64,000 nt of DNA from Pseudomonadota bacterium (GTDB lineage Bacteria > Pseudomonadota > Gammaproteobacteria > Acidiferrobacterales > UBA6901). The notes under the pieces are model-generated. The model worked only from the letters and a program-made list of their open reading frames with translations, was not told the DNA's origin and ran no database searches. The position numbers were made by a program, and so were the translations under genes. The stretch lies in assembly GCA_021819085.1 (NCBI GenBank), contig JAKASJ010000001.1, positions 186,001 to 250,000 of the forward strand. The letters run 5' to 3'. The first letter of the stretch is position 1. Every line of letters begins with the position of its first letter. Below, one piece after another: positions 1-64,000 of the stretch.

Positions 1-857
1 ACACCTGCGGATGCAACATTACACCCGGAAACCGGCATCTGGTGGCAAACGGCGGAACGCTGTCCCGGACCGAGGACGGCAAGGCTGCCGTGACGGTGCT
101 CAGAAGTCTTCTGGATGAGAACGATCTGCAGGCACGCCACAACCGGGAGCATTTCGACCGGCATGGAGTCCTGGCCGTCAATCTCATGTCATCGCCGGGT
201 TCCGGCAAGACTGCGCTGCTGGAGGCGACCATCGATGCATTGCGCCATGAATTCAGGTTGGCCGTAATTGAGGGCGATCTCGAGACCGAAAACGACGCAC
301 AACGCGTGCGCGCCAAGGGCGTACCCGCCGTTCAGATCACAACCGGAAGTGCCTGTCATCTGGACGCGCACATGGTGCACGATGCACTGCATCTTCTGCC
401 GCTCGAAGGAATCGACATCGTCTTCATCGAGAATGTCGGAAATCTCGTCTGCCCGGCCAGCTTCGATCTCGGCCATCACCGCAACGTCACACTGCTCTCT
501 GTCACCGAGGGCGACGACAAGCCCGCCAAGTATCCGGTGATGTTCCGCGCCGCTGATCTGATGCTGCTCACCAAGATCGATCTGCTCGCGGTCCTCGACG
601 ATTTCGATCCGCAGCACGCCGAGGCGGCATTGCGCCAGCTGGCCAGCAGGGCGCCGACAATCCGGCTTTCCGTGCGCTCCCACGAGGGCCTGGACGCCTG
701 GACCGCCTGGCTGCGGCGCGAGCTCAGCGCACAGCGCCAGCGCGTCGCGCAACACGACAGTGCGCACCCCGCGGTCCAGCCCGACGGCCGCCGTCTGCAT
801 CCCAGGACGGCGGCGACCGCCCGCCCGGGATACGTGTTTCTGCCGGCAAAACCCTGA
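1..857 (+). CDS. hypB: Hydrogenase nickel incorporation GTPase HypB (5' end outside window)
   Basis: GTPase that delivers nickel to the [NiFe]-hydrogenase large subunit in the cytoplasm. The frame is open to the window edge and its first codons read T-C-G-C, which matches the family's N-terminal metal motif (MCxxCGC), so the true start lies only a few codons upstream; the GTG at 42 is internal. The P-loop SSPGSGKT follows after a short linker with no His-rich stretch. Other family signatures are the CHLDA and NVGNLVCPASFDLG segments (G-domain metal site and G3 region) and TKIDLL (guanine specificity). The last roughly 45 residues, rich in Arg, Ala and Pro, extend beyond the usual end of the G domain. 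hypF and hypE follow downstream, but an opposite-strand gene lies between, so hypB probably ends the preceding operon. Confidence 0.95.
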   Translation, partial: TCGCNITPGNRHLVANGGTLSRTEDGKAAVTVLRSLLDENDLQARHNREHFDRHGVLAVNLMSSPGSGKTALLEATIDALRHEFRLAVIEGDLETENDAQRVRAKGVPAVQITTGSACHLDAHMVHDALHLLPLEGIDIVFIENVGNLVCPASFDLGHHRNVTLLSVTEGDDKPAKYPVMFRAADLMLLTKIDLLAVLDDFDPQHAEAALRQLASRAPTIRLSVRSHEGLDAWTAWLRRELSAQRQRVAQHDSAHPAVQPDGRRLHPRTAATARPGYVFLPAKP

Positions 858-1134
858 ACCCCCGCCCGGTTGCACATCGCCCGGTATCCGGCGAGTCCGA
901 CCCGGGTTGTTACAGGCCGACAGGTTCCGTTGGCGCGGCTTCATCAGTCAACCCGGAATAGAAATGTCCTCTTTTGGGCAACTATAGAAGAAGAGATGTT
1001 CCTTTCCCTGCCGGGTAACCAGGAAGAACCCGGCGAAGGCGGAGCTCGAACACGGGACGCGCCCGGAATCCGGGACCTCGCGACCGGTACCGTATGCCCC
1101 GGTCACGGGAACACTGGGCGGGCCGGGCTGCCTG

Positions 1135-1881
1135 TTACGACGCGCTGCCGAAAGAAGCGGCGAGTTGCACGGCGCAGCGCTGTGTCATCTTACTGGTAAT
1201 CTGTTTCAGCAGCGCACCATTGCGGGCCTTCAGTTCAGACACCGTGGGCGCCGTCCGTTCGTGCCGTGTCTCGACCTTGCACACATGCTGCCACAGCGTT
1301 TTTCCGCTTGCGAGATCTACCAGGCGCGCGCGCAGCACGTACATCGTCTTCAGATGGCTTGGAGACAACGGGTAATACAGCATTTGCCAGGACCCGCGAC
1401 TGACGTCGAGCACGAGTCCCCGCTGGCCGAACGTCGCCCGCAAATCTGCAACGTGGTCCGTCTTCAGGCCGTGCGCTCCGGCAGTGACGTGGTTGAGCTG
1501 ATCGCGTTGCTGCAACGCTGCCGCGAGATTGTTTTCGACGAGCCCGCTAGGATTCGGAACATGGTACCGCACGATCCAGCGCTGCCCTGCCTTAAGCCCG
1601 GCAATTGCCCCGAATGCACCGAACGCTGCCCTGCCCATCGTCATCACCAGAAAGGTGGGTTTCGCGACGTGTGTGGAATAGACGGGTGCCGCGTGCCGTA
1701 CCGTACTTAATTCGGTGGGTTGCATCTGGATCGATGGCGGCGCGCAAGCCGTCAGAAGTGCGGCGGCTCCCGCCGCCGCGAGTGCTGCACGGCCTGCCCT
1801 TGACCTACGAGGGGTTCCCGCGCATCCGCGGCCAGATGATTGGAAACCGAGCGACGAACGCGGATCGGCAATGTGTGCCAT
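1135..1881 (-). CDS. Predicted lipoprotein, unknown function
   Basis: A 248-residue protein that I do not recognise. The ATG at 1881 is chosen because GGGAGA lies just upstream; the open frame continues further 5' without a better site. The N-terminus is Arg-rich, followed by an Ala/Leu core and the lipobox LLTAC (about residues 40-45), so it is probably lipidated and anchored on the periplasmic side. The mature part shows mixed alpha/beta character with a segment reading VLRARLVDLASGKTLWQHVC, reminiscent of periplasmic lipoproteins that bind other envelope components, but that is only an impression. It is convergent with hypB and divergent from the EamA permease. Confidence 0.75.
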   Translation of the reverse strand: MAHIADPRSSLGFQSSGRGCAGTPRRSRAGRAALAAAGAAALLTACAPPSIQMQPTELSTVRHAAPVYSTHVAKPTFLVMTMGRAAFGAFGAIAGLKAGQRWIVRYHVPNPSGLVENNLAAALQQRDQLNHVTAGAHGLKTDHVADLRATFGQRGLVLDVSRGSWQMLYYPLSPSHLKTMYVLRARLVDLASGKTLWQHVCKVETRHERTAPTVSELKARNGALLKQITSKMTQRCAVQLAASFGSAS

Positions 1882-2292
1882 GTTTTCTCCCAAGTTTGTT
1901 GTTATTGTCGGGTCAAGTGAACGACCGTCGGTGCATCCACGGCCATGAGAGGAGTCTAGCAGCAGAATGTGGGCTCGCAAGCCACCGCTGTCAGGCTGGT
2001 TGATAACTTTATCCATTTCAGGAAATGCTGCCGGGTAAATGACCGGCGCGGTACCGGCAGCTGCCCGGCCCGTTTCCGGCCCGCTTTCAATAACAACAGC
2101 TCGTGAGGTTTGTACTTCGGGAAAATTGGGAACATTACGACCTCGGGCTGACACGCGGCTTCATCGCCTTGACAGGGTCCGGCGCAACGGCAAGACTATT
2201 TTGCGCAGGCCGGCAGTCTGTCCCGGGACAAGCTGCATGCCGATTGCGGCCCGCGGGCCACTCACACCTTTCCGCCCTTTTTGAATTTATTC
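1882..2292. other. Intergenic region between divergent genes
   Basis: About 410 bases separating the lipoprotein gene from the EamA permease gene. It must carry both divergent promoters. I see short overlapping open frames on the plus strand, but none has a ribosome binding site or protein-like composition, and no clear hairpin or -10/-35 pair stands out. Confidence 0.5.
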
Positions 2293-3267
2293 ATGACTTC
2301 ACCTGCCCGCCTAGCGGCCACTATCTGCCATAGCGCACGCTCGCATGTCACACAGCGGGCTGCCAGACATCCACGGCTTGCCGCCGCAGGCGCACTCACC
2401 CTGCTGTCTCTGATATGGGGATACAACTGGGTCGTGATCAAACTCGCGCTGCGCTATGCGAGCCCGTTTGACTTTGCCTCATTGCGCACGCTTCTCGCCG
2501 CCGTGTGCCTGTTTATCATTCTGGCCGCGTTGCGCCGGCCGCTGCGCCCGAAAGAGCCGCTCGGTCTCGCCTGGCTCGGGCTGTTGCAGACGACAGGCTT
2601 CATCGGGTTTACCATGTGGGCACTGGTAAGCGGTGCCGTCGGCAAGACCGCGGTACTGGCCTATACAATGCCGTTCTGGGTTATCGTGCTCGCCAAGCTT
2701 GTGCTCGGCGAGCGCATCGACGGCATACAGCGGCTCGCCGTCATGCTGGCACTATTCGGCCTGATCATGGTGCTGGCCCCCTGGCGTTCGCATGGGAGGA
2801 TCGAAAGCGACCTGCTCGCCATCGGTGCCGGGATTTTCTGGGCAGCGGGCACGCTGTACGCCAAGATACTGCGCCGCCGGGCGCGTTTCGATCTGCTATC
2901 ACTTACCGCATGGCAGATGCTGTTCGGCGCCATCGGGCTCACGGTCGTCGCAGTGCTTCTGCCTCACGCGCCGGTGCACTGGAACAGGGAGTTCATCGGC
3001 GCGCTGGCCTATAACGTGATTCTGGGAAACGCACTCGCCTGGGTCCTGTGGCTGTACGCGCTCGACAGACTTCCGGCCGGAGTCGCGAGCCTTGGAACGC
3101 TTGCCACACCCGTCATCAGCGTGCTGGCGGCGGCGCTGCAGCTCGGCGAAATACCGGATACGCCGGCGATCGTCGGCATGCTGTTGATCGGGTCGGCCTT
3201 GACGCTCATCTCGCTGCACGCCATCCGCAAGCATAGACGCGTGGGCTCGACTTTCGGTCAGGAATAA
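2293..3267 (+). CDS. EamA/DMT-family transporter
   Basis: Inner-membrane permease of the drug/metabolite transporter superfamily, 324 residues from the ATG at 2293 (a TTG at 2281 is in frame but less likely). Ten hydrophobic segments are arranged as two homologous EamA halves. The first half has the typical LLSLIWGYNWVVIKLAL opening and the second ends with LGTLATPVISVLAA and the GMLLIGSALTL helix. The substrate cannot be told from sequence; relatives export amino acids, metabolites or drugs. The methyltransferase gene starts 4 bases after its stop, so the two are probably cotranscribed. Confidence 0.88.
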   Translation: MTSPARLAATICHSARSHVTQRAARHPRLAAAGALTLLSLIWGYNWVVIKLALRYASPFDFASLRTLLAAVCLFIILAALRRPLRPKEPLGLAWLGLLQTTGFIGFTMWALVSGAVGKTAVLAYTMPFWVIVLAKLVLGERIDGIQRLAVMLALFGLIMVLAPWRSHGRIESDLLAIGAGIFWAAGTLYAKILRRRARFDLLSLTAWQMLFGAIGLTVVAVLLPHAPVHWNREFIGALAYNVILGNALAWVLWLYALDRLPAGVASLGTLATPVISVLAAALQLGEIPDTPAIVGMLLIGSALTLISLHAIRKHRRVGSTFGQE

Positions 3268-3271
3268 AAAG

Positions 3272-4024
3272 GTGAAATCCTCCGGATTCAGCGATCACTT
3301 CTCGTCCGTTTCGGCAACCTACGCGCTGCACCGGCCGCGCTATCCACGCGAGCTGTTCGCCTATCTCGCCGCGCTTGCTCCGGCGCGCACCTGCGCCTGG
3401 GATTGCGCCACCGGAAACGGTCAGGCGGCGATCGGGCTCGCGGAATTTTTCGACGTTGTGACCGCCACCGATGCCAGCCCCTCGCAGATCGAAAACGCGC
3501 TGGCGCATGCACGTGTACATTACCGTGTCGCACCGGCGGAAAATCCGGGACTCGACCACCGATCCGTCGACCTCATCAGCGTCGCCCAGGCCCTGCACTG
3601 GTTTGATCTGCCACGGTTCTACACGCAGGCACGCTACGCACTCATCGAGGGCGGTGTGCTGGCAGCGTGGTGCTACAGCCTATGCCGCATCAGCGCTCGG
3701 ATCGACGCCGTCATCGATGCCCTCTACTGCGATATCCTCGGACCGTATTGGCCTGTGGAACGCAACCATATCGATAATGCCTACAATTCCATCGACTTTC
3801 CGTACGATCGCATATCCGTTCCACGATTCGAAATACGTGCACACTGGCGTCTCGGTGAGATCGTTGGCTATCTGCGTACCTGGTCGGCTGCGCAGCGCTA
3901 TGCCCGTGAGACCGGCCGCGATCCGATCGACGCGGTGCGGACCGCTCTGATCGGGGAATGGGGCGATCCCGACGGACTCCACACGGTAGTCTGGCCGATC
4001 CATCTGCTTGCCGGTCGCGCCTGA
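3272..4024 (+). CDS. Class I SAM-dependent methyltransferase
   Basis: Soluble methyltransferase of 250 residues with a Methyltransf_11-type Rossmann fold. The SAM-binding motif I reads DCATGNGQA near residue 45. It is followed by the acidic strand end VTATDAS and by VDLISVAQALHWFD, a segment typical of this group. The GTG at 3272 is preceded by the purine-rich AGGAATAAAAAG and sits 4 bases after the permease stop. The substrate is unknown; members range from trans-aconitate to small-metabolite methyltransferases. Its placement just before hypF looks like operon sharing rather than a role in hydrogenase maturation. Confidence 0.85.
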   Translation: MKSSGFSDHFSSVSATYALHRPRYPRELFAYLAALAPARTCAWDCATGNGQAAIGLAEFFDVVTATDASPSQIENALAHARVHYRVAPAENPGLDHRSVDLISVAQALHWFDLPRFYTQARYALIEGGVLAAWCYSLCRISARIDAVIDALYCDILGPYWPVERNHIDNAYNSIDFPYDRISVPRFEIRAHWRLGEIVGYLRTWSAAQRYARETGRDPIDAVRTALIGEWGDPDGLHTVVWPIHLLAGRA

Positions 4025-4197
4025 TCCGCGGTTGACGGCTGACGCCCGCGAAGGCAAAGATTGGCTTTTCCGGAGCGCCACAATCCCGGCCGGCCTGCGT
4101 TCGGTGAGCATGAAAAAAATTCGCGCCAGAGAATCGGAAATTGCCGCTACCGGGCAACCTGCTGCCGGTTATGCGGTGGCACAGCGCCGGCGATAGC

Positions 4198-6504
4198 ATG
4201 CACGACGATTCTCGACCCGCGCCGGCCGGTTCGTCCCCGCAACAGATTGTCGCGAGGCGCTGGATGCTGGGCGGTCGCGTTCAGGCGGTCGGATTCCGCC
4301 CCTTCGTCTACCGCACGGCGCACCGCCACGGACTTTCCGGCTGGGTCAGAAACCGCGGTGGACAGGTCGAAATTCTGGCGCAGGGGACGCTTGCCGCGAT
4401 TGATGAATTCGCCGCCGCGCTGCTGGCCGAGGCGCCGCCCTTGGCGCAACCCGCGCTGCTTTCGGTCGAGGATACCCTGCCCGGTCCTTTGCAGGCGTTC
4501 ACCATCCTGGAAAGCGATGATCGATCGAGCGCTCCCATCCATGTTCCGCCCGATTACTTCGCCTGCAACGACTGCCTGAGCGAAATGCAGGATCCCGGCA
4601 ACCGGCGCTACCGCTATCCCTTCATCAACTGCACGCAGTGCGGTCCCCGCTACACCCTGATCCGGAGCCTGCCCTACGACCGGGCCAACACGACAATGGC
4701 CGGGTTCGCGCTGTGCGACGCGTGCTGGCACGAGTACCAGGATCCGCGAGACCGCCGCTTCCACGCCGAACCGATAGCCTGTCCCGCCTGCGGCCCGGCC
4801 GTGGAATTCCGCGTCCCGGGCGCACCCGTCGTGTCCGGGACACAGGCGGCCTTGGCGGCCGGCGTTGCAGCGCTCCAATCCGGGCAGATCGTTGCTGTAA
4901 AGGGCGTGGGCGGCTATCACCTCATGTGCGACGCGCTCAATGCCACCGTTGTCAAGCGCCTGCGCCTGCGTAAGCCACGTCCACACAAGCCGTTTGCCGT
5001 GATGTTTCCGCTGCGCGGCAGGGACGGCCTGGATGCCGTACGCGAGGCCGTGACGCTCGATGATGAGTCGGCCCGCTGGCTGCGCTCGCCAATGCGCCCG
5101 ATCGTGCTGTGCCGGAAGAAAACCGCCAGTCCGCTCGGCATCGAAATCGCCCCCGGTCTGAGCGAAATAGGCGTCATGCTGCCTTATAGTCCGCTGCATC
5201 ACGTTCTGCTCGCCGACCTCGATGCCCCGGTGGTGGCCACTTCCGCCAACGTGAGCGGCGAACCCGTTCTGACCGAACGCGCCCTACTGGAAGAGCGTCT
5301 GGGGCAGGTCGTCGACGCCGGCCTGCACCACAACCGTCCGATCGAGCGCCCGGCGGATGACGCCGTATACCGCGTCATCGCGCAGCGGCCGCGGCCGCTG
5401 CGCCTCGGACGCGGCGGCGCGCCCCTGGAACGCCGGCTGCCGCTGCGCCTGGAGCGGCCGCTGCTGGCCGTCGGCGGCCACGCCAAGAACACGGTGGCGA
5501 TCGCCTGGGAAGACCGCGTTGTGATCTCGCCACACATCGGCGACCTCGGCTCGCCGCACAGCCTCGCCGTCTTCGAACGGACGGTGGCCGACCTTCAGGC
5601 ACTCTATCGCGTTGAAGCATCTGCGGTGGTATGCGATGCCCATCCCGGCTATGGCAGTACACGCTGGGCAAAACGGTGTGGCCTGCCACTGGCCGAGATA
5701 TACCATCACCACGCACACGCCTCGGCTCTTGCCGGAGAGTTCCCCGAGGCGGGCGCCTGGCTCACGTTCACCTGGGACGGTGCCGGTTATGGAGAAGACG
5801 GGACACTGTGGGGCGGAGAGGCACTGCTCGGCCGCCCCGGTGCATGGCGGCGGGTGGTACGAATGCGGCCGTTTCATCTGCCGGGGGGTGAGTACGCGGC
5901 GCGCCAGCCGTGGCGCAGCGCGGCGGCGCTTTGCTGGGAAACCGGAAACGCCTGGGACTCCTGCCCCGAAGACACGACGCTGCTGTTTGCGGCGTGGCAG
6001 CGGCATCTCAACAGCCCGATGACCACCGCCGCCGGAAGGCTTTTCGATGCGGCTGCCTCATTCACCGGATTGCTTCATCATGCAAGCTTCGAGGGTCAGG
6101 GCCCCATGTATCTCGAGGCGGCGTGCGCCGCATCCGCGGAGATGGTCGTCCTTCCGCTGCGGCGCGCAGCACAAGGGCTGTGGGAGTGCGACTGGGGGCC
6201 GCTGGTACCCTACCTTAGCGATGCCACGCTGCCGGTGGCGCAGCGCGCAGCCGGCTTCCACGCGAGTCTTGCCCATTCTCTGGCACAGCAGGCTCGCGCA
6301 CTGCGGCTCGAGCACCGCATCGATGCCGTCGGGCTTACCGGCGGAGTGTTTCAAAACCGTGTGCTGACCGAGCATGCCTGCGCTTTATTGCAGAACGACG
6401 GCTTCAAGGTATACCTTGCACGCGACATCCCGTGCAATGACGCTGGAGTCAGCTTCGGCCAGATCGTGGAGCGTCAGGCGCAGCTGGCCGGGCACAGCCG
6501 GTAG
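4198..6504 (+). CDS. hypF: Carbamoyltransferase HypF
   Basis: Makes the cyanide-ligand precursor for [NiFe]-hydrogenase: it converts carbamoyl phosphate and ATP to carbamoyl-adenylate and passes the carbamoyl group to the C-terminal Cys of HypE. Visible domain order in 768 residues: acylphosphatase-like domain with GRVQAVGFRPFVYR and WVRNRGG (about 20-105); two zinc-finger loops of CxxC-x18-CxxC form (about 120-195); a YrdC-like domain with VKGVGGYHLMCDA (about 215-395); and a Kae1-like C-terminal domain with the metal-binding HHHAHA and the GLTGGVFQN segment. The ATG at 4198 gives a normal family length; an upstream TTG would add 19 unconvincing residues. hypE starts 38 bases after the stop. 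Confidence 0.96.
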   Translation: MHDDSRPAPAGSSPQQIVARRWMLGGRVQAVGFRPFVYRTAHRHGLSGWVRNRGGQVEILAQGTLAAIDEFAAALLAEAPPLAQPALLSVEDTLPGPLQAFTILESDDRSSAPIHVPPDYFACNDCLSEMQDPGNRRYRYPFINCTQCGPRYTLIRSLPYDRANTTMAGFALCDACWHEYQDPRDRRFHAEPIACPACGPAVEFRVPGAPVVSGTQAALAAGVAALQSGQIVAVKGVGGYHLMCDALNATVVKRLRLRKPRPHKPFAVMFPLRGRDGLDAVREAVTLDDESARWLRSPMRPIVLCRKKTASPLGIEIAPGLSEIGVMLPYSPLHHVLLADLDAPVVATSANVSGEPVLTERALLEERLGQVVDAGLHHNRPIERPADDAVYRVIAQRPRPLRLGRGGAPLERRLPLRLERPLLAVGGHAKNTVAIAWEDRVVISPHIGDLGSPHSLAVFERTVADLQALYRVEASAVVCDAHPGYGSTRWAKRCGLPLAEIYHHHAHASALAGEFPEAGAWLTFTWDGAGYGEDGTLWGGEALLGRPGAWRRVVRMRPFHLPGGEYAARQPWRSAAALCWETGNAWDSCPEDTTLLFAAWQRHLNSPMTTAAGRLFDAAASFTGLLHHASFEGQGPMYLEAACAASAEMVVLPLRRAAQGLWECDWGPLVPYLSDATLPVAQRAAGFHASLAHSLAQQARALRLEHRIDAVGLTGGVFQNRVLTEHACALLQNDGFKVYLARDIPCNDAGVSFGQIVERQAQLAGHSR

Positions 6505-6541
6505 GATCACAACATTCATCGGGCAACGCGGCGGCACCGAC

Positions 6542-7561
6542 ATGAAATCGGATAAAACCGGGGAAACCCACATATCCCTGGCGCATGGTAATGGCGGGCG
6601 TTTCATGCGCGAGCTGATCGAACAGGTGTTTGCGCATCACCTGTCGAATCCGCTGCTCGACATCCGGGCCGACGCCGCACCTGTGCCGGTCAGGACAGGA
6701 GAGATCATGATCACCACGGACGGATTCACCGTCCAGCCGCTGGAATTTCCCGGTGGCGACATCGGCTCGCTTGCGGTCCACGGTACCGTCAACGATCTCG
6801 CTGTGTCCGGCGCCGCCCCGCTTTATCTCAGCCTCAGCACGTTCATAGAGGAAGGCATGGAAATCGCCCAACTCGAACGCATCGTGGCCAGCCTCGGCCG
6901 CGCGGCGGCTTCATCCGGCGTGCAGGTCGTTGCCGGCGACACCAAGGTGGTGCGCCGCGGCGAAGGCGGCGGACTCTACATCGCTGTCACGGGCGTGGGG
7001 GTCCGTCCGCCAGGACTGTCACTGGGCATGCAGCACATCCGGGAGGGCGATGCCATAATCGTGAGCGGACCCGTCGGAGACCATGGAATTGCGGTAATGC
7101 TTGCCCGCGAGCAGTTCGGACTGCGCAGCGACCTTCAGTCCGACGCCGCCAGCGTGCTGCCGCTCACCAGCGCACTGCTGCCCATGGCAGGACTGCGATT
7201 CATGCGCGATCCGACGCGCGGCGGACTGGCCACGGTCGCACACGAAATCAGCCGCGCCACCGGCCTGGGCGTGCGTTTGCACGAACAGCAAATACCGGTG
7301 CGCGAGACGGTGCGCTCGGTATGCGAAACGCTTGGCTTTGACCCCTTGTATCTCGCCTGCGAAGGTCGCGTGGTGGCTGTGGTTGCCGCCGACGAGGCCG
7401 CGGCGGCGCTTGCCGCCTGGCGCAGTCTGCCGCAGGGAGGGCTCGCCGCTATCATAGGAAGGACGGAAGGGACGCGGCCACAGGTTGTCATGGAGACCGC
7501 ACTCGGAGGAGAGCGCTTTGTTGAAGAACTCGAAGACGACCCGCTGCCGCGCATCTGCTGA
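6542..7561 (+). CDS. hypE: Hydrogenase expression/formation protein HypE
   Basis: AIR-synthase-fold ATPase that dehydrates the thiocarbamate on its own C-terminal Cys to thiocyanate, the source of the CN ligands of [NiFe]-hydrogenase. The 339-residue product begins with the family opening (LAHGNGGRFMRELI), contains the ATP-binding TTDGFTVQPLEFPGGDIG and VAGDTKVV segments, and ends exactly in PRIC, the hallmark carbamoylated tail. The ATG at 6542 removes an upstream extension that overlaps the end of hypF. HypA, HypC and HypD are not in the window and presumably lie before hypB. Confidence 0.96.
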   Translation: MKSDKTGETHISLAHGNGGRFMRELIEQVFAHHLSNPLLDIRADAAPVPVRTGEIMITTDGFTVQPLEFPGGDIGSLAVHGTVNDLAVSGAAPLYLSLSTFIEEGMEIAQLERIVASLGRAAASSGVQVVAGDTKVVRRGEGGGLYIAVTGVGVRPPGLSLGMQHIREGDAIIVSGPVGDHGIAVMLAREQFGLRSDLQSDAASVLPLTSALLPMAGLRFMRDPTRGGLATVAHEISRATGLGVRLHEQQIPVRETVRSVCETLGFDPLYLACEGRVVAVVAADEAAAALAAWRSLPQGGLAAIIGRTEGTRPQVVMETALGGERFVEELEDDPLPRIC

Positions 7562-7643
7562 CCGGCCATATCCGCGACGTGCGGCGTGCCAGCGCACGGG
7601 CGTGCGGTTTCACTCGATGTGGCACTCACGCTAGAATCAGGCG

Positions 7644-8345
7644 ATGAAGGAAATTCTGATTTTCCGCCACGCGGCCGGCGAAGGGCCGGGCTACTTTTCC
7701 AGATTCCTGGACCGGCACAGTCTGCGCTACCGCATGGTCCGAATAGACCGGAATGAGCCGGTACCTGCAAACATCGACGACAGCGCCGCACTCGTGCTCA
7801 TGGGCGGACCGATGAGCGTCAATGATCCCCTCCCCTGGATCCCGCAGGTCCTCCGGCTGATCGGCGAGGCGATGGCTGCCGACCGGCCAGTGCTCGGCCA
7901 CTGTCTCGGGGGACAACTACTGAGCAAGGCACTGGGGGGCACGGTCACATCCAACGCGGTGCGCGAAATCGGCTGGTTTCCCGTTCGGCGCGAGGCAAAT
8001 GCCGAGGCGGATGACTGGCTCGACGGGCTCGCACCCGAATTCGAAGCCTTCCACTGGCACGGAGAGACATTCACGATCCCGCAGGGGGGCAGTCGCATCC
8101 TGTCCAGCAATGCCTGCGCCAATCAGGGATTCGTCATCGGAAAGGCGCTCGGCCTGCAGTGTCACGTGGAAATGCTGCCCCGGATGGTTCATGACTGGGC
8201 CCGGATCGGGCGGGAGGAGATTGCCCGACCTTCGGACACCGTCCAGAGCGCCGACCAAATGGCCGAGGCACTGGAAGAACGCATCGGTCGCCTGCATCGG
8301 GTGGCGGATGTCCTTTACACCCGCTGGATGCGGGGCCTGACCTGA
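7644..8345 (+). CDS. Class I glutamine amidotransferase (GMP synthase-like)
   Basis: A stand-alone GATase1 domain of 233 residues. The nucleophile elbow GHCLGGQ (Cys near residue 93), the FHWHGE segment and the late QCHVEM with its catalytic His-x-Glu form the expected triad. MGGPMSVND is the typical oxyanion-strand loop. Such free-standing proteins are often labelled GMP synthase-like, but they lack the ATP-pyrophosphatase half of GuaA. Some act as gamma-glutamyl hydrolases or transferases, so the substrate is open. It lies 82 bases after hypE in the same direction. Confidence 0.88.
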   Translation: MKEILIFRHAAGEGPGYFSRFLDRHSLRYRMVRIDRNEPVPANIDDSAALVLMGGPMSVNDPLPWIPQVLRLIGEAMAADRPVLGHCLGGQLLSKALGGTVTSNAVREIGWFPVRREANAEADDWLDGLAPEFEAFHWHGETFTIPQGGSRILSSNACANQGFVIGKALGLQCHVEMLPRMVHDWARIGREEIARPSDTVQSADQMAEALEERIGRLHRVADVLYTRWMRGLT

Positions 8346-8473
8346 ACACCGCGGAGCGCCGGCTGCTCCTGCCTCGCAGCACTGGGCACGCAATGCACCC
8401 GCCCACGGCAACCGTGCCGCTCGCAGCTGCACCCGGGATTCCGCCAGCACCGCTCCAGGAGTAACCCAAGAAC

Positions 8474-9436
8474 ATGGCTGCCGTGACGACCGCCCTACGT
8501 ATCGGCATCGACCTGGGCGGCACAAAAACCGAAGGAATCCTTATGGACAGGCGCGGAGACATCCTGGTGCGCGAACGCCGGGCCACTCCGCAGCACGCGG
8601 GTTACCGTGCCATCCTTGAGAATGTCCGTGACCTGGTTCGCGACCTCGAGCGACATGCCGCCAGTCCCTGCTGCGTGGGAATCGGCACCCCGGGATCGGT
8701 CTGTGCGCGCACCGGGCTGCTGAAGAATTCCAACACCGTCTGTCTCAACGGCCAACCGATCGCCCGCGACCTGGAAACCCTGCTCGGCCGGCCGCTGCGG
8801 ATTGCAAACGACGCAAACTGCTTTGCGCTGAGTGAAGCGATTGATGGCGCCGGCCACGGCCACCCGGTCGTATTCGGCGTCATCCTCGGCACCGGCGTCG
8901 GTGGCGGCATCGTTGTCCACGGCCAGCTCCTGGAAGGACTGCAGCGCATAGCCGGCGAATGGGGTCACAACCTTCTCGATGCGCACGGACCGGCATGCTA
9001 CTGCGGCCGCCGCGGTTGCGTCGAAACCCTGCTGTCGGGACCCGGGCTCGAACGCGACTACACGGCGCAAGGCGCGCACGGACAGATCACCGATGTGTCC
9101 GTCGCCAGTGCAGAGCGCATGCCGCCCGATGCACGCGTAATCGTTGCGCGCGCGCACGCCGGAGAACAACGGGCCGAAGCGGCCATGCAGAGATATCTGG
9201 AGCGCTTTGGGCGCGCCCTGGCCACGGTGATAAATATTCTTGATCCCGATGCGGTAATCCTGGGCGGCGGGCTTTCCAATATCGCCCGGCTCTACGATGA
9301 AGGCCGCGCACAGGTCGCCAGGCACGTTTTCAATGACGAATTGCGAACCCTGATATTGCCGAACGTCCACGGCGACAGTTCCGGCGTGCGTGGTGCCGCA
9401 CGGCTGTGGCCTTTCGGTGCAGACCCGGGCGACTGA
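8474..9436 (+). CDS. mak: ROK-family sugar kinase, Mak (fructokinase) type
   Basis: Phosphorylates a hexose, most likely fructose, using ATP in the cytoplasm. The 320-residue protein has the ROK phosphate loop GIDLGGTKTEG at residues 10-20, the catalytic Asp in IANDANCFALSEA, the GTGVGGGIV loop, and a structural zinc site in CYCGRRGCVETL. The final GDSSGVRGAARLWP segment is characteristic of Mak rather than of NagK or NanK. The ATG at 8474 is preceded by CAGGAG about 14 bases upstream. It precedes, but is not obviously cotranscribed with, the small exported protein that follows. Confidence 0.88.
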   Translation: MAAVTTALRIGIDLGGTKTEGILMDRRGDILVRERRATPQHAGYRAILENVRDLVRDLERHAASPCCVGIGTPGSVCARTGLLKNSNTVCLNGQPIARDLETLLGRPLRIANDANCFALSEAIDGAGHGHPVVFGVILGTGVGGGIVVHGQLLEGLQRIAGEWGHNLLDAHGPACYCGRRGCVETLLSGPGLERDYTAQGAHGQITDVSVASAERMPPDARVIVARAHAGEQRAEAAMQRYLERFGRALATVINILDPDAVILGGGLSNIARLYDEGRAQVARHVFNDELRTLILPNVHGDSSGVRGAARLWPFGADPGD

Positions 9437-9445
9437 ACTCCGACT

Positions 9446-9459
9446 TTGACTGTGATCAA
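9446..9459 (+). promoter_or_regulatory. FNR/Anr-type operator in a class II promoter
   Basis: The sequence TTGAC-TGTG-ATCAA matches the FNR consensus TTGAT-N4-ATCAA at nine of ten fixed positions. A -10 element TATAAA lies at 9482-9487, which places the transcription start near 9494 and the operator centre at about -41.5, the standard class II activator position. There is no good -35 hexamer, as expected for an activated promoter. The downstream gene starts at 9534. Confidence 0.6.
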
Positions 9460-9533
9460 AGTTGCCTTCACTCCGGTCTGTTATAAAGTCTGCCAGCATT
9501 ACGGTACCTGGGCAGATCAACAAGGAGGCAGCA

Positions 9534-9914
9534 ATGAAAAGGTATTTGATATATGGGGTAATCGCCGGATTGCTTGGACCGGGCTTGCTTTCGGTCGCAA
9601 CGGCCGCAGACCAGAATCGGTTGCAGACCCGCGATCAGCTGCAGACACGGGATCGCGATCAGATTTACGGCTACCAATTAATGACGCCGGCAGAACGCGC
9701 AGCGTACCGCTCGCGGATGCGCAGCCTGAACACCGTGCAGGAGCGCGAACGATACCGCCTTGAACATCATCGCGAGATGCAGGAGCGTGCGAGAGAGCGG
9801 GGTGTGACCCTGCCGGATCAGCCGATGCCGCGTGGTGGCGGCATGGGACCCGGACCCGGTGGCGGGATGGGACCCGGACCCGGTGGCGGGATGGGACCCG
9901 GTGCGGGCAGATAG
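9534..9914 (+). CDS. Small exported Gly/Met/Pro-tailed protein
   Basis: 126 residues. The ATG at 9534 follows an excellent ribosome binding site (AAGGAGG at 9522-9528); an upstream in-frame ATG lacks one. Residues 1-27 form a Sec signal peptide ending near VATAADQ. The mature part has a Gln/Arg/Asp-rich repeat-like start (LQTRDQLQTRD), then a charged helical domain with YGYQLMTPAER and EHHREMQERARERGVTLP. This pattern occurs in an uncharacterised family of exported proteobacterial proteins. The tail is three copies of GGGMGPGP-type repeat. Its function is unknown; the FNR-like promoter suggests expression under low oxygen. Confidence 0.85.
   Translation: MKRYLIYGVIAGLLGPGLLSVATAADQNRLQTRDQLQTRDRDQIYGYQLMTPAERAAYRSRMRSLNTVQERERYRLEHHREMQERARERGVTLPDQPMPRGGGMGPGPGGGMGPGPGGGMGPGAGR
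9838..9910. repeat. 24-bp tandem repeat inside a coding region
   Basis: Three near-identical tandem units of 24 bases, each reading about GGCGGGATGGGACCCGGACC plus GGT, encode the Gly-Gly-Gly-Met-Gly-Pro tail of the exported protein. The first unit is slightly diverged and the last is cut short. The unit is a multiple of three, so copy number could change without breaking the frame. Confidence 0.85.
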
Positions 9915-10088
9915 CATCACGTCATGAAGTTGGCCGGGCTCTGACGCCGGGCCTGCAATCGGGCATCAAACCACGGCTTACCGCGACGGCATTGCGGTGC
10001 GTGCGGGCTAGAGTACGGCATGTGCGGCCTTCCCGGGACGGGCGGATCGCCGGTCCCGCCGGGCCACTGAGCGGGACGGGCCGGTCGT

Positions 10089-11924
10089 TTACGGAATCTG
10101 CGATCCGATGGTCGCCAGCACCCCGGGTGATGTGCCCGCGCGGTAGTCATCGCTGGACGCATCCCGAAACAGCTGCGACAGGCTGCTCCAGGACAGGACC
10201 TGGGGATTCTGGTCGATGTCGGTGCCGTTCAGGTCTGGGCCCACCGACGGAGTGGCGTTAAGCGTCACCGTCGGCGTGCTGGTATACAGATTGTCGTTGA
10301 AGCTTATGGCATTGTAGGTTCCCGCCTCCTGCTGCAGGAAGTTCGGCATCGCGTAGTAGTACGGGTTGCTGGCATTGACGCTGAAGAGATACTCACCTAC
10401 GGCGTTCGGCCATGCGCCGCCGTTGAACCAGGTCTGTCCGGATGTATTGGTACCCCCGTCTGTATATCCACCCGGGAGCACGCGGTGCGCCACACCGGAT
10501 CCGGTCGTGACAAAAACGTTGTTGTCGACGACGTCATTGAATCCGCCGTAAAGCAGCGTCGCCTCGCTCGCAGCGTCGATGACGGTATTGTTCGTAACCG
10601 TCATGTTGTCCGCATTGCCCAGAAAGCGGTTGGTATTGGAAATGCCGAACTGGATACCCGTCTGGAGCTGCTGATTGCCCGCATTGTAGATGATGTTGTT
10701 GCGTATCAGGGTCGGGCTGGCCGGGGTTCCCGAGACCGGCATCTTGATGCCGGTCTGCACGTTGTAGATGACGTTGGAAAGCATATACCAGGGGCCGACT
10801 ACCGGTTCCTTGTTGGCGATGCCCCGCATGCAGTTGTGAACCGCATTCCCGTAGAAGTACACGTTGCTGTCGGGCGGCGTGGTATAGCTTGCAAGCTGCG
10901 CGATGGTCAGGCTGTTACCATTGGCCGGAAACCCGGATGCGTAGGTATTCGATGTGTAAAACTGGTCGTTCTCGCTGTAGGTACAGCCCACATTGGCCGA
11001 ATCCCCGTTGTAATACGCTGTCGGATTTCCATTGGCATCGTAGACAGCCAGATCGTGGATGTTGTTGCCGATGATGAAGTCGTTGTAGTCCCCGCCCGTG
11101 CGACGCATGATGCCCACGATGCCGACGTTGTCTTCGCCGGTCAGTGCTACATGATGCAGATCGTTGTGGTAGATGAGATCGTGGGAGCCGGCCACCCAGA
11201 AAATCCGGTTTAAGGCATCCTTCATTTCAAGATTTTCTATGACCCAATAGTCCTGTGGTGAAAAGGCCATGGCGCGCGTGCCGGAAGGAGCGGAAGTCTG
11301 CATTTGCCAGTCCAGCGTCGCCACCACCTTGCCGGACCAGCTGAGCCTGGCGGGGTCGGTGGTGATCACAATCGGATTGGCCTGCGTTCCGGAGTTATTG
11401 GGAAATAAACCGCTTTGCGGCTCGCCGAATTTCTGCGCCATGCTGTACATGAGATAGGTCCCGGGCTCCAGATAGATGCAGTCTCCGGGGGTGGCATTGG
11501 CGACCACCGCGATGAGGTTCTGGTAGGGGTTCGCCTGCGTGCCGCTGCCCAACTGGCCTGTTCCGGCGGCCGTATAATTGGCGGGCGGGGCCACATAGAT
11601 CGTCGTGCTGCACGAAGGAGTCGCGAGGCTCACGCCGACGCTGGCCGACGCCGAAGCGATGAAACTCTGATCCTCGGAGGCACCCGAAAAATTCGGAATC
11701 GAGGGATCGGCACCCACGGCGAAGGACGCCGTGCTGACACTGGCGCCACTGCTGCCACTGCTGCTGCCTCCGACCGCTACACTGCCACCGCTGCTCCCAT
11801 TGCTGCTGACGGCGGCGGCACCGGCACCGGAACCACCCGAACATCCCGTCAGCAGAACCAGGGCCACAGTGCTCGCTGCACAAAGCCCCTGGCCCTTCCT
11901 TCTCTTCCCGGTCTCCCTATTCAT
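10089..11924 (-). CDS. Predicted lipoprotein with right-handed beta-helix fold
   Basis: 611 residues. The N-terminus has Arg/Lys residues, a hydrophobic core and the lipobox LLTGC, giving a lipidated Cys near residue 28. About 45 residues of Gly/Ser/Ala-rich low-complexity linker follow. The body looks like a parallel beta-helix of the pectate-lyase type: a TIYVAPPANYTAAGTGQLG entry, GDCIYLEPGTY, then repeated NNxIxN-like turns (IRNNIIYNAG, VTNNTVIDAA, VDNNVFVTTG). Such proteins usually bind or cleave polysaccharides outside the cell; I see no certain catalytic residues. It is convergent with the preceding small gene and divergent from proS. Confidence 0.82.
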   Translation of the reverse strand: MNRETGKRRKGQGLCAASTVALVLLTGCSGGSGAGAAAVSSNGSSGGSVAVGGSSSGSSGASVSTASFAVGADPSIPNFSGASEDQSFIASASASVGVSLATPSCSTTIYVAPPANYTAAGTGQLGSGTQANPYQNLIAVVANATPGDCIYLEPGTYLMYSMAQKFGEPQSGLFPNNSGTQANPIVITTDPARLSWSGKVVATLDWQMQTSAPSGTRAMAFSPQDYWVIENLEMKDALNRIFWVAGSHDLIYHNDLHHVALTGEDNVGIVGIMRRTGGDYNDFIIGNNIHDLAVYDANGNPTAYYNGDSANVGCTYSENDQFYTSNTYASGFPANGNSLTIAQLASYTTPPDSNVYFYGNAVHNCMRGIANKEPVVGPWYMLSNVIYNVQTGIKMPVSGTPASPTLIRNNIIYNAGNQQLQTGIQFGISNTNRFLGNADNMTVTNNTVIDAASEATLLYGGFNDVVDNNVFVTTGSGVAHRVLPGGYTDGGTNTSGQTWFNGGAWPNAVGEYLFSVNASNPYYYAMPNFLQQEAGTYNAISFNDNLYTSTPTVTLNATPSVGPDLNGTDIDQNPQVLSWSSLSQLFRDASSDDYRAGTSPGVLATIGSQIP

Positions 11925-12465
11925 CGATGGATGATTGACTCTAGTAGTGTGGGTTCGCCGTGATCATAGACAGCGCGGGAGCACTTCGCATGGAATAACC
12001 GATGGTCGGCGGCACAATGAAGATGCGCGGCGCGCGCGTCGATGAGATTGCCACCGATCGATTTTTTTCAGCCGCCCACCACCGCTTGACCACGAAAGAA
12101 AATGACGAGCCCTTCAGTTAATTGCGCAGCTCGCTGCGCACGGGGCATCAGTCGCAGTCGCTGACCGTGCGCGGTGTCGCAGACTTGCCGCATCGGTCGC
12201 TCACGCTCCCTGCTGGTCCGCAGATACGGAAGCGGTGGGACAGCGTTCCGCCCAATGGTCAGTGACAGCTGATAGACGGTTGCCGTGCCGGGCTTCAGGT
12301 GGATCCTGGATCCATTCCAGCCGCACTGTCGGTCGAAACCGCGTTCGCCGCAGATCAAATCGCATGCAGTTCGTGCCGGTGCATGCCCGCACCCGACCGG
12401 TCAGCAGAATCCGGAAGGCTTCGGATATACTCTGCTTTCCAGTTTCAGCATTCCGGGAGCCTGCC
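11925..12465. other. Intergenic region upstream of proS
   Basis: About 540 bases between the divergent beta-helix lipoprotein and proS genes. Open frames of 96-97 codons exist on the minus strand at 12068-12494 but they overlap each other, lack ribosome binding sites and have no recognisable protein. A TATACT at about 12425-12430 could be the -10 of proS. Otherwise I see nothing distinctive. Confidence 0.45.
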
Positions 12466-14193
12466 ATGCGCACCTCAGGATTCCTGCTGTCCACGAACAG
12501 AGAAACTCCTGCCGACGCCGAACTCGCCGGTTACCGCCTGATGCTGCGGGCCGGCCTCGTGCGAAGGCTCGCCGCCGGAATGCACGCCTGGCTACCGTTG
12601 GGACTGCGGGTGCTGAGGAAGGCGGAAAACCTGATACGCGAGGAAATGGATCGCATCGGTGCGCAGGAAGTGCTCGTGCCGGCGATCCAGCCGGCCGAAC
12701 TGTGGCTGGAATCCGGACGCTGGGAACAGTTCGGTCCGGAACTGCTGCGTCTGCGTGACCGGCACAATCGCGAATTCTGCCTTGCACCAGCGCACGAGGA
12801 AGCCATCACGGGCCTGGTGCGCCACGAGATCAAAAGCTATCGACAACTCCCCGCGAGTTTCTACCAGATTCAGACGGTATTTCGGGACGAAATCCGCCCG
12901 CGCTCCGGCATGCTGCGGGCTCGCGAGTCCCTCGTGAAGACCGCCTGCTCGTTCCACAGGGATCCGGTCTCGATGCGGCAGACCTACGATACGATGCTGC
13001 AGACCTATTCACGAATCTTCACAGGCCTCGGCCTCGAATTCCTGGTGGCCGTGGCCGACAATCGAGTCGTGAGCGGCGGAGCCTCTCACGAGTTTCACGT
13101 GCCGGCCGACGCTGGCGAGGACACCGTGGCCGTATGCAGCCGCTGCCGCTACGCCGCGAACGCCGAATCGGCTCCTGCCCTGCCGCCGATCGGCCGGCGC
13201 CCGCTGCCGGGCGCCGCCATGGAGACCGTGGAAACACCGGATCAGCGCTCCATCGACGAAGTGAGCCGCTATCTCGGGACGGTACCGCACCGGATGCTCA
13301 AGACGCTGCTGGTACGGGGTTCGGGCGGAATCATTGCGTTGGTGCTGCGCGGTGATCATGAAGTCAACGCCATCAAAGCGGAGAAACTGCCGCTGGTCGC
13401 CAAACCCCTCGTATTCGTCACACCAGAAGAAGTACGGATGGCCGCCGGTTGCAGCGCCGGCTCGGTCGGCCCCGTGGGACTCGACATCCCCGTCATCGCG
13501 GACGAGAGCGCCATACGCCTGGCCGACTTCATCTGCGGTGCCAACCAGGACGGAGCGCACCTTCGTAATGTGAACTGGGGACGCGACCTGCCCGAGCCGC
13601 TCGTCGCCGACATCCGCAATGTCGTGGAGGGCGACCCCTGTCCGCGCAGCGACGGGCGGACAGCGGCCTGTGACGGACAGCTGCACCTGCAGCGCAGCAT
13701 CGAAGTGGGACAGGTCTTCGAGCTTGGCACCCGCTATAGCGCGGCACTGGGTGCCACCTGTCTCGACGAAAGCGGAAACACCGCAGCCATGACGATGGGC
13801 TGCTACGAAATCGGAATATCGCGCACCCTTGCAGCTGCCGCTGAGCAGCATCATGACGCCGGCGGAATCGCCTGGCCCCAGGCTATCGCACCGTTTACGG
13901 TCTGCGTGGTGCCGGTCGGTCTGCACCGTTCAGGCCGGGTGCGTGCGGCAGCCGAGCGGCTCTACAGCGACCTGAGCGACGCCGGGATCGAAGTTCTTCT
14001 CGACGACCGCGACGAGCGTCCCGGCGTGATGTTTGCCGACATGGACCTCATTGGCATCACGCACCGCGTGGTACTCGGTGAACGCAGCCTTGACCAGGGA
14101 ACCGTGGAATACAGAAGCCGGCGCACGGGCGAAACCCGCGACATTCCGCTGGCCGAAATCGTGCCGACGCTGCGTGCGCTGCTGGGCAGCTGA
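12466..14193 (+). CDS. proS: Prolyl-tRNA synthetase, bacterial type with editing insertion, divergent motifs
   Basis: Charges tRNA(Pro) with proline. The 575-residue length, MRTSGFLLST opening, the editing (INS) domain between motifs 2 and 3 (LKTLLVRG, RGDHEVNAIKAEKL) and the anticodon-binding C-terminus (LLDDRDERPGVMFADMDLIGI) all fit the long bacterial form. The ATG at 12466 has GGGAG upstream. Several normally invariant catalytic positions are changed: the TxE loop reads APAHEE instead of PTHEE, motif 2 reads RPRSGMLRARESLVKTACSF instead of the RPRF...REF..KD.YSF pattern, and motif 3 reads GCYEIG instead of GCYGIG. It may be a diverged paralogue. Confidence 0.88.
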   Translation: MRTSGFLLSTNRETPADAELAGYRLMLRAGLVRRLAAGMHAWLPLGLRVLRKAENLIREEMDRIGAQEVLVPAIQPAELWLESGRWEQFGPELLRLRDRHNREFCLAPAHEEAITGLVRHEIKSYRQLPASFYQIQTVFRDEIRPRSGMLRARESLVKTACSFHRDPVSMRQTYDTMLQTYSRIFTGLGLEFLVAVADNRVVSGGASHEFHVPADAGEDTVAVCSRCRYAANAESAPALPPIGRRPLPGAAMETVETPDQRSIDEVSRYLGTVPHRMLKTLLVRGSGGIIALVLRGDHEVNAIKAEKLPLVAKPLVFVTPEEVRMAAGCSAGSVGPVGLDIPVIADESAIRLADFICGANQDGAHLRNVNWGRDLPEPLVADIRNVVEGDPCPRSDGRTAACDGQLHLQRSIEVGQVFELGTRYSAALGATCLDESGNTAAMTMGCYEIGISRTLAAAAEQHHDAGGIAWPQAIAPFTVCVVPVGLHRSGRVRAAAERLYSDLSDAGIEVLLDDRDERPGVMFADMDLIGITHRVVLGERSLDQGTVEYRSRRTGETRDIPLAEIVPTLRALLGS

Positions 14194-14211
14194 CGCTGGC
14201 GCACACGCGCC

Positions 14212-15834
14212 TCAGGCGGTCCGGGCTTCCTTGAACGCTGCCTGTTCGATCACTTCCAGGGGCTTGCCCACGGCAAACCCCTGTGCATAGTCGACACCCA
14301 GCTCGGCAAGCACCCCGAGAACTTCCGCGTCCTCGACGAATTTGGCGGCCACCGCAATGCCCAGGTCATGAGCCATCGCCACCAGCGACTTCACCAAGCC
14401 TCGCGTTTCACCATTGCTTATGATCTCGCGCAACAACCCGGCCTCGAGCTTCAACATGCGGGGCGCGAGCTGCTGCAGATAGCGGAACGATGCGAGCCCT
14501 GCGCCGAAATCGTCCATGATCAGGTCGTGGCCGGCGCCGCGAATCTCGCCGGCGAGCCGGCGGGCGCGACCAAGATCTTCCAGCAGGATGCGTTCCGGAA
14601 TCTCGAACCCCAGCCGCCGTGGATCGACCCCGGCATGTGCTACGGCAGCGCCGACGTGCGCCATGAACCCATTGTCCATCAGGGTCTTGCGCGAAAGATT
14701 CACCGACAGTCTGATCTCCGGATCGTGACTGCCCAGAACCGAAAGCTTGTGCGTCACCTTCCGTATCACCATGCGGTCTATCGGAATGCTGAGATCAAAC
14801 TGCTCGGCACTCTCGAGAAACATCCCGGGAGTAATCAGGAGCCCGTCACGGTCTTCCATGCGCAGCAACGCCTCGTAATGATGCGTGATGTTGCTACGCA
14901 GATCGAGCAGCGGCTGGTACAGAAGCAGAAACTGGTCGGTTTCCAGGGCGCGGCGGATGCGCCCCTCCCAGCCGATCTTTGCCTGCAAATGCTCGATTTC
15001 GCCGCTCGAGGCGGAATACATCCGCCAGCACCCGCGGCCGCACTGCTTGGCTTCATACATGGCGGCATCCGCAAACATAAGGAGCTCGTTCGCCGAGGTG
15101 GTATGCTCGGGCAGCAGCGCAACCCCGATGCTGGCGGAAATGGCCATATGCTTCCCGCCCACCGACGTCGTCGTGGTGCTGAAAAGCTTCAACAGCTTGT
15201 TGGCCACCTCCGCGACCGCTTCACCCCGCGTCTCCGGCAGCAATACCGCAAATTCATCCCCGCCCCAGCGCGCGATGTAGTCCGTAGAACGCAGGCCGCG
15301 CTGCAGTGCGTCCGCTGCCAGAAGCAGATAACTGTCGCCGGCGGAGTGTCCGTAGGCGTCGTTTATGTACTTGAGTCTGTCCAGATCGATGAACATCATG
15401 GCCACCGCGCGCTGGTAGCGTGCCGCGTGATTGGTCCAGCGCTCGAGTTCCTTCTGGAAGCGCCTGCGGTTCAGCAGGCCGGTAAGCGCATCGTGCTCGG
15501 CCATGTGGATGACCATTTCATTCGCCTTATGGGCCTCATCCAGGGCACGCTGCAGAGATTCGGTCTTCTCCGCGACCTGCTGTTCCAGACCCTCCGAAAA
15601 ACGCCGCACCCGCTCCTGGCGCACACCGGCAAATCGGGCAAAGGTACCCAGAAAAAAAGGCGCGGTATCGATCACATAGAGCAATGGACTCAGGGCATGT
15701 GCACGCACGATCGCCGCCACCCATCCCTGCGACAGCGAAATCTCGCCGGTAACACAGAGAAACGCGACCGAGCCGATCGGGAAACAAAGCCCGAACAGCG
15801 CACCGCAGAGCGTATATTTCGTTGATTCCGACAT
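14212..15834 (-). CDS. Membrane GGDEF-EAL protein with degraded EAL domain
   Basis: About 540 residues. Two or three N-terminal hydrophobic segments (CGALFGLCFPIGSVAFL and ALSPLLYVIDTAPFFLG) anchor it. A short coiled stretch (EGLEQQVAEKTESLQ) leads into a GGDEF domain with an intact RWGGDEF active site, so cyclic di-GMP synthesis is plausible. The EAL domain keeps EAL, the Asn of VNLS, FEIPE and DDFG. It has KLE where KID is expected and AKFVE where AEGVE is expected, losing two metal-ligand acids, so phosphodiesterase activity is doubtful. The ATG at 15834 is set by GGAGAAGG upstream. It ends 18 bases from the convergent proS stop. Confidence 0.9.
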   Translation of the reverse strand: MSESTKYTLCGALFGLCFPIGSVAFLCVTGEISLSQGWVAAIVRAHALSPLLYVIDTAPFFLGTFARFAGVRQERVRRFSEGLEQQVAEKTESLQRALDEAHKANEMVIHMAEHDALTGLLNRRRFQKELERWTNHAARYQRAVAMMFIDLDRLKYINDAYGHSAGDSYLLLAADALQRGLRSTDYIARWGGDEFAVLLPETRGEAVAEVANKLLKLFSTTTTSVGGKHMAISASIGVALLPEHTTSANELLMFADAAMYEAKQCGRGCWRMYSASSGEIEHLQAKIGWEGRIRRALETDQFLLLYQPLLDLRSNITHHYEALLRMEDRDGLLITPGMFLESAEQFDLSIPIDRMVIRKVTHKLSVLGSHDPEIRLSVNLSRKTLMDNGFMAHVGAAVAHAGVDPRRLGFEIPERILLEDLGRARRLAGEIRGAGHDLIMDDFGAGLASFRYLQQLAPRMLKLEAGLLREIISNGETRGLVKSLVAMAHDLGIAVAAKFVEDAEVLGVLAELGVDYAQGFAVGKPLEVIEQAAFKEARTA

Positions 15835-15960
15835 CCTGGAAACCTTCTCCTTCGTATCGCACCCACCCCGCCCGCACACCACCCTGCACACACCATTGAA
15901 TCATCGGGCGAGGGTATTCTTGCTGTAATCAATAGCAGGCTCGACGACGAAATACAGCTT

Positions 15961-15975
15961 TACTATAGGATAGTA
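15961..15975. promoter_or_regulatory. Perfect AT-rich palindrome between relA and the GGDEF-EAL gene
   Basis: TACTAT-AGG-ATAGTA is an inverted repeat with six-base arms, set in an unusually AT-rich patch about 130 bases upstream of the minus-strand GGDEF-EAL start. Read on the minus strand it contains TATAGT, which could serve as a -10. It could therefore be an operator overlapping a promoter, but no partner -35 is obvious. Confidence 0.35.
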
Positions 15976-16141
15976 TTTAGCAAAAACCATGCCGAAACGC
16001 ATGCTCTCCGGCCCTGCAGGATTCTTCTGCGCGCCTGCAAGCCGTCCGCTCCGCACGTCGTTCGCAAACCGGATCCACGCGGACCTGGCCGGCAGTACCC
16101 CAAACCGAACACGGTGCAGCACCATGCCCGGACCGGTGGCC

Positions 16142-18352
16142 TCAATGCATGCGGCGGCGCACCTCGGTGACATTCGGCAGCTGGTCGATCTGCGCAAGAA
16201 TCTGACTGAGCGTGCCGATATTGGGGATCTCGAGAGTGAGGCTCATGTGAACCATGTGCTGCTGCTTGTCCGACACGGTATTGACCGCGACGACATTGAT
16301 GCGCTGGTTCGCAAGCAGCGAAGTAACGTCGCGCAGCAGCCCGGGACGCTCATAGGCCAGCACTTCGACCTCTACCGGATAGGTGGAACCGCCGGATTCC
16401 CCCCACCCGACCTCGATAAGACGCTCATCATGCTCGTCATGGTGGCGCAAAGCGTTCGGGCAATCGCTGCGATGAATGGTGACACCCTGGCCGCGCGTGA
16501 TGAAGCCGACAATGGCGTCCCCGGGGACCGGATTGCAGCAGCGCCCCATGCGCGTGAGCAGGTTTCCGACACCCTGTATCGTCACACCCGCGTGCGGCTT
16601 TTGTGCCGGCTGCGGACGGGTCGCGGGAACCGTCGCGGCAACCGTGGCGCGTGGCGGCGCCAGGTCCTGGACCGCCGCCACGATCTGTGCCGGACGCACA
16701 TCGCCCCGGCCAATGGCGGCCAGGAAATCGTCGACCTTGCCGAAATGGAAGTAGTGCATCAACTTCTCGTAGTTCACGTCGCCCATTCCGAGACGCTGGA
16801 ACTCGCGTTCCAGTCCGGCACGGCCGGCCGAGACACTGCTCTCGTAATTCTGCTGCCTGAACCAGGATTGCACCCTGGTGCGCGCTTTCGAGGTATGCAG
16901 ATAACCCAGGTGCGGGCTGAGCCAATCGCGGCTGGGTCCTCCCTCCTTGACCGTCAGAACCTCGACCCGCTCGCCGGTCCTGAGCACATAGGTCAGCGGC
17001 ACGATGCGGCCGTTCACCTTCGCGCCGCGACAGCGGTGACCCACGTCGGTATGGATGTGGTAGGCAAAATCAAGCGGCGTCGACCCCTGCGGCAGATCGA
17101 TGATGTTCCCCTTCGGCGTGAAGACATACACGCGCTCGACAAACACCTCCGACTTGAACTGATCGACGAACTCGCTCGCTTCGGCAATCTCGTCCTTCCA
17201 ATCCAGCAGCTGACGCAACCACTCGATCTTGCGGTCGAATACAGTATCCGGCCTGGCATCCTCCTTGTAGCGCCAGTGGGCCGCAATGCCCAGTTCCGAT
17301 TGCTGGTGCATTTCGCGGGTACGCAGCTGCACCTCCACCGTCTTGCCATCAGGACCGATCACCGCGGTATGAATCGAGCGATAGTTGTTCTCCTTGGGAG
17401 TGGCAATGTAGTCGTCGAACTCCCCGGGGATATATGGCCACAGGGTATGCACGACACCGAGCGCGGCGTAGCAGTCGCGAACCTCGTTAACCAGCACCCT
17501 CACCGCACGCACGTCGAAGATCTGGTTGAAATCCTTGCCCTTGCGCTGCATCTTGCGCCAGATCCCGTAAATGTGTTTCGGCCGGCCGGTGACCTCCGCT
17601 CCGATGCCCGAGCGCCGAAGCTCGGTGCTCAGCATCTCGACGAAGCGCTCTATGTACTGCTCACGGTCCACCCGGCGTTCTGCCAGCCACCCGGCGATTT
17701 CGCGGTAGGCCTGCGGCTCAAGGTGGCGAAACGCGAGATCCTCGAGTTCCCACTTCAGCTGCCAGATGCCAAGACGGTTGGCAAGCGGCGCAAAAATATC
17801 CATGGTTTCGCGTGCGACGCGGCGCCCGCTGTCGTCGGGAAGCGCGCCGAGCGTACGCATCAGATGCAGCCGGCTGGCGAGCTTGATGAGCACCACGCTC
17901 ACGTCCTCGGCCATCGCCAGCAGCATCTTGCGCAGGCTTTCGGCCTGGGCATGTTCCCTTCTGCGCCCGTCGGACGGCTCCTGGATCTCATGGATCATGT
18001 CCATCCTCGCGACACCATCCACGAGCAGGGCCACGCGCGCACCAAACTCCTGCCGGATCACGTCGAGTCCGGGCTGGGTCATTTCCACCGCAACGTGCAG
18101 CATTCCCGCTGCAATCGTCTCGGGGTCCAGATGCAAATCGGCCAGGATCCGGGCCACCGCCAGCGCGCGGTGCAAATCGGGCGTGCCCACGGCGCCCTCC
18201 TGGGCGCCCTGCGCCTGGATAAACAGAGCTGCACGGCGGATGAACTCGCGCTCCTGGGGCCGGTAATCAAGGTGCAGGCTTTCGAGCCAGCCCTCGAGCT
18301 CGATCACGTCCTTGCTGCCGACTCCGGAATATTTGCTTGTGACGTTTACCAT
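16142..18352 (-). CDS. relA: GTP pyrophosphokinase RelA ((p)ppGpp synthetase)
   Basis: Ribosome-associated stringent-response enzyme, 736 residues from the ATG at 18352 (GGAG upstream; a longer in-frame start exists). The N-terminal hydrolase region is degenerate: GMLHVAVEM stands where SpoT proteins have the HD-ED motif. The synthetase domain is intact (RPKHIYGIWRKM, FDVRAVRVLV) and carries the ExDD form EFDDYIATPKENNYRSIHT that marks RelA rather than SpoT. A TGS domain (VYVFTPKGNIIDLPQG), the CCNPVPGD zinc-type segment and a C-terminal ACT domain follow. It is thus a synthetase-only enzyme; a separate SpoT would be expected elsewhere. Confidence 0.95.
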   Translation of the reverse strand: MVNVTSKYSGVGSKDVIELEGWLESLHLDYRPQEREFIRRAALFIQAQGAQEGAVGTPDLHRALAVARILADLHLDPETIAAGMLHVAVEMTQPGLDVIRQEFGARVALLVDGVARMDMIHEIQEPSDGRRREHAQAESLRKMLLAMAEDVSVVLIKLASRLHLMRTLGALPDDSGRRVARETMDIFAPLANRLGIWQLKWELEDLAFRHLEPQAYREIAGWLAERRVDREQYIERFVEMLSTELRRSGIGAEVTGRPKHIYGIWRKMQRKGKDFNQIFDVRAVRVLVNEVRDCYAALGVVHTLWPYIPGEFDDYIATPKENNYRSIHTAVIGPDGKTVEVQLRTREMHQQSELGIAAHWRYKEDARPDTVFDRKIEWLRQLLDWKDEIAEASEFVDQFKSEVFVERVYVFTPKGNIIDLPQGSTPLDFAYHIHTDVGHRCRGAKVNGRIVPLTYVLRTGERVEVLTVKEGGPSRDWLSPHLGYLHTSKARTRVQSWFRQQNYESSVSAGRAGLEREFQRLGMGDVNYEKLMHYFHFGKVDDFLAAIGRGDVRPAQIVAAVQDLAPPRATVAATVPATRPQPAQKPHAGVTIQGVGNLLTRMGRCCNPVPGDAIVGFITRGQGVTIHRSDCPNALRHHDEHDERLIEVGWGESGGSTYPVEVEVLAYERPGLLRDVTSLLANQRINVVAVNTVSDKQQHMVHMSLTLEIPNIGTLSQILAQIDQLPNVTEVRRRMH

Positions 18353-18949
18353 GAGGCTCCGCCGCCGGGGGATACCGGCGCCCGTTCGCATTTAAGTGAT
18401 GGGGTCACCGTCCCAGACATCAACGCCCGGGTCTGCCGGCACCGCCGGGAACCGATGGCCGCCGGTCCAGGTCCTGACGGCTTGCGACTGGCCGGCCACC
18501 CGGCCACCCGGGCACCGGCCCGCAGCTCGGGATCCGCGAGGGGAATACACCCTGGATCAGGTATTTTGCGACCGGCCGGGACGATAAGGATAGCTTCGGA
18601 CATTTAGACTGAATATAATTTTAGACGGCATTCATTTTTGTCAGGCTCCTCGGCAGGGATGCATGGACCACCGAACAAACGAGGAGGGGCCAGGGAGGCA
18701 TTTTCCCGGGGGAGCGGAAGTCGGGTGGCCGCACGGCCTGCGGCGAGGCGCCCCGCGGAGCCGGTTGGAAGTCGTACGTGGTTCCGCACCGATTCTTGCC
18801 AGGTTGGAAGAAGGGAATGGCCGGCGCCCGCCCGCACGGCCTGTGAAACGAGCGCGTGGAACACGTGCCGGAATGAACCGTTACACACCCGGAAATTATA
18901 GATATTGACGACGATAAGCAACAGCACTTTCAGTCAGGAGCGAAGAAGA
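18353..18949. other. Intergenic region between relA and cytochrome genes
   Basis: About 600 bases between divergent genes. A TATAAT at 18614-18619 is embedded in the AT-rich stretch TTAGACTGAATATAATTTTA, and a TATAGAT lies near 18898 close to the first cytochrome gene; both are candidate -10 elements on the plus strand. Open frames here are short and not protein-like. Confidence 0.45.
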
Positions 18950-19288
18950 ATGTTCAAACACAGCCTGTGCGGTTTAATAACATGCGGTATCCTGGTCGCC
19001 GTCTCGGGGGCGGCGTTCGCCGCCGGCAATCCGATTGCCGGCAAGGCCAAAGCCTTTGACTGTTCCGGGTGCCACGCCGTGGCCGGATACCGGTACCTGT
19101 ATCCCTCCAACAGGGTGCCGAAACTCGGCGGCCAGCACGCGGCCTACATCGTGAACGCGCTCAAGGAATACAAGTCGGGAGCGCGTCCCAATCCTACGAT
19201 GCATGCCAACGCTTCAACCCTCAGCACCCAGGACATGCAGGACATCGCCGCATTCTTCGCCAGCCAGAAAGGCCAATCCGGCAAGTAA
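18950..19288 (+). CDS. Exported monoheme cytochrome c (class I, c4-half type)
   Basis: Periplasmic electron carrier of 112 residues. The ATG at 18950 follows AGGAG by 9 bases. Residues 1-25 are a signal peptide ending in AFAAG. The heme is attached through CSGCH (Cys38, Cys41, His42), and the Met near NPTMHANASTLS is the likely sixth ligand. Between the heme site and GGQHAAYI there is a Tyr-rich insertion (GYRYLYPSNRV) absent from the next gene. It resembles one half of a diheme cytochrome c4. It forms an operon with the adjacent paralogue 13 bases downstream. Confidence 0.92.
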   Translation: MFKHSLCGLITCGILVAVSGAAFAAGNPIAGKAKAFDCSGCHAVAGYRYLYPSNRVPKLGGQHAAYIVNALKEYKSGARPNPTMHANASTLSTQDMQDIAAFFASQKGQSGK

Positions 19289-19301
19289 CAGCCCGAGGAA
19301 C

Positions 19302-19652
19302 ATGATCGTGATCAGAACAGCAATTATAATGACGGTAACGGGCGCACTCGCCCTCGCTTCAGCAAACGTGCTTGCCGAAGGCAATGCCGCGGCCGGAAAG
19401 GTGAAATCGGCGGTGTGCCAGAGCTGTCATGGCGTCGACGGCAACAGCACCAATCCCGAGTTTCCCCGACTCGCCGGCCAGTTCCCGGACTATCTCATCC
19501 ACGCATTGAAGCAATACAAATCCGGAGCGCGCAAGAATGCCATCATGAATGCATTTGCCGCGCATCTGTCGACCCAGGACATGGAGGACATTGCTGCCTA
19601 CTTCTCCAGCCAGAAGGGGCTGAAGGTATTGCGTTACACTATGCCCAAGTAA
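19302..19652 (+). CDS. Exported monoheme cytochrome c, paralogue of the preceding gene
   Basis: 116 residues. The ATG at 19302 follows GAGGAAC. A signal peptide ends near NVLAEG. Heme attachment is at CQSCH (Cys39, Cys42, His43), with Met in the KNAIMNAFAAHLS segment as the probable axial ligand. The C-terminal LSTQDMEDIAAYFSSQKG nearly repeats the end of the first protein, so the pair arose by tandem duplication. Together they could act like the two heme domains of a c4 cytochrome, shuttling electrons to a terminal oxidase. Confidence 0.92.
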   Translation: MIVIRTAIIMTVTGALALASANVLAEGNAAAGKVKSAVCQSCHGVDGNSTNPEFPRLAGQFPDYLIHALKQYKSGARKNAIMNAFAAHLSTQDMEDIAAYFSSQKGLKVLRYTMPK

Positions 19653-19676
19653 GCCACGCCGCCTTCTCCCCGGGCT

Positions 19677-19699
19677 CCGGACAGGGATGTCCTGTCCGG
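19677..19699 (+). terminator. Stem-loop after the cytochrome pair
   Basis: CCGGACAGG-GATGT-CCTGTCCGG forms a perfect nine-base stem with a five-base loop, 24 bases after the second cytochrome stop. There is no T-run, so it may be a weak terminator or an mRNA-stabilising hairpin rather than a classical Rho-independent site. Confidence 0.4.
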
Positions 19700-19932
19700 T
19701 ACCCAGGCTTCCCTCGATCAGAACCCGGCCGGAGTCCGCCGACACCCGGCCCGTGGCGGTTCCCGGGGTCCTCAGGGTCCCGCCGCCGGTCGTTCCTGCC
19801 GGGCGGGATCGCCGTGTGGCGCGCCAGCGCACCGCGAAGCTCTGTGCGGCCTGCATCTTGAAGCATTGCTCCGCAACCCTCATAGTTCTGGCAATCAGCG
19901 CCATCGAAAGCGCGTCGGGACCCGGTCGATCG

Positions 19933-20883
19933 ATGAAATTCAAGGACTACTACAAGATCATGGGGCTCTCGCGTGACGCCAGCGCCGACGAGATCAAGCG
20001 AGCCTATCGCAAACTCGCACGCAAGTATCACCCCGATGTGAGCAAGGAACCTCAGGCCGAGGAACGCTTTAAGGAGCTTGGCGAGGCCTACGAGGTGCTG
20101 CGCGACACAGAGAAGCGTGCTGCCTACGATCACCTTGGCGCTTCCTGGCAGCCGGGACAGGATTTCACCCCGCCACCGAACTGGCAGGGGGGCGGGTTCG
20201 AGTTCCACCAGGGCGCTGCCGACCCCGCGGCGAACCATCATTTCAGCGACTTCTTCGAATCCCTCTTCGGGCACGCATTTCACGCTGGAGCCGGGGCAAC
20301 GGGCGCCGGCCCGCGCACGCGCGGGCAGGACCAGCATTCCAAAATCACGATCAGCCTCGATGACGCCTACCACGGCGCGACGCGCATCATTCAGCTGGCT
20401 GTGCCGGAATGGGATGCCACGGGCAGCAGGGTCATGCGCAATCACGCACTCCAGGTCCAGATCCCGCACGGCGTCGTTCAGGGACAGCAGATACGCCTTG
20501 CCGGACAGGGCGCTGCGGGGGCGGGCGGCGGCCCGCGCGGAGACCTTTACCTCGAGGTCCAGTTACAGCCCCATCCGCTTTTCAAGTCCGAAGGGCACGA
20601 CATCTACCTCAATCTGCCGCTCACCCCCTGGGAGGCGGCACTCGGGGCCCAGCTCACGGTACCCACACTCGGCGGCAATGTCGAAGTCAAGATCCCTGCG
20701 GGTTCGCAGTCCGGGCAGAAACTGCGGCTCAAGGGACGCGGCCTGGGCAGCAAGACCCGCGGAGATCAGTACATCGTGCTCCAGATCGTGGCGCCACCGG
20801 CGATGACTCCGGCCGCCAGAGAGTTCTATGAGCGGATGTCACGGGAACTGCCGTTCAATCCGCGCAGCCACATGGGGGTTTAA
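19933..20883 (+). CDS. cbpA: DnaJ-like co-chaperone CbpA
   Basis: J-domain partner of DnaK that also binds curved DNA in characterised relatives. 316 residues from the ATG at 19933; the longer open frame upstream adds an unrelated Arg/Pro-rich leader. The J domain covers about residues 1-70 with the YHPD tetrapeptide essential for DnaK stimulation. A Gly/Phe/His-containing linker follows, then two C-terminal beta-sandwich domains (ISLDDAYHGATR, VEVKIPAGSQSGQKLRLKG). It lacks the Cys-rich zinc domain of true DnaJ. cbpM begins 1 base after the stop codon, so the two are translationally coupled. Confidence 0.94.
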   Translation: MKFKDYYKIMGLSRDASADEIKRAYRKLARKYHPDVSKEPQAEERFKELGEAYEVLRDTEKRAAYDHLGASWQPGQDFTPPPNWQGGGFEFHQGAADPAANHHFSDFFESLFGHAFHAGAGATGAGPRTRGQDQHSKITISLDDAYHGATRIIQLAVPEWDATGSRVMRNHALQVQIPHGVVQGQQIRLAGQGAAGAGGGPRGDLYLEVQLQPHPLFKSEGHDIYLNLPLTPWEAALGAQLTVPTLGGNVEVKIPAGSQSGQKLRLKGRGLGSKTRGDQYIVLQIVAPPAMTPAAREFYERMSRELPFNPRSHMGV

Positions 20884-20884
20884 G

Positions 20885-21214
20885 GTGCCAGACAAGACCG
20901 TGACGATCACCGCCACCGTGCTCGACGAAGACGTGATGCTCTCCGTCGACCAGCTTTGCGCGTCGCTCGGGCTGGAGCCGGATGATCTCATTGCATACGT
21001 GCAGGAAGGTCTGGTGGAGCCGCGCGGTACAGGCCCGCAGACCTGGAAGTTTCCCGGTCCGGCGCTGAAGCGCCTGCACACCGCGTTGCGACTTGGGCGG
21101 GAACTCGAAATCGACTTTGCCGGCACCATCCTGGCCGTTGACCTGCTGGAGGAGATCGAACGTCTGCGTGCGCGGGTGCGCGCGCTCGAACAACTGCTGG
21201 GCGAGACGCGCTAG
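20885..21214 (+). CDS. cbpM: CbpA modulator CbpM
   Basis: Small MerR-like protein of 109 residues that in E. coli binds the CbpA J domain and restrains its co-chaperone and DNA-binding activity. The GTG at 20885 follows the cbpA stop by a single base, with a G-run just upstream as ribosome binding site. The N-terminal helix-turn-helix-like part (SVDQLCASLGLEPDDLIAYV) is followed by EPRGTGPQTWKF and a C-terminal coiled coil (LLEEIERLRARVRALEQLL). Position and length support the call strongly. Confidence 0.9.
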   Translation: MPDKTVTITATVLDEDVMLSVDQLCASLGLEPDDLIAYVQEGLVEPRGTGPQTWKFPGPALKRLHTALRLGRELEIDFAGTILAVDLLEEIERLRARVRALEQLLGETR

Positions 21215-21931
21215 CACGCCGCGGCATCCGGTCCGCTACGCCTGCGCCGCCCGCCCGACCGGTGGAATCCGCTCACTGCCGGAGCCTGTCGGGGCGTACC
21301 TCAAGCTTGCACATCGCCGCCCCGTTGTTCACACTGGAATGCAACAGAACCGGAATTACATCGCTCACCGTGGGTGAGGCTGTCTGCAGGAGGCCTCATG
21401 CGTTTCCGTGAAGGCGACGCTGTCAACGTATCGATCCACGTTCGCGCGCGCCAGTGCTGTCCGGGCATCAGGTTTCATGAAGAAACGCTGAGCCGGGCAG
21501 CGCGTCAGTCCGGTGTCCCACGCGACGATCGGGGTCGACTCCGTGGCCGCGACGCCGCTGCGCGACTGGCGGACGCGGTGCTGAAGGAGCGCCGGGCAGG
21601 GCCTGCCCCTCCTCCGGTATCGCGCTGAAACCGGGGTTACCGGAGCGCGCCGTGCGCACCGACCGGTGCACGGTGAGCCGGAAAGCAAGTGCTCGTGTGG
21701 CGGATCACTGCAACAGCCGGACTGCCGGCTCGGCCGGACCCGCCGACAGACTATAATTCACCTTGATCTGCCGCGTGCCGGCGCACGGTTTGCCGCCCTG
21801 GCTACGAGGTGATCGGGCGGCGCATGCCGCCGTCGTTCCGCGGCTTGCGGACAGGGGATGCGCCGGACCTTTCAGAGCGGGCTATCCTCACCGGGGACAG
21901 CCGCACGAAAGCGAATGCGAGGAAACAGCCG
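21215..21931. other. Intergenic region with a candidate promoter for the transglycosylase
   Basis: About 720 bases. A clear -10 TATAAT lies at 21752-21757; no good -35 is seen at the right spacing. An open frame in register with the transglycosylase begins at 21809, but its first 41 codons are not protein-like. Frames at 21365-21688 on both strands have no ribosome binding site or recognisable product. The region could hold an untranslated leader of roughly 170 bases. Confidence 0.45.
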
Positions 21932-22522
21932 GTGTTCCAGCGGATAACGCGTCTCTCCGCCTTATGGGCGGTCATGGCATCACTGGTGCTGGTGGCTCCG
22001 GCCCTCGGCGCCAGCCGGCCGCCGGTGGTCGATCCGGTGCTCAAGGCGCTGCTCAAGAAGGCCGTGAGCGATCCGCGCAGTTTCCGCGACCGATACTCCG
22101 CCGAGGTCTGGCTCATGGACATGTCGCAACGCCTCAAGTCGCGCATCCCCAACGACGCCTTCCGCATGAAGCTGCTCGAGAACGTGCATTACGAGGCCAT
22201 CCGCGCCGGCCTCAAGCCGGAACTGGTGCTTTCGGTAATCCAGGTGGAAAGCAATTTTCATCGCTTCGCGATTTCCGCTGCCGGCGCCCGCGGTCTCATG
22301 CAGGTGATGCCGTTCTGGCTCAGGGAAATCGGAAAACCGGGAGACGACCTGTTCCGCGTGCAGACGAACCTTCGCTACGGGTGCACCATCCTCAAGTACT
22401 ACCTGGACAAGGAGCATGGCAACCTGAGCCACGCCCTCGCCCTCTACAACGGCAGCCCGGGCCGGGATCGCTATGTGGCGCAGGTATACCAGGCGTTTCA
22501 GAGGAGCTGGTTTTCGCAATGA
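21932..22522 (+). CDS. Lytic transglycosylase (SLT domain)
   Basis: Periplasmic muramidase-like enzyme that cleaves the glycan strand of peptidoglycan to 1,6-anhydro products. The GTG at 21932 is preferred because GAGGAA sits 8-13 bases upstream and a signal peptide starts right there (ALWAVMASLVLVAPALGAS). The SLT domain contains the catalytic Glu in VIQVESNFHRFAIS, then GARGLMQVMPFW and the downstream NLRYGCTILKYYL and ALALYNGSPG motifs. The mature protein is a single-domain form. It is convergent with the acylphosphatase. Confidence 0.9.
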   Translation: MFQRITRLSALWAVMASLVLVAPALGASRPPVVDPVLKALLKKAVSDPRSFRDRYSAEVWLMDMSQRLKSRIPNDAFRMKLLENVHYEAIRAGLKPELVLSVIQVESNFHRFAISAAGARGLMQVMPFWLREIGKPGDDLFRVQTNLRYGCTILKYYLDKEHGNLSHALALYNGSPGRDRYVAQVYQAFQRSWFSQ

Positions 22523-22535
22523 GCAGCTGCCCGCC

Positions 22536-22814
22536 TCAATAGTGGATGTTGAATCCTGCGAACTGCTCGGCCGGCGCCGGAAAGCATGCCACCTCCGTCA
22601 CCCGGGCCGCGGGAGGACCCTGCCACAGCCACGCTTCGAGCTGCCTGAGCTGTTGATCCGCGCCGCAGGCAACCACCTCTACGGTCCCGTCATCCCGGTT
22701 TCGCACCCAGCCGCGGAGTCCGAGGCGCTGTCCCTCGTGCCGGGTTGCGGCGCGGAAGAACACTCCCTGGACCCGGCCCGACACGACAAAGCGCATGCAG
22801 GGTGACGATATCAT
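22536..22814 (-). CDS. acyP: Acylphosphatase
   Basis: Hydrolyses acyl phosphates. The 92-residue length from the ATG at 22814 matches the family. SGRVQGVFFRAAT contains the catalytic Arg and GWVRNRDDG the catalytic Asn; both motifs parallel the N-terminal domain of HypF in this window. A start six codons downstream (22796) is possible. The gene ends 13 bases from the convergent transglycosylase stop. Confidence 0.92.
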   Translation of the reverse strand: MISSPCMRFVVSGRVQGVFFRAATRHEGQRLGLRGWVRNRDDGTVEVVACGADQQLRQLEAWLWQGPPAARVTEVACFPAPAEQFAGFNIHY

Positions 22815-22921
22815 TCCCGCTTCATGCATCAACCAGTTCGCCTCAATATCTGCAGGCGCCCGACAACGACTGCGCCCCGCATCACCGGGCGCCGGCACGG
22901 ACCCCGGCCAATCGCCTGAGA

Positions 22922-22927
22922 TATAAT
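22922..22927 (+). promoter_or_regulatory. Candidate -10 element upstream of the aspartase-family gene
   Basis: A consensus TATAAT stands 69 bases before the ATG at 22996. The hexamer 17 bases upstream reads GGACCC, a weak -35. It is the only consensus-like -10 in this short divergent region. Confidence 0.45.
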
Positions 22928-22995
22928 GACGCGCCGACGGATCTCAAGACAACCCGGACCGTCCGCTATCCGCCTATCGCCACCCAGGAGCCGAT

Positions 22996-24396
22996 ATGAC
23001 CGCATCCTTCCGCACGGAAAAAGACAGCCTTGGCGAGTTTTCGGTGCCTGCCGACGCCTGGTACGGCATCCAGACCGCGCGCGCCGCAGGCAACTTTCCG
23101 ATTTCCGGACGACGCCCCGACCGCGACTTCATCATCGCCCACGCCCGCATCAAATATGCTGCGGCACGCGCAAATCTCGCAGCCGGATGGCTCGATGAGC
23201 GCAGCACACAGGCCATCCTGCAGTCTGCCGCAGCCATCATCGACGGGAACTACCACGAGGAATTCGTCGTTGACCGCTTCCAGGCCGGCGCAGGAACGAG
23301 CCATAACATGAACACCAATGAGGTCATTGCCAACCTGGCCAACGTGGCCCTGGGAGGAAAAAAGGGCGAATACCGGCCCGTCAATCCCAACGATCACGTC
23401 AACATGGGCCAGAGCACGAATGACACCATTCCCACGGCGATCCGCCTTGCCGCGCTTGCCAAACTGCCGCGCCTTCTGGCAGCAGCCGAGGCGATGGCTG
23501 CGGAGTACGAGCAGATCGGCCGGCGGGAGGCCCAGACCGTCAAGAGCGGACGCACCCATCTGCAAGACGCCGTACCCACCACGCTCGGAAGGGAGTTCCA
23601 GGCTTACGCCTGGACTTTGCGCCGTTGCGCGGATGCGCTACGGGCCACGCGATTGCTGCTGTGCGACATCGGGCTCGGCGGTTCGGCAGTCGGCACCGGC
23701 CTCAACACGAGTCCCGGCTATGCCGAACGTGTCGCGCAGGAACTTGCGCAGCTCACCGGTGAGCCGATCCGGGCCGGCGCCGATCTGAGCGCACAGATGC
23801 AGTCGATGTCCGACCTGATGCAGCTGTCCGGCACGATCCGTACGCTCGCGCTGGAACTCACCCGCATCAGCAACGACATGCGTTTGCTGGCCTCCGGACC
23901 GCGCACCGGCCTGGCCGAGATCGTGCTGCCTGCAGTGCAGCCCGGATCGAGCATCATGCCGGGAAAAGTCAATCCGGTGATGTTCGAGATGCTGAACCAG
24001 GTTTGTTACCAGGTCATCGGTCAGGACACGGCCGTCGCCCTCATGGTCCAGGCCGGGCAGCTCGAACTGAATGTGATGATGCCGGCTCTCGGCTCGGCGC
24101 TGTTCGACGCAATGGATTGGCTTACCAATGCCATACGCGCCGCCACCGAGAAAAATCTCAAGGGACTGACCGTCGACCGCGCACGCTGCCGCGACTATGC
24201 GCACGGCAGCGTCGGTCTCGCCACGCTGCTCAACACCGCCATCGGCTACGCCGCGGCCGCCGAGGTCGCCAAGGAATCACAGCATAGCGGGCGTCCGGTG
24301 CGTGATATCGTGGCCGCACGTGGGCTCATGAGCGCGGACCGGTTCGAACGGCTGGTGGAAGAGGCCGCAATACGCGGCAACATCGAAAAGCCGTGA
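22996..24396 (+). CDS. aspA: Aspartase/fumarase-family lyase, probably aspartate ammonia-lyase
   Basis: 466 residues of the class II fumarase/aspartase fold, a cytoplasmic homotetramer. The signature GSSIMPGKVNPVM with the mobile-loop catalytic Ser is intact, as are GRTHLQDAVP and STNDTIPTA. The substrate segments GAGTSHNMNTNEV and NPNDHVNMGQ resemble aspartases more than FumC (GSGTQSNMN, HPNDDVN), so deamination of aspartate to fumarate is favoured. Fumarase activity cannot be excluded from sequence alone. gluQ starts within its last codon and stop through a GTGA overlap, indicating one operon. Confidence 0.88.
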   Translation: MTASFRTEKDSLGEFSVPADAWYGIQTARAAGNFPISGRRPDRDFIIAHARIKYAAARANLAAGWLDERSTQAILQSAAAIIDGNYHEEFVVDRFQAGAGTSHNMNTNEVIANLANVALGGKKGEYRPVNPNDHVNMGQSTNDTIPTAIRLAALAKLPRLLAAAEAMAAEYEQIGRREAQTVKSGRTHLQDAVPTTLGREFQAYAWTLRRCADALRATRLLLCDIGLGGSAVGTGLNTSPGYAERVAQELAQLTGEPIRAGADLSAQMQSMSDLMQLSGTIRTLALELTRISNDMRLLASGPRTGLAEIVLPAVQPGSSIMPGKVNPVMFEMLNQVCYQVIGQDTAVALMVQAGQLELNVMMPALGSALFDAMDWLTNAIRAATEKNLKGLTVDRARCRDYAHGSVGLATLLNTAIGYAAAAEVAKESQHSGRPVRDIVAARGLMSADRFERLVEEAAIRGNIEKP

Positions 24397-25343
24397 CCCG
24401 CGACGGGCGTGCCGCATCCACCGCCCGGCGTTCTGCTCCGGCATGTCGCGGGCGCTTCGCACCCTCCCCGACCGGCCCGCTGCACTTCGGATCCCTGGTT
24501 GCCGCAACCGGCAGCTTTCTGCAGGCCCGTAGCCGAGGCGGGGAATGGATTGTGCGCATCGAGGATCTGGATCCGCCGCGCGTCGTTGCCGGCGCAGCCG
24601 ACGGAATACTGCGCACGCTCGAGGCATTCGGGCTCGCCTGGGACGGCCCCGTGGGCTTCCAGAGCCGCAATGACGCGGCGTATCGCGATGCACTTGCCAG
24701 GCTGGAATCCCACGGAGCCCTGTACGGCTGCAGCTGCACGCGCAGTGAAATCGCCGATTCCAGCGTACGCGGCATAGACGGCCCGGTCTATCCAGGGACC
24801 TGCCGCGATGCGCGGCGCAATGGCCCCGCCCTGCGGGTGCGCACCGCGGCCGAAGAGATCGCGTTCTTCGATCTCATTCAGGGCGAGGTACGCTGTGCGC
24901 TGGCGCGCGAAATCGGTGATTTCGTGGTGCGGCGCGCGGATGGCCTGTATGCCTATCAGCTTGCCGTGGCGGTGGATGACGCGGCGCAGCGGGTCACCGA
25001 AGTGGTGCGCGGTGCCGATCTGCTTTTCTCCACGCCCCGCCAGATCCACCTGCAGAGGCTGCTCGGTCTTGCCACCCCGCGGTATGCACACCTGCCGCTG
25101 GCGGTGGACCGGCACGGCGAAAAGCTCGGAAAGCAGACGTATGCTGCCGCAATCGGCGGTCACGAACCGGTTGCGGTACTTTTCGAAGTGCTTCGGTTTC
25201 TCGGACAGCGGCCTCCGGACGAACTGCGTGAAAGCGACCTGGACAGTTTCTGGCGCTGGGCTATCGATCACTGGCAGGTGCAGCGGGTACCGCCGCAAGC
25301 GCCCCCGGTCGGCGACCCGGCTGCCGCAGCACGTCAGCGCTAG
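24393..25343 (+). CDS. gluQ: Glutamyl-Q tRNA(Asp) synthetase
   Basis: Truncated glutamyl-tRNA synthetase paralogue that attaches glutamate to the queuosine base at position 34 of tRNA(Asp). It has only the catalytic Rossmann domain (316 residues, no anticodon-binding half). RFAPSPTGPLHFGSL is the HIGH-type motif, RIEDLDPPR the adjacent strand, and GEKLGKQT replaces KMSKS. Zinc-type Cys residues occur in CSCTR and YPGTC. It starts with GTG overlapping the preceding stop (GTGA), so it is translationally coupled. Confidence 0.94.
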   Translation: MTRDGRAASTARRSAPACRGRFAPSPTGPLHFGSLVAATGSFLQARSRGGEWIVRIEDLDPPRVVAGAADGILRTLEAFGLAWDGPVGFQSRNDAAYRDALARLESHGALYGCSCTRSEIADSSVRGIDGPVYPGTCRDARRNGPALRVRTAAEEIAFFDLIQGEVRCALAREIGDFVVRRADGLYAYQLAVAVDDAAQRVTEVVRGADLLFSTPRQIHLQRLLGLATPRYAHLPLAVDRHGEKLGKQTYAAAIGGHEPVAVLFEVLRFLGQRPPDELRESDLDSFWRWAIDHWQVQRVPPQAPPVGDPAAAARQR

Positions 25344-25439
25344 CAGGCACGCCACGCCGCAGTCGCGCGCGGCACGCGTGCGAGGGATGACGGTACCCGG
25401 GATCGGCACCGGCATGACTGGCCCAACCCCGCCTTCAGG

Positions 25440-26138
25440 TCAGGCCAGGTCAAACACCAGCAGTTCGGCGCCTCTGGCAGAATCCAGCACGAGCTCCGGT
25501 TCGCCGGCAATCTTCGCGCCATCGCCCGCGCCAAGCTGCCGGCCATTGATGCGTACCGTGCCGCGCGCCACCTGCACATAGGCCCGCCGACCCGGGCCGA
25601 GCATGTAACGGGCGCTGTCGCCGCCATCAAATCGCCCTGCGTACAGCGATACATCCTGATGGAGGAGGACCGAACCGTCACGCCCGTCGGAGGACGCCAC
25701 CAGCCTCAGCCTTCCGTCAAACTCCTGCGGCCCGAAATGACGCTGCTCATAGCTCGGCGCCAGACCGCTTTCACGCGGCACAATCCAGATCTGCAGAAAG
25801 TGCACGATCGCATCCGGCGATGCATTGTATTCGCTGTGGCGAACACCGGTGCCGGCACTCATGCGCTGCACGTCTCCTGCACGGATTACCGAGCCGTTGC
25901 CCATGCTGTCCTTGTGCTCCAGAGAACCGTCCAGCACGTAGGTAACGATTTCCATGTCGCGATGGCCGTGGGTCGGAAATCCGGTTCCGGGATTCACCCG
26001 GTCCTCGTTGATGACGCGCAGATGACCGAAACCCATGTGTACTGGATCGTGGTAATCGGCAAAAGAGAATGTATGGAAGCTGTCCAGCCAGCCGTGATTA
26101 GCATGACCGCGCGTTTCCGACTTGCGGATTTCAATCAT
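25440..26138 (-). CDS. Pirin-family bicupin (YhhW-like)
   Basis: Cupin protein of 232 residues, close to the length of E. coli YhhW, a quercetin 2,3-dioxygenase in vitro. The metal site is visible: FPTHGHRDMEIVTYV (two His) and GTGVRHSEYN (His and Glu). The opening IEIRKSETRGHANHGWLDS is typical. The ATG at 26138 is chosen over a longer start that adds ten unrelated residues. Its physiological role is unknown in most bacteria; redox or stress functions are proposed. It is divergent from the acetate transporter. Confidence 0.9.
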   Translation of the reverse strand: MIEIRKSETRGHANHGWLDSFHTFSFADYHDPVHMGFGHLRVINEDRVNPGTGFPTHGHRDMEIVTYVLDGSLEHKDSMGNGSVIRAGDVQRMSAGTGVRHSEYNASPDAIVHFLQIWIVPRESGLAPSYEQRHFGPQEFDGRLRLVASSDGRDGSVLLHQDVSLYAGRFDGGDSARYMLGPGRRAYVQVARGTVRINGRQLGAGDGAKIAGEPELVLDSARGAELLVFDLA

Positions 26139-26482
26139 GATGCACCCCGTCAGCCTGGTTCGGCACACAGGCGGATGATTCGTACATATTATTTAGTGGC
26201 CGGGCTTCCGTGGCCACGCACGGATGGTAACTTCATGTGGCGGCCGCGCGCCATCCCCAGATTCCTTACGTGAGGCAACGAATCGATTTCACCCGGATTT
26301 CCAGGTGAGGCAACAGGTCCTTCCGGGTGAGACGCCCCTGCACGCGCTGGCATTCGCCATACATTATCGTTTGCTTATATGCACGCAAATCATCTCCGCA
26401 GGACAGGTTCCAATACTGCTTGCGCGGGAAGGCGGGCCCTAATATCTTGGCGTTCTCATCAACAACAGTGGGAGGACATCTC
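26139..26482. promoter_or_regulatory. Divergent promoter region with a 10-bp direct repeat
   Basis: About 345 bases between pirin and satP. The decamer GTGAGGCAAC occurs at 26270-26279 and again at 26305-26314, exactly 35 bases apart, and a related CGGGTGAG follows. Such phased repeats may be activator or repressor half-sites for one of the divergent genes. No gene is seen. Confidence 0.4.
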
Positions 26483-27067
26483 ATGGCGGCGGACGCATCC
26501 AAAATGGCGAATCCTGCACCGCTCGGTCTCGTCGGTTTCGGGCTTACCACGGTAATTCTGAGTCTGGTTAACGCCGGCGTGTTGCCGCCGGGCGGAGAGC
26601 AGGTGGTGATTCCGCTCGCTTTTGCGTATGGCGGTCTCATACAGATGATTGCCGGCATACTGGAATTTCGTACTGGCAATACCTTCGGCACCGTGGCATT
26701 CCTCAGCTATGGCGCATTCTGGTGGTGGTTTGCCCTTCTGGTCCTGCTCGGTGGCCATGGCATACTCGATTTGTCACAAGCGGGAAGCGCGATCGGCGTC
26801 ACACTGATCGGGTGGGGCGTTTTCACGCTTTACATGTGGATCGCCACATTCCGGCTTAGCAAGGCGCTATGGTGGATTTTCCTGACCCTGTGGATCACAT
26901 ACTTCCTGCTCGGATTCGGCGCTTTGTTCGGCAAAAGCGAGATGCATGTCGCAGGCGGGTGGCTCGGTCTCGTCTGCGGCCTGCTCGCCATGTACACGAG
27001 CTTCGCCTTGGTCACGAATGCAACGTTCGGCAAGACGGTGATTCCGGTAGGTGCGCCGCCCGGCTGA
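26483..27067 (+). CDS. satP: Acetate/succinate transporter, SatP (GPR1/FUN34/YaaH) family
   Basis: Inner-membrane importer of acetate. The 194-residue protein has the family signature NPAPLGL near residue 10 and six hydrophobic helices; GGLIQMIAGILEFRTGNTFG is the conserved second-third helix region. The ATG at 26483 follows GGGAGG. acs follows 338 bases downstream in the same direction, giving an acetate uptake and activation module. Confidence 0.92.
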   Translation: MAADASKMANPAPLGLVGFGLTTVILSLVNAGVLPPGGEQVVIPLAFAYGGLIQMIAGILEFRTGNTFGTVAFLSYGAFWWWFALLVLLGGHGILDLSQAGSAIGVTLIGWGVFTLYMWIATFRLSKALWWIFLTLWITYFLLGFGALFGKSEMHVAGGWLGLVCGLLAMYTSFALVTNATFGKTVIPVGAPPG

Positions 27068-27086
27068 GGAAGGATGGGGGGTTCGG

Positions 27087-27111
27087 GGGCGGCCGCCTCG
27101 TGCGGCCGCCC
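27087..27111 (+). terminator. Strong GC hairpin after satP
   Basis: GGGCGGCCGC-CTCGT-GCGGCCGCCC forms a perfect ten-base stem, 20 bases after the satP stop. It lacks a following T-run. It probably attenuates or ends the satP transcript, so acs may have its own promoter. Confidence 0.5.
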
Positions 27112-27405
27112 GAGCTGGCACAGGACAGACACTGTCTTCAAACTGCTTGCCGGGCACATAATGAAATTAAGGTGTGCACGCGTTTCTTAGCCGCCGGCCG
27201 TACCACAGCAGCGTACACACTGCGTAAAAAATGCGCGAATATCCACAATGCAAACGGCGTTCCGTGCTGCACCGCTAGACCAGGAAAATGTGTTATTTTC
27301 CGGGCACGGGCGGATTGCGGGTTTGGTGCTCGGCACGACAGCGATGTAACCTTTGCGAATCCCTCCATAGCGGTTCGCGAAGACAGTGAAACGAGGTAAG
27401 AGACC
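27112..27405. promoter_or_regulatory. Leader region upstream of acs
   Basis: With the hairpin just before it, this makes a 338-base gap without a gene. An inverted repeat GGAAAA-N7-TTTTCC is centred near 27292 and could be an operator. No consensus sigma-54 or strong sigma-70 pair is evident. The acs ribosome binding site is GAGGTAAG just before 27406. Confidence 0.4.
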
Positions 27406-29343
27406 ATGTCAAGCGAGAAGGTATATAACGTTCCGGCAGCGCTCGCAAAAACTGCCCATATTTCCGCGCAGCGTTACCAGCAGATGTATGCCCGTTCAGT
27501 CTCCGACCCGGACGGCTTCTGGGACGAACAGGCCAGGGCGTTCCTCACCTGGTCCAGGCCATGGAACAAGGTTTCCGACTGGGATTTTCAGAAAGCCGGC
27601 ATCCGCTGGTTCATCGGCGCAAAGCTCAATGCCTGCTACAACTGCGTAGACCGTCATCTGGAAGAGCATGGCGATCAGATCGCAATCATCTGGGAGGGGG
27701 ACGATCCCTGGGCTGACCGCCGGATCACCTACCGCGAACTGCACGAACACGTATGCCGTCTGGCAAACGTTCTAAAGAGCCGTGGCGTCAGGAAGGGAGA
27801 CCGCGTCTGTATCTACATGCCGATGATCCCGGAGGCAGCATACGCCATGCTCGCCTGCGCCCGCATCGGTGCCGTGCATTCGGTGGTGTTCGGAGGATTC
27901 TCTCCCGAATCCCTGAAGGACCGTATTCTCGACTCCGACTGCCGCGTGGTGATAACGGCGGATGAAGGCATTCGCGGCAGCAAGAAGATTCCGCTCAAGA
28001 ACAATACGGACAAGGCCGTCATGACGTGCCAGAACGTACACACCGTGCTGGTCGTGAAGCGCAGCGGCGGCCCGGTAATTTGGCACGATAACCGCGACAT
28101 CTGGTACCACGAGGCGATGGCCGAGGCTGCTCGCGACTGTCCGGTCGAAGAAATGGACGCCGAGGACCCGCTGTTCATCCTCTACACCTCGGGCTCCACA
28201 GGCAAGCCCAAGGGTGTCCTGCATACAACGGGCGGCTACCTGCTGTTTGCAGCGATAACCCACAAGTATGTCTTCGATTATCACGACGGAGACATCTACT
28301 GGTGTACCGCTGACGTCGGCTGGGTAACGGGACACTCGTACATTGTCTACGGTCCGCTCGCAAACCGGGCTACCACGCTCATGTTCGAGGGCATTCCGAC
28401 CTACCCTACGGCATCGCGCTTCTGGGAGGTCATCGACAAACACAAGGTCAACATCTTCTATACCGCGCCCACGGCGATCCGTGCGCTGATGCGCGAAGGC
28501 GACGAACCGCTCAAAAGCACGCGGCGCACGAGTCTTCGGGTGCTCGGAACCGTCGGCGAGCCCATCAATCCCGAAGCATGGGAGTGGTATTACCGGGTGG
28601 TCGGCGATTCGCGCTGTCCGGTGATGGACACGTGGTGGCAGACCGAAACCGGAGGAATCCTGATAACACCGCTGCCCGGCGCAACCCGCCTCAAACCCGG
28701 ATCCGCTACACACCCGTTCTTCGGAATCGTGCCGGCACTGGTCGACGCCGAAGGAAAGCTCGTGGAAGGTGCCGGCAGCGGAAACCTGGTGATCACCCGC
28801 TCCTGGCCCGGCCAGATGCGCACCATCTACGGCGATCATTCGCGCTTCATAGACACCTATTTCAAGACTTATCCGGGGATGTATTTTTCCGGAGATGGCG
28901 CACGGCGCGACTCCGACGGCTACTACTGGGTAACCGGACGCGTCGATGACGTGATCAACGTCGCCGGACATCGGCTGGGAACCGCCGAGGTGGAAAGCGC
29001 GCTGGTACTGCATGAAGCCGTGGCCGAGGCGGCAGTGGTCGGGTTTCCCCACGACATCAAGGGCCAGGGGATCTACGCCTACGTGACCCCGATGGCCGGC
29101 ATCGAACCGAACGACAAATTGCGCCAGGAACTGGTCATGCTGGTCCGAAGCGAGATCGGCGCCATCGCGACGCCCGATGTCATTCAATGGGCACCCGGGC
29201 TGCCCAAGACGCGCTCCGGCAAGATCATGCGCCGCATCCTGCGCAAGATTGCGGCCAACGAAACAGATTCCCTGGGGGATACCACGACACTCGCCGACCC
29301 GGCGGTCGTCGATGACCTCATCAAGAATCGCGCAACCAAGTAG
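27406..29343 (+). CDS. acs: Acetyl-CoA synthetase
   Basis: Activates acetate to acetyl-CoA through acetyl-AMP in the cytoplasm. 645 residues, the normal family length. Motifs in order: CVYMP-like [17 protein letters not shown], the phosphate loop [11 protein letters not shown], the [10 protein letters not shown] core, [14 protein letters not shown], and [15 protein letters not shown] near the C-terminus, which holds the Lys that acetylation inactivates in characterised enzymes. The ATG has a good Shine-Dalgarno sequence. Pairing with the transporter suggests scavenging of low acetate. Confidence 0.97.
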
Positions 29344-29926
29344 GGGTGCTGCGCGCACCAAGCGGCAGAAGGCGCGCGCTGTGCCAGTGCGTTACGAACG
29401 CCGACCGGCCAGTCGGAACCTGCGCCGACGCCGGCCGACCCGCGGCCATGTGCGCACTGCGGGCCAAGCGCCACCTCCCGGGCAAGGCCGCGGCCCCCGG
29501 CGCTCGTGCCATCGCCATGTTTGGGCAGCACGGCGATCGTAAGCGGCCGCCAGAATACCGGGTTCAGCATCCGCAGCCCGCATGCGAAGGGCCCCATCGG
29601 AAGCAACCCCGGAACCAGGCGGGCACCCCACCACCTCTCACAGCGTTCCGGCTCCGGTCGAACGTAACGGGAACGGCGTAAGGCGGTCTTCCGACAATGC
29701 GCCAGAGACCGCGGTGGTCACCAGCAGCCAGGACCATTTCGAATTCATTGATTTCCCCCGCCATGGGCCGGTCCGGCTCCGGAAGGGCAGGAAAGTGATA
29801 TCACCCGGGAAAGATGCTAGATTTGAAGAAGATCTGATAAAAAAACGAGCCAAAAGAATTATTAAAACATAAGCAGATTCATACGCGTTCAGGTCCGAGT
29901 GCTCCCGACAATACTCTAGGCATGCG
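29344..29926. other. Intergenic region, AT-rich at its 3' end
   Basis: About 580 bases. The last 110 bases are markedly AT-rich for this genome (around GATAAAAAAACGAGCC and ATTATTAAAACATAAG), suggesting the promoter of the PilZ-like gene. A 96-codon plus-strand frame at 29582-29872 crosses this patch but has no ribosome binding site and atypical composition. I see nothing else. Confidence 0.4.
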
Positions 29927-31546
29927 ATGACCCTACAATTTGCCCTTCCGCAGCTGTCCGGTTCGGTTGTGGTCAACTTCGACCCTGCCGAAACCGAACG
30001 CTGGCTCGCCGACCTGCCGGTGCTGAACACGGCTGAATCCAGCCACCAGCTGATCAGCGCGCTGATCCGGTTGAACCGCCAGCCGCTCGACGCCAAGACC
30101 CGGCTCCGGCTTCTCGAGATTTACCGCCGGCCCGTACAGATCGTCTGCACTGAACAGCGGAGGCGCTACCTTGGCCTGCCCTTGCCTCTGCCGCAAGACA
30201 GCAGGCTGGTGGCAGAGCGCGTGCACCAGTTCCAGGTCGAGATGGCATATGGCTATAAGCGCATCGTTCTCGGCCTCAGCGAGAGCAGCGTGCCGGACCC
30301 GGAAGCGACACCGGAACTTGCGCTGGCGACGCAGCGCGCAATCCGTTATCTCACACAGGTTATCAGCCGCTCCTATGAACTCTACGCACCCGTCCCGGAA
30401 GGAACGTGGCGTGAGATGCATGAGCTTTACCGCTATGCCGAGACCAGGGGAATCACGGCAGTGCCGGTAGACGACGGATTCAACGCTGCCGTCGCACACA
30501 GCAGCGTCGGACATGCGTATAAACAGGCACTGCTGCTGGGCTTCAGCGACCCCTATCATCTCCCGGCTCAGCTATTGCAGAAAATAGACCAGTACCTCGA
30601 CGCCTATGCGCCGCTGGCCCAGATCACTCCGGTGATGGCCGCGCTCAAGGCCGAGTGCCAGTTTCTGGTCAGCCTCGAGAGCGATCGCGCCGGCATTGGC
30701 GACACCCGAAACCTGCGGTTCACTACGGAATCACCGTACCGGCTGCTCGATACGGTCGGGCTTGTGCTAACCATGCACGAGCAGCTCAGTGCGCTGCGAA
30801 ACGGCGTGCAGCCAACACCCGACACCCTTGGAAAGGATTTCTACGCCAACCGCGGGCAGGAGATGCTCATGCGCCTCATCACTTCGTGGGGCGTGAACCC
30901 CAAGCGGTATTTCTCGCGAACGCCCAGGGATGATGCGAAAGCCGGGGTCGTCCGCGGAATCGGCAACATACGACTTTGCGTCAATGGCGGCGCGCCATTC
31001 ATGCCGAGCACAACGGAAGTGGGACCGCAACCGGCGCGCCGGGAAGTCGGCAGCCAGAACGCAGGGCCCGGCGCGCCTGTAGATCAAAAGACAATTCCGG
31101 GCGAGCCGTGGATTCTGCTGGACGAAAGTGCGGGCGGATTTTCGCTCGGATCGAGCGATGCAGCCGGCCGGCACGTCCAGGTCGGAGACCTCATCGCAGT
31201 GCGGATCGTCGACCTGAAAACAGAGTGGGAAATTGCCGTCGTGCGCTGGGCGCGCAGTTCCGAATCAGACCAGATCGAGATCGGGGCTCAGCGACTCGCC
31301 CCCGCCGCGGAACCTGTCGCAGTCGCAGTGAATGGTGCACCCGGAAACAATTTCGCGATGGCGCTGCGACTGCCGGAGATCAAGCCCCTGCGACAGCCGC
31401 AAACCCTGATCACACCGTACGGATCGTTCAAGCCGCAACGCATCCTGATTCTCGACGATGGCTTGCGCACCCATCAAATACGCGCTACCCGGCTCGTGAA
31501 CCAAACCGGCTCGTTCGACCAATTCGAGTTTGTGTTTCTGGACTGA
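29927..31546 (+). CDS. Large uncharacterised protein with PilZ-like C-terminus
   Basis: 539 residues, soluble, no signal peptide. The first roughly 350 residues are helical with no motif I can name (repeated LxxLxxIxR patterns, for example LETYRRP-like EIYRRPVQIV). The C-terminal part after residue 390 reads as a beta-barrel: GEPWILLDESAGGFSLG has the D-x-S-x-x-G element of PilZ domains, followed by VGDLIAVR, EWEIAVVRWAR and EIGAQRLAP. The RxxxR motif of canonical c-di-GMP binders is not obvious. Proteins of this layout occur in many beta- and gammaproteobacteria. With two GGDEF-EAL proteins nearby, a c-di-GMP link is possible but unproven. Confidence 0.7.
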   Translation: MTLQFALPQLSGSVVVNFDPAETERWLADLPVLNTAESSHQLISALIRLNRQPLDAKTRLRLLEIYRRPVQIVCTEQRRRYLGLPLPLPQDSRLVAERVHQFQVEMAYGYKRIVLGLSESSVPDPEATPELALATQRAIRYLTQVISRSYELYAPVPEGTWREMHELYRYAETRGITAVPVDDGFNAAVAHSSVGHAYKQALLLGFSDPYHLPAQLLQKIDQYLDAYAPLAQITPVMAALKAECQFLVSLESDRAGIGDTRNLRFTTESPYRLLDTVGLVLTMHEQLSALRNGVQPTPDTLGKDFYANRGQEMLMRLITSWGVNPKRYFSRTPRDDAKAGVVRGIGNIRLCVNGGAPFMPSTTEVGPQPARREVGSQNAGPGAPVDQKTIPGEPWILLDESAGGFSLGSSDAAGRHVQVGDLIAVRIVDLKTEWEIAVVRWARSSESDQIEIGAQRLAPAAEPVAVAVNGAPGNNFAMALRLPEIKPLRQPQTLITPYGSFKPQRILILDDGLRTHQIRATRLVNQTGSFDQFEFVFLD

Positions 31547-31683
31547 CCCCGGATACCGCCTGGCTCCGCCGTGCCGCCTCCTATCCGCTTCCTGTTCGGC
31601 GGCCGGCGCTTTGCCTCCGGCTTCCTCCAGATTCGCAGTCGCCCGCGACACCCTGGCTAATTCTTCCCCCTGTCTGGCGTACC

Positions 31684-31713
31684 AAAAAAAAGGACCCCGC
31701 AGGGTCCTTTTTC
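31684..31713. terminator. Bidirectional Rho-independent terminator
   Basis: AAAAAGGACCC-CGCA-GGGTCCTTTTT is a perfect hairpin with an A-run before and a T-run after, so it can act on both strands. It lies between the convergent PilZ-like gene and the LysM lipoprotein gene. Confidence 0.9.
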
Positions 31714-31751
31714 GCTTGCCAAACTGGATCAGGTATCTTCGCGGATACGGC

Positions 31752-32216
31752 TCACTCGCCGCGCAGATAGGCCCGGTCGGCAGATCCTTCCACACCCAGC
31801 TTCCAGGCACCGCGGGTCTTGGCATAGTGCATCGCGCGATCCACTGCAGCGCTCGATGCGCCGCGCTCGATGCTGAACTGCTGGCCCGGGAAAATCAGGT
31901 CCGGACCGTGCTTGATCTCGGCGCTGTTCGCCTTGTAGATGAGCGGCCATTCGTACGGGTTGCCGTAGATCTGGCTCTGGCCAGCGATCGTCCACAGACA
32001 GTCACCACGGTTGACCTCGTAGCTCGAAATGGCTTCCGGGGTCGTGGAAGCAGCCTGGCTCTCAGGGGCCGAAGGCTGAGGGGCGGGAGCACTCGCTGCC
32101 GGTGTCTGCGCGGGAGGTGCCGTCTCCTGCTTCGGTGTCGTCGCACATGCACCCAGGGCCACGGCCATCGCCACAAACAGAGAGGCCTTCACGCCTCCCG
32201 CCAGCTTGTTACTCAT
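31752..32216 (-). CDS. LysM-domain lipoprotein
   Basis: 154 residues. The signal sequence ends in the lipobox ALGAC (Cys about residue 24). A Pro/Ala/Gln-rich linker of about 40 residues follows, then a LysM domain (SSYEVNRGDCLWTIAGQSQIY...NPYEWPLIYKAN...IFPGQQFSI), a fold that binds peptidoglycan glycan. The tail is helical (AAVDRAMHYAKTRGAWK). The architecture suggests an envelope-anchored, wall-binding protein; no catalytic domain is present. Confidence 0.9.
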   Translation of the reverse strand: MSNKLAGGVKASLFVAMAVALGACATTPKQETAPPAQTPAASAPAPQPSAPESQAASTTPEAISSYEVNRGDCLWTIAGQSQIYGNPYEWPLIYKANSAEIKHGPDLIFPGQQFSIERGASSAAVDRAMHYAKTRGAWKLGVEGSADRAYLRGE

Positions 32217-33707
<1,491 letters not shown>

Positions 33708-33729
33708 CACCACGGCGGCTTGTGCGCCG

Positions 33730-34479
33730 CTATGCGCAGTTCTCTTCCTGCAGAACGCGCAGGAACGGAATCGTCAGGCGCCGCTGGGCCGCCAGAGACG
33801 CCTGGTCGATGCGATCGAGCAGCCGGAACAATGCCTGCGGATCACGCGGATAACGCGAAAGAACATAGCGTGCCACCTCTTCACCCATATCCAGACCGCG
33901 GTTAGCCGCCCGCAGACGCAGCGCCGCGAGCTTGTCGTCATCGGTCAGGGCGTGGATCTGGTACACCAAACCCGTACACAAACGCGTTGCAAGATCCGGC
34001 AGAACCGCCCCAAGGTGCGCCGGACTGGCGGTCGCAGTCGCGAGCAGCAGGCCTGCGCAAGCGCGCGTGCGCTCATGCAGGTGCAGCAATGCAGTCTCCC
34101 ATGGGCGGTTGCCGGCGACCGCCTGGATATCATCGAGGCAGATGAGCGCCGAGGAGTCTAGGTCCTCGAGGACCTGCGGCGGACATGTCGCACTCATTTG
34201 CAGCGGGACATATGCCGGTGCGAAACCCTGCTCCTGCACCAGGCGCGCGGCCGCCTCCAGCAGGTGGGTCTTGCCGCAGCCGGATTCCCCCCACAGAAAG
34301 ATCTGATCGAATTCTGCCGGGCCGCCCTGTGCTGCCGTCACGGCCACCCGCCCGGCCGCTGCCTTGATGCGGGTCAGCACTTCGCGATTCCGGAGATCGT
34401 AGAAATTGCCGAACGACGACCCGTCACGCAGCCGCACATCGAGGGCAAGCTGCCGGCCGGTGCGCGACGTGCCGCTCAC
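33730..34479 (-). CDS. hda: DnaA regulatory inactivator Hda
   Basis: AAA+ protein that works with the DNA-loaded sliding clamp to stimulate ATP hydrolysis by DnaA and limit re-initiation. 249 residues. Its N-terminus carries QLALDV (about residues 10-15), resembling the clamp-binding QL(S/P)LPL motif. Walker A is GESGCGKTH (about 64-72), Walker B is ALICLDDI (about 105). The start is a GTG at 34479 overlapping the stop of the upstream permease (GTGA). The longer open frame upstream is only a shadow of that permease gene. Confidence 0.92.
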   Translation of the reverse strand: MSGTSRTGRQLALDVRLRDGSSFGNFYDLRNREVLTRIKAAAGRVAVTAAQGGPAEFDQIFLWGESGCGKTHLLEAAARLVQEQGFAPAYVPLQMSATCPPQVLEDLDSSALICLDDIQAVAGNRPWETALLHLHERTRACAGLLLATATASPAHLGAVLPDLATRLCTGLVYQIHALTDDDKLAALRLRAANRGLDMGEEVARYVLSRYPRDPQALFRLLDRIDQASLAAQRRLTIPFLRVLQEENCA

Positions 34480-35546
34480 TGCTGCCCTGCCGGCCCGGAG
34501 GCGGAACCGGACGTGCTGGAATGCGCCTGAAAATGGCGCCCCGCCACCACCAGGATGGCAGCCCCGGGCAGCGCCAGAAGCACACCCATGAAGCCGAAAA
34601 GCTGCCCGCCCGCCATGACCGCAAAAATCACCGCGACCGGATGCAGGCCGATGCGTCCACCGACCAGATGGGGGGTCAGCACCGTGCTCTCCAGCGTCTG
34701 TCCGATGGCGAATACCACGCCGACCCAGACCAGCACGGAAACGTCCTGGAACTGCAGCCAAGCCGCCACTCCGGCGGTCACAAGACCCGTGATGAACCCG
34801 AGATAGGGAACAAAGCTCGCGATACCTGCCAGCAGCCCGATCGGCAGCGCCAGCTCGACGCCGACCAGCCACAGCCCGAGCGAATACACCATCGCCAGCA
34901 CCAGCATGACGGAGAGCTGGCCACGCAGCAGGGCCGCGAGAACCCTGTCGGTCTCGCGCGCGATCGCTATTGTCGTATCGCGGCTGGCCCGGGGAAGAAG
35001 CGCCGGCACCCGCGCGAGAATACTGTCCCAGTCACGCAACAGATAGAACGTCACGACCGGAACCAGCACAAGGTCCAGTATCCAGCTGGCAAGGCGCGCG
35101 CCGGAACGGCTCGCATAGCCCAGAAACTGCCCCGCTACGCTGCCCAGATCACGCCAGTGCCGGACGAGCTCATTCCTCAGGGCATTCATGTCCATGTGCG
35201 CCGGGCCGCCCGTGACCCGGCTGATCCACGGCAGCCACCGGTTCTGGATCACGACCAGATAGCCGGGCAGCTTGGCAGCGAAGACGGTGAGCTGGTTCTG
35301 AAGCACCGGAATAAGCCCTACGATCAGGCCGACCAGACCCGCGATGAACAGCGCAAACACCAGGATCACTCCGAGGACGCGCGGCACATGCCTGCGCTCT
35401 AGCCGTGCCACCAGCGGGCTGGCAACATAGGCCAGGAGGGCAGACAGCAGGAATGGCGTCAGTACCGGGCCAAGGAGGCGCAGCAGCATTCCCACGGCTG
35501 CTGCACCCAATAGCCACCAGACCCAGGAGCGCTGCGTCCCGGTCAT
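34476..35546 (-). CDS. AI-2E/PerM-family permease
   Basis: Inner-membrane protein of 356 residues with about eight transmembrane helices in the family pattern: hairpin helices at the N-terminus (LLGPVLTPFLLSALLAYV), a polar central region and the conserved C-terminal set (ALPIGLLAGIASFVPYLG, QTLESTVLTPHLVGGRIGLHP). The name comes from a disputed role in AI-2 export; the substrate is unknown. Its start (ATG 35546) overlaps the phosphatidyltransferase stop as ATGA, and its stop overlaps the hda start, so three genes form one tightly coupled operon. Confidence 0.92.
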   Translation of the reverse strand: MTGTQRSWVWWLLGAAAVGMLLRLLGPVLTPFLLSALLAYVASPLVARLERRHVPRVLGVILVFALFIAGLVGLIVGLIPVLQNQLTVFAAKLPGYLVVIQNRWLPWISRVTGGPAHMDMNALRNELVRHWRDLGSVAGQFLGYASRSGARLASWILDLVLVPVVTFYLLRDWDSILARVPALLPRASRDTTIAIARETDRVLAALLRGQLSVMLVLAMVYSLGLWLVGVELALPIGLLAGIASFVPYLGFITGLVTAGVAAWLQFQDVSVLVWVGVVFAIGQTLESTVLTPHLVGGRIGLHPVAVIFAVMAGGQLFGFMGVLLALPGAAILVVAGRHFQAHSSTSGSASGPAGQQ

Positions 35547-36148
35547 CGCGTATCGCGCTCCGGTCGCTCGTCCGCCGCGCGAGACGGCACCGACGGGGTC
35601 TTGGCCGCGGCAATATCCTTCATGACCCCCCAGGTCCACAAATAGTGCACACCACTCGCGACCGTTGTGGCGAGCACGGCATAGTCGAGAAAGTGATCGA
35701 TTCCGGCAAGTGCCAGATGCATGGCCTGTTGCGCGAGGATGATGCAGATCAAGGAGATCTGCATGAGCGTGTTGAGCTTGCTGAGATAGCTGGGTCGCAT
35801 GGTTACCGGCCCATACAGCGAGGTATAGACCAGATAGCCGCCGACGATCAGCAGATCGCGGAACGCCACGCCGAGCATGAGCCAGAACGGAATGTACTCG
35901 AGCACGGTAAGCATGACATACGCGCTGACCAGCAGGATCTTATCCGCCGCAGGGTCCAGGATCGCACCGAGCCGGCTGGTCAGGTTGAAGCGCTTTGCGA
36001 GAAATCCATCGAGCGCATCGGAAACCCCTGCGATGAGGAAGATCACCAGTGCGGTCCCGAAATGACGGCTCTTGATCGCCAGGATCAGTACCGGCACCAG
36101 CGCTATCCGCGACAGGGTGATGGCATTGGGCAGCTGCGACAGATTCAT
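35543..36148 (-). CDS. CDP-alcohol phosphatidyltransferase (PgsA-like)
   Basis: Inner-membrane enzyme of phospholipid synthesis, most like phosphatidylglycerophosphate synthase. 201 residues from the ATG at 36148; a longer start is less likely. The CDP-alcohol motif D-x2-D-G-x2-A-x-R...G-x3-D-x3-D is seen as SDALDGFLAKRF then RLGAILDPAADK; the usual A-R has become A-K-R. The opening NLPN-like LSQLPNAITLSRI is typical. It heads the operon with the PerM-type permease and hda, divergent from purM. Because a housekeeping pgsA may exist elsewhere, I leave the symbol blank. Confidence 0.88.
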   Translation of the reverse strand: MNLSQLPNAITLSRIALVPVLILAIKSRHFGTALVIFLIAGVSDALDGFLAKRFNLTSRLGAILDPAADKILLVSAYVMLTVLEYIPFWLMLGVAFRDLLIVGGYLVYTSLYGPVTMRPSYLSKLNTLMQISLICIILAQQAMHLALAGIDHFLDYAVLATTVASGVHYLWTWGVMKDIAAAKTPSVPSRAADERPERDTR

Positions 36149-36343
36149 AGATTTGGAAACCGGCTTCAGGTACCCGTCGGGAACCGCATGTGCCGGCGCA
36201 CTGCCCGGCAAGCACTGGCCACATGCGGATAGTCCACGCCTGCGCGCCCGCCACCCACGCTATGCGAAGCCATGCAGGGAAGTCAAGGTTTGCAGCCGTG
36301 CCCCCGGCGGCCTACCATTGCCGTCCGTGCCCTGGAGGCTTCC

Positions 36344-37390
36344 GTGAACAAGCCGCAAAACACATCCCTGACCTACCGCGACGCGGGGGTCGACATCGAA
36401 GCGGGCGACGCCCTGGTCGAGGCCATCAAACCGGTCGCAAACAGCACCCGGCGCGCCGGCGTGCTGGCGGGACTGGGCGGGTTCGGCGCCCTGTTCCAGA
36501 TTCCGCCAGGCCAGTATCGCGAGCCGGTGCTCGTTTCCGGCACGGACGGCGTCGGCACCAAGCTCAAACTTGCAATAGAGTGCGGCCGGCACGACACCAT
36601 TGGTATCGACCTCGTGGCGATGTGCGCCAACGATATCGTCGTGCAGGGGGCCGAGCCGTTGTTCTTCCTCGACTACTTTGCAACCGGCAAGCTTGACCTG
36701 GCGGTGGCGCGGGATGTAATCGCAGGCATCGGCGAGGGCTGCAGACAGGCCGGCGCCGCGCTGGTGGGCGGAGAAACCGCGGAAATGCCAGGAATGTACG
36801 CCAACGGCGATTATGATCTCGCCGGCTTTTGCGTGGGCGTGGTGGAGAAATCGCGGATCATCGACGGCACATCGGTCAAACCAGGCGACACCCTCATCGG
36901 CATCGCTTCGAGCGGCCCCCATTCCAACGGCTATTCCCTGATCCGCAGGATCATCCAGGAACGCAATGGCCACCTGAGCGATCGGTTCGCGGACGGCAGT
37001 CTTGCCGATGCGTTGCTCGCGCCGACGCGCATCTACGTCAAACCGCTGTTGCGACTGATTGGCAGCCTGCCGGTGCATGCTCTCGCGCACATCACCGGCG
37101 GCGGCTTGCCAGGAAACGTCCCGCGGGTACTGCCGGCGGGTACACGTGCGGTGATCGACAGCCGCACCTGGAGACGTCCGGCCATCTTCGACTGGCTGCA
37201 GGAGGGGGGCAACGTCGCGAACGAGGAAATGTACCGCGCATTCAACTGCGGCGTGGGGATGGTGGCGGTCGTTTCTGCATCCGACGCGCGCGAGGCAGTG
37301 CGCATTCTCGATGACGGGGGCGAAAAGGCGTTCGTCATCGGTCATGTCGAAGCTCACAGCGGCGAAAGCGAACTCGTCATCGCGGAATGA
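36344..37390 (+). CDS. purM: Phosphoribosylformylglycinamidine cyclo-ligase (AIR synthetase)
   Basis: Fifth step of purine synthesis: ATP-dependent ring closure of FGAM to AIR. 348 residues. The GTG at 36344 is preceded by GGAGG six bases upstream, while the longer open frame to 36272 has no such site. Motifs: [58 protein letters not shown] and [12 protein letters not shown]. purN overlaps its stop (ATGA). It shares the AIR-synthase fold with HypE. Confidence 0.97.
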
Positions 37391-38082
37391 CCGTGACTCT
37401 CCCTGTCGTAGTTCTGGTATCGGGGCGCGGCTCAAACCTCCAGGCCATCATCGATCATTGCAGGCGCGGTGACCTGCCGGTGGACATCCGCGCCGTCATC
37501 AGCAGCCGTCTCGGTACCGAAGGCCTGGAGCGTGCCAGTCGCGCCGGCCTGACGGGAGTGGTCGTCGACCCCGGAGCTTTCTCCACGCGCGCCGGGTTTG
37601 AGCAGGCGCTCATGCAGCGGATTGATTCCTACGGCCCGGAACTCGTGGTGCTGGCAGGCTTCATGCTCATCCTCGGATCCGACTTTGTCCGCCACTATTC
37701 GGGGCGCCTGATCAATATCCATCCGTCCTTGCTGCCGCAGTTCAGGGGACTCCATACACACGAGCGCGCGCTGAAAGCCGGGGTGCGCTACCACGGAGCG
37801 AGCGTCCACTTCGTGACCGCCGACGTCGACGGCGGACCGGTGATCGTCCAGGCTCCGGTGGCGGTGCGCCCCGACGACTCGCCGCAGACACTGGCCGCAC
37901 GCGTGCTCGAGGAAGAACACCGGATCCTGCCCGAGGCGATCCGCTGGTTCGCGCAGGGCCGCCTGTCGATGGCCGATGGCGTGGCCCTGCTGGATGGACG
38001 GCCGTGCGAAAATCCGGTTCCCGAGAATACGCAATCCCGGAACCCGGCCGCCGGCCGGTCGCCGGAAGATACCACCCCGTGA
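37387..38082 (+). CDS. purN: Phosphoribosylglycinamide formyltransferase 1
   Basis: Transfers a formyl group from 10-formyl-THF to GAR. 231 residues. The GRGSNLQAI substrate loop, [19 protein letters not shown] with the catalytic Asn-x-His, and VDGGPVIVQ with the catalytic Asp region are intact. The C-terminus extends about 20 residues past the usual end in a Pro/Arg-rich tail ([13 protein letters not shown]). The start overlaps purM and the stop overlaps the next gene (GTGA). Confidence 0.96.
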
Positions 38083-38810
38083 ACACCCCGGCGCTGGCCC
38101 GCATCCTTCTCGCGGCCTTCATGGTCGTTGCCGTCAACGCGCCGGCGCAGGTCCCGCACGCCGCTCCATTCCCCGACCATATGGTACTCAGCTACCGGGT
38201 GTACTACGGCCCCATTCCGGTCGGCATCAGCACGCGCACGCTGGATCGCCGCGCGGACAACACCTACCATTATACTTTGCACTCTTTCCCGACCGGCGCC
38301 GCACGGCTGTTCACACATCTTCAATGGTTCGAGCAAGGCCGCTTCCGGGTGGTCAACGACCAGGTGTACCCGCTGGAATACCTCAAGTACCGGGTTGGGT
38401 CCCCGGATGCCCGTCGCAAAGAGGCCAAGTTCGACTGGGACAAGGCGCGGATCGTCTACGCCGATCACCGCAGCGAGGCACTGCCGACCGGCACGCAGGA
38501 TGAAAACACCGTCATCTTTGAACTCATGCTGCATCCGCCATCGACGTCGGCATTCCGGGAACTGCACATCACTACCGGCAGCCAGATTATCATCTACAGA
38601 TACAAGTACCTGCGGACCGAGACCCTCGACAGTGCCCTGGGAAGACTGCGCACCACGGTGGTCTACTGGGCAGAACAGACGCGCCATGGTCATGGCAAGG
38701 AGTTCACCGCCTGGCTTGCGCAGGACCGGCACAACATTCCCATCAAAATCGTTGCACAGGACGACGGTCAGACTGCTTCCATGCAGATCCGTTACGCTAC
38801 AGGTATATGA
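38079..38810 (+). CDS. Exported DUF3108 protein
   Basis: 243 residues. The GTG at 38079 overlaps the purN stop. A signal peptide ends around NAPAQVPHA. The mature protein has the alternating beta pattern of DUF3108 (LSYRVYYGPIPVGISTRTLD, KFDWDKARI, ELMLHP, YKYLRTETLDSALG, FTAWLAQDRHNIPIKIV). This family is regularly found after purN in gammaproteobacteria and is thought to be periplasmic; its function is unknown. Confidence 0.85.
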   Translation: MNTPALARILLAAFMVVAVNAPAQVPHAAPFPDHMVLSYRVYYGPIPVGISTRTLDRRADNTYHYTLHSFPTGAARLFTHLQWFEQGRFRVVNDQVYPLEYLKYRVGSPDARRKEAKFDWDKARIVYADHRSEALPTGTQDENTVIFELMLHPPSTSAFRELHITTGSQIIIYRYKYLRTETLDSALGRLRTTVVYWAEQTRHGHGKEFTAWLAQDRHNIPIKIVAQDDGQTASMQIRYATGI

Positions 38811-38906
38811 TTTGTAATGTTTGCCAGCGCTACCGGCATCGTCCGGAACTGGAATAAAATAATGGCCGGTGCCGTCTTTTACGGTTAACAAACTCGAGCA
38901 AAACGA

Positions 38907-39479
38907 ATGGACTTTCTCAAATTATTCGGCCAGACCAAGGGCGTTGAAGATGCACTGGAACAGAGCCGTGCCCGTCTCTACCGCATGGCTTATGCGTGGT
39001 GTCACAATCGCGCGCTGGCCGACGATCTGGTGCAGGAGACCCTGACCAAGGCAATGCAAAAATCCGCGCAGCTGCGCGACCCGAAAGCGCGTGACGCCTG
39101 GCTTTTCAGCATCCTGACCAACTGCTACCGGGATCACTTCCGGCGCCATCGGGAGATGGAGGATATCGACGAAATGGAGTTGCCGCACGACTCCACTCCC
39201 GAAACCGAGAACAACCAGCTGGAAATCGTCCGCAAGGTGCGTGCGACCATCGCGCGGCTTCCGGAAGGACAGCGTCAGGTTATCACGCTCGTTGATCTCG
39301 AAGGCTTCTCCTACGTCGAAGTCGCCAAAGTATTGGACATACCGATCGGAACCGTCATGAGCCGCCTGTGCCGCGCGCGCAACGCCATGCTGCGCCTGCT
39401 CGCTACCGAGTTCGGAAGCCAGGAAGCACTCAAGACGGCTACAGTCCGGCAGGAAGCCAATATAAGGAGAATAAAATGA
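38907..39479 (+). CDS. ECF-type sigma-70 family RNA polymerase sigma factor
   Basis: 190 residues. Region 2 contains YRMAYAWCHNRALADDLVQETLTKAM and the DNA-melting and -10 contact stretch (DAWLFSILTNCYRDHFRRH). Region 4 contains LPEGQRQVITLVDLEGFSYVEVAKVL and GTVMSRLCRARNAM, a helix-turn-helix for -35 recognition. There is no region 1 or 3, so it belongs to the extracytoplasmic-function class. Its stop overlaps the start of the anti-sigma gene (ATGA), so the two are coupled. A GGAACT at about 38846 may be part of an autoregulated promoter, but spacing to a -10 is unclear. Confidence 0.94.
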   Translation: MDFLKLFGQTKGVEDALEQSRARLYRMAYAWCHNRALADDLVQETLTKAMQKSAQLRDPKARDAWLFSILTNCYRDHFRRHREMEDIDEMELPHDSTPETENNQLEIVRKVRATIARLPEGQRQVITLVDLEGFSYVEVAKVLDIPIGTVMSRLCRARNAMLRLLATEFGSQEALKTATVRQEANIRRIK

Positions 39480-40258
39480 GGGATGATGGAACATTTTCGG
39501 ACGAACACCTGAACGCGTTCGTCGACGACCAGCTGGCGCTCGATGAAAAGAGTCGCGTGTACAGCGTGATCGGCAAAGACGAGGCGATAAACCGCCGGGT
39601 GTGCGAACTGCGCAAGGTGCGGGATCTCGTACAGATGGCGTACAAAAATCCGCCGGAGGCTCCGACCGGTGCCCCCACCAAGACCAATCGCCCTACCCGG
39701 CTGCGGCACAAGTTGGGCGCCGGCGCGGGGGCAGTCATAGGCGTCCTGGCGCTGGTGAGCGGCTTGCAGCAGGATAGCGGCAGCTTCGGCCTGGCTGGCG
39801 GCAGCGCCGCCGTGGCACTGACGGCACCGGCGGGAACGGAGAGAAATCGTGCTTCCGCGGGGCAGGTGGCGAGCGCGGCGACACCCGGCGGTCAGGTAAT
39901 CAAGGTCCTCTTTCACCTGAACAGCGGCAATCCGGCACACATGAAAGAAGTGCTGGATGAAACCCAGAATCTGCTCAATCTTTACCAGCGCAAGCATCAG
40001 AAGGCGCGTGTGGAGGTCATCACCAACGGTGAGGGGCTTAACCTGCTTCTCGCCGGCCGCTCGCCCTACCCCGCGCGCGTCATGTCGATGCTGAAGAAGT
40101 ACAAGAATCTTCAGTTCGCGGCCTGCCTGAATACGCTGGACCGCTTCGGCGGCGAGGGCATCTCGACCAAACTGCTGCCCGGCACCACCGTGATCGATTC
40201 GGGCGTGGCGCAAATAATCCGCCTGCAACAGAGGGGATGGATTTACATTCAGGTCTGA
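39476..40258 (+). CDS. Membrane anti-sigma factor with C-terminal DsrE-like domain
   Basis: 260 residues. The ATG at 39476 follows AAGGAG and overlaps the sigma stop. Residues 1-60 (DEHLNAFVDDQLALDEKSRV, ELRKVRDLVQMAY) resemble the cytoplasmic helix bundle of anti-sigma factors but lack the H-x3-C-x2-C zinc motif. One transmembrane helix follows at about 82-100 (GAGAVIGVLALVSGLQ), then a Gly/Ala/Thr linker. From about residue 135 a DsrE/F fold begins: VIKVLFHLNSGNPAHM, VEVITNGEGLNLLLAG, LQFAACLNTL, LLPGTTVIDSGVAQIIRLQQ, GWIYIQV. One Cys sits in AACLN, the position of the active Cys in sulfur-relay DsrE proteins. The predicted topology puts this domain in the periplasm. Confidence 0.85.
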   Translation: MRDDGTFSDEHLNAFVDDQLALDEKSRVYSVIGKDEAINRRVCELRKVRDLVQMAYKNPPEAPTGAPTKTNRPTRLRHKLGAGAGAVIGVLALVSGLQQDSGSFGLAGGSAAVALTAPAGTERNRASAGQVASAATPGGQVIKVLFHLNSGNPAHMKEVLDETQNLLNLYQRKHQKARVEVITNGEGLNLLLAGRSPYPARVMSMLKKYKNLQFAACLNTLDRFGGEGISTKLLPGTTVIDSGVAQIIRLQQRGWIYIQV

Positions 40259-40907
40259 TCTGCCGGCGCGGGACGGCCTGTCTGCACCAGGAACGCCGCC
40301 AGAAGGAGCGGGCATCCGGCCGGCAAGCGCATGAGGGCCGACGTGCATTGCAGAAATCGCCGAAGACGGAGTACGCCGGCCGGACCGGCGCATACGACAT
40401 CGCCTCCGGCGAACCGAAGCAGCGGACGGGGCACTGGTCATCGTCCTGAATCCGGTCAGCGGCATCGAAGCGACCGGATGGGATCGGTGTGGTCTGCACG
40501 GCGAGGGCGCGGCACTGATCAGGCTTGCGCACCAGTAACGAGCAGGCACGGAATGCGATTGATGGGCCCGGGGGGTCAGATTCGGCAGCCGGCAACAACC
40601 GGCTGCGGGGGCAAACATCAATTTTTTATAGAACCGGTCTCTACGGCGTCTCGGAATCCAACATCGTTCCGGGCAGGGTGACCCGGATCGCCAGGTTCCA
40701 GCAGGAAGACTGCGTCCACACTCACCCCTGATCCGTGCAATGTCTCCTCTCTTCCAGCCCGCACGCGCGGGCTTTTTTTTCGCCACCGCCTGGCGACCCG
40801 GGCAAACCTGCCTAGCCGCCGAACCGCTTCCTGCGCCGCAACCAGCCTGGCGGTTCCGGACGGACACCCGGAGCAGAATCGATCCCGTTCGCGCCAGAGC
40901 CCGTGAT
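40259..40907. other. Intergenic region with two hairpins; possible small RNA or long 3' UTR
   Basis: 650 bases without a convincing gene. A hairpin GCAGCCGG-CAACAA-CCGGCTGC lies at 40585-40606 and is followed after 15 bases by ATTTTTTATAG. A strong plus-strand terminator lies at 40756-40780. Some plus-strand transcript must end there, about 500 bases beyond the anti-sigma stop. Confidence 0.45.
40756..40780 (+). terminator. Rho-independent terminator
   Basis: AGCCCGC-ACGC-GCGGGCT is followed directly by a run of eight T. It works only on the plus strand, because the minus-strand continuation has no T-run. Confidence 0.88.
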
Positions 40908-41345
40908 TCACGGATGCGGCAGCGGAATCGCGCCGCGCAGGCGATACGCCAGGTAGTCGCTCAGGATCCGGGCATGATCGAATGCCAGAACCGGCGGGAA
41001 ATCGGGAGGAACAAACAGGCCAAAGGCGGCGGCATCGTCCTGCGCCACCGGTTCACCGCGCGCTTCACCCACGTACACGATCGAGGCGGTATGGCCGCGG
41101 GGATCACGCGCCGGATCCGAATAACACCCCAGCAGCCGCGTAAGGCGGACGGCCAGACCGGTTTCCTCCAGCGCTTCACGGACCGCGGCTGACTCCACGC
41201 TCTCGCCGCGGTCGACGAACCCGCCGGGCAAGGCCCAGCCGAATGGCGGATTCTTTCGCTCAATGAGCACCACGGGGCGCGCACTGCGGTCCACAAGCTC
41301 GATGACCACATCGGTCGTCAGAAGCGGTGTCAGCGGCGGACCCAT
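40908..41345 (-). CDS. Nudix hydrolase
   Basis: Hydrolyses a nucleoside diphosphate linked to another moiety. 145 residues from the ATG at 41345, chosen for GGGAG seven bases upstream; a longer frame starts at 41387. The Nudix box GX5EX7REUXEEXGU is complete: GGFVDRGESVESAAVREALEETGLAV. ERKNPPFGWALPGG precedes it. Family members of this form act on ADP-ribose or NADH, but the substrate is not determinable here. Confidence 0.92.
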   Translation of the reverse strand: MGPPLTPLLTTDVVIELVDRSARPVVLIERKNPPFGWALPGGFVDRGESVESAAVREALEETGLAVRLTRLLGCYSDPARDPRGHTASIVYVGEARGEPVAQDDAAAFGLFVPPDFPPVLAFDHARILSDYLAYRLRGAIPLPHP

Positions 41346-41554
41346 TCCTCGGCTCCCATGCGTCCCGCAGGACAATCTCGTCATCATAGCGCCGATGTCG
41401 CGACGCCTCCAACGGCGAAGCGGGTGCGGGCGGGCGTTTTGATCGAACCGATCTGGCTTCGCCGGCGCCGTTGTCCACCCGTGACACGGCTTGTTCGCGG
41501 GGCCCGGGTCCGCCAGGCGGTCGGGGCCGCAGATTTCTCAACCGCCGCCCTCCG

Positions 41555-41589
41555 CAAAAAGATGCGGCGGCATGTCGCCATGCCGCCGC
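41555..41589 (-). terminator. Rho-independent terminator of the phosphoesterase gene
   Basis: On the minus strand GCGGCGGCATG-GCGA-CATGCCGCCGC is followed by ATCTTTTTGC. The perfect 11-base stem lies 26 bases past the phosphoesterase stop. Confidence 0.85.
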
Positions 41590-41615
41590 GAACGACCGGA
41601 CCCGGTCCGAACGTA

Positions 41616-43514
41616 TCAGTCCCGATCGAAATGGAACATGGTCATGAGATTGCCGATCGCCGGGCTGTTGATCGGCACATACGGGTTGCGCCGGGTGGCG
41701 ACGGGGTTCGGCAGGTTGTCGCGGCTGCGTGCCGAGATCGTCGGCAGCTCCCAGTTGGCCTCGACGAACTTGTCGAACGACACGTGATCGGCATAGGTGT
41801 GGACCATGCCGACACCGCGTGAATAGCGCGACACGACGATGAGCGGAATGCGCGTGCCGTCACCGAAGAAGTCGATCGGCTGGATGTAGCCGGAGTCGTA
41901 GTAGCCCCCGCCCTCATCGACGGTGATCATGATGGCCGTGTCTTTCCACAGTGCAGGATTGGCCTTGACCAGGCCGATGATCTTGCGGCTGAAGGCCTCG
42001 AACAGCTCGAACTTCGAGGAAGCCGGATGGCCATCAAGGTAGCCATCGGGCTTGACGATCGATACCGCCGGCAGCGTGCCGCCGCGGATTGCGGCATAGA
42101 GGTCGCGGATACCGTGCAGGTTCGCCCTCAGCTTCGGATTGGTCATGATCTGCGTCGAGTAGAGAAACGGATCGCAGATGTTGCAGTAGCTGCCGTTCTC
42201 TCCGCCCTCCGTGCCGCCGTTCCAGCCTTCCCCGTAGTAACCCCAGGGGATGTGATGCCGCGAGAGCAGCAGGCCGAGGTTCGGCTGACGGCTCGGCGGC
42301 ACCGTGAACTGCGTCGCCCCGAGTGGCGCCGGGGCGCCGGTGCCGAGATAGCCCGGAGCGTAGTTGTTGACGAGGTAATAGGCGCCGCGCTTGCAATCGC
42401 CGTTGCGGAACACGGGATACGGCAGTGTGTGCAGGTAGCCGTTGATCGAATGGACGCCGGGCTGGGTATCGTCGGAACAGTCGACATACGATCCCCCGCC
42501 GTAGCCGTCCTGGGCGTAGAAGTTGTTGGTACCCGGCTGTGCCGCCGGATTCTCGACCTGATTGGCCGGGGGCACGGCGGGCTGGCCATCCGTGCCGGCA
42601 TAATACATCGCGGTGCCGTAGCCGATGGCGATGTGATTGGCGCCGGTGCCGCCCATCACCGCCTGATGGTAGTTGTCGCTCAGGGCGTACTCGTGGGCAA
42701 GCTTGTCGAAGTACCCCACGTCGCCCGCCTGCACATTGTAAAAGCCCATGGCGATGGCGCCTTCGTGGTGCCCGTCCTCGCTGTAGCCAGCCGGTTGCGG
42801 CTGGCCGTTGCTGCCGGCACCGACCGTCGCCTCGACCCAGGGAAAGAGATCGTTCTGGCAACCGCTCGGGTTGCGCGCGCTCGCGTGGGAAATATCGCAA
42901 TCGGTCTGTTGCCACATCTGGAAGAAGCGGTGCACCGGGCTTGCCGTATAGTCGTCATAGGACAGATAGCGGGTAATGTCATAGGGGCCGTTCGCGAGAT
43001 CGGCCGGAAACCTGGGGTCGATGAGCGTCCCGGACGGCAGCCCACTGCCGCCGACGGTCAGCAGGCCATAGGCGTCGGACGGCAGCGCCGGCTCGGCGGC
43101 CTCGGCCGCACCTGCCGAGGCGAAAGGCGCCTGCGCCGGCATGCCATCGACATTGATTCGCGGCAGAACGCTGTACGGAGCGGTCTTCGGCGGGTGGATG
43201 GAATAGCCGCCGGTATCGCTTGCCTGCCATTGCGCGGCGCGGGCGAAGTTTGGTCCAGGCGTGCCGTCGGCATTGACGATGCCCTCGGAGAGGAGGTTCC
43301 ATACACTCTGACCGGGGTTGGGTTTGAAGGTACCGAAGACGTGGTCGAAGCTGCGGTTCTCGCCAATGATCAGGATCACGTGCTTGATCGGCGTGGTTGT
43401 GACGTTGTCGTTGCGATCGTAGTCACCGGCGTACAGCAGCTGCGTGTTCAACAGGCCCGCGATTGCCGCGCTGACCGCGGCTACATGGGCCCACTTTCTG
43501 GTTTGGATGTCCAT
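41616..43514 (-). CDS. Exported phosphoesterase (phospholipase C / acid phosphatase family)
   Basis: 632 residues. The ATG at 43514 follows AAGGAG. A signal peptide ends near NTQLLYAG. The motif IIGENRSFDHVFGTF near residue 55 is the hallmark of the phosphoesterase family that includes non-haemolytic phospholipase C and AcpA-type phosphatases; its Asn is near the active-site metal. Later signatures include HEGAIAMGFYNVQAGDVGYF, NYHQAVMGGTGANH, ITVDEGGGYYD and TRIPLIVVSRYSRG with HTYADHVSFDKFVEANW. It likely cleaves phosphate esters in the periplasm or outside the cell; the exact substrate is open. It is a monocistronic unit with its own terminator. Confidence 0.92.
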   Translation of the reverse strand: MDIQTRKWAHVAAVSAAIAGLLNTQLLYAGDYDRNDNVTTTPIKHVILIIGENRSFDHVFGTFKPNPGQSVWNLLSEGIVNADGTPGPNFARAAQWQASDTGGYSIHPPKTAPYSVLPRINVDGMPAQAPFASAGAAEAAEPALPSDAYGLLTVGGSGLPSGTLIDPRFPADLANGPYDITRYLSYDDYTASPVHRFFQMWQQTDCDISHASARNPSGCQNDLFPWVEATVGAGSNGQPQPAGYSEDGHHEGAIAMGFYNVQAGDVGYFDKLAHEYALSDNYHQAVMGGTGANHIAIGYGTAMYYAGTDGQPAVPPANQVENPAAQPGTNNFYAQDGYGGGSYVDCSDDTQPGVHSINGYLHTLPYPVFRNGDCKRGAYYLVNNYAPGYLGTGAPAPLGATQFTVPPSRQPNLGLLLSRHHIPWGYYGEGWNGGTEGGENGSYCNICDPFLYSTQIMTNPKLRANLHGIRDLYAAIRGGTLPAVSIVKPDGYLDGHPASSKFELFEAFSRKIIGLVKANPALWKDTAIMITVDEGGGYYDSGYIQPIDFFGDGTRIPLIVVSRYSRGVGMVHTYADHVSFDKFVEANWELPTISARSRDNLPNPVATRRNPYVPINSPAIGNLMTMFHFDRD

Positions 43515-44193
43515 CGCGATGCTCCTTGTGCGGATCGCTCCCCGGCGGGGAGCCTGGCGCAAGAAGCCTAGGATTCCCAGGTTTCCGGATTATGTCGGGC
43601 CCGTTAAATCGTGGTGAAACCGCTGCGGCCCACGGCCCGTCGCAGCCCGGATCACAGAACCGCACGACGCCTGGACAGACACCGGTCCGGGTGTCGAAAC
43701 ACCAGACAGGATGATCTTTGCGGGCCACATTGAAAATGCTTCCGGGCCCTGAGCACGGCTGGCCGGGCCTTTCCGGACGGTCGGCATGTGCAGCAGATGC
43801 AAGCGAGGTCCGTCTCGCGGGCTGCACAGACGGACAATCGATCAGCTCACGTATCGGACATATCCTGCCGGTCAGCCAGACTGGCGATACCGGTATCCGC
43901 CCGTTCACACCTCGGCGCATGCCGCCTTTCATCGGACGATCCGAAAATTAGCAGGCCGCAGCGATCGCTTCACGGCGGCCGCGGTCAGGACACAGAACAG
44001 CGTCGCCGGGGATGCCAGTGGATTCCCATCGACGCGAACAGGAATAACCGATATAATCGATACCTCTAACCGATTTAACTGCAGCATCAGCCATGCCGGC
44101 CGTCCCGGATTTTTGCGCTATGCTGCAAAAGAATCCGGATGCGTCCGCATCCCTGCCTAGCAGCAACCCCATTTCGCCCCGGAGTATTTCGCC
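43515..44193. other. Intergenic region upstream of the desaturase
   Basis: About 680 bases between divergent genes. Apart from the desaturase promoter candidate at 44029-44057 I see no gene: open frames on both strands are short, Arg-rich and without ribosome binding sites. Confidence 0.45.
44029..44057 (+). promoter_or_regulatory. Candidate sigma-70 promoter for the desaturase
   Basis: TCGACG (four of six to TTGACA) and a perfect TATAAT are spaced by 17 bases. The predicted start near 44064 gives a leader of about 130 bases before the ATG at 44194. Confidence 0.55.
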
Positions 44194-45387
44194 ATGTTCC
44201 AAGGACTGATCATCTTACCCTGGTGGGGCTACGCGATTGTCGCCCTGGTCCTGACCCATATCACTATTGCAAGCGTCACCATCTTTCTTCACCGCCATCA
44301 GGCACATCGCGCCCTTGATTTGCACCCCATTGCGAGTCACTTTTTCCGCTTCTGGCTGTGGCTGACGACCAGCATGGTTACGAAGGAGTGGACCGCAATC
44401 CACCGCAAACACCACGCGAAGGTGGAGACTGCGGATGACCCGCACAGCCCGCAGCAGCATGGCATTCACAAGGTTCTTTGGCTGGGCGTCGTACTGTACC
44501 ACCGGGAAGCGCGGAATGCGGAGACCATGACGCGCTACGGTCACGGAACACCCGACGACTGGCTGGAGCGGCATATCTACACGAAGTGCCACGATTTCGG
44601 ACCCTTCGTCATGCTTGCCATCAACGTGCTGCTGTTCGGCGTCACCGCAGGCCTGCTGATCTGGCTGGTCCAGGTAGCCTGGATACCATTCTGGGCAGCC
44701 GGCGTCATCAACGGCATCGGACATTTCTGGGGCTACCGCAATTTCGAGGTGCGCGACGCCAGCAGGAACATCGTTCCCTGGGGCATCCTCATCGGCGGGG
44801 AGGAACTGCATAACAACCACCACACCTTCGCGAGTTCGGCCAAGCTGTCATCGAAGTGGTGGGAGTTCGATATCGGCTGGATGTACATCCGCCTGATGCA
44901 GGCGATAGGTCTCGCGCATGTCCGCAAGATTCCGCCGGCGCTGCAGTTCGATGCCAACAAGGATAATATCGACCTGGATACCGTTAAGGCGGTTATCGCC
45001 AACCGCTTCAACGTGATGGCACAGTTTGCACGCGAGGTCATGCGTGCCGTGCACCGTGAAGAGCTCAGCAAGGCCGATCCCGCCGACCGCGAGTCCTGGA
45101 CTCTGCTGAAGCGGGCGCGCCGCCTGATGGTCCGGGAAGCGCCTCTGCTTGACCCAAGCAGCAATGAGCGGCTGCAGCGCGCGCTCGCGCGCTACCAGTC
45201 CTTGCGCACCGTGTATACGATGAAGCAGAAACTGCAGGACATCTGGCATCGCTCGGCAACGACCCAGGAGTATCTGCTGCATGCGCTGCAGGACTGGTGT
45301 CGCGAGGCGGAGGAGACGCGGATCCAGTCGCTACGTGCATTTGCGCGGAAGCTTCGCAGTTGCACGCTTTCGCGGGCCGCCGCATAG
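44194..45387 (+). CDS. Membrane fatty-acid desaturase (acyl-CoA/acyl-lipid delta-9 type)
   Basis: Di-iron enzyme that introduces a double bond into acyl chains in the inner membrane. 397 residues. All three His boxes are present: HRHQAH (33-38), HRKHH (70-74) and HNNHH (about 207-211). Four hydrophobic helices surround them, and WAAGVINGIGHFWGYRNFE is the conserved segment before box 3. The last 130 residues form a charged helical extension (VMRAVHREELSKAD, LRTVYTMKQKLQDIW) typical of the bacterial DesA-like group. It probably adjusts membrane fluidity aerobically. Confidence 0.93.
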   Translation: MFQGLIILPWWGYAIVALVLTHITIASVTIFLHRHQAHRALDLHPIASHFFRFWLWLTTSMVTKEWTAIHRKHHAKVETADDPHSPQQHGIHKVLWLGVVLYHREARNAETMTRYGHGTPDDWLERHIYTKCHDFGPFVMLAINVLLFGVTAGLLIWLVQVAWIPFWAAGVINGIGHFWGYRNFEVRDASRNIVPWGILIGGEELHNNHHTFASSAKLSSKWWEFDIGWMYIRLMQAIGLAHVRKIPPALQFDANKDNIDLDTVKAVIANRFNVMAQFAREVMRAVHREELSKADPADRESWTLLKRARRLMVREAPLLDPSSNERLQRALARYQSLRTVYTMKQKLQDIWHRSATTQEYLLHALQDWCREAEETRIQSLRAFARKLRSCTLSRAAA

Positions 45388-46346
45388 GCTGTCCGCCACG
45401 ACTGCTCATTCGTGGCCCGAGGCGCACCGGGAAATATCAAATTAAGCCGGCGGCCGAGGCACGATCTGTCGGCAGAATGGCCGCCGTCATCTGCGGCGCG
45501 CACGGGCGTGCGGCCCTGCAAAGCAGGTATCAGGGCAGCCCGGGCATCCAGACCACCCCGGCAATCCGCCCGCAACGGCCGCCACACACCCAGGTACGAG
45601 GGCCGGCCTGATCGGGGTCGGGGTTTCGGTTGCAGTGTGGACCTGAGAGCACCCCCGATTTTACCTGTTTCCGGCATCGGAGTCGGACCGATCCGGTGCG
45701 CGCGGGTCGTGGGGGGGCTGATGATCGGGCATGTGATTGGGTGGCGCACCGGATCTGACACCGGCACGATGCATCCCGGCACGACAGACTGATCTTCCCA
45801 TCGTTTCCGGTCCAGCAGCACGGGCAGGCGCACGTTGCGGAAACACGGCTCCCGCCCCGACGCTTTTATCAGACACCAAATTCCCGAACGCCCGCACCCG
45901 GTGGGTTTGCAGCAAGACGGTGCTGCCACCGCGCCCGTTCAGGCCGCGGGATTCCAGCCAGATCTTGCCCGTCCAGGACCGGACCCCCTGTCCCACGACG
46001 ACTTCGGGCTCGGGCTGATCGGCCCCTGCTCCGGCATATTCCTTGCATTATTGAAATTCAAACCCAAAAAAAATGGCAAAGCAGTGGCCCCAGGGATCCC
46101 TCAAAAGACTGAGCACCCTCACGCAGACACAAACGTGAAGCCCGGCAGAGCGCCCAGCACCGCGAAACCGCCGGCGCCGGAATGCGTCAACCAATCGGCC
46201 GATCGCACCGGCTCCCTGCGCCGCGCCCGACAGCCCGGCGGAGACCCGGTTGTGACAGGGCATATGTCCCATCGAGTGACCAGTCCTGTCTCGCCCATCG
46301 TTTCAGCCGCATGGCATGCGGCAAACCATTTGCACCGTTCACCCGC
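45388..46346. other. Long gene-poor region
   Basis: Nearly 960 bases with no supported gene. Open frames up to 245 codons exist on the minus strand over 45192-45929, but they overlap the desaturase end, show no motif and have Arg/Pro-rich shadow composition. A short A-rich run (ACCCAAAAAAAATGG) lies near 46068. The in-frame extension of the next gene also covers 46182-46346. Confidence 0.4.
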
Positions 46347-48086
46347 ATGATCGAACCTGCCGGCAAGCAAAGCGATGCGGACGTCCATATCAAGGCGGCG
46401 CAGGATGCGGAGTTCTATCTCGGACTCATGCGCGCCTATCTGGACAGCGCCAACGATGGCATCTTTGTCCTGTGCGATGAGCGCAAATTCCTCGTCGCCA
46501 ACCGCGCCATGGCTGAGTGGCTCGGCGAAAGCGAGGCAAGATTGACGGCACACAACCAACGCGTTCCCTTTACGGAATTTCTTGGCCCGGAATCTTCACA
46601 GAAAATTTTCGACGCTCACTTTCAGGAGGCCCTTGCCGGCAAGGTAGTACGTTTCGAATGCCCCATTCACCCGCCCAAGGGCCGGCCACGCTGGGTCGAA
46701 ATCAGCATGAACCGGGTCGCCGTGGGAAGTGGCGATATGGTTATTGCCGTGGTTCGGGATGTCACCGAGCAGAAGCTCGTTCAGCTGCGCCTCGAACAGC
46801 AGGCCTTGCGCGATGACCTTACCGGTCTGCTGAATCGCCGCGGCTTCATGAAACATCTCGATCAGCTGGTGCAATCCGCCGCCGTCGACGGCCGCAGACA
46901 TGTACTGCTATGTCTGGATCTAGATCAGTTCAAGTTAATCAATGACACCTGCGGACATTCCGCGGGCGACGAACTGTTGCAGAGGGCGACGATGCTGCTG
47001 AAAAGCGCCGCGCGCCGCAACGACACCGTCTACCGGCTCGGAGGCGACGAGTTTGCCGTTTTGCTGAACGATTGCGGTCTGCCGGAAGCCATGGAAATAA
47101 CACGCGATATACAACGGGCGTTTTCCACCTTCCGTTTCATCTGGCAGGATCGCGCGTTCGATCTGGCGGCCAGTATCGGTGTGGCGGAAATCGGCAAGAC
47201 CGCGAATGACAGTCTGTCGGTACTCATGCAGGCGGACGCCGCATGCTACGCGGCAAAGGAAAGCGGACGCAACCAGGTAATCAGCTATGCCGACGGCGGG
47301 AATTTTACAAGAATGCGATCTGAAATGGACTGGGTTTCGGCCATCACCCGGTCGCTCGACCAGGATCGCTTCTGTCTGTACTTCCAGAAGATCGTTCCGA
47401 CCGTGCAAATGGCCGCGAATATCACACACCATGAGATTCTGCTGCGCATGGTCGACACGGCCGGCCAAATCGTGGCGCCGGGAAAATTCATGGCAGCCGC
47501 CATCAAGTACAACATGATGACAGCCATCGATCGCTGGGTTATCCGGCAGGTATTCGCCGCTAAAGACCCCCACTGGGGAGTGTCGGCACGGCACGATGGG
47601 GTGAACGAATTCACTGCCATAAACCTGTCCGGCGCCAGCCTCAATGATGACTCATTCTACGATTTTCTGCGGGACCAGATTCGCGAGTACGATGTGCCAC
47701 CGCACGCAGTCTGCTTCGAGATCACCGAAAGCGTGGCCGTCAATGATCTGGAGCGCGCTGGCCGGTTCATGACCGAATTGAGGAAACTTGGCTTTCGTTT
47801 TGCGCTTGATGACTTTGGAAGCGGTGTTTCATCGTTTTCCTACCTGAAGGCCCTGCCCATCGACTTCATAAAAATTGATGGAAGCCTCGTACGGGAGGTG
47901 GTGCAGTCCTCTCTGGACCATCGCATCATCGAATCCATTGCCTATGTTGCGCGTGAAATGGGCGTGCAAACGATCGCCGAGTATGTCGAAAACACGGGAA
48001 TTCGCGACTGCCTGGCTGCGATCGGGATCGATTATGCTCAGGGCTACGCGATACACTGTCCGGAACCGCTGCGCAACACCGAATGA
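46347..48086 (+). CDS. PAS-GGDEF-EAL cyclic di-GMP turnover protein
   Basis: 579 residues from the ATG at 46347; no clear ribosome binding site, and the frame is open upstream to 46182, so the start is uncertain. A PAS domain comes first (LDSANDGIFVLCDERKFLVANRAM ... VAVVRDVTEQK-like VIAVVRDVTEQKL). The GGDEF domain has an intact RLGGDEF. The EAL domain reads HHEILLRM (EIL instead of EAL, Glu kept) and retains INLS, FEITES, DDFGSG, IKIDG, AEYVE and AQGY, so phosphodiesterase activity is plausible. No transmembrane segment is seen, so it is cytoplasmic, sensing through PAS. Confidence 0.92.
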   Translation: MIEPAGKQSDADVHIKAAQDAEFYLGLMRAYLDSANDGIFVLCDERKFLVANRAMAEWLGESEARLTAHNQRVPFTEFLGPESSQKIFDAHFQEALAGKVVRFECPIHPPKGRPRWVEISMNRVAVGSGDMVIAVVRDVTEQKLVQLRLEQQALRDDLTGLLNRRGFMKHLDQLVQSAAVDGRRHVLLCLDLDQFKLINDTCGHSAGDELLQRATMLLKSAARRNDTVYRLGGDEFAVLLNDCGLPEAMEITRDIQRAFSTFRFIWQDRAFDLAASIGVAEIGKTANDSLSVLMQADAACYAAKESGRNQVISYADGGNFTRMRSEMDWVSAITRSLDQDRFCLYFQKIVPTVQMAANITHHEILLRMVDTAGQIVAPGKFMAAAIKYNMMTAIDRWVIRQVFAAKDPHWGVSARHDGVNEFTAINLSGASLNDDSFYDFLRDQIREYDVPPHAVCFEITESVAVNDLERAGRFMTELRKLGFRFALDDFGSGVSSFSYLKALPIDFIKIDGSLVREVVQSSLDHRIIESIAYVAREMGVQTIAEYVENTGIRDCLAAIGIDYAQGYAIHCPEPLRNTE

Positions 48087-48122
48087 CCCCGCTGGATGCC
48101 CGCGCCGGCTAGTCGCCGCATT

Positions 48123-48150
48123 CCCCGGGACCGGATGCCATCTCCCGGGG
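48123..48150. terminator. Inverted repeat between convergent genes
   Basis: CCCCGGGA and TCCCGGGG are separated by 12 bases, midway between the GGDEF-EAL and ABC-F gene stops. No T-run follows on either strand, so termination there would be weak. Confidence 0.35.
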
Positions 48151-48231
48151 ACGAACATCCATCATGATCGGGACGGGCGGCACGGCCCATTGTCCGCACA
48201 GAACGTTGCTGTACAAGCACCGCTGACCGGA

Positions 48232-49866
48232 TCAGTCTGCGCGCGCTTTCCGCAACCGGCCCGATGCCCGAGCCGCCTGCTCCTGCTGGCTACGCAGATA
48301 ATCGTCATAGCTGCCGCCGAAGTTCACGACGCCTTCCGGGGTCATCTCGATGATGCGCGTAGCGAGGGACGAAACGAATTCGCGGTCGTGGCTGACGAAT
48401 ATCAACGTGCCCGCATATTGCTCCAGCGCGGTGTTGAGCGACTCGATTGATTCCATGTCCAGGTGATTGGTCGGCTCGTCCATGACCAGAACGTTCGGCT
48501 GCTGCAGCATCAGCCTGCCAAACAGCATTCGCCCCTGCTCTCCGCCGGACAGCGCCTTTGTAGACTTTCTCACTTCATCTTGCGAAAACAGAAGCCGCCC
48601 TAAAACAGCGCGGATCGCCTGCTCGTCGTCGTCGGGATTTTTCCATTGGCTCATCCAGTCGAGAAGCGGCATGTCCACCGCAAAGTCGCCGGCGTGATCC
48701 TGCGCGTAGTAACCGATGTTGGCATTCTCGGACCAGCGAATCGCGCCACTAGCGGGAGCGAGTTCGCCGATCAGGGTGCGCAGCAGCGTGGTCTTGCCAA
48801 TGCCGTTCGGGCCGATCACGGCGATTCGATCTCCGGCCTCGACCGACAGACTGAGCCCTTTGAACAGTGGCACCGCCCCATAGCCCTGGCCTAGCTTCGT
48901 CACTTCCAGGGCTAACCGATACAGCCGCTTGGATTGATCGAAACGCAGAAACGGATTCTGCCGGCTCGATGGCTTCACTTCGGTCAGCTCGATCTTTTCG
49001 ATCTGCCGTGCGCGCGAAGTGGCCTGCTTGGCCTTGGAGGCGTTGGCCGAGAAGCGGCTGACGAAGGTCTGAAGCTCGGTTATCTGGGCCTTCTTCTTGG
49101 AGTTCTCCAATAACAGCTGATTGCGCGCCTGGGTTGCTGCGGTCATGTATTCGTCGTAGTTCCCCGGATAAATGCGCAGCTCCCCGTAATCCAGATCGGC
49201 CATATGCGTACAGACGCCGTTCAGAAATCGCCGATCGTGGGAAATGATGATCATGGTGCTGGCACGGGCATTGAGCAAATCCTCCAGCCAGCCGATGGTG
49301 TTGATGTCGAGATGGTTAGTGGGTTCGTCCAGCAGCAGTATGTCCGGATCCGCGAACAGAGCCTGTGCCAGCAATACGCGCAATTTCCAGCCCGGCGCGA
49401 CGGCACTCATCGGCCCGGTATGCTGTTCCAGCGGGATGCCGACACCAAGCAGCAATTCACCCGCGCGCGCCTCGGCGGTGTAGCCGTCGAGCGCAGCGAA
49501 CTCGTGCTCGACATCGGCTATTTTCATGCCATCGTTCTCGTTCATCTCGGAAAGACCGTACAGGCGGTCGCGCTCCTGCTTCACGCTCCACAGTTCGGCG
49601 TGGCCCATGATCACCGTGTCGAGTACCGTGCAACTCTCGAAAGCGAACTGGTCCTGGCGCAACCTGCCGATACGCTCCTTGGCATCGACCGCAACACTCC
49701 CCGAGGTCGGTTCCAGTTCACCGCCCAGGATCTTCATCAGCGTTGACTTGCCGCAGCCGTTGGCTCCGATCAGGCCGTAGCGGTTGCCGTTGAGAAATTT
49801 GACCGAGATATTCTCGAACAGGGGCCTGGCCCCGAACTGCATCGTAATGTTGGCGGTGGTGATCAA
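48232..49866 (-). CDS. ybiT: ABC-F ribosome-associated ATPase, YbiT type
   Basis: Soluble translation factor with two ABC domains and no membrane part, 544 residues. First Walker [10 protein letters not shown], first signature region [19 protein letters not shown], and DEPTNHLD. The linker contains [20 protein letters not shown] and [10 protein letters not shown]. The second half has GPNGIGKTT, the [13 protein letters not shown] signature and a second DEPTNHLD followed by [16 protein letters not shown]. The atypical first signature (APGWKLR instead of SGG) is characteristic of YbiT. Such proteins resolve stalled or unproductive ribosomes. Confidence 0.94.
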
Positions 49867-50230
49867 AGCAGTGTTCCGGTAGAAATCCGACTCGTTTAAT
49901 GAACCGTCATGCCGCAGAGGCGCCAGGTCTTCGCTCGAAGACTTTCAGTCAAATCCCGCTTCGCGCCGATCACGGCATGGCTGCGCCTGTTTGCCGGCGT
50001 GATCCCGTGCTGCCAGACTCGATCCGCGTGCGCTGCGCTCGCCGCAATGCGCAACGCGCCGTTCTGCCTGCCGATGAACTCCGGAAAACGTTCATGCACA
50101 CGCAGCCTCGTGGCAAGCCGGACGTAACCAGCCGGAACGCTCAAAGTTCGAGCGCGCCAATCCCCATAACTGCTTCCGCCCCCGGACAGTGGCCTGCAGC
50201 GTGTTCCTGGCCGGGGCGATCAAGCCCCAA
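49867..50230. other. Intergenic region between ybiT and rhlE
   Basis: About 360 bases. Short frames on both strands (for example 49896-50144 minus) have no ribosome binding site and no recognised product. It likely holds the ybiT promoter and the rhlE 3' region; nothing else is evident. Confidence 0.4.
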
Positions 50231-51664
50231 TCACCCGGAGCGAAACCCGGGCCTTTTGCTTGACGTCGAACGGGGACGTCGCGGCAGCTGATGCGTCTTG
50301 CCGGGCGAACCGGACACTGAACCATGGCGACTGGGGCCTCCCGTGACGAGCCGGTTGCCGTTCACTTCGGCACGCGGCGCATGGCCTTTGGCATGGTGCT
50401 CCGCTGCAGTCCGGGCCGGCGACTGTGAATGCGGGCGCTGGCTGCCATTCCGGGCCTTCGAATGAGCCGGCGGCCGTTGCTCGCCGCCGCGCTGACCGCG
50501 CCCACGGCTGATGGGCTCGGGCTTGATCGACGGATCCTGCTCGAAACCGGGAATCGCCACCTTCGGGATCTCGCGTTTGAGCAGGCGCTCGATATCGCGC
50601 AGAAACCCACGTTCATCCACGCACACCAGCGAAACCGCCTGGCCTTCCTTGCCGGCGCGCCCGGTACGCCCGATACGATGCACGTAGTCCTCTGGCACGT
50701 TCGGCAATTCGAAGTTCACCACATGCGGCAGATGATCGATGTCGAGCCCGCGCGCGGCGATGTCGGTTGCCACCAGCACCTGCACTCCGCCTTTCTTGAA
50801 GTCTGCCAGAGCCTTGGTGCGCGCGCCCTGACTCTTGTTGCCGTGGATCGCAGAGGCGCTGATGCCGTCCTGCTCCAGCTGATCAGCCAGGCGATTGGCG
50901 CCGTGCTTGGTCCGCGTGAACACCAGAACCTGCTTCCAGCCTTGCGACTGAATGAGGTGCGACAGCAGCTCGCGCTTGCGCACGCGATCCACCGGGTGGC
51001 TTACCTGCGAAACAAGTTCCGCGGCAATGCTTTCACGCGCGACCTCGATCAGCGTCGGCGCATTCAAGATGCCGTCGGCAAGCTGCTTGATCTCGGTGGC
51101 GAAGGTGGCGGAGAACAGAAGGTTCTGGCGCTTTGACGGCAGCAACGCGAGAATCTTGCGGATGTCGCGGATGAACCCCATGTCGAGCATGCGATCGGCC
51201 TCATCGAGCACCAGGATCTCGACCTTGGACAGATCCACGGTCCTCTGGCCGATGTGGTCGAGCAGCCGTCCCGGTGTCGCGACCAGAACATCCACGCCGC
51301 GGCGCAGCATGTCGATCTGGGGACGGATACCGACACCGCCAAAGATGGCGGTGGACTTAAGCGTGAGGTGCCTGCCGTAGGTCCGTACGCTCTCCTCCAC
51401 TTGCGCAGCAAGTTCGCGCGTCGGGGCCAGAATCAGCGCGCGGATCGCGCGGCGCGCGCCCTGCGGCCGGGCACTGAGGCGTTGCAGCAGCGGCAAGGTG
51501 AAGGCGGCTGTCTTGCCGGTGCCGGTCTGCGCGCCGGCGAGTATGTCGCGTCCCTCGAGTATCACAGGGATTGCCTGCATCTGGATGGGCGTGGCGTCGG
51601 TATAGCCCTTTTCGGAAACGGCACGGAATAATTCGGCCGACAGGCCGAGATTTGAAAATGACAT
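50231..51664 (-). CDS. rhlE: DEAD-box RNA helicase RhlE
   Basis: ATP-dependent RNA helicase involved in ribosome maturation or RNA turnover. 477 residues. Q motif (FSNLGLS ... [13 protein letters not shown]), motif I AQTGTGKT, Ia [33 protein letters not shown] and [13 protein letters not shown] are all present. The C-terminal 90 residues are a basic, Arg/Gly/Pro/Ser-rich tail, as in RhlE proteins, that probably adds RNA binding. A GGAG-like site precedes the ATG at 51664. Confidence 0.94.
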
Positions 51665-51849
51665 GATGATTGGTTGCTCCTGGTGGGCCTACCCAAAAAC
51701 TTGAGCCGATCTAGGCGCTACCGAAATTTTCGTTGAAATTGTTCGAGGTAAGCCAGGATGGATGACCGCGAAGGGATCGGTGCAGACCGGAATCCACCGA
51801 TATGCGCATTGTAACAGAACTTTGAAGAAAACGGGTAGATTCAGCATTG

Positions 51850-51908
51850 TCCAACGGGGTATGAGTCTGAGCGGGGGGCGTGATTCCAACGGGGTATGAG
51901 TCTGAACG
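51850..51908. repeat. Duplicated left-end repeat of the IS
   Basis: Two copies of TCCAACGGGGTATGAGTCTG, 35 bases apart. Either the element's terminus normally carries two transposase-binding sites, or a second related element was inserted at, or lost from, the same end. Confidence 0.8.
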
Positions 51909-53195
51909 GGCGGCCGGGATCGATCATGATGCGAGGCATGGTGATCGATATGAACGACGAACAACTGCGCACCCTGGCTGATTTGCAGGCCTTTTTAACC
52001 GGTACCGTGGCGATGGATTTCACGGTGGCGGCAAACGAGCGGTACGAATTCATCGCACGCACCGTGCGACGTTTCGGCTATGCCCGGTTGAAACGGGCCG
52101 ACAAGGCGGTGGTTCTGCGTTTCCTGGAACGCGTCAGCGGCTACTCGCGCCAACAGCTCACCCGGCTGGTCAGGCGAGGTCGTGAGCGACGCCCACTGGT
52201 CAAGCGCTACCGAGGGTCCCGAACCAGCTTTGCACGTCTCTATACGGGCGCTGACGTGCTCCTGCTGGCCCATACCGACACCCTGCATGGCACGCTATCC
52301 GGCTTAGCGACCAAGAAACTCATGGAACGGGCCTACGGCATCTTCGGCGATAACCGCTACCTGCGCCTGGCGACGATCTCGGTGGCCCACCTGTACAACC
52401 TGCGCCGGCGTGACGGCTATCAACATCAGCGCCAAGTGTGGACCAAGACCCGACCCGTGACCGTCCCGATCGGCGAACGTCGCGCGCCAACCCCCCACAA
52501 CCGGCCTGGCTATTTGCGTGTGGACAGCGTCCATCAGGGCGATCAGGACGGTATCAAAGGCGTTTATCACATCAATGCCGTGGACGGCGTTACCCAGTAC
52601 GAAGGCGTGGCCACCTGTGAGCGCTTGAGCGAGGCATTCCTCATACCGGTGCTCGAGGCGCTGGGGCTTAAGCTTTCCCTTCGTCATTCTCGGCTTCCAC
52701 AGCGATAACGGCTCCGAGTACATCAATCGCCACGTCGCGGAATTACTCAACAAATTACTCATCAAGGAACAAACCAAATCGCGCGCCCGGCACAGCAACG
52801 ACAACGCCCAGGCCGAATCCAAGAACGGCGCCATCGTGCGCAAACACCTGGGTTACAGCCACATCCCACAACACTTTGCCACACGGGTGAACGCCTTCTG
52901 CCGCGACCACCTCAATCCCTATCTCAACTTCCACCGGCCATGCCTGTTCGCCGAAACCATCACCGATGCCAAAGGCCGCCAGCGCAAGCGCTATCTCTAT
53001 AAACTGATGATGACTCCCTACGAGAAACTCAAATCACTGCCCTTGGCCGAACACTATCTCAAGCCCGCCATTACCTTCCAGCAGCTCGATGCGCAAGCCG
53101 GGGCAATCAGCGATAATGAGGCGGCACAGCGCCTGAACGACGCGCGTGCTATTCTCTTCAAAACCATTTTTAACCGATCGAAAACGGCTGCCTGA
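51896..53195 (+). pseudogene. Frameshifted IS transposase (integrase catalytic core)
   Basis: Reading frame 1 runs from about 51896 (the real start is probably 51926-51950, for example MNDEQLRTLADL) and encodes a helical DNA-binding N-terminus plus the first catalytic Asp in LRVDSVHQGD and the second-strand region VYHINAVDGVTQYE. At 52673-52677 (AAGCTTTCCC) the frame shifts by +1. The second frame then supplies FHSDNGSEY and NDNAQAESKNG, the remaining acidic residues of the DDE site, and continues to 53195. Restoring one base gives a continuous rve-type transposase of about 430 residues. I cannot place it in an IS family with certainty. Confidence 0.85.
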
Positions 53196-53212
53196 AACCC
53201 CTAAAACCCACC

Positions 53213-53237
53213 CCTTCAGACTCAAACCTCGATTGGA
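53213..53237. repeat. Right terminal inverted repeat of the IS
   Basis: The minus-strand reading TCCAATCGAGGTTTGAGTCT matches the left-end TCCAACGGGGTATGAGTCTG at most positions, with a shared TGAGTCTGAA core. Confidence 0.75.
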
Positions 53238-53352
53238 ATGTACTGATTCCGGGTTGCCCGGTGCGCCCTGCACCGGGCAGTCGAGGTTGATGGACCCGCG
53301 GTCGGTGGCGCGCTCGCCGGTCCGGCACGCCCGGCGGGGCCACCGCGGCGGC

Positions 53353-53949
53353 CTAGACCTTGCGCGACAAACGCTTGTGCAGCGGGCTGCTGCGCGGAAA
53401 GTGCGCCAGCAGAAATTCCATCTGGTCGACCAGCACGCGCCTGCCCTGCAGATACACGTATTCGGCGTGGGTCGGGGTAAACGGCACAGCGAGCAACGTC
53501 ATTCCGGCCTCTTCGGGCGTTGCGCCGGCTTTGTGGTTATTGCAGCGCTTGCATGCCGTCACCACGTTCATCCAGGTATCCGTTCCGCCCTTGCTGAGTG
53601 GCGTGATGTGATCGCGCGAAAGGTCATGCGCATGGAACTGCACTCCGCAGTACATGCACAGATGGGCATCGCGGGCAAACAGCGCCGGATTGCTGAGCGG
53701 AGGAACATAATGCTCGCGCGCCTTGATGTAGGCGTGGTCTCCCACGGTCGCGATGATCGAATTGACTTCAATGACACTGCGCAGTCCACTGATGGCGTTA
53801 TATCCGCCGCGAACCCGGTAAAGCGGCACGCCGCAGCTATAGGCCACCTGCCCCAGATGGTAAACGCGGACCGCGTCCTGAAAGTCTATCCATTCGAGCG
53901 GCATGCCCGCCACGTCGGTACGCAAGACTTGCTGACTCAGTGGGTACAC
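53353..53949 (-). CDS. HNH endonuclease
   Basis: 198 residues. The HNH metal site is complete: CMYCG, then LSRDHITPLSKGGTDTWMNVV, then CKRCNNHKAG, so two CxxC zinc knuckles flank the His-Asn-His. The N-terminal half (LRTDVAGMPLEWIDFQDAVRVYHLGQ) is conserved in a widespread proteobacterial family of stand-alone HNH proteins whose biological role is not settled. The start could also be the internal ATG for MPLEWID. It ends 116 bases from the IS right end, but the family is chromosomal and common. Confidence 0.9.
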   Translation of the reverse strand: MYPLSQQVLRTDVAGMPLEWIDFQDAVRVYHLGQVAYSCGVPLYRVRGGYNAISGLRSVIEVNSIIATVGDHAYIKAREHYVPPLSNPALFARDAHLCMYCGVQFHAHDLSRDHITPLSKGGTDTWMNVVTACKRCNNHKAGATPEEAGMTLLAVPFTPTHAEYVYLQGRRVLVDQMEFLLAHFPRSSPLHKRLSRKV

Positions 53950-54224
53950 AAACGACCCTTTCCGTATGCCTCGGTGTTTGCTCGCTATTTATCGCAAAAA
54001 ATAACCTGTGTGTACATACTCCCGGCGTTGTTGCGCGACGCCTTTTATACGACAACACGGCGTCGTTGTCCATTTTCCGGGTATACTTGCACGCGCCGGT
54101 TCTCTGGCGCGCCCATCGCCGGTCGTATGTGCGAGGCCCGCGCCGGGCTGGACGCCACGAAATCCGCACACGCCCGGCGCCTGGTTCGGGCCAGGCCGGA
54201 TGGCTGCGCCACTGGGGCAAAGAC

Positions 54225-54785
54225 ATGCAATTGAAACAGGAACTCGTTCAGTATTACCGCTGGCTGCGCCAGTACGGCATCAACGACTCTCACAGTGGCA
54301 ACGCGTCGGTGCGCGTCGGGGAACGCGTCTGGATTACTCCCACCGGGGCCTGTGCCGACACCCTCGCCTCCGACCGTCTGGTCGAATGCCATCTGGATGG
54401 GCGAATTGGAGATGGCGCCTCGCTGGATACACCGCTGCATCTGGCTGTCTACCGCGCCAACCCCGAAGCGGCGGCGGTTCTCCACAGTCATGGACCGCAC
54501 ACGGTGGCCCTGACGCTGGACGGCAGCGACTTCGAACCGCCGGATTTCGAGGGACAGATGTACTTTCCGCGCGTGCCCGTAATCCAGATACCCTACGACA
54601 GGTACGTTGCCGACGCCCCGGAACGCGTTTCCGCAACGCTCGCACGGCATCCGATCGCGGTAGTTCGCGGCCACGGGGTATACGCCTGCGCAGCGAATCT
54701 CAACCTCGCCTACAAATGGACATGCTCCCTGGAGATGTCGGCGAAGACCGCGTTCATCGCACGCATGTCTGCCCGCCCGTCCTGA
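54225..54785 (+). CDS. Class II aldolase/adducin-family protein
   Basis: 186 residues from the ATG at 54225; the long open frame upstream is Arg/Pro-rich and not part of the protein. The zinc site is seen in VLHSHGPHTVAL and RGHGVYA, with NSHSGNAS-like DSHSGNASVR and ITPTGAC as the phosphate-binding loops. Family members are fuculose- or ribulose-phosphate aldolases and epimerases, or methylthioribulose-phosphate dehydratase. The short length prevents a specific assignment. Confidence 0.88.
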   Translation: MQLKQELVQYYRWLRQYGINDSHSGNASVRVGERVWITPTGACADTLASDRLVECHLDGRIGDGASLDTPLHLAVYRANPEAAAVLHSHGPHTVALTLDGSDFEPPDFEGQMYFPRVPVIQIPYDRYVADAPERVSATLARHPIAVVRGHGVYACAANLNLAYKWTCSLEMSAKTAFIARMSARPS

Positions 54786-54822
54786 ACGATTCAGCGACAG
54801 CGCGCTGCGCCCCCTAACAGCA

Positions 54823-54849
54823 GAAAGCCCGGCACTAGGCCGGGCTTTC
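54823..54849. terminator. Bidirectional hairpin between convergent genes
   Basis: GAAAGCCCGGC-ACTAG-GCCGGGCTTTC has an 11-base perfect stem. It lies between the aldolase stop (54785) and the rpmG stop (54876) and can serve both, though the T-tracts are short. Confidence 0.75.
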
Positions 54850-54875
54850 GGTCAGACGTCACGCAACGAGCCCCG

Positions 54876-55043
54876 CTACTTGATCTTGGCTTCCTTGTAG
54901 GCGACGTGCTTGCGTACCACCGGGTCGTACTTCTTCAGTTCCATCTTATCCGGGGTCGTACGTTTGTTCTTGGTGGTCGTATAGTAGTGGCCGGTACCGG
55001 CACTCGATACCAGCTTGATCTTTTCACGTACCGCTTTGGCCAT
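54876..55043 (-). CDS. rpmG: 50S ribosomal protein bL33
   Basis: 55 residues on the minus strand, starting [19 protein letters not shown] and ending [28 protein letters not shown] is the standard core. This is the Cys-less form, so no zinc is needed. It begins 11 bases after the rpmB stop, giving the usual rpmB-rpmG operon. Confidence 0.97.
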
Positions 55044-55054
55044 GACTGTATCTC

Positions 55055-55291
55055 CTAGACCTTGCCGCCGCGCGCGCGGATGTCAGCCAGCACGCTGTCG
55101 ATCCCGTTCTTATCCAGGGTGCGCAGTCCCTTCGTTGACAGCCGCAGACCCACCCAGCGCTTCTCGCTCTCCACCCACAGACGCCGGTAGTGCAGATTCG
55201 GCAGAAAACGGCGCTTGGTCTTGTTGTTGGCATGGGACACGTTGTTGCCCCTCATCGGGCGCTTCCCGGTGACCTGGCAGACTTTCGGCAT
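55055..55291 (-). CDS. rpmB: 50S ribosomal protein bL28
   Basis: 78 residues from the ATG at 55291: [20 protein letters not shown], then [19 protein letters not shown] and a C-terminal [14 protein letters not shown]. The length and sequence are typical. A seven-codon longer frame is not used. Confidence 0.97.
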
Positions 55292-55565
55292 AACTTGATT
55301 CTCCCTACACATCCCGCTCCTGGCGGGAAAAGCCCGACTTTATACCAGATTCCTGCCGGCGCGGATAGCCCCCTGGACGTCCCGCGAGCGCAACGCCGGC
55401 CTGAACCAGATAGCGCAGAATCGAGGACCGGGGATGCGCCAAGGGCCCGCGCCCTACCCCGGTTTCCGGGAAGCCGGCCGGCCGGCGAACCGGGGGCGGG
55501 GCGATCCCCTCGAGGCCACCTGTCCTGAATGCCGCTTTGCCGCAACAGGCATTTTGCCGCCTGCA

Positions 55566-56240
55566 TTACAGCAGCCCTCTGTCACAAAATGACACGACCT
55601 CGCGATCGCCGATTACCAGATGATCCAGAACCCGGATATCCACCAGCGAAAGCGCCTCCTTCAGCCGTTGGGTAAGCGCTTCGTCCGCACGGCTGGGATC
55701 GGCCACACCCGAGGGATGGTTATGAACCAGGATTACCGCGGCCGCATTGCGGGCAAGCGCCCGCCGTACCACTTCGCGCGGATAGACCGCGGTCCCGTTC
55801 AGGGTGCCCCTGAATAACTCCTCGAATGCCAGCACCCGGTGACGATTATCCAGGTACAGACAGCCGAACACCTCGTATGGCCGGTCGCGCAGACACGCGC
55901 GCAGGTAGTCCTGGGTGTCCTGTGACGAAGTCAGGGCTGCGCCGCGGCGCAGCTCCTGCTCTAGGTGGCGCCGCCCCATCTCGAGTGCCGCCTGCAGCTG
56001 CGCGTACTTCGCATCACCCAGTCCGGGCGCAGCGCAGAATTCCCCGCGCTGGGCCGCGAGCAATTCCCTCAGTCCGCCAAACCGCGTCAGCAGCTCGCGC
56101 GCCAGATCCACTGCGGTCTTTCCGGGAATGCCTGTGCGCAGGAAGATTGCGAGCAGTTCCGCATCCGACAGTATCCCTGCCCCGTCCTTGAGCAGTTTCT
56201 CGCGCGGTCGCTCGCTGGCCGGCCAGTCGCTGATCGTCAT
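55566..56240 (-). CDS. radC: RadC/JAMM-domain protein
   Basis: 224 residues. An N-terminal helix-hairpin-helix part ([30 protein letters not shown]) precedes the JAMM metalloprotease-like domain with [16 protein letters not shown], the His-x-His...Asp metal site. Despite the old name, a role in DNA repair is not supported for the family. It is divergent from coaBC, as in many gammaproteobacteria. Confidence 0.95.
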
Positions 56241-56390
56241 CCCTCACCTCCCTGTGCGGTTGCGTCCCGGCCCGGCCAGGCCGTTCTGCAGGCGATCCCC
56301 TCCCCGCATCCCGCGAAGAGGGCCGGAGAAACCGGCCTCCGAGGATCCGCTATGTATTTGCCGGGCCACCCCAAGTACACTTTATACCAT

Positions 56391-57626
56391 ATGGTTTCCC
56401 TGACAAATAAGCGCATTCTGCTGGGAGTCACTGGCGGCATCGCAGCCTACAAGAGCGCGGATGTCGTGCGGCGCCTGCGCGACGCAGGCGCCGAGGTGCG
56501 CGTCGTAATGACCCGGGCGGCAGCCGAGTTCATCACACCGCTTACCATGCAGGCAGTGAGCGGCCATCCCGCACACCGGCATCTGCTGGATGCGCAGGCC
56601 GAATCCGGAATGGGCCATATCGAGCTTGCGCGCTGGGCGGATGCCGTACTCGTAGCGCCGGCCAGCGCCAATTTCATCGCGAAGCTTGCCCAGGGTCTCG
56701 CCGATGATCTGCTCAGCACGCTGTGTCTTGCAAGCGGCGCGGCACTGGCTGTGGCACCGGCGATGAACCGCCAGATGTGGGACAACCCGGCAACACAGGC
56801 TAACCTCGCCACGCTGCAGAAGAACGGGGTCAGGATCTTCGGTCCGGGAAGCGGCGCCCAGGCCTGCGGCGAGACCGGGGCCGGACGCATGATCGACCCG
56901 CTTGAACTCGTTACTCTGACTGCCGCCATGTTCGAAACCGGAGAACTCGATGGTCTCGACGTGCTCGTGACCGCCGGTCCCACCTGGGAACCGATCGACC
57001 CGGTTCGCGTGATCACCAACCGCAGCTCCGGCAAGATGGGCTATGCGGTGGCCAAAGCGGCCATGGAGGCAGGCGCGCGCGTCACGCTGATCTCCGGTCC
57101 CACCGCGCTCGCGCCGCCCGCGCGCGTGGAATGCCTCCGCGTGATGACCGCCCAGGAAATGTTCGATGCGGTGCAGGCACGCATTGCGGCTGCCAATATC
57201 TTCATCGGCGCCGCCGCCGTCGCCGATTACCGGCCTGCGCAGGCGGCTGCCGGCAAGATCAAGAAAACCGCGGACACGCTGCAACTCAATCTGGTGCGCA
57301 ACCCCGACATACTTGCCAGCGTTGCGGCACGCACACCGGCGCCGTTCGTCGTCGGCTTCGCCGCCGAGACCGACGACCTCGAACGCAATGCGGTCGCGAA
57401 GCTGCAGGCGAAGCACGCCGATCTGGTCGCCGCAAACCTTGTCGGCCGGCCGGGCAGCGGGTTCGAGTGCGACGACAACCGCCTGATGCTCGTCGAGGCC
57501 GACGGAACGGTCGAGCTGCCACTTCTTTCCAAGGAAAGGGCCGCGCGCGAACTGATTCACCATATCGCCGTCCGATACCATGCAAAAAATCCAGCTGAAA
57601 ATCCTCGACTCGCGCATCGGCAGTAA
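56391..57626 (+). CDS. coaBC: Bifunctional CoaBC (Dfp)
   Basis: Joins cysteine to 4'-phosphopantothenate and decarboxylates the product on the way to CoA. 411 residues. CoaC half: [43 protein letters not shown] and the catalytic Cys in [11 protein letters not shown]. CoaB half from about residue 190: [20 protein letters not shown] with the KMGYA loop and [10 protein letters not shown]. The ATG at 56391 comes right after TTTATACCAT, so the 5' leader may be extremely short. dut overlaps its last 47 bases. Confidence 0.96.
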
Positions 57627-58035
57627 ATTCCCGATGCCACGTTACGCCACCGACGGCTCCGCGGGCATCGACCTGTGCGCCTGCATAGACGAGCACCTGC
57701 GCATCGAGCCGGGCGAAACCCACCTGATACCGACCGGGATCGCCATCCACATCGGCGTGCAACACCTGGCCGCCGTGCTCCTGCCGCGTTCCGGACTCGG
57801 GCACAAGCACGGGATCGTGCTTGGCAATCTGGTCGGCCTCATCGACTCCGATTACCAGGGCCAGATACTCGTTTCCTGCTGGAACCGCGGCCACGAGCAT
57901 TTCGTGATCGAACCCGGTGACCGGATCGCGCAAATGGTGTTCGTTCCGGTAGTACAGGCTGACTTTCAGGTCGTGGAGGAATTCGAGAAAAGCCGGCGCG
58001 GTGGTGGTGGCTTCGGGCATTCAGGCCGCAAATAG
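57580..58035 (+). CDS. dut: dUTP diphosphatase
   Basis: Hydrolyses dUTP to dUMP, keeping uracil out of DNA and feeding thymidylate synthesis. 151 residues, trimeric family. The five motifs are visible: [42 protein letters not shown] and the Gly-rich arm [11 protein letters not shown]. Its start lies within the coaBC 3' end, the standard coaBC-dut arrangement. Confidence 0.97.
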
Positions 58036-58141
58036 GATCGAACCGGCGGCCGCTCCGATGCCGATGTCCGCCGATCGTCGACACTCCCTGCGGCGTGCAC
58101 GAACGCCGTGCGATACGCCGGCCCGACCGTCCGGTCGGAAA

Positions 58142-58807
58142 TCAGAACCGGTAGACACCGTTGGCGGTGAGTGTGTCGAAGGTCCCGGCGGTGTATTCAT
58201 TGCTGCTGTTTCCGATGTTCGAGTACGAGTCGTACTCGACCCGCATCGCCCAGTGGGCCTGCCAGCGCGCAGGCGTGAAAGGAAACTCGACGCCCAATCC
58301 GACCATGGGCTCGGTCCCCGAATCACTCACTGACGGGCAGAAGGCTCCGCTGATAAAGCAGGACTCCCTGTCCCGGGAACTTGCCAGCCCGAGCTTGCCG
58401 AATACCGAGATCACCCGGTTGATCGGAATTGACCCCACGGCAGCAACGTAAAGCGCATCAACATGGTCGGTCGCGCTCACCGCCACATACCCCCCGCCCA
58501 CGGCGGCCAAGCCGTTGAGCGTGTAGCGACCGAAATTGATATATCCCGCTTCGGCGGCAAAATAGGGATTAAATCGGAATCCGCCAAAAAGCTGAAAGAC
58601 GGACTGGCTGGAATCGTAACTGCCCGCGACCGGAACTCCGCCGCCCGACAACACCGAAACAGTACTGAAGACGTTGCTGTCGGCATCCACGGCATGTCCG
58701 CCACCGATGCCGGCGCCGACATACCAGCCGGCGGCATGCGCCGGAACCGCCATGGCGGCAGCCGAAACCATCGCAAAAAGCGTGCAAAGCATCCGTTGTG
58801 ATTTCAT
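58142..58807 (-). CDS. Outer-membrane beta-barrel protein (OmpA/OmpW-like porin fold)
   Basis: 221 residues. The ATG at 58807 follows AAGGAGCAGGGTG. A signal peptide ends in VPAHAAG. The mature protein alternates polar and hydrophobic residues as in an eight-stranded barrel (GWYVGAGIGGG, VFQLFGGFRFNPYFAAEAGYINFG, VISVFGKLGLA, WAMRVEYDSY) and ends in VYRF; a C-terminal Phe is the usual BAM signal. One Cys pair (CFISGAFC) may form a loop disulfide. It interrupts the common dut-algC gene order on the opposite strand. Confidence 0.88.
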   Translation of the reverse strand: MKSQRMLCTLFAMVSAAAMAVPAHAAGWYVGAGIGGGHAVDADSNVFSTVSVLSGGGVPVAGSYDSSQSVFQLFGGFRFNPYFAAEAGYINFGRYTLNGLAAVGGGYVAVSATDHVDALYVAAVGSIPINRVISVFGKLGLASSRDRESCFISGAFCPSVSDSGTEPMVGLGVEFPFTPARWQAHWAMRVEYDSYSNIGNSSNEYTAGTFDTLTANGVYRF

Positions 58808-59206
58808 CACCCTGCTCCTTCTGACGTACCTGCTTAATGTTCGGTCATGTTCCGGGCCGGATCCGGCCCTGTGGCACCATCGGAAACGTAGCATAGGCCC
58901 GCGACGGACAGCAAGGCGATATACCGGGACGCACATTGCGATGCATAGCGTCGATTCAGACCGCACCGTCGTACGATGGTGCGCGCACCGACGCTGCGCA
59001 CGCCTCACTCCTGGCAATGAAAGGCATCGTATCCGTGCGGCCGGGAGCGGAAAAGTTGCCGCACCGGTGCGGTGCGATATCCGGCGCACCGGCAACGCAA
59101 TCCATCCGTGCGCCGGCCGGCAGTGGCCCGCGACCGGCAGCATGCTTTACACTTCGCACACTGGACCAAGGGCTCCGTCCCCAAACGCATCCGAGCAGAG
59201 AAAGCC
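58808..59206. other. Divergent promoter region between the outer-membrane protein and algC
   Basis: About 400 bases with no gene. An open frame continuing the outer-membrane protein upstream is not used, because the strong ribosome binding site sits just before 58807. No clear -10/-35 pair could be picked out with confidence. Confidence 0.4.
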
Positions 59207-60616
59207 ATGTCCGAATCCCGCCCGCCCGCACCGGCGCTGCCCGGCCAGCTCCCGGCAGAAATCTTCAAGGCCTATGATATCCGCGGCATAGTCGGAAAGA
59301 CCCTTACGCCCGCGATCACCGAACAGATCGGCCGGGCGATCGGAAGCGAGGCGCTGGCACGCGGTACCCGGCAAGTTGCCGTGGCGCGCGATGGCCGGCT
59401 TTCAGGTCCGGACCTGGCGCAGGCCCTGGCACACGGCCTCGTCGCAACCGGCTGCGACGTCGTGGACGTCGGCAGAGTTCCGACACCGGTACTGTATTTC
59501 ACCACGCATCACCTCGGAACACACTCGGGCGTAATGGTGACGGGCAGCCACAACCCGCCCGAGTACAACGGCCTCAAGATCGTTCTCGGGGGCGAAACGC
59601 TCTCGGGCGCGGCGATACAGGATCTCCGCCGCCGGCTGGTGGAGGGCGATCTCTCGTCTGGCCACGGCACGCTCAGGCAGTCGGATGTGCGCGAAGCCTA
59701 TCTCCAGCGCATCACCTCCGATGTCAGGCTCGAACGCAGACTGCGCATCATCATCGACTGCGGCAACGGCGTCGCCGGCGAACTTGCTCCGGAGCTTGCC
59801 CGTCGCCTGGGGTGCGAGGTGCGCGAACTTTACTGCGATGTCGATGGCCGCTTTCCGAACCATCACCCTGATCCGAGCCAACCACAGAACCTGGCAGACC
59901 TGATCAGCGCGGTGACCAGCGGCACCATCGACGTGGGCCTCGCCTTTGACGGCGATGGAGACCGCCTTGGCGTGGTATCACCGGACGGTTCGATCATCTG
60001 GCCGGACCGGCAGATGATCCTGTTCGCGCGCGACGTGCTGTCGCGTAATCCGGGTGCCGAGATCATCTACGACGTCAAATCTTCGCGTACCCTCGAGGCA
60101 GCCATACGCGAGGCCGGCGGACGGCCGCTGTTATGGAAGACCGGACATTCCTTCATCAAGGCCAAACTCCGGGAAACTGGCGCACTGCTGGCCGGTGAAA
60201 TGAGCGGCCATATCTTTTTCAAGGAGCGCTGGTACGGTTTCGACGACGGGCTGTACGCGGCTGCACGGCTGCTGGAGCTGCTGTCACGCGATCCGCGCCC
60301 GCCGGCGGAGATCTTCGGGTCTCTGCCGGACACTTTCAATACTCCGGAGCTGCACATCAAGCTGGGCGAGGGCGAGCACTACGTCGTAGTGAGGGAGCTG
60401 ATGGAGCGCGCACGGTTTCCGGGATCGCGGGTGACCACGCTCGACGGGCTGCGCGTCGACTATCGTGACGGCTTCGGTCTTGTGCGTGCCTCCAACACAA
60501 CCCCGGTCCTCGTGCTGCGGTTCGAGGCCGACAGCGTTGCCGCGCTAAACCGCATCCAGGACGACTTCAGGGCTTTGATTAACCAGGTACGGCCCGGGCT
60601 TTCACTGCCGTTCTGA
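59207..60616 (+). CDS. algC: Phosphomannomutase/phosphoglucomutase
   Basis: Interconverts hexose 6- and 1-phosphates for exopolysaccharide, LPS and nucleotide-sugar synthesis. 469 residues from the ATG at 59207. The phosphoserine loop is VTGSHNPPEYNG, the Mg2+ loop DGDGDRLG, the sugar-recognition loop GEMSGHIFF, and the phosphate-binding loop RASNTTP. Start sequence LPAEIFKAYDIRG is typical of the AlgC group. In many gammaproteobacteria it follows coaBC-dut directly. Confidence 0.95.
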   Translation: MSESRPPAPALPGQLPAEIFKAYDIRGIVGKTLTPAITEQIGRAIGSEALARGTRQVAVARDGRLSGPDLAQALAHGLVATGCDVVDVGRVPTPVLYFTTHHLGTHSGVMVTGSHNPPEYNGLKIVLGGETLSGAAIQDLRRRLVEGDLSSGHGTLRQSDVREAYLQRITSDVRLERRLRIIIDCGNGVAGELAPELARRLGCEVRELYCDVDGRFPNHHPDPSQPQNLADLISAVTSGTIDVGLAFDGDGDRLGVVSPDGSIIWPDRQMILFARDVLSRNPGAEIIYDVKSSRTLEAAIREAGGRPLLWKTGHSFIKAKLRETGALLAGEMSGHIFFKERWYGFDDGLYAAARLLELLSRDPRPPAEIFGSLPDTFNTPELHIKLGEGEHYVVVRELMERARFPGSRVTTLDGLRVDYRDGFGLVRASNTTPVLVLRFEADSVAALNRIQDDFRALINQVRPGLSLPF

Positions 60617-60633
60617 GCCTTCGCCCCGCCACC

Positions 60634-60656
60634 GGCGCGCAATTCCTCCGCGCGCC
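60634..60656 (+). terminator. Hairpin after algC
   Basis: GGCGCGC-N9-GCGCGCC lies 18 bases past the algC stop. There is no T-run, so it is a weak or Rho-dependent terminator candidate. Confidence 0.35.
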
Positions 60657-60901
60657 GCGAAACCGGGGAGGTGCCCCGCAAACACACCGCGACCGGCGAA
60701 CACCGCCAGGTGGACGTCGAGCGGCACGACCGGACATCCTGCGCGCCCCGCCACCGGTCGCCTCTTCCCCGGAAATTCGCCCCTTGCAAGCCTGCGCGGC
60801 CTTGCAAATTCGCACCGTTGACCTACGGTTAATCAACCGCATGGGTGATATTCCGCAGGACACCTGCGGTCGACCTTCCTCCAGAGCAAGGAGTGCTTCG
60901 C

Positions 60902-61144
60902 ATGACTGGGCAAAAGGAACAGATCGCTTCCACTGACGCATCGAACTCCGCATCCACCGTGATTTTCGGACCGGTTCCGCAAACGGCCACACCGAACGCA
61001 TGCCGGCACGAAAATTCCCGCTCCGGCACCGCGGATGCGCCGAACAGCGATGCCGATGCGTTCTTCCGGGCCAACCCCGATGCCTTGCTCGAAGGGCTTC
61101 TGACCGAGACCCTCGCGGTGTTTGGAGATCCGACTCCGGACTGA
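60902..61144 (+). CDS. Small protein of unknown function
   Basis: 80 residues. The ATG at 60902 is preceded by AAGGAG at ideal spacing (8 bases), which supports translation; the open frame extends 19 codons further upstream without such a site. The N-terminal half is Ser/Thr/Ala/Asn-rich and probably disordered. The C-terminal half (DADAFFRANPDALLEGLLTE) predicts one or two amphipathic helices with an acidic end. There is no signal peptide or membrane segment. I do not recognise it. Confidence 0.6.
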   Translation: MTGQKEQIASTDASNSASTVIFGPVPQTATPNACRHENSRSGTADAPNSDADAFFRANPDALLEGLLTETLAVFGDPTPD

Positions 61145-61545
61145 CCGCACGCCACCCACTATCCGCCCCAGTCCCGGTTGCCGAGACAGAAACCAGGATC
61201 CGGACTCGGGTGAGTCCTTACGGCGCGCGGCCACCCTGCCGTGGCCGGGTCCATCCGGGACGCCGTTCCCTGGCTATCCCACGGACAACGTCTATTATTA
61301 TTCCCATAGAGTGCCAAAGCACGGGGCAGAAGCCGAGTCCGGAATCACTCCAGTTCCGTCCATCCGGGCCGCGCATCGCCAACAAGCGCGCATTGATCCA
61401 ATGCGGCCTTACCCGTTTTCTGCACCGGCTTTACTACCGAGATCCGTCTCTGTGAAATGGCATGTTTTATGCTTGGATTTAGGCCATAAGGACATACCGA
61501 ACAAACCATCTGAAATGCTGTTACTACCCAGAGGGGGTCGGTCTC
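61145..61545. other. Intergenic region before the terminal sulfur cluster
   Basis: 400 bases. An AT-rich patch around 61288-61305 (GTCTATTATTATTCCCATAG) and another around 61456-61500 could carry a promoter for the operon that starts at 61546. No gene is seen. Confidence 0.4.
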
Positions 61546-62451
61546 ATGGCATGCAGTCACACGAAAAACTGTGAGCTTTTCCCGCAGTTCGCACTGAACC
61601 CTGCACTGAAAGTCTGGCAGGTTCACTACTGCGAAGGCGAATTCACCCAGTGCGCGCGCTACCAGCGTTCCCTCGAAGGGAAAACAATTCCTCTGAATCT
61701 GCTGCCCAACGGCAAGCGCATTGAAACACCGCGCACTTCGACCGCCTACGGTGCAGCGGCCCTTTTCAATGCGATCCTGAAGGATCGCGTGCACATGGTG
61801 GAGTCCCTGCTGCGCACTGGCGTCAATATCAGCGTCCGCAACCCCGAGGGCATGACTCCGCTCATGGCGGCGGCAACCCGCGGCAATATCCCCATCATTC
61901 GCCTGCTGCTTTCCAAGGGTGCTGACGTCTCCGCGACCAACCTGCATGGGATGAACGCCCATGACCTGGCGATCCAGACAGGTCTCTCGCAGGCCGCCAA
62001 GATCATCGCTGCCGCCGGCGGGCGGCCGAGTGGCATTCCCCTGGCAAGCACCGTCGCGGAGCCCGCAGCGGCACACCAGGAGGCGGACGAACAACTGCCT
62101 CGAACGCCGGCAGCGCAGTTCGTACCGCTCGCTGGCGAACGCGCGCACGCCGCCGATCGCGGACAGGGCTGTTGCCTGTGGATCCCGACGCGCGATGCCC
62201 ACGGGGTCGCCCAGGAAATCACGCATGCCTGCGGCGACAGCTACATCACCATCGAGGCGATGGTCCACAAGGCAGCGGCCGACGACCAGAGCCCTGCCTC
62301 GGTCATCGTGATCACCGGTCCGGTTGGCGACGAGGACACGATCCTGGGCATAGTCCGGCGTCTCGAGACATTCAGCGCAGTATCGGGTCCGATCCGCTGC
62401 ATGCGGCTCGAATCAATCGCAGTGCCGGAACTGGCGAGAACCGCGACATGA
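61546..62451 (+). CDS. Cys-motif / ankyrin / ACT-like fusion protein
   Basis: 301 residues, soluble. AGAGGGGG lies upstream of the ATG. The first 57 residues hold four Cys (3, 9, 29, 36) in C-x5-C...HYC-x6-C, with FPQFALNPALKVWQVHYCEG and LNLLPNGK, suggesting a small metal or redox module. Residues 68-160 are about three ankyrin repeats (GMTPLMAAATRGNIPIIRLL, GADVSATNLHGMNAHDLAI). After a Pro/Ala linker, residues 225-295 look like an ACT-type fold (SYITIEAMVHKAA, VIVITGPVGDEDTILGIVRR). The next gene overlaps its stop (ATGA). The function is unknown; a regulatory or adaptor role for the transporter is inferred. Confidence 0.75.
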   Translation: MACSHTKNCELFPQFALNPALKVWQVHYCEGEFTQCARYQRSLEGKTIPLNLLPNGKRIETPRTSTAYGAAALFNAILKDRVHMVESLLRTGVNISVRNPEGMTPLMAAATRGNIPIIRLLLSKGADVSATNLHGMNAHDLAIQTGLSQAAKIIAAAGGRPSGIPLASTVAEPAAAHQEADEQLPRTPAAQFVPLAGERAHAADRGQGCCLWIPTRDAHGVAQEITHACGDSYITIEAMVHKAAADDQSPASVIVITGPVGDEDTILGIVRRLETFSAVSGPIRCMRLESIAVPELARTAT

Positions 62452-63074
62452 TGAACTACTGGCCGTGGTGGCTCGGATCTTTGGCGCTTGCTGCCATCAC
62501 TATCGGCTTCTGGCTGCTGTTGCGACGCCCGCTGGGCGTTTCCGGCAGCTGGGCAAGCATCGTCGGCTGGCGTGAGGCGCGCGCCGTTGCGCGGGCCGAA
62601 GCCCCTTTGCGCGTCAACGCAACAGCCATGGGTGACGCCCTGCTGGCGGCCACGCTGGCCGAATTCGGCGAACAGGCCACACTCCAGTCCCTGGCGAGAC
62701 CCGGTGCAGGTGCCAAGTCTCCCTCCAAAGCGATCTCGCCGGGCGCACGCGCACACTGGTCCGTTCATCTGACTTTCCTTGCCGCAATGTTTGTGGGCGG
62801 ATTCATCGCAGCGACGCTGAACGGCACCTTTGCGCTTCGCTTTGATCTCGGACCGGTATATACGCAGCTGTTCGGGTCGGGATGGCATTCCTGGCTGCTG
62901 CTGATGCTCGGCGGCGGACTGGTCGGCTTCGGTACCCAGATGGCGGGCGGATGCACCTCGGGACACGGATTGAGCGGCTGCTCGCGCCTGGTGCCAGCAA
63001 GCCTGCTGGCTACCGCGATATTCTTCGCGACCGCGGTCGGAATCTCCTTCCTCGCACAGGTACTGGCAAGATGA
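62448..63074 (+). CDS. YeeE/YedE-family membrane protein, half-size (first subunit)
   Basis: 208 residues. One N-terminal helix (WWLGSLALAAITIGFWLLL), a cytoplasmic or periplasmic stretch of about 70 residues, then three helices with the family signature GFGTQMAGGCTSGHGLSGCSRL. The Cys of GGCTSGHG corresponds to the thiosulfate-handling Cys in characterised YeeE proteins. It is half the length of a fused YeeE and is coupled by ATGA overlaps to genes on both sides. It probably moves a sulfur compound inwards together with the next protein. Confidence 0.88.
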   Translation: MMNYWPWWLGSLALAAITIGFWLLLRRPLGVSGSWASIVGWREARAVARAEAPLRVNATAMGDALLAATLAEFGEQATLQSLARPGAGAKSPSKAISPGARAHWSVHLTFLAAMFVGGFIAATLNGTFALRFDLGPVYTQLFGSGWHSWLLLMLGGGLVGFGTQMAGGCTSGHGLSGCSRLVPASLLATAIFFATAVGISFLAQVLAR

Positions 63075-63496
63075 AAAAGCAATCGGTCTTCGGACAGCAT
63101 CTCGTCTACGGACTTCTGGGGCTGGCCCTGGGGTTTTCCCTGAGCCGCATCGGTTTTGCCAGCTACAGCCAGGTGCACCGCATGTTCGTCTTTTCCGATC
63201 TGCGCCTGCTCTATACCTTCGCCGGCGCCGTCGTCCTCACCATGATCGGATTCCTGGTGTTTGCCCACGGACAGCGGATTCCGTCCAAACCCTTCCATCC
63301 CGGCACGATCCCCGGCAGCATCCTGTTCGGCGCAGGCTGGGCCCTGACCGGTTCCTGCCCGGCGATCGCGATCGTGCAGCTGGGCGAAGGCCAGCTGGCG
63401 GCGGCGTTTACTCTGCTCGGGATTCTGTTCGGCGTATGGGTCTACCGGCAGGCACATGCCCAGTTCTTCCACTGGGACAGAGGTGCCTGCGAATAG
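63071..63496 (+). CDS. YeeE/YedE-family membrane protein, half-size (second subunit)
   Basis: 141 residues with four helices. The opening YGLLGLALGFSLSRIGFASYSQV and the later GAGWALTGSCPAIAIVQLGEG are the signatures of the other YeeE half, including its conserved Cys in TGSCP. The ATG at 63071 overlaps the previous stop. Pairs of half-size proteins of this kind are common in sulfur bacteria next to rhodanese, TusA or DsrE genes. Confidence 0.9.
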   Translation: MKKQSVFGQHLVYGLLGLALGFSLSRIGFASYSQVHRMFVFSDLRLLYTFAGAVVLTMIGFLVFAHGQRIPSKPFHPGTIPGSILFGAGWALTGSCPAIAIVQLGEGQLAAAFTLLGILFGVWVYRQAHAQFFHWDRGACE

Positions 63497-63644
63497 GATT
63501 GCGGCATGTCACCCGGGAATCCGGGCCGGCCGCTGAACTTCGTTGCCCACCGGGCTCCGCAGGCAGCACGGAAAGCTTGTGTCGAGCCGCGCCATGCGCG
63601 ATGCTTCCGTCAGATCCCCGGATTCGCAACCCAGGCAGACATCG

Positions 63645-64000
63645 ATGCATTACGCACGCAAGACGGCATTCCTCATCGCCACTCTGGCGCTGTTCCTGTC
63701 TTCGGTTCCCGCGCCGGCAGCAGCATCCGCGTACCACCCCGGGGTGATCGTCCAGGTCAGCAACAAAGACCCCGAATCGTGGGACCTCACTCTGCTCAAC
63801 ATCAAATATATACAGGAACAGACCACGAAAAACAGCCTTCCGATCGAAGTTGTCGCGTTCGGTCCCGGCGTCTACATGCTGATGCGCAATTCGGTGGTAC
63901 GCAACGGCCTGCGCCGGGCGATGCAGCATGGCGTGCGCTTCGTTGCCTGCGAGACCAGCATGCGCGCCCGCAGAATTATGCGCAAAGACATGTACCCGGG
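63645..64000 (+). CDS. Exported DsrE-family protein (3' end outside window)
   Basis: At least 118 residues; the frame is open at the window end. A signal peptide covers about residues 1-27 (ARKTAFLIATLALFLSSVPA then AAASA). The mature part matches the DsrE/F fold: VIVQVSNKDPESWDLTLLNI, IEVVAFGPGVYML, HGVRFVACETSMRARRI, with Cys in ACET at the sulfur-relay position. No ribosome binding site is obvious. It lies 148 bases after the second YeeE gene in the same direction and so may handle periplasmic sulfur for that transporter. Confidence 0.85.
   Translation, partial: MHYARKTAFLIATLALFLSSVPAPAAASAYHPGVIVQVSNKDPESWDLTLLNIKYIQEQTTKNSLPIEVVAFGPGVYMLMRNSVVRNGLRRAMQHGVRFVACETSMRARRIMRKDMYP

Follow-up and report, generated by a model that had tools for sequence, protein, structure and literature searches.

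The sequence at 9446–9494 of the window, by which we mean the whole 64-kb stretch of DNA that was analysed, is very probably a class II promoter of the FNR family, whatever the signal to which it responds, and the protein most likely to act on it is an oxygen-sensing FNR. From the sequence we infer that FNR binds, where transcription starts, that expression depends on oxygen, and that the effect is activation and not repression. The promoter itself would be a textbook, ordinary example of an FNR-type oxygen switch. Its value lies in the gene that follows: it ties an unnamed family of exported proteins to probable oxygen limitation and thereby supplies a first testable condition for the function of that family.

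The FNR-type operator, TTGACTGTGATCAA (9446..9459, no strand assigned), was recognized by its sequence and by its conservation upstream of homologues; it fits the form TTGAY-N4-RTCAA and is centred at 9452.5. A −10-like hexamer, TATAAA (9482..9487, + strand), begins 22 nt after it. Setting the last base of TATAAA at −7 gives a predicted transcription start at 9494 (+ strand), which derives from the −10 hexamer only, and relative to that start the operator centre falls at −41.5. This is the geometry that the preliminary description had claimed, and the coordinates bear it out. By eye there is no −35 element: at spacings of 16, 17, and 18 nt from TATAAA, the upstream hexamers share 0, 1, and 0 of 6 bases with TTGACA. 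As a candidate −35 element, TTGACT was rejected because 30 nt separates it from TATAAA. Our sigma-70 promoter scan demanded T as the sixth −10 base, so that TATAAA could not be listed and the result of the scan is uninformative here.

Since relatives keep it, the operator is probably real; its conservation upstream of homologues is what lifts it above chance, and the count in the window alone proves little. Within the window, TTGAYNNNNATCAA has one exact match, the operator at 9446–9459, and seven matches when one mismatch is allowed, a number that 13 of 100 shuffles reached. Across the whole genome, 40 places match TTGAYNNNNRTCAA, compared with 5 for the reversed control. Thirty-five of the 40 are intergenic, an upper figure because the gene calls around them were rough, home-made ones that miss genes.

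To examine homologues we assembled 97 upstream sequences, taken from 79 of 80 wide-scan loci (L072, with 15 nt upstream, was left out) and from 18 of 30 order-level loci. The other 12 order-level loci were omitted as judged repeats of wide-scan records (eight), as incomplete or weak (L024 and L025), or as second pieces of one gene (L029 and L030). Removal of seven near-duplicates left 90 sequences. The preliminary description had suggested looking for the same operator before orthologues, and it is there: 25 of the 90 have exact TTGAYNNNNRTCAA no more than 250 nt from the start codon (22 of the 90 within −115..−60), while 200 shuffles gave a mean of 0.08 and a maximum of 1, and other 250-nt windows of the same loci gave 9 of 1730. 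With up to one mismatch the count rises to 37 of 90 (shuffles, mean 2.6 and maximum 8; other windows, 64/1730). The four central bases vary between homologues, and both half-sites are kept.

In the window's own order the protein was matched in 22 genomes, 15 of which have the exact operator 74–97 nt before the chosen ATG. Of the remaining seven, three have a one-mismatch operator at 84–99 nt, two have none, and two could not be assessed (G014 and G040). The protein was unmatched in one genome of the same genus (G004). Left aside were G012's third match and the weak second matches of G005 and G065. G054, G021, and G012 each carry a second copy of the gene (L026, L027, and L028, respectively), with no FNR operator in the 220 nt examined. 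In the wide scan, 19 of the 80 loci carry the exact operator, including all six from Rhodanobacter, Lysobacter, Dyella, and Oleiagrimonas (L076, L085, L101, L103, L132, and L133), one Burkholderiales locus (L089), and several MAGs; L085 has the exact operator at −156 and a one-mismatch operator at −86. The exact operator is missing from 65 of the 90 homologue upstreams, and G006 and G055, both of the window's order, have the gene without the operator at that place; therefore, the use of the protein is independent of FNR.

The spacing between operator and −10 hexamer is conserved as well. We collected 33 homologue promoters, the window's included, that have an operator with at most one mismatch 55–125 nt before the start. 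In these, a TA in the first two −10 positions is found most frequently 22 nt past the operator (10/33), followed by four at 21 nt and three or fewer at any other offset between 10 and 35. In the window's own genome, TA occurs 21–23 nt after the operator in 26 of 39 distinct operator–gene directions, corresponding to 24 of 32 operators; every other span of three offsets between 8 and 37 scored lower, with 1 to 10 in the non-overlapping ones.

The genome encodes nine HTH_Crp_2 proteins, and the search for an fnr/anr gene that had been advised in advance was successful. Two of the nine exceed the NCBIfam FNR cut-off of 228 bits (L046, 299 bits; L051, 250 bits), and both align with the solved FNR 5cvr at the N-terminal and central cysteines of the iron-sulfur cluster and at the ETVSR recognition helix, which has the E..SR pattern. 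Each of the 18 order-level genomes that carry the operator encodes an FNR over the cut-off. Encoding one is nonetheless a weak test because 44 of all 57 order-level genomes searched do so (57 of 96 genomes overall).

We listed 42 genes that neighbour operators in the genome and ran 20 of them against Pfam, bearing in mind that a neighbour need not be the target of its operator. The matches included HSP20, sulfite reductase, NnrS, hemerythrin, cytochrome bd subunit I, hydrogenase maturation protease, HypC, acetate kinase, DUF302, DsrE, COX2, aldolase, H+-pyrophosphatase, E1 dehydrogenase, nitroreductase, Fur, and radical SAM; the neighbour at L039 had no Pfam match, and that at L040 matched COX1 below its cut-off. 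We take this set to resemble an FNR regulon. Together, the conserved spacing of operator and −10 hexamer, the two encoded FNRs, and these low-oxygen-type neighbours support the class II FNR reading proposed at the outset. The window also holds a hypF-like gene (4141..6504, + strand; named by eye from its translation) and a gene with AIRS domains (6542..7561, + strand; PF00586 and PF02769) that is hypE-like, followed by a class I glutamine amidotransferase gene (7644..8345, + strand; PF00117, E 1.3e-13). The earlier remark that the hyp genes point to anaerobic or micro-oxic metabolism fits an FNR-form operator just outside the window, at L147:4228-4241 (G000:C43:185227-185240), between the hydrogenase maturation protease gene and hypC and 774 nt ahead of the window's first base.

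We propose the following mechanism. At low oxygen, an FNR dimer with its iron-sulfur cluster would bind TTGACTGTGATCAA at −41.5, make up for the missing −35 element, and recruit RNA polymerase to TATAAA; the transcript would then begin near 9494 and give rise to the small exported protein.

The identity of the acting protein is where this proposal meets its strongest competitor. DNR of Pseudomonas is a nitric-oxide sensor. Here, DNR-like L054 matches the DNR structure 3dkw (E 1.8e-44) and has PETFSR in its helix, and FixK-like L048 has an LETVSR helix and no cysteine cluster (it scores 144 bits with the FNR model, under the cut-off, and 100 with FixK). Either of these could bind the same site. 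If one of them were its main user, the signal would be nitrogen oxides or another cue in place of oxygen, while the promoter would stay within the FNR family and its type would be unaffected. The gene for L054 itself carries an FNR-type operator (L040:1501-1514, G000:C3), facing a divergent COX1-like gene (below cut-off). On the same contig, operators also accompany genes for NnrS, hemerythrin, and sulfite reductase; the first two of these, together with the L054 gene, speak for such an assignment. There is also a precedent in Dinoroseobacter, where a single Fnr/Dnr site serves both FnrL and DnrD (PMC5398030). Against it, the genome encodes two FNRs with the cysteines, and many of the genes next to operators serve low-oxygen growth in general or fermentation (cytochrome bd, HypC, acetate kinase, and Hsp20). 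We therefore regard main use by L054 or L048 as unlikely, although it deserves to be kept in view, and continue to favour oxygen-sensing FNR.

Whichever family member binds, it could in principle repress from 9446–9459, for at some promoters where an operator sits does not by itself settle the sign. We consider repression very improbable: the start is known for 23 directly activated promoters of E. coli, of which 19 carry the site at −41.5 ± 4 (PMC3688515), and no −35 element is visible by eye at the promoter studied here.

Activation by FNR is not necessarily the only route to expression. A gene for a ROK-family kinase (8474..9436, + strand; PF00480, E 1.2e-76) lies directly upstream, its stop ending 9 nt before the operator begins, and read-through from this gene may therefore also express the exported-protein gene. 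Fifteen order-level loci have a ROK gene upstream of the homologue (L001–L006, L008–L010, L012–L014, L018, L020, and L024), in two of which (L009 and L013) the operator is missing, and six exact-operator loci (L007, L011, L015, L016, L017, and L021) have no ROK match in the flank examined. Because each occurs without the other, operator and ROK neighbour are not tied. That the palindrome is functionless and the gene is expressed by ROK read-through or from another promoter is the least probable explanation we considered, and a barely credible one: the position of the ROK stop, the ROK loci without operator, and the lack of enrichment of one-mismatch matches in the window would suit it, but the half-sites are kept despite a changing centre, the −10 spacing is fixed, and operators occur where no ROK gene was found.

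The gene that the promoter would drive (9534..9914, + strand) starts at ATG 9534, and its stop codon ends at 9914. The preliminary description saw in it a conserved but uncharacterized exported protein with a good ribosome binding site, and we agree: a Shine–Dalgarno sequence, AAGGAGG (9522..9528, + strand), and a signal-peptide-like N terminus are both recognizable by eye, homologues exist, and the 126-residue protein matched no Pfam family. One scan found 242 stretches that encode members of the family, of which the best 80 were analysed. Beyond the N terminus, the protein combines LQTRDQ-type repeats that vary, a helical core that is conserved (about residues 45–95), and a Gly/Met/Pro-rich tail. 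The repeats at both ends (9621–9656 and 9834–9911 of the window) vary in number among close relatives, and LQTRDQ units are far more numerous in homologue L004. Over 74 homologues (74 of 81 possible rows of the alignment), Pfam returned 43 families at E ≤ 0.1, none of them consistent; the most widely shared reached 19 of 74 with a best E of 0.003, and the lowest E, 1.8e-4, came from a single member. The AlphaFold model has high confidence over about residues 45–95 only, where it predicts a short helical core. A profile search of solved structures gave nothing usable (best E 0.027); with the model, Foldseek gave no match at E ≤ 0.001, and VIA-align gave nothing usable (best Z 4.1).

Spy, CpxP, and ZraP form a class of small periplasmic proteins. 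The window protein resembles them in being small, exported (as predicted), and helical (in the model), but differs in falling far below the curated cut-off and in having no Pfam or significant Foldseek match. By curated family cut-off it is not assigned to Spy, CpxP, or ZraP: comparison with the NCBIfam ZraP model gave a single weak match over residues 80–121 (E 0.05, 13.9 bits, cut-off 200). None of the three appeared in the structure-search lists, an absence that excludes nothing. A search of plasmids with the exported protein gave just one partial match, in Azospirillum, covering 49% of the query. Among the papers searched, none joins Acidiferrobacterales, FNR, and oxygen, and none contains three peptide strings of the family. 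From predicted export and regulation together, we would guess that the protein acts in the envelope under oxygen limitation.

Homologue genes without an FNR operator display a different feature. Before their Shine–Dalgarno sequence, in the last 75 nt before the ATG, some have a leader inverted repeat, GGGTTG..CAACCC or AGGTTG..CAACCT (L068, L071, L074, L077, L080, L088, L094, L098, L099, L110, and L128). This hairpin occurs in 11 of 79 leaders, where shuffles gave a mean of 0.05 and a maximum of 1, the pattern having been picked from the very leaders in which it was then counted. Inverted repeats in general, whatever their sequence, show no clear enrichment (34/79 leaders; shuffles, mean 23.4 and maximum 36). 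By eye, L083 and L087 retain the hairpin with a G–T pair. Rfam found nothing at gathering scores in the 11 hairpin loci or in L001. Among 60 wide-scan upstreams without an exact operator, searched with hand-typed motifs, a CRP motif was present in one and a loose CRP motif in three, and motifs for sigma-54, HcpR, CpxR, RpoE, RpoH, NarL, and Fur were all absent. In 8 of 80 loci, the exported-protein gene has an Hsp20-like gene (by eye) beside it on the same strand, upstream in L078, L082, L086, L090, L106, L121, and L130 and downstream in L065. A link between hsp20 and the hairpin was dropped, as none of these eight is among the 11 hairpin loci. As a tentative idea, and an unlikely one in our view, the exported protein may represent an undescribed low-oxygen envelope family whose control has been swapped between lineages: the window's order and the six Rhodanobacter, Lysobacter, Dyella, and Oleiagrimonas loci would use the FNR operator, and some loci of Gallionellaceae, Sulfuriferula, and Desulfobulbaceae or Desulfocapsaceae the leader hairpin.

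The arrangement has counterparts in known systems. The genome combines FNR and DNR types with similar sites, as do the ANR/DNR regulons of Pseudomonas and the FnrL/Dnr network of Dinoroseobacter (PMC5398030 for the latter); unlike in those networks, regulon membership here is read from operators alone. Compared with the class II FNR promoters of E. coli, such as narG, nirB, and dmsA (PMC3688515), the left half-site here is TTGAC rather than TTGAT, the start is a predicted one, and the target is an uncharacterized exported protein, whereas the half-sites, the position at −41.5 from the predicted start, and the TATAAA-like −10 element are features that the promoter at 9446–9494 has in common with them.

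Follow-up and report, generated by a model that had tools for sequence, protein, structure and literature searches.

The locus studied here raises the question of what signal is read by an ECF sigma factor whose partner anti-sigma protein ends in a predicted periplasmic domain of the DsrE family, and which genes such a pair would control. It has been stated that little is understood of how the regulators in sulfur oxidisers perceive external sulfur (PMC11582611). In the reading that we consider likely (probability about 0.78, with no experiment behind it), the pair is a transmembrane switch for thiosulfate (Sox) oxidation, which activates sox genes when periplasmic sulfane sulfur loads a single cysteine, Cys217. 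Below, the window is the whole stretch of DNA that was analysed (64,000 nucleotides), and coordinates refer to it unless a contig (C) is named.

The sigma gene and its fused anti-sigma partner

The sigma factor (38907..39479, plus strand) is a 190-residue protein with regions 2 and 4 only, both of whose Pfam models score over cut-off (Sigma70_r2, 4e-12; Sigma70_r4_2, 5e-17), and it matches TIGR02937 (sigma70-ECF). Its gene shares the letters ATGA (39476-39479) with the adjoining gene, whose translation (39476..40258, plus strand) is a 260-residue membrane anti-sigma protein with a C-terminal DsrE domain. The original prediction, made from the sequence alone, had described an ECF sigma and anti-sigma pair overlapping by ATGA, with a DsrE-like domain fused to the anti-sigma protein; the pair held, with exact coordinates and Pfam support, and the observation as a whole was confirmed.

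A set of 64 distinct full-length homologues was gathered from the window's order and the wider class. The sigma gene lies directly upstream of the anti-sigma-DsrE fusion in all 64, many of them with the same ATGA overlap, and the anti-sigma role is assigned from this position and co-conservation; physical inhibition of the sigma factor is inferred. The original prediction had called for homologues with the fusion and an adjacent sigma gene, and 64/64 carry both. It had also named what would refute it, namely homologues in which the DsrE part is a separate gene, joined here by a sequencing error; every homologue is fused beside its sigma gene, and such a join is rejected. In two genomes (G266 and G155; L090, L091), two sigma/anti-sigma-DsrE pairs stand side by side, each with a promoter match.

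Within the window's order, a match to the anti-sigma protein was found in 52 of 57 genomes, and in about 40 of these it covered most of the protein; full-length relatives are spread across the Gammaproteobacteria (in the GTDB sense). No full-length fusion was found outside this class in a 397-genome sample of the phylum, where other classes matched the DsrE part only. Matches on Azospirillum and other plasmids were rejected as relatives, as they too cover the DsrE part only, and the one neighbourhood examined has no sigma gene.

The N-terminal domain and membrane helix

The cytoplasmic sigma-binding domain is assigned to residues 1-60 (39476..39655, plus strand) on the basis of sequence, homologues and weak profile matches. 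The Hx3Cx2C zinc motif of ZAS anti-sigma factors is absent from the window protein, in agreement with the original prediction, and H11 and C43 are the only His and Cys residues in the N-terminal domain; despite the missing motif, C43 (codon 39602-39604) is kept in 56/64 homologues. The N-terminal half weakly matches zf-HC2 in seven of 15 relatives and RseA_N in two of the 15, a resemblance that would fit an anti-sigma domain whose zinc ligands have disappeared, although this is inferred from sequence alone.

A single transmembrane helix is placed at residues ~79-97 (39710..39766, plus strand), with the positive side N-terminal. This segment has a mean hydropathy of 2.04, with a net charge of +5 before it and -1 after it. 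Across the 64 homologues the middle segment averages 2.08, is the most hydrophobic segment in 63, and has the more positive flank on its N-terminal side in 60. Hydropathy and charge in 64 homologues support one membrane helix between the cytoplasmic and periplasmic parts, as expected of a transmembrane anti-sigma protein, with the direction of the topology being inferred. The helix foreseen ahead of the DsrE domain is upheld on these grounds, and the absence of a helix, which would have counted against the original prediction, was not observed. An AlphaFold model of the full-length protein, computed with five close orthologues, was poor (pLDDT 36) and was discarded; the topology therefore rests on hydropathy and homology.

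The DsrE domain and its invariant cysteine

The predicted periplasmic domain, of the DsrE/MTH1491 type, is set apart from the helix by a linker, spans residues 142-260 (39899..40255, plus strand) and is supported by sequence, model and fold matches. At the sequence level it matches MTH1491 (1l1s) with an E-value of 5e-10. Pfam DsrE scores 20.3 bits on the window protein, just under the gathering cut-off of 22.7, and is matched at E <= 0.1 in nine of 15 relatives. An AF2 model of the domain alone (seven sequences) reached a pLDDT of 89.6 and a pTM of 0.83, and a Foldseek search with this model returned 1l1s at E 1.1e-9. The VIA-align Z score was 18.1 to 1l1s, 13.5 to E. coli YchN and 12.6 to TusBCD and DsrEFH chains; the best structural matches, with Z from 18.1 to 11.8, are all DsrE/YchN/TusD proteins, and the next match falls to 6.6. 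The DsrE/DsrF-like (PF02635) assignment is met both in fold, as predicted by the model, and in the cysteine at the family position. The complete DsrE/F-type fold that had been predicted is upheld by the sequence match, the domain model and the structural matches; the proposed structure prediction has been run, and the refuting outcome, a domain without this fold, did not arise.

The codon of Cys217, within the motif AACLN, lies at 40124..40126 (plus strand). This predicted sulfane-sulfur-binding residue aligns with the Cys of MTH1491 in a profile alignment, is invariant in 64/64 homologues, and is the only conserved Cys in the periplasmic domain. Among the positions tallied, only D17, Cys217, Trp255 and Tyr257 never change in the 64 homologues; a 15-member set with identity down to 26% shows the same invariant residues plus A14, G228 and G254. 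In other systems this Cys is where DsrE proteins carry their sulfur, and thiosulfate transfer by DsrE3A/TusA has been reported (PMC4175335). The Cys in AACLN singled out by the original prediction is thus upheld as Cys217; that it senses sulfur remains an inference.

A conserved promoter motif upstream of the pair

A predicted ECF promoter, GGAATA-N16-CGTC (-35/-10), was recognized by motif match ahead of the sigma/anti-sigma operon (38851..38876, plus strand; C43:224851-224876 in the window's genome, G000). GGAATA-N15/16-CGTC is present upstream of the sigma gene at 59 of 64 loci (spacing 16 in 54, spacing 15 in five), as compared to a mean of 0.03 in first-order shuffles. The genome-wide scan used a stricter form, GGAATAWWN14CGTC, with the reversed pattern as control; across the order (57 genomes) the motif occurs 220 times, and the control 30 times. 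Per genome this amounts to 4.33 versus 0.49 in the 49 genomes counted as carriers (a count that included G046, a genome without a match), whereas the eight genomes without the full-length fusion show no excess (1.0 versus 0.75). A chance origin of the motif is rejected by the shuffles and the reversed control. Individual matches in the window's genome were put down to chance where they lay near guaB or within long reading frames. The motif predicts, without experiment, that the sigma operon is autoregulated, and on the same footing the ECF criterion of an own promoter together with a conserved downstream regulon is met.

The predicted regulon

About 80 promoter sites were retrieved, the downstream genes were clustered, and families were identified with NCBIfam and Pfam. 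The recurrent targets are the sigma gene itself, a Sulf_transp/TsuA-like (TsuA/SoxT-like) transporter, SoxB, SoxY and SoxX, as well as a YeiH-like exporter, a FadL-like outer-membrane protein, porins, DsrE and a lipoprotein resembling the SoxAX-binding protein. SoxB was identified with 850 bits and SoxX over its cut-off; the SoxY and TsuA-like targets have strong E-values that fall below the NCBIfam equivalog cut-offs and over the Pfam cut-offs. DsbG-like and thioredoxin-like genes are also among the candidates, and it is likely that some predicted targets are chance matches. In the window's genome, sites precede soxB (C4:140793), the sulfur transporter (C4:71415) and a secreted DsrE gene (C43:311939, spacing 17); a further site lies at a contig end (C62:172), ahead of a gene that begins like soxY. 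No promoter site is listed for the second soxB of this genome.

The motif and the fusion are both associated with sox genes, though some carriers do not have the motif ahead of theirs. A site falls within 7 kb of a full soxB in 18 of ~41 genomes, where 1.05 would be expected, and a strict site lies upstream of soxX in six of 20 sampled genomes listed with a fusion match; these genome counts treat related genomes as independent. Class-wide, soxX is present in 45 of the 46 sampled genomes that carry the full-length fusion, against a base rate of 163/370 (P 6e-17), a value that ignores phylogeny, again counts related genomes as independent, and is indicative only. The original prediction had proposed that the pair responds to reduced sulfur, and this theme is supported by the sigma promoter ahead of sox, transporter and DsrE genes and by linkage to a sox operon (see below).

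Separately, we observed that the contigs of L140, L152 and L155 break shortly past the promoter match, and that the readable starts resemble soxY. On account of these breaks, soxY is probably multi-copy and near-identical in these genomes.

Genes that accompany the pair

The linkage is most direct at L096, where the genes for sigma, anti-sigma-DsrE, soxX, soxY, soxZ, soxA and soxB follow one another in the same orientation, and secreted DsrE and porin-like genes are divergent; all of the Sox proteins there pass their NCBIfam equivalog cut-offs. At L058, from the same family, sigma, anti-sigma, soxX, soxY and soxZ are followed by the end of the available sequence, gene identities having been assigned by similarity to L096. 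Downstream of the pair, most genomes of the window's order have a third gene, for a small DsrE protein that bears a Sec-type signal sequence and shares ~25-35% identity with the DsrE domain of the anti-sigma protein. In many other families this gene instead points away from the sigma gene, frequently with a porin-like gene behind it, and the region between the two divergent genes can carry one promoter per strand. The adjacent small DsrE gene is missing in the window's species and some relatives. The window's own neighbours (DUF3108, purM, purN and NUDIX) were rejected as partners, being a context common to the order only that differs in other families.

Two further features of these neighbourhoods were observed. 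The downstream DsrE partner at L080 (6882-7322 in the oriented neighbourhood) lacks the Cys, which suggests a possible non-catalytic role. The porin-like proteins form a secreted family of 440-540 residues (ANW.LQGTEP...VWGFIQP; L096 8503-9957) without a Pfam or NCBIfam match, encoded divergently from the sigma gene beside the small DsrE gene in many families; this family is a candidate for an outer-membrane channel of the regulon.

Proposed mechanism and alternative explanations

In the preferred reading, the anti-sigma protein would hold the sigma factor in check for as long as its DsrE domain has not encountered sulfane sulfur. The domain would reside in the periplasm, the same compartment as the Sox enzymes, where SoxY carries sulfane sulfur, and the sulfur could come from thiosulfate, polysulfide, persulfidated SoxY, or transfer from the small secreted DsrE protein. 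Cys217 would be loaded as a persulfide, and the domain would alter its shape or assembly state so that the sigma factor is freed, whether by conformational change, partner exchange or proteolysis. The freed sigma factor would drive its own operon and the other GGAATA-N16-CGTC promoters (parts of soxXYZAB, the TsuA/SoxT-like transporter, the YeiH-like exporter and secreted DsrE), and this regulon would constitute positive feedback on sulfur use. The gene pair, fusion, fold, helix, invariant Cys, promoter, predicted regulon and sox linkage on which this rests are computationally supported. The direction of the topology, the ligand (thiosulfate, polysulfide or SoxY-bound sulfane sulfur), the role of Cys217 as sensor and the release step are inferred only. 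A bolder version, towards which we lean by a narrow margin, is that the fusion is a conserved one-component periplasmic sulfane-sulfur sensor, whose invariant Cys is persulfidated by the Sox pathway's own intermediate and which signals to an ECF sigma factor that runs sox.

A possible alternative retains the same switch and regulon, but assigns ligand sensing to the small secreted DsrE protein, which would bind the anti-sigma DsrE domain as a hetero-oligomer; the latter would be a docking platform, with Cys217 serving only sulfur transfer or structure. DsrE-family proteins are known to form oligomers, and in most relatives the gene for the secreted DsrE protein is either the next one downstream or divergent, in several cases under the same promoter. 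However, Cys217 is kept in 64/64 homologues, even though the adjacent gene is missing in the window species and several relatives, and the partner may itself lose its Cys, as at L080. The idea that a gene fusion left the DsrE domain behind as an inert remnant has nothing in its favour except that these genomes contain many DsrE paralogues, and is all but excluded by the invariance of Cys, Trp and Tyr in 64/64 homologues with identity down to ~26%.

Two other signals can be entertained, both of which we regard as unlikely. Cys217 could be a general thiol sensor of oxidative or thiol-disulfide stress, with sox controlled because reactive sulfur is itself a stress. The DsbG-like and thioredoxin-like candidate targets favour this view, but the targets are mainly catabolic sulfur genes, soxX accompanies the fusion in nearly every sampled genome, and a lone conserved Cys in the periplasmic domain argues against it. 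Sulfite could instead be the signal, as in the alphaproteobacterial ECF26 systems with the same promoter consensus (PMC6527743); the shared -35 GGAAT and -10 CGTC elements and a YeiH-like putative sulfite/sulfate exporter among the targets speak for it. Against it, the targets are Sox thiosulfate genes and genes for handling sulfane sulfur, no sulfite dehydrogenase was seen among the recurrent targets or neighbours (dehydrogenases were not searched for directly), and the anti-sigma protein beside the nearest annotated S. meliloti plasmid relative is zf-HC2-like and lacks DsrE.

Comparison with known sulfur-responsive systems

Control of sulfur oxidation by ECF sigma factors has been published (PMC3511301, PMC6527743, PMC3445524). 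The ECF26 factors RpoE4/RpoE1 of Sinorhizobium meliloti and SigE of Starkeya novella also have an adjacent anti-sigma gene and sulfur targets (PMC3511301, PMC6527743), and resemble the window sigma factor in promoter consensus (GGAAT / CGTC), although the latter has not been classified by sequence. They differ in their signals (sulfite, tetrathionate or taurine) and in having sulfite dehydrogenases under their control, and the relevant sections of PMC3511301 and PMC6527743 mention no DsrE domain. In S. meliloti, an annotated plasmid-borne relative (36.5% identity to the window sigma factor) has as its neighbour an anti-sigma protein that matches zf-HC2 weakly and lacks DsrE. For ECF sigma factors 2 and 7 of Arcobacter, mutant data show control of soxCDXYZAB, as is predicted here for sox (PMC3445524); however, their regulons are broad (nap, tct, dct), their signal is unknown, and no DsrE sensor is mentioned in the relevant sections of that paper. 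The ArsR-type repressors SoxR and sHdrR of Hyphomicrobium denitrificans, with SoxT1B, likewise link sulfane sulfur to control of sox and involve YeeE-like SoxT transporters (PMC10451225, PMC11582611), but they are cytoplasmic repressors that need sulfur import, whereas the window system is predicted to sense outside the membrane and to act via a sigma factor. Finally, the DsrE/MTH1491/YchN family shares the fold and active-site Cys position of the window domain; its known members either carry sulfur as soluble proteins or have no assigned function, whereas the window domain is tethered to an anti-sigma protein.

The original prediction knew of no described sigma system with this architecture, and this held for the open-access literature searched (subscription papers were not covered), in which no account of such an anti-sigma protein was found. 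What is new is likely to be the sensor, i.e. a periplasmic DsrE domain on an anti-sigma protein, as ECF control of sulfur oxidation was already known. The fusion is a widespread candidate sulfur sensor that offers one cysteine to test, a defined promoter and a predicted sox regulon; with it a sulfur-carrier fold joins the list of anti-sigma sensor domains. If the preferred reading is correct, it would explain part of sox regulation in lineages that oxidise environmental thiosulfate; the bolder version would add an undescribed type of anti-sigma sensor, dedicated to outside sulfur in sulfur-oxidising Gammaproteobacteria.

Other DsrE proteins of the genome

At the right end of the window (62450-64000), a secreted DsrE protein that contains a Cys, and whose gene extends beyond the window, comes after two small membrane proteins assigned by eye as YeeE/YedE-like; ahead of this DsrE gene no GGAATA/CGTC promoter was found. 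The window's genome as a whole has genes for about seven proteins of the DsrE family that contain a Cys and an apparent signal sequence (C43:146991, C43:249822, C43:311315, C8:8770, C76:64642, C48:12309 and C58:53096); this complement of predicted periplasmic DsrE proteins is unusually rich.
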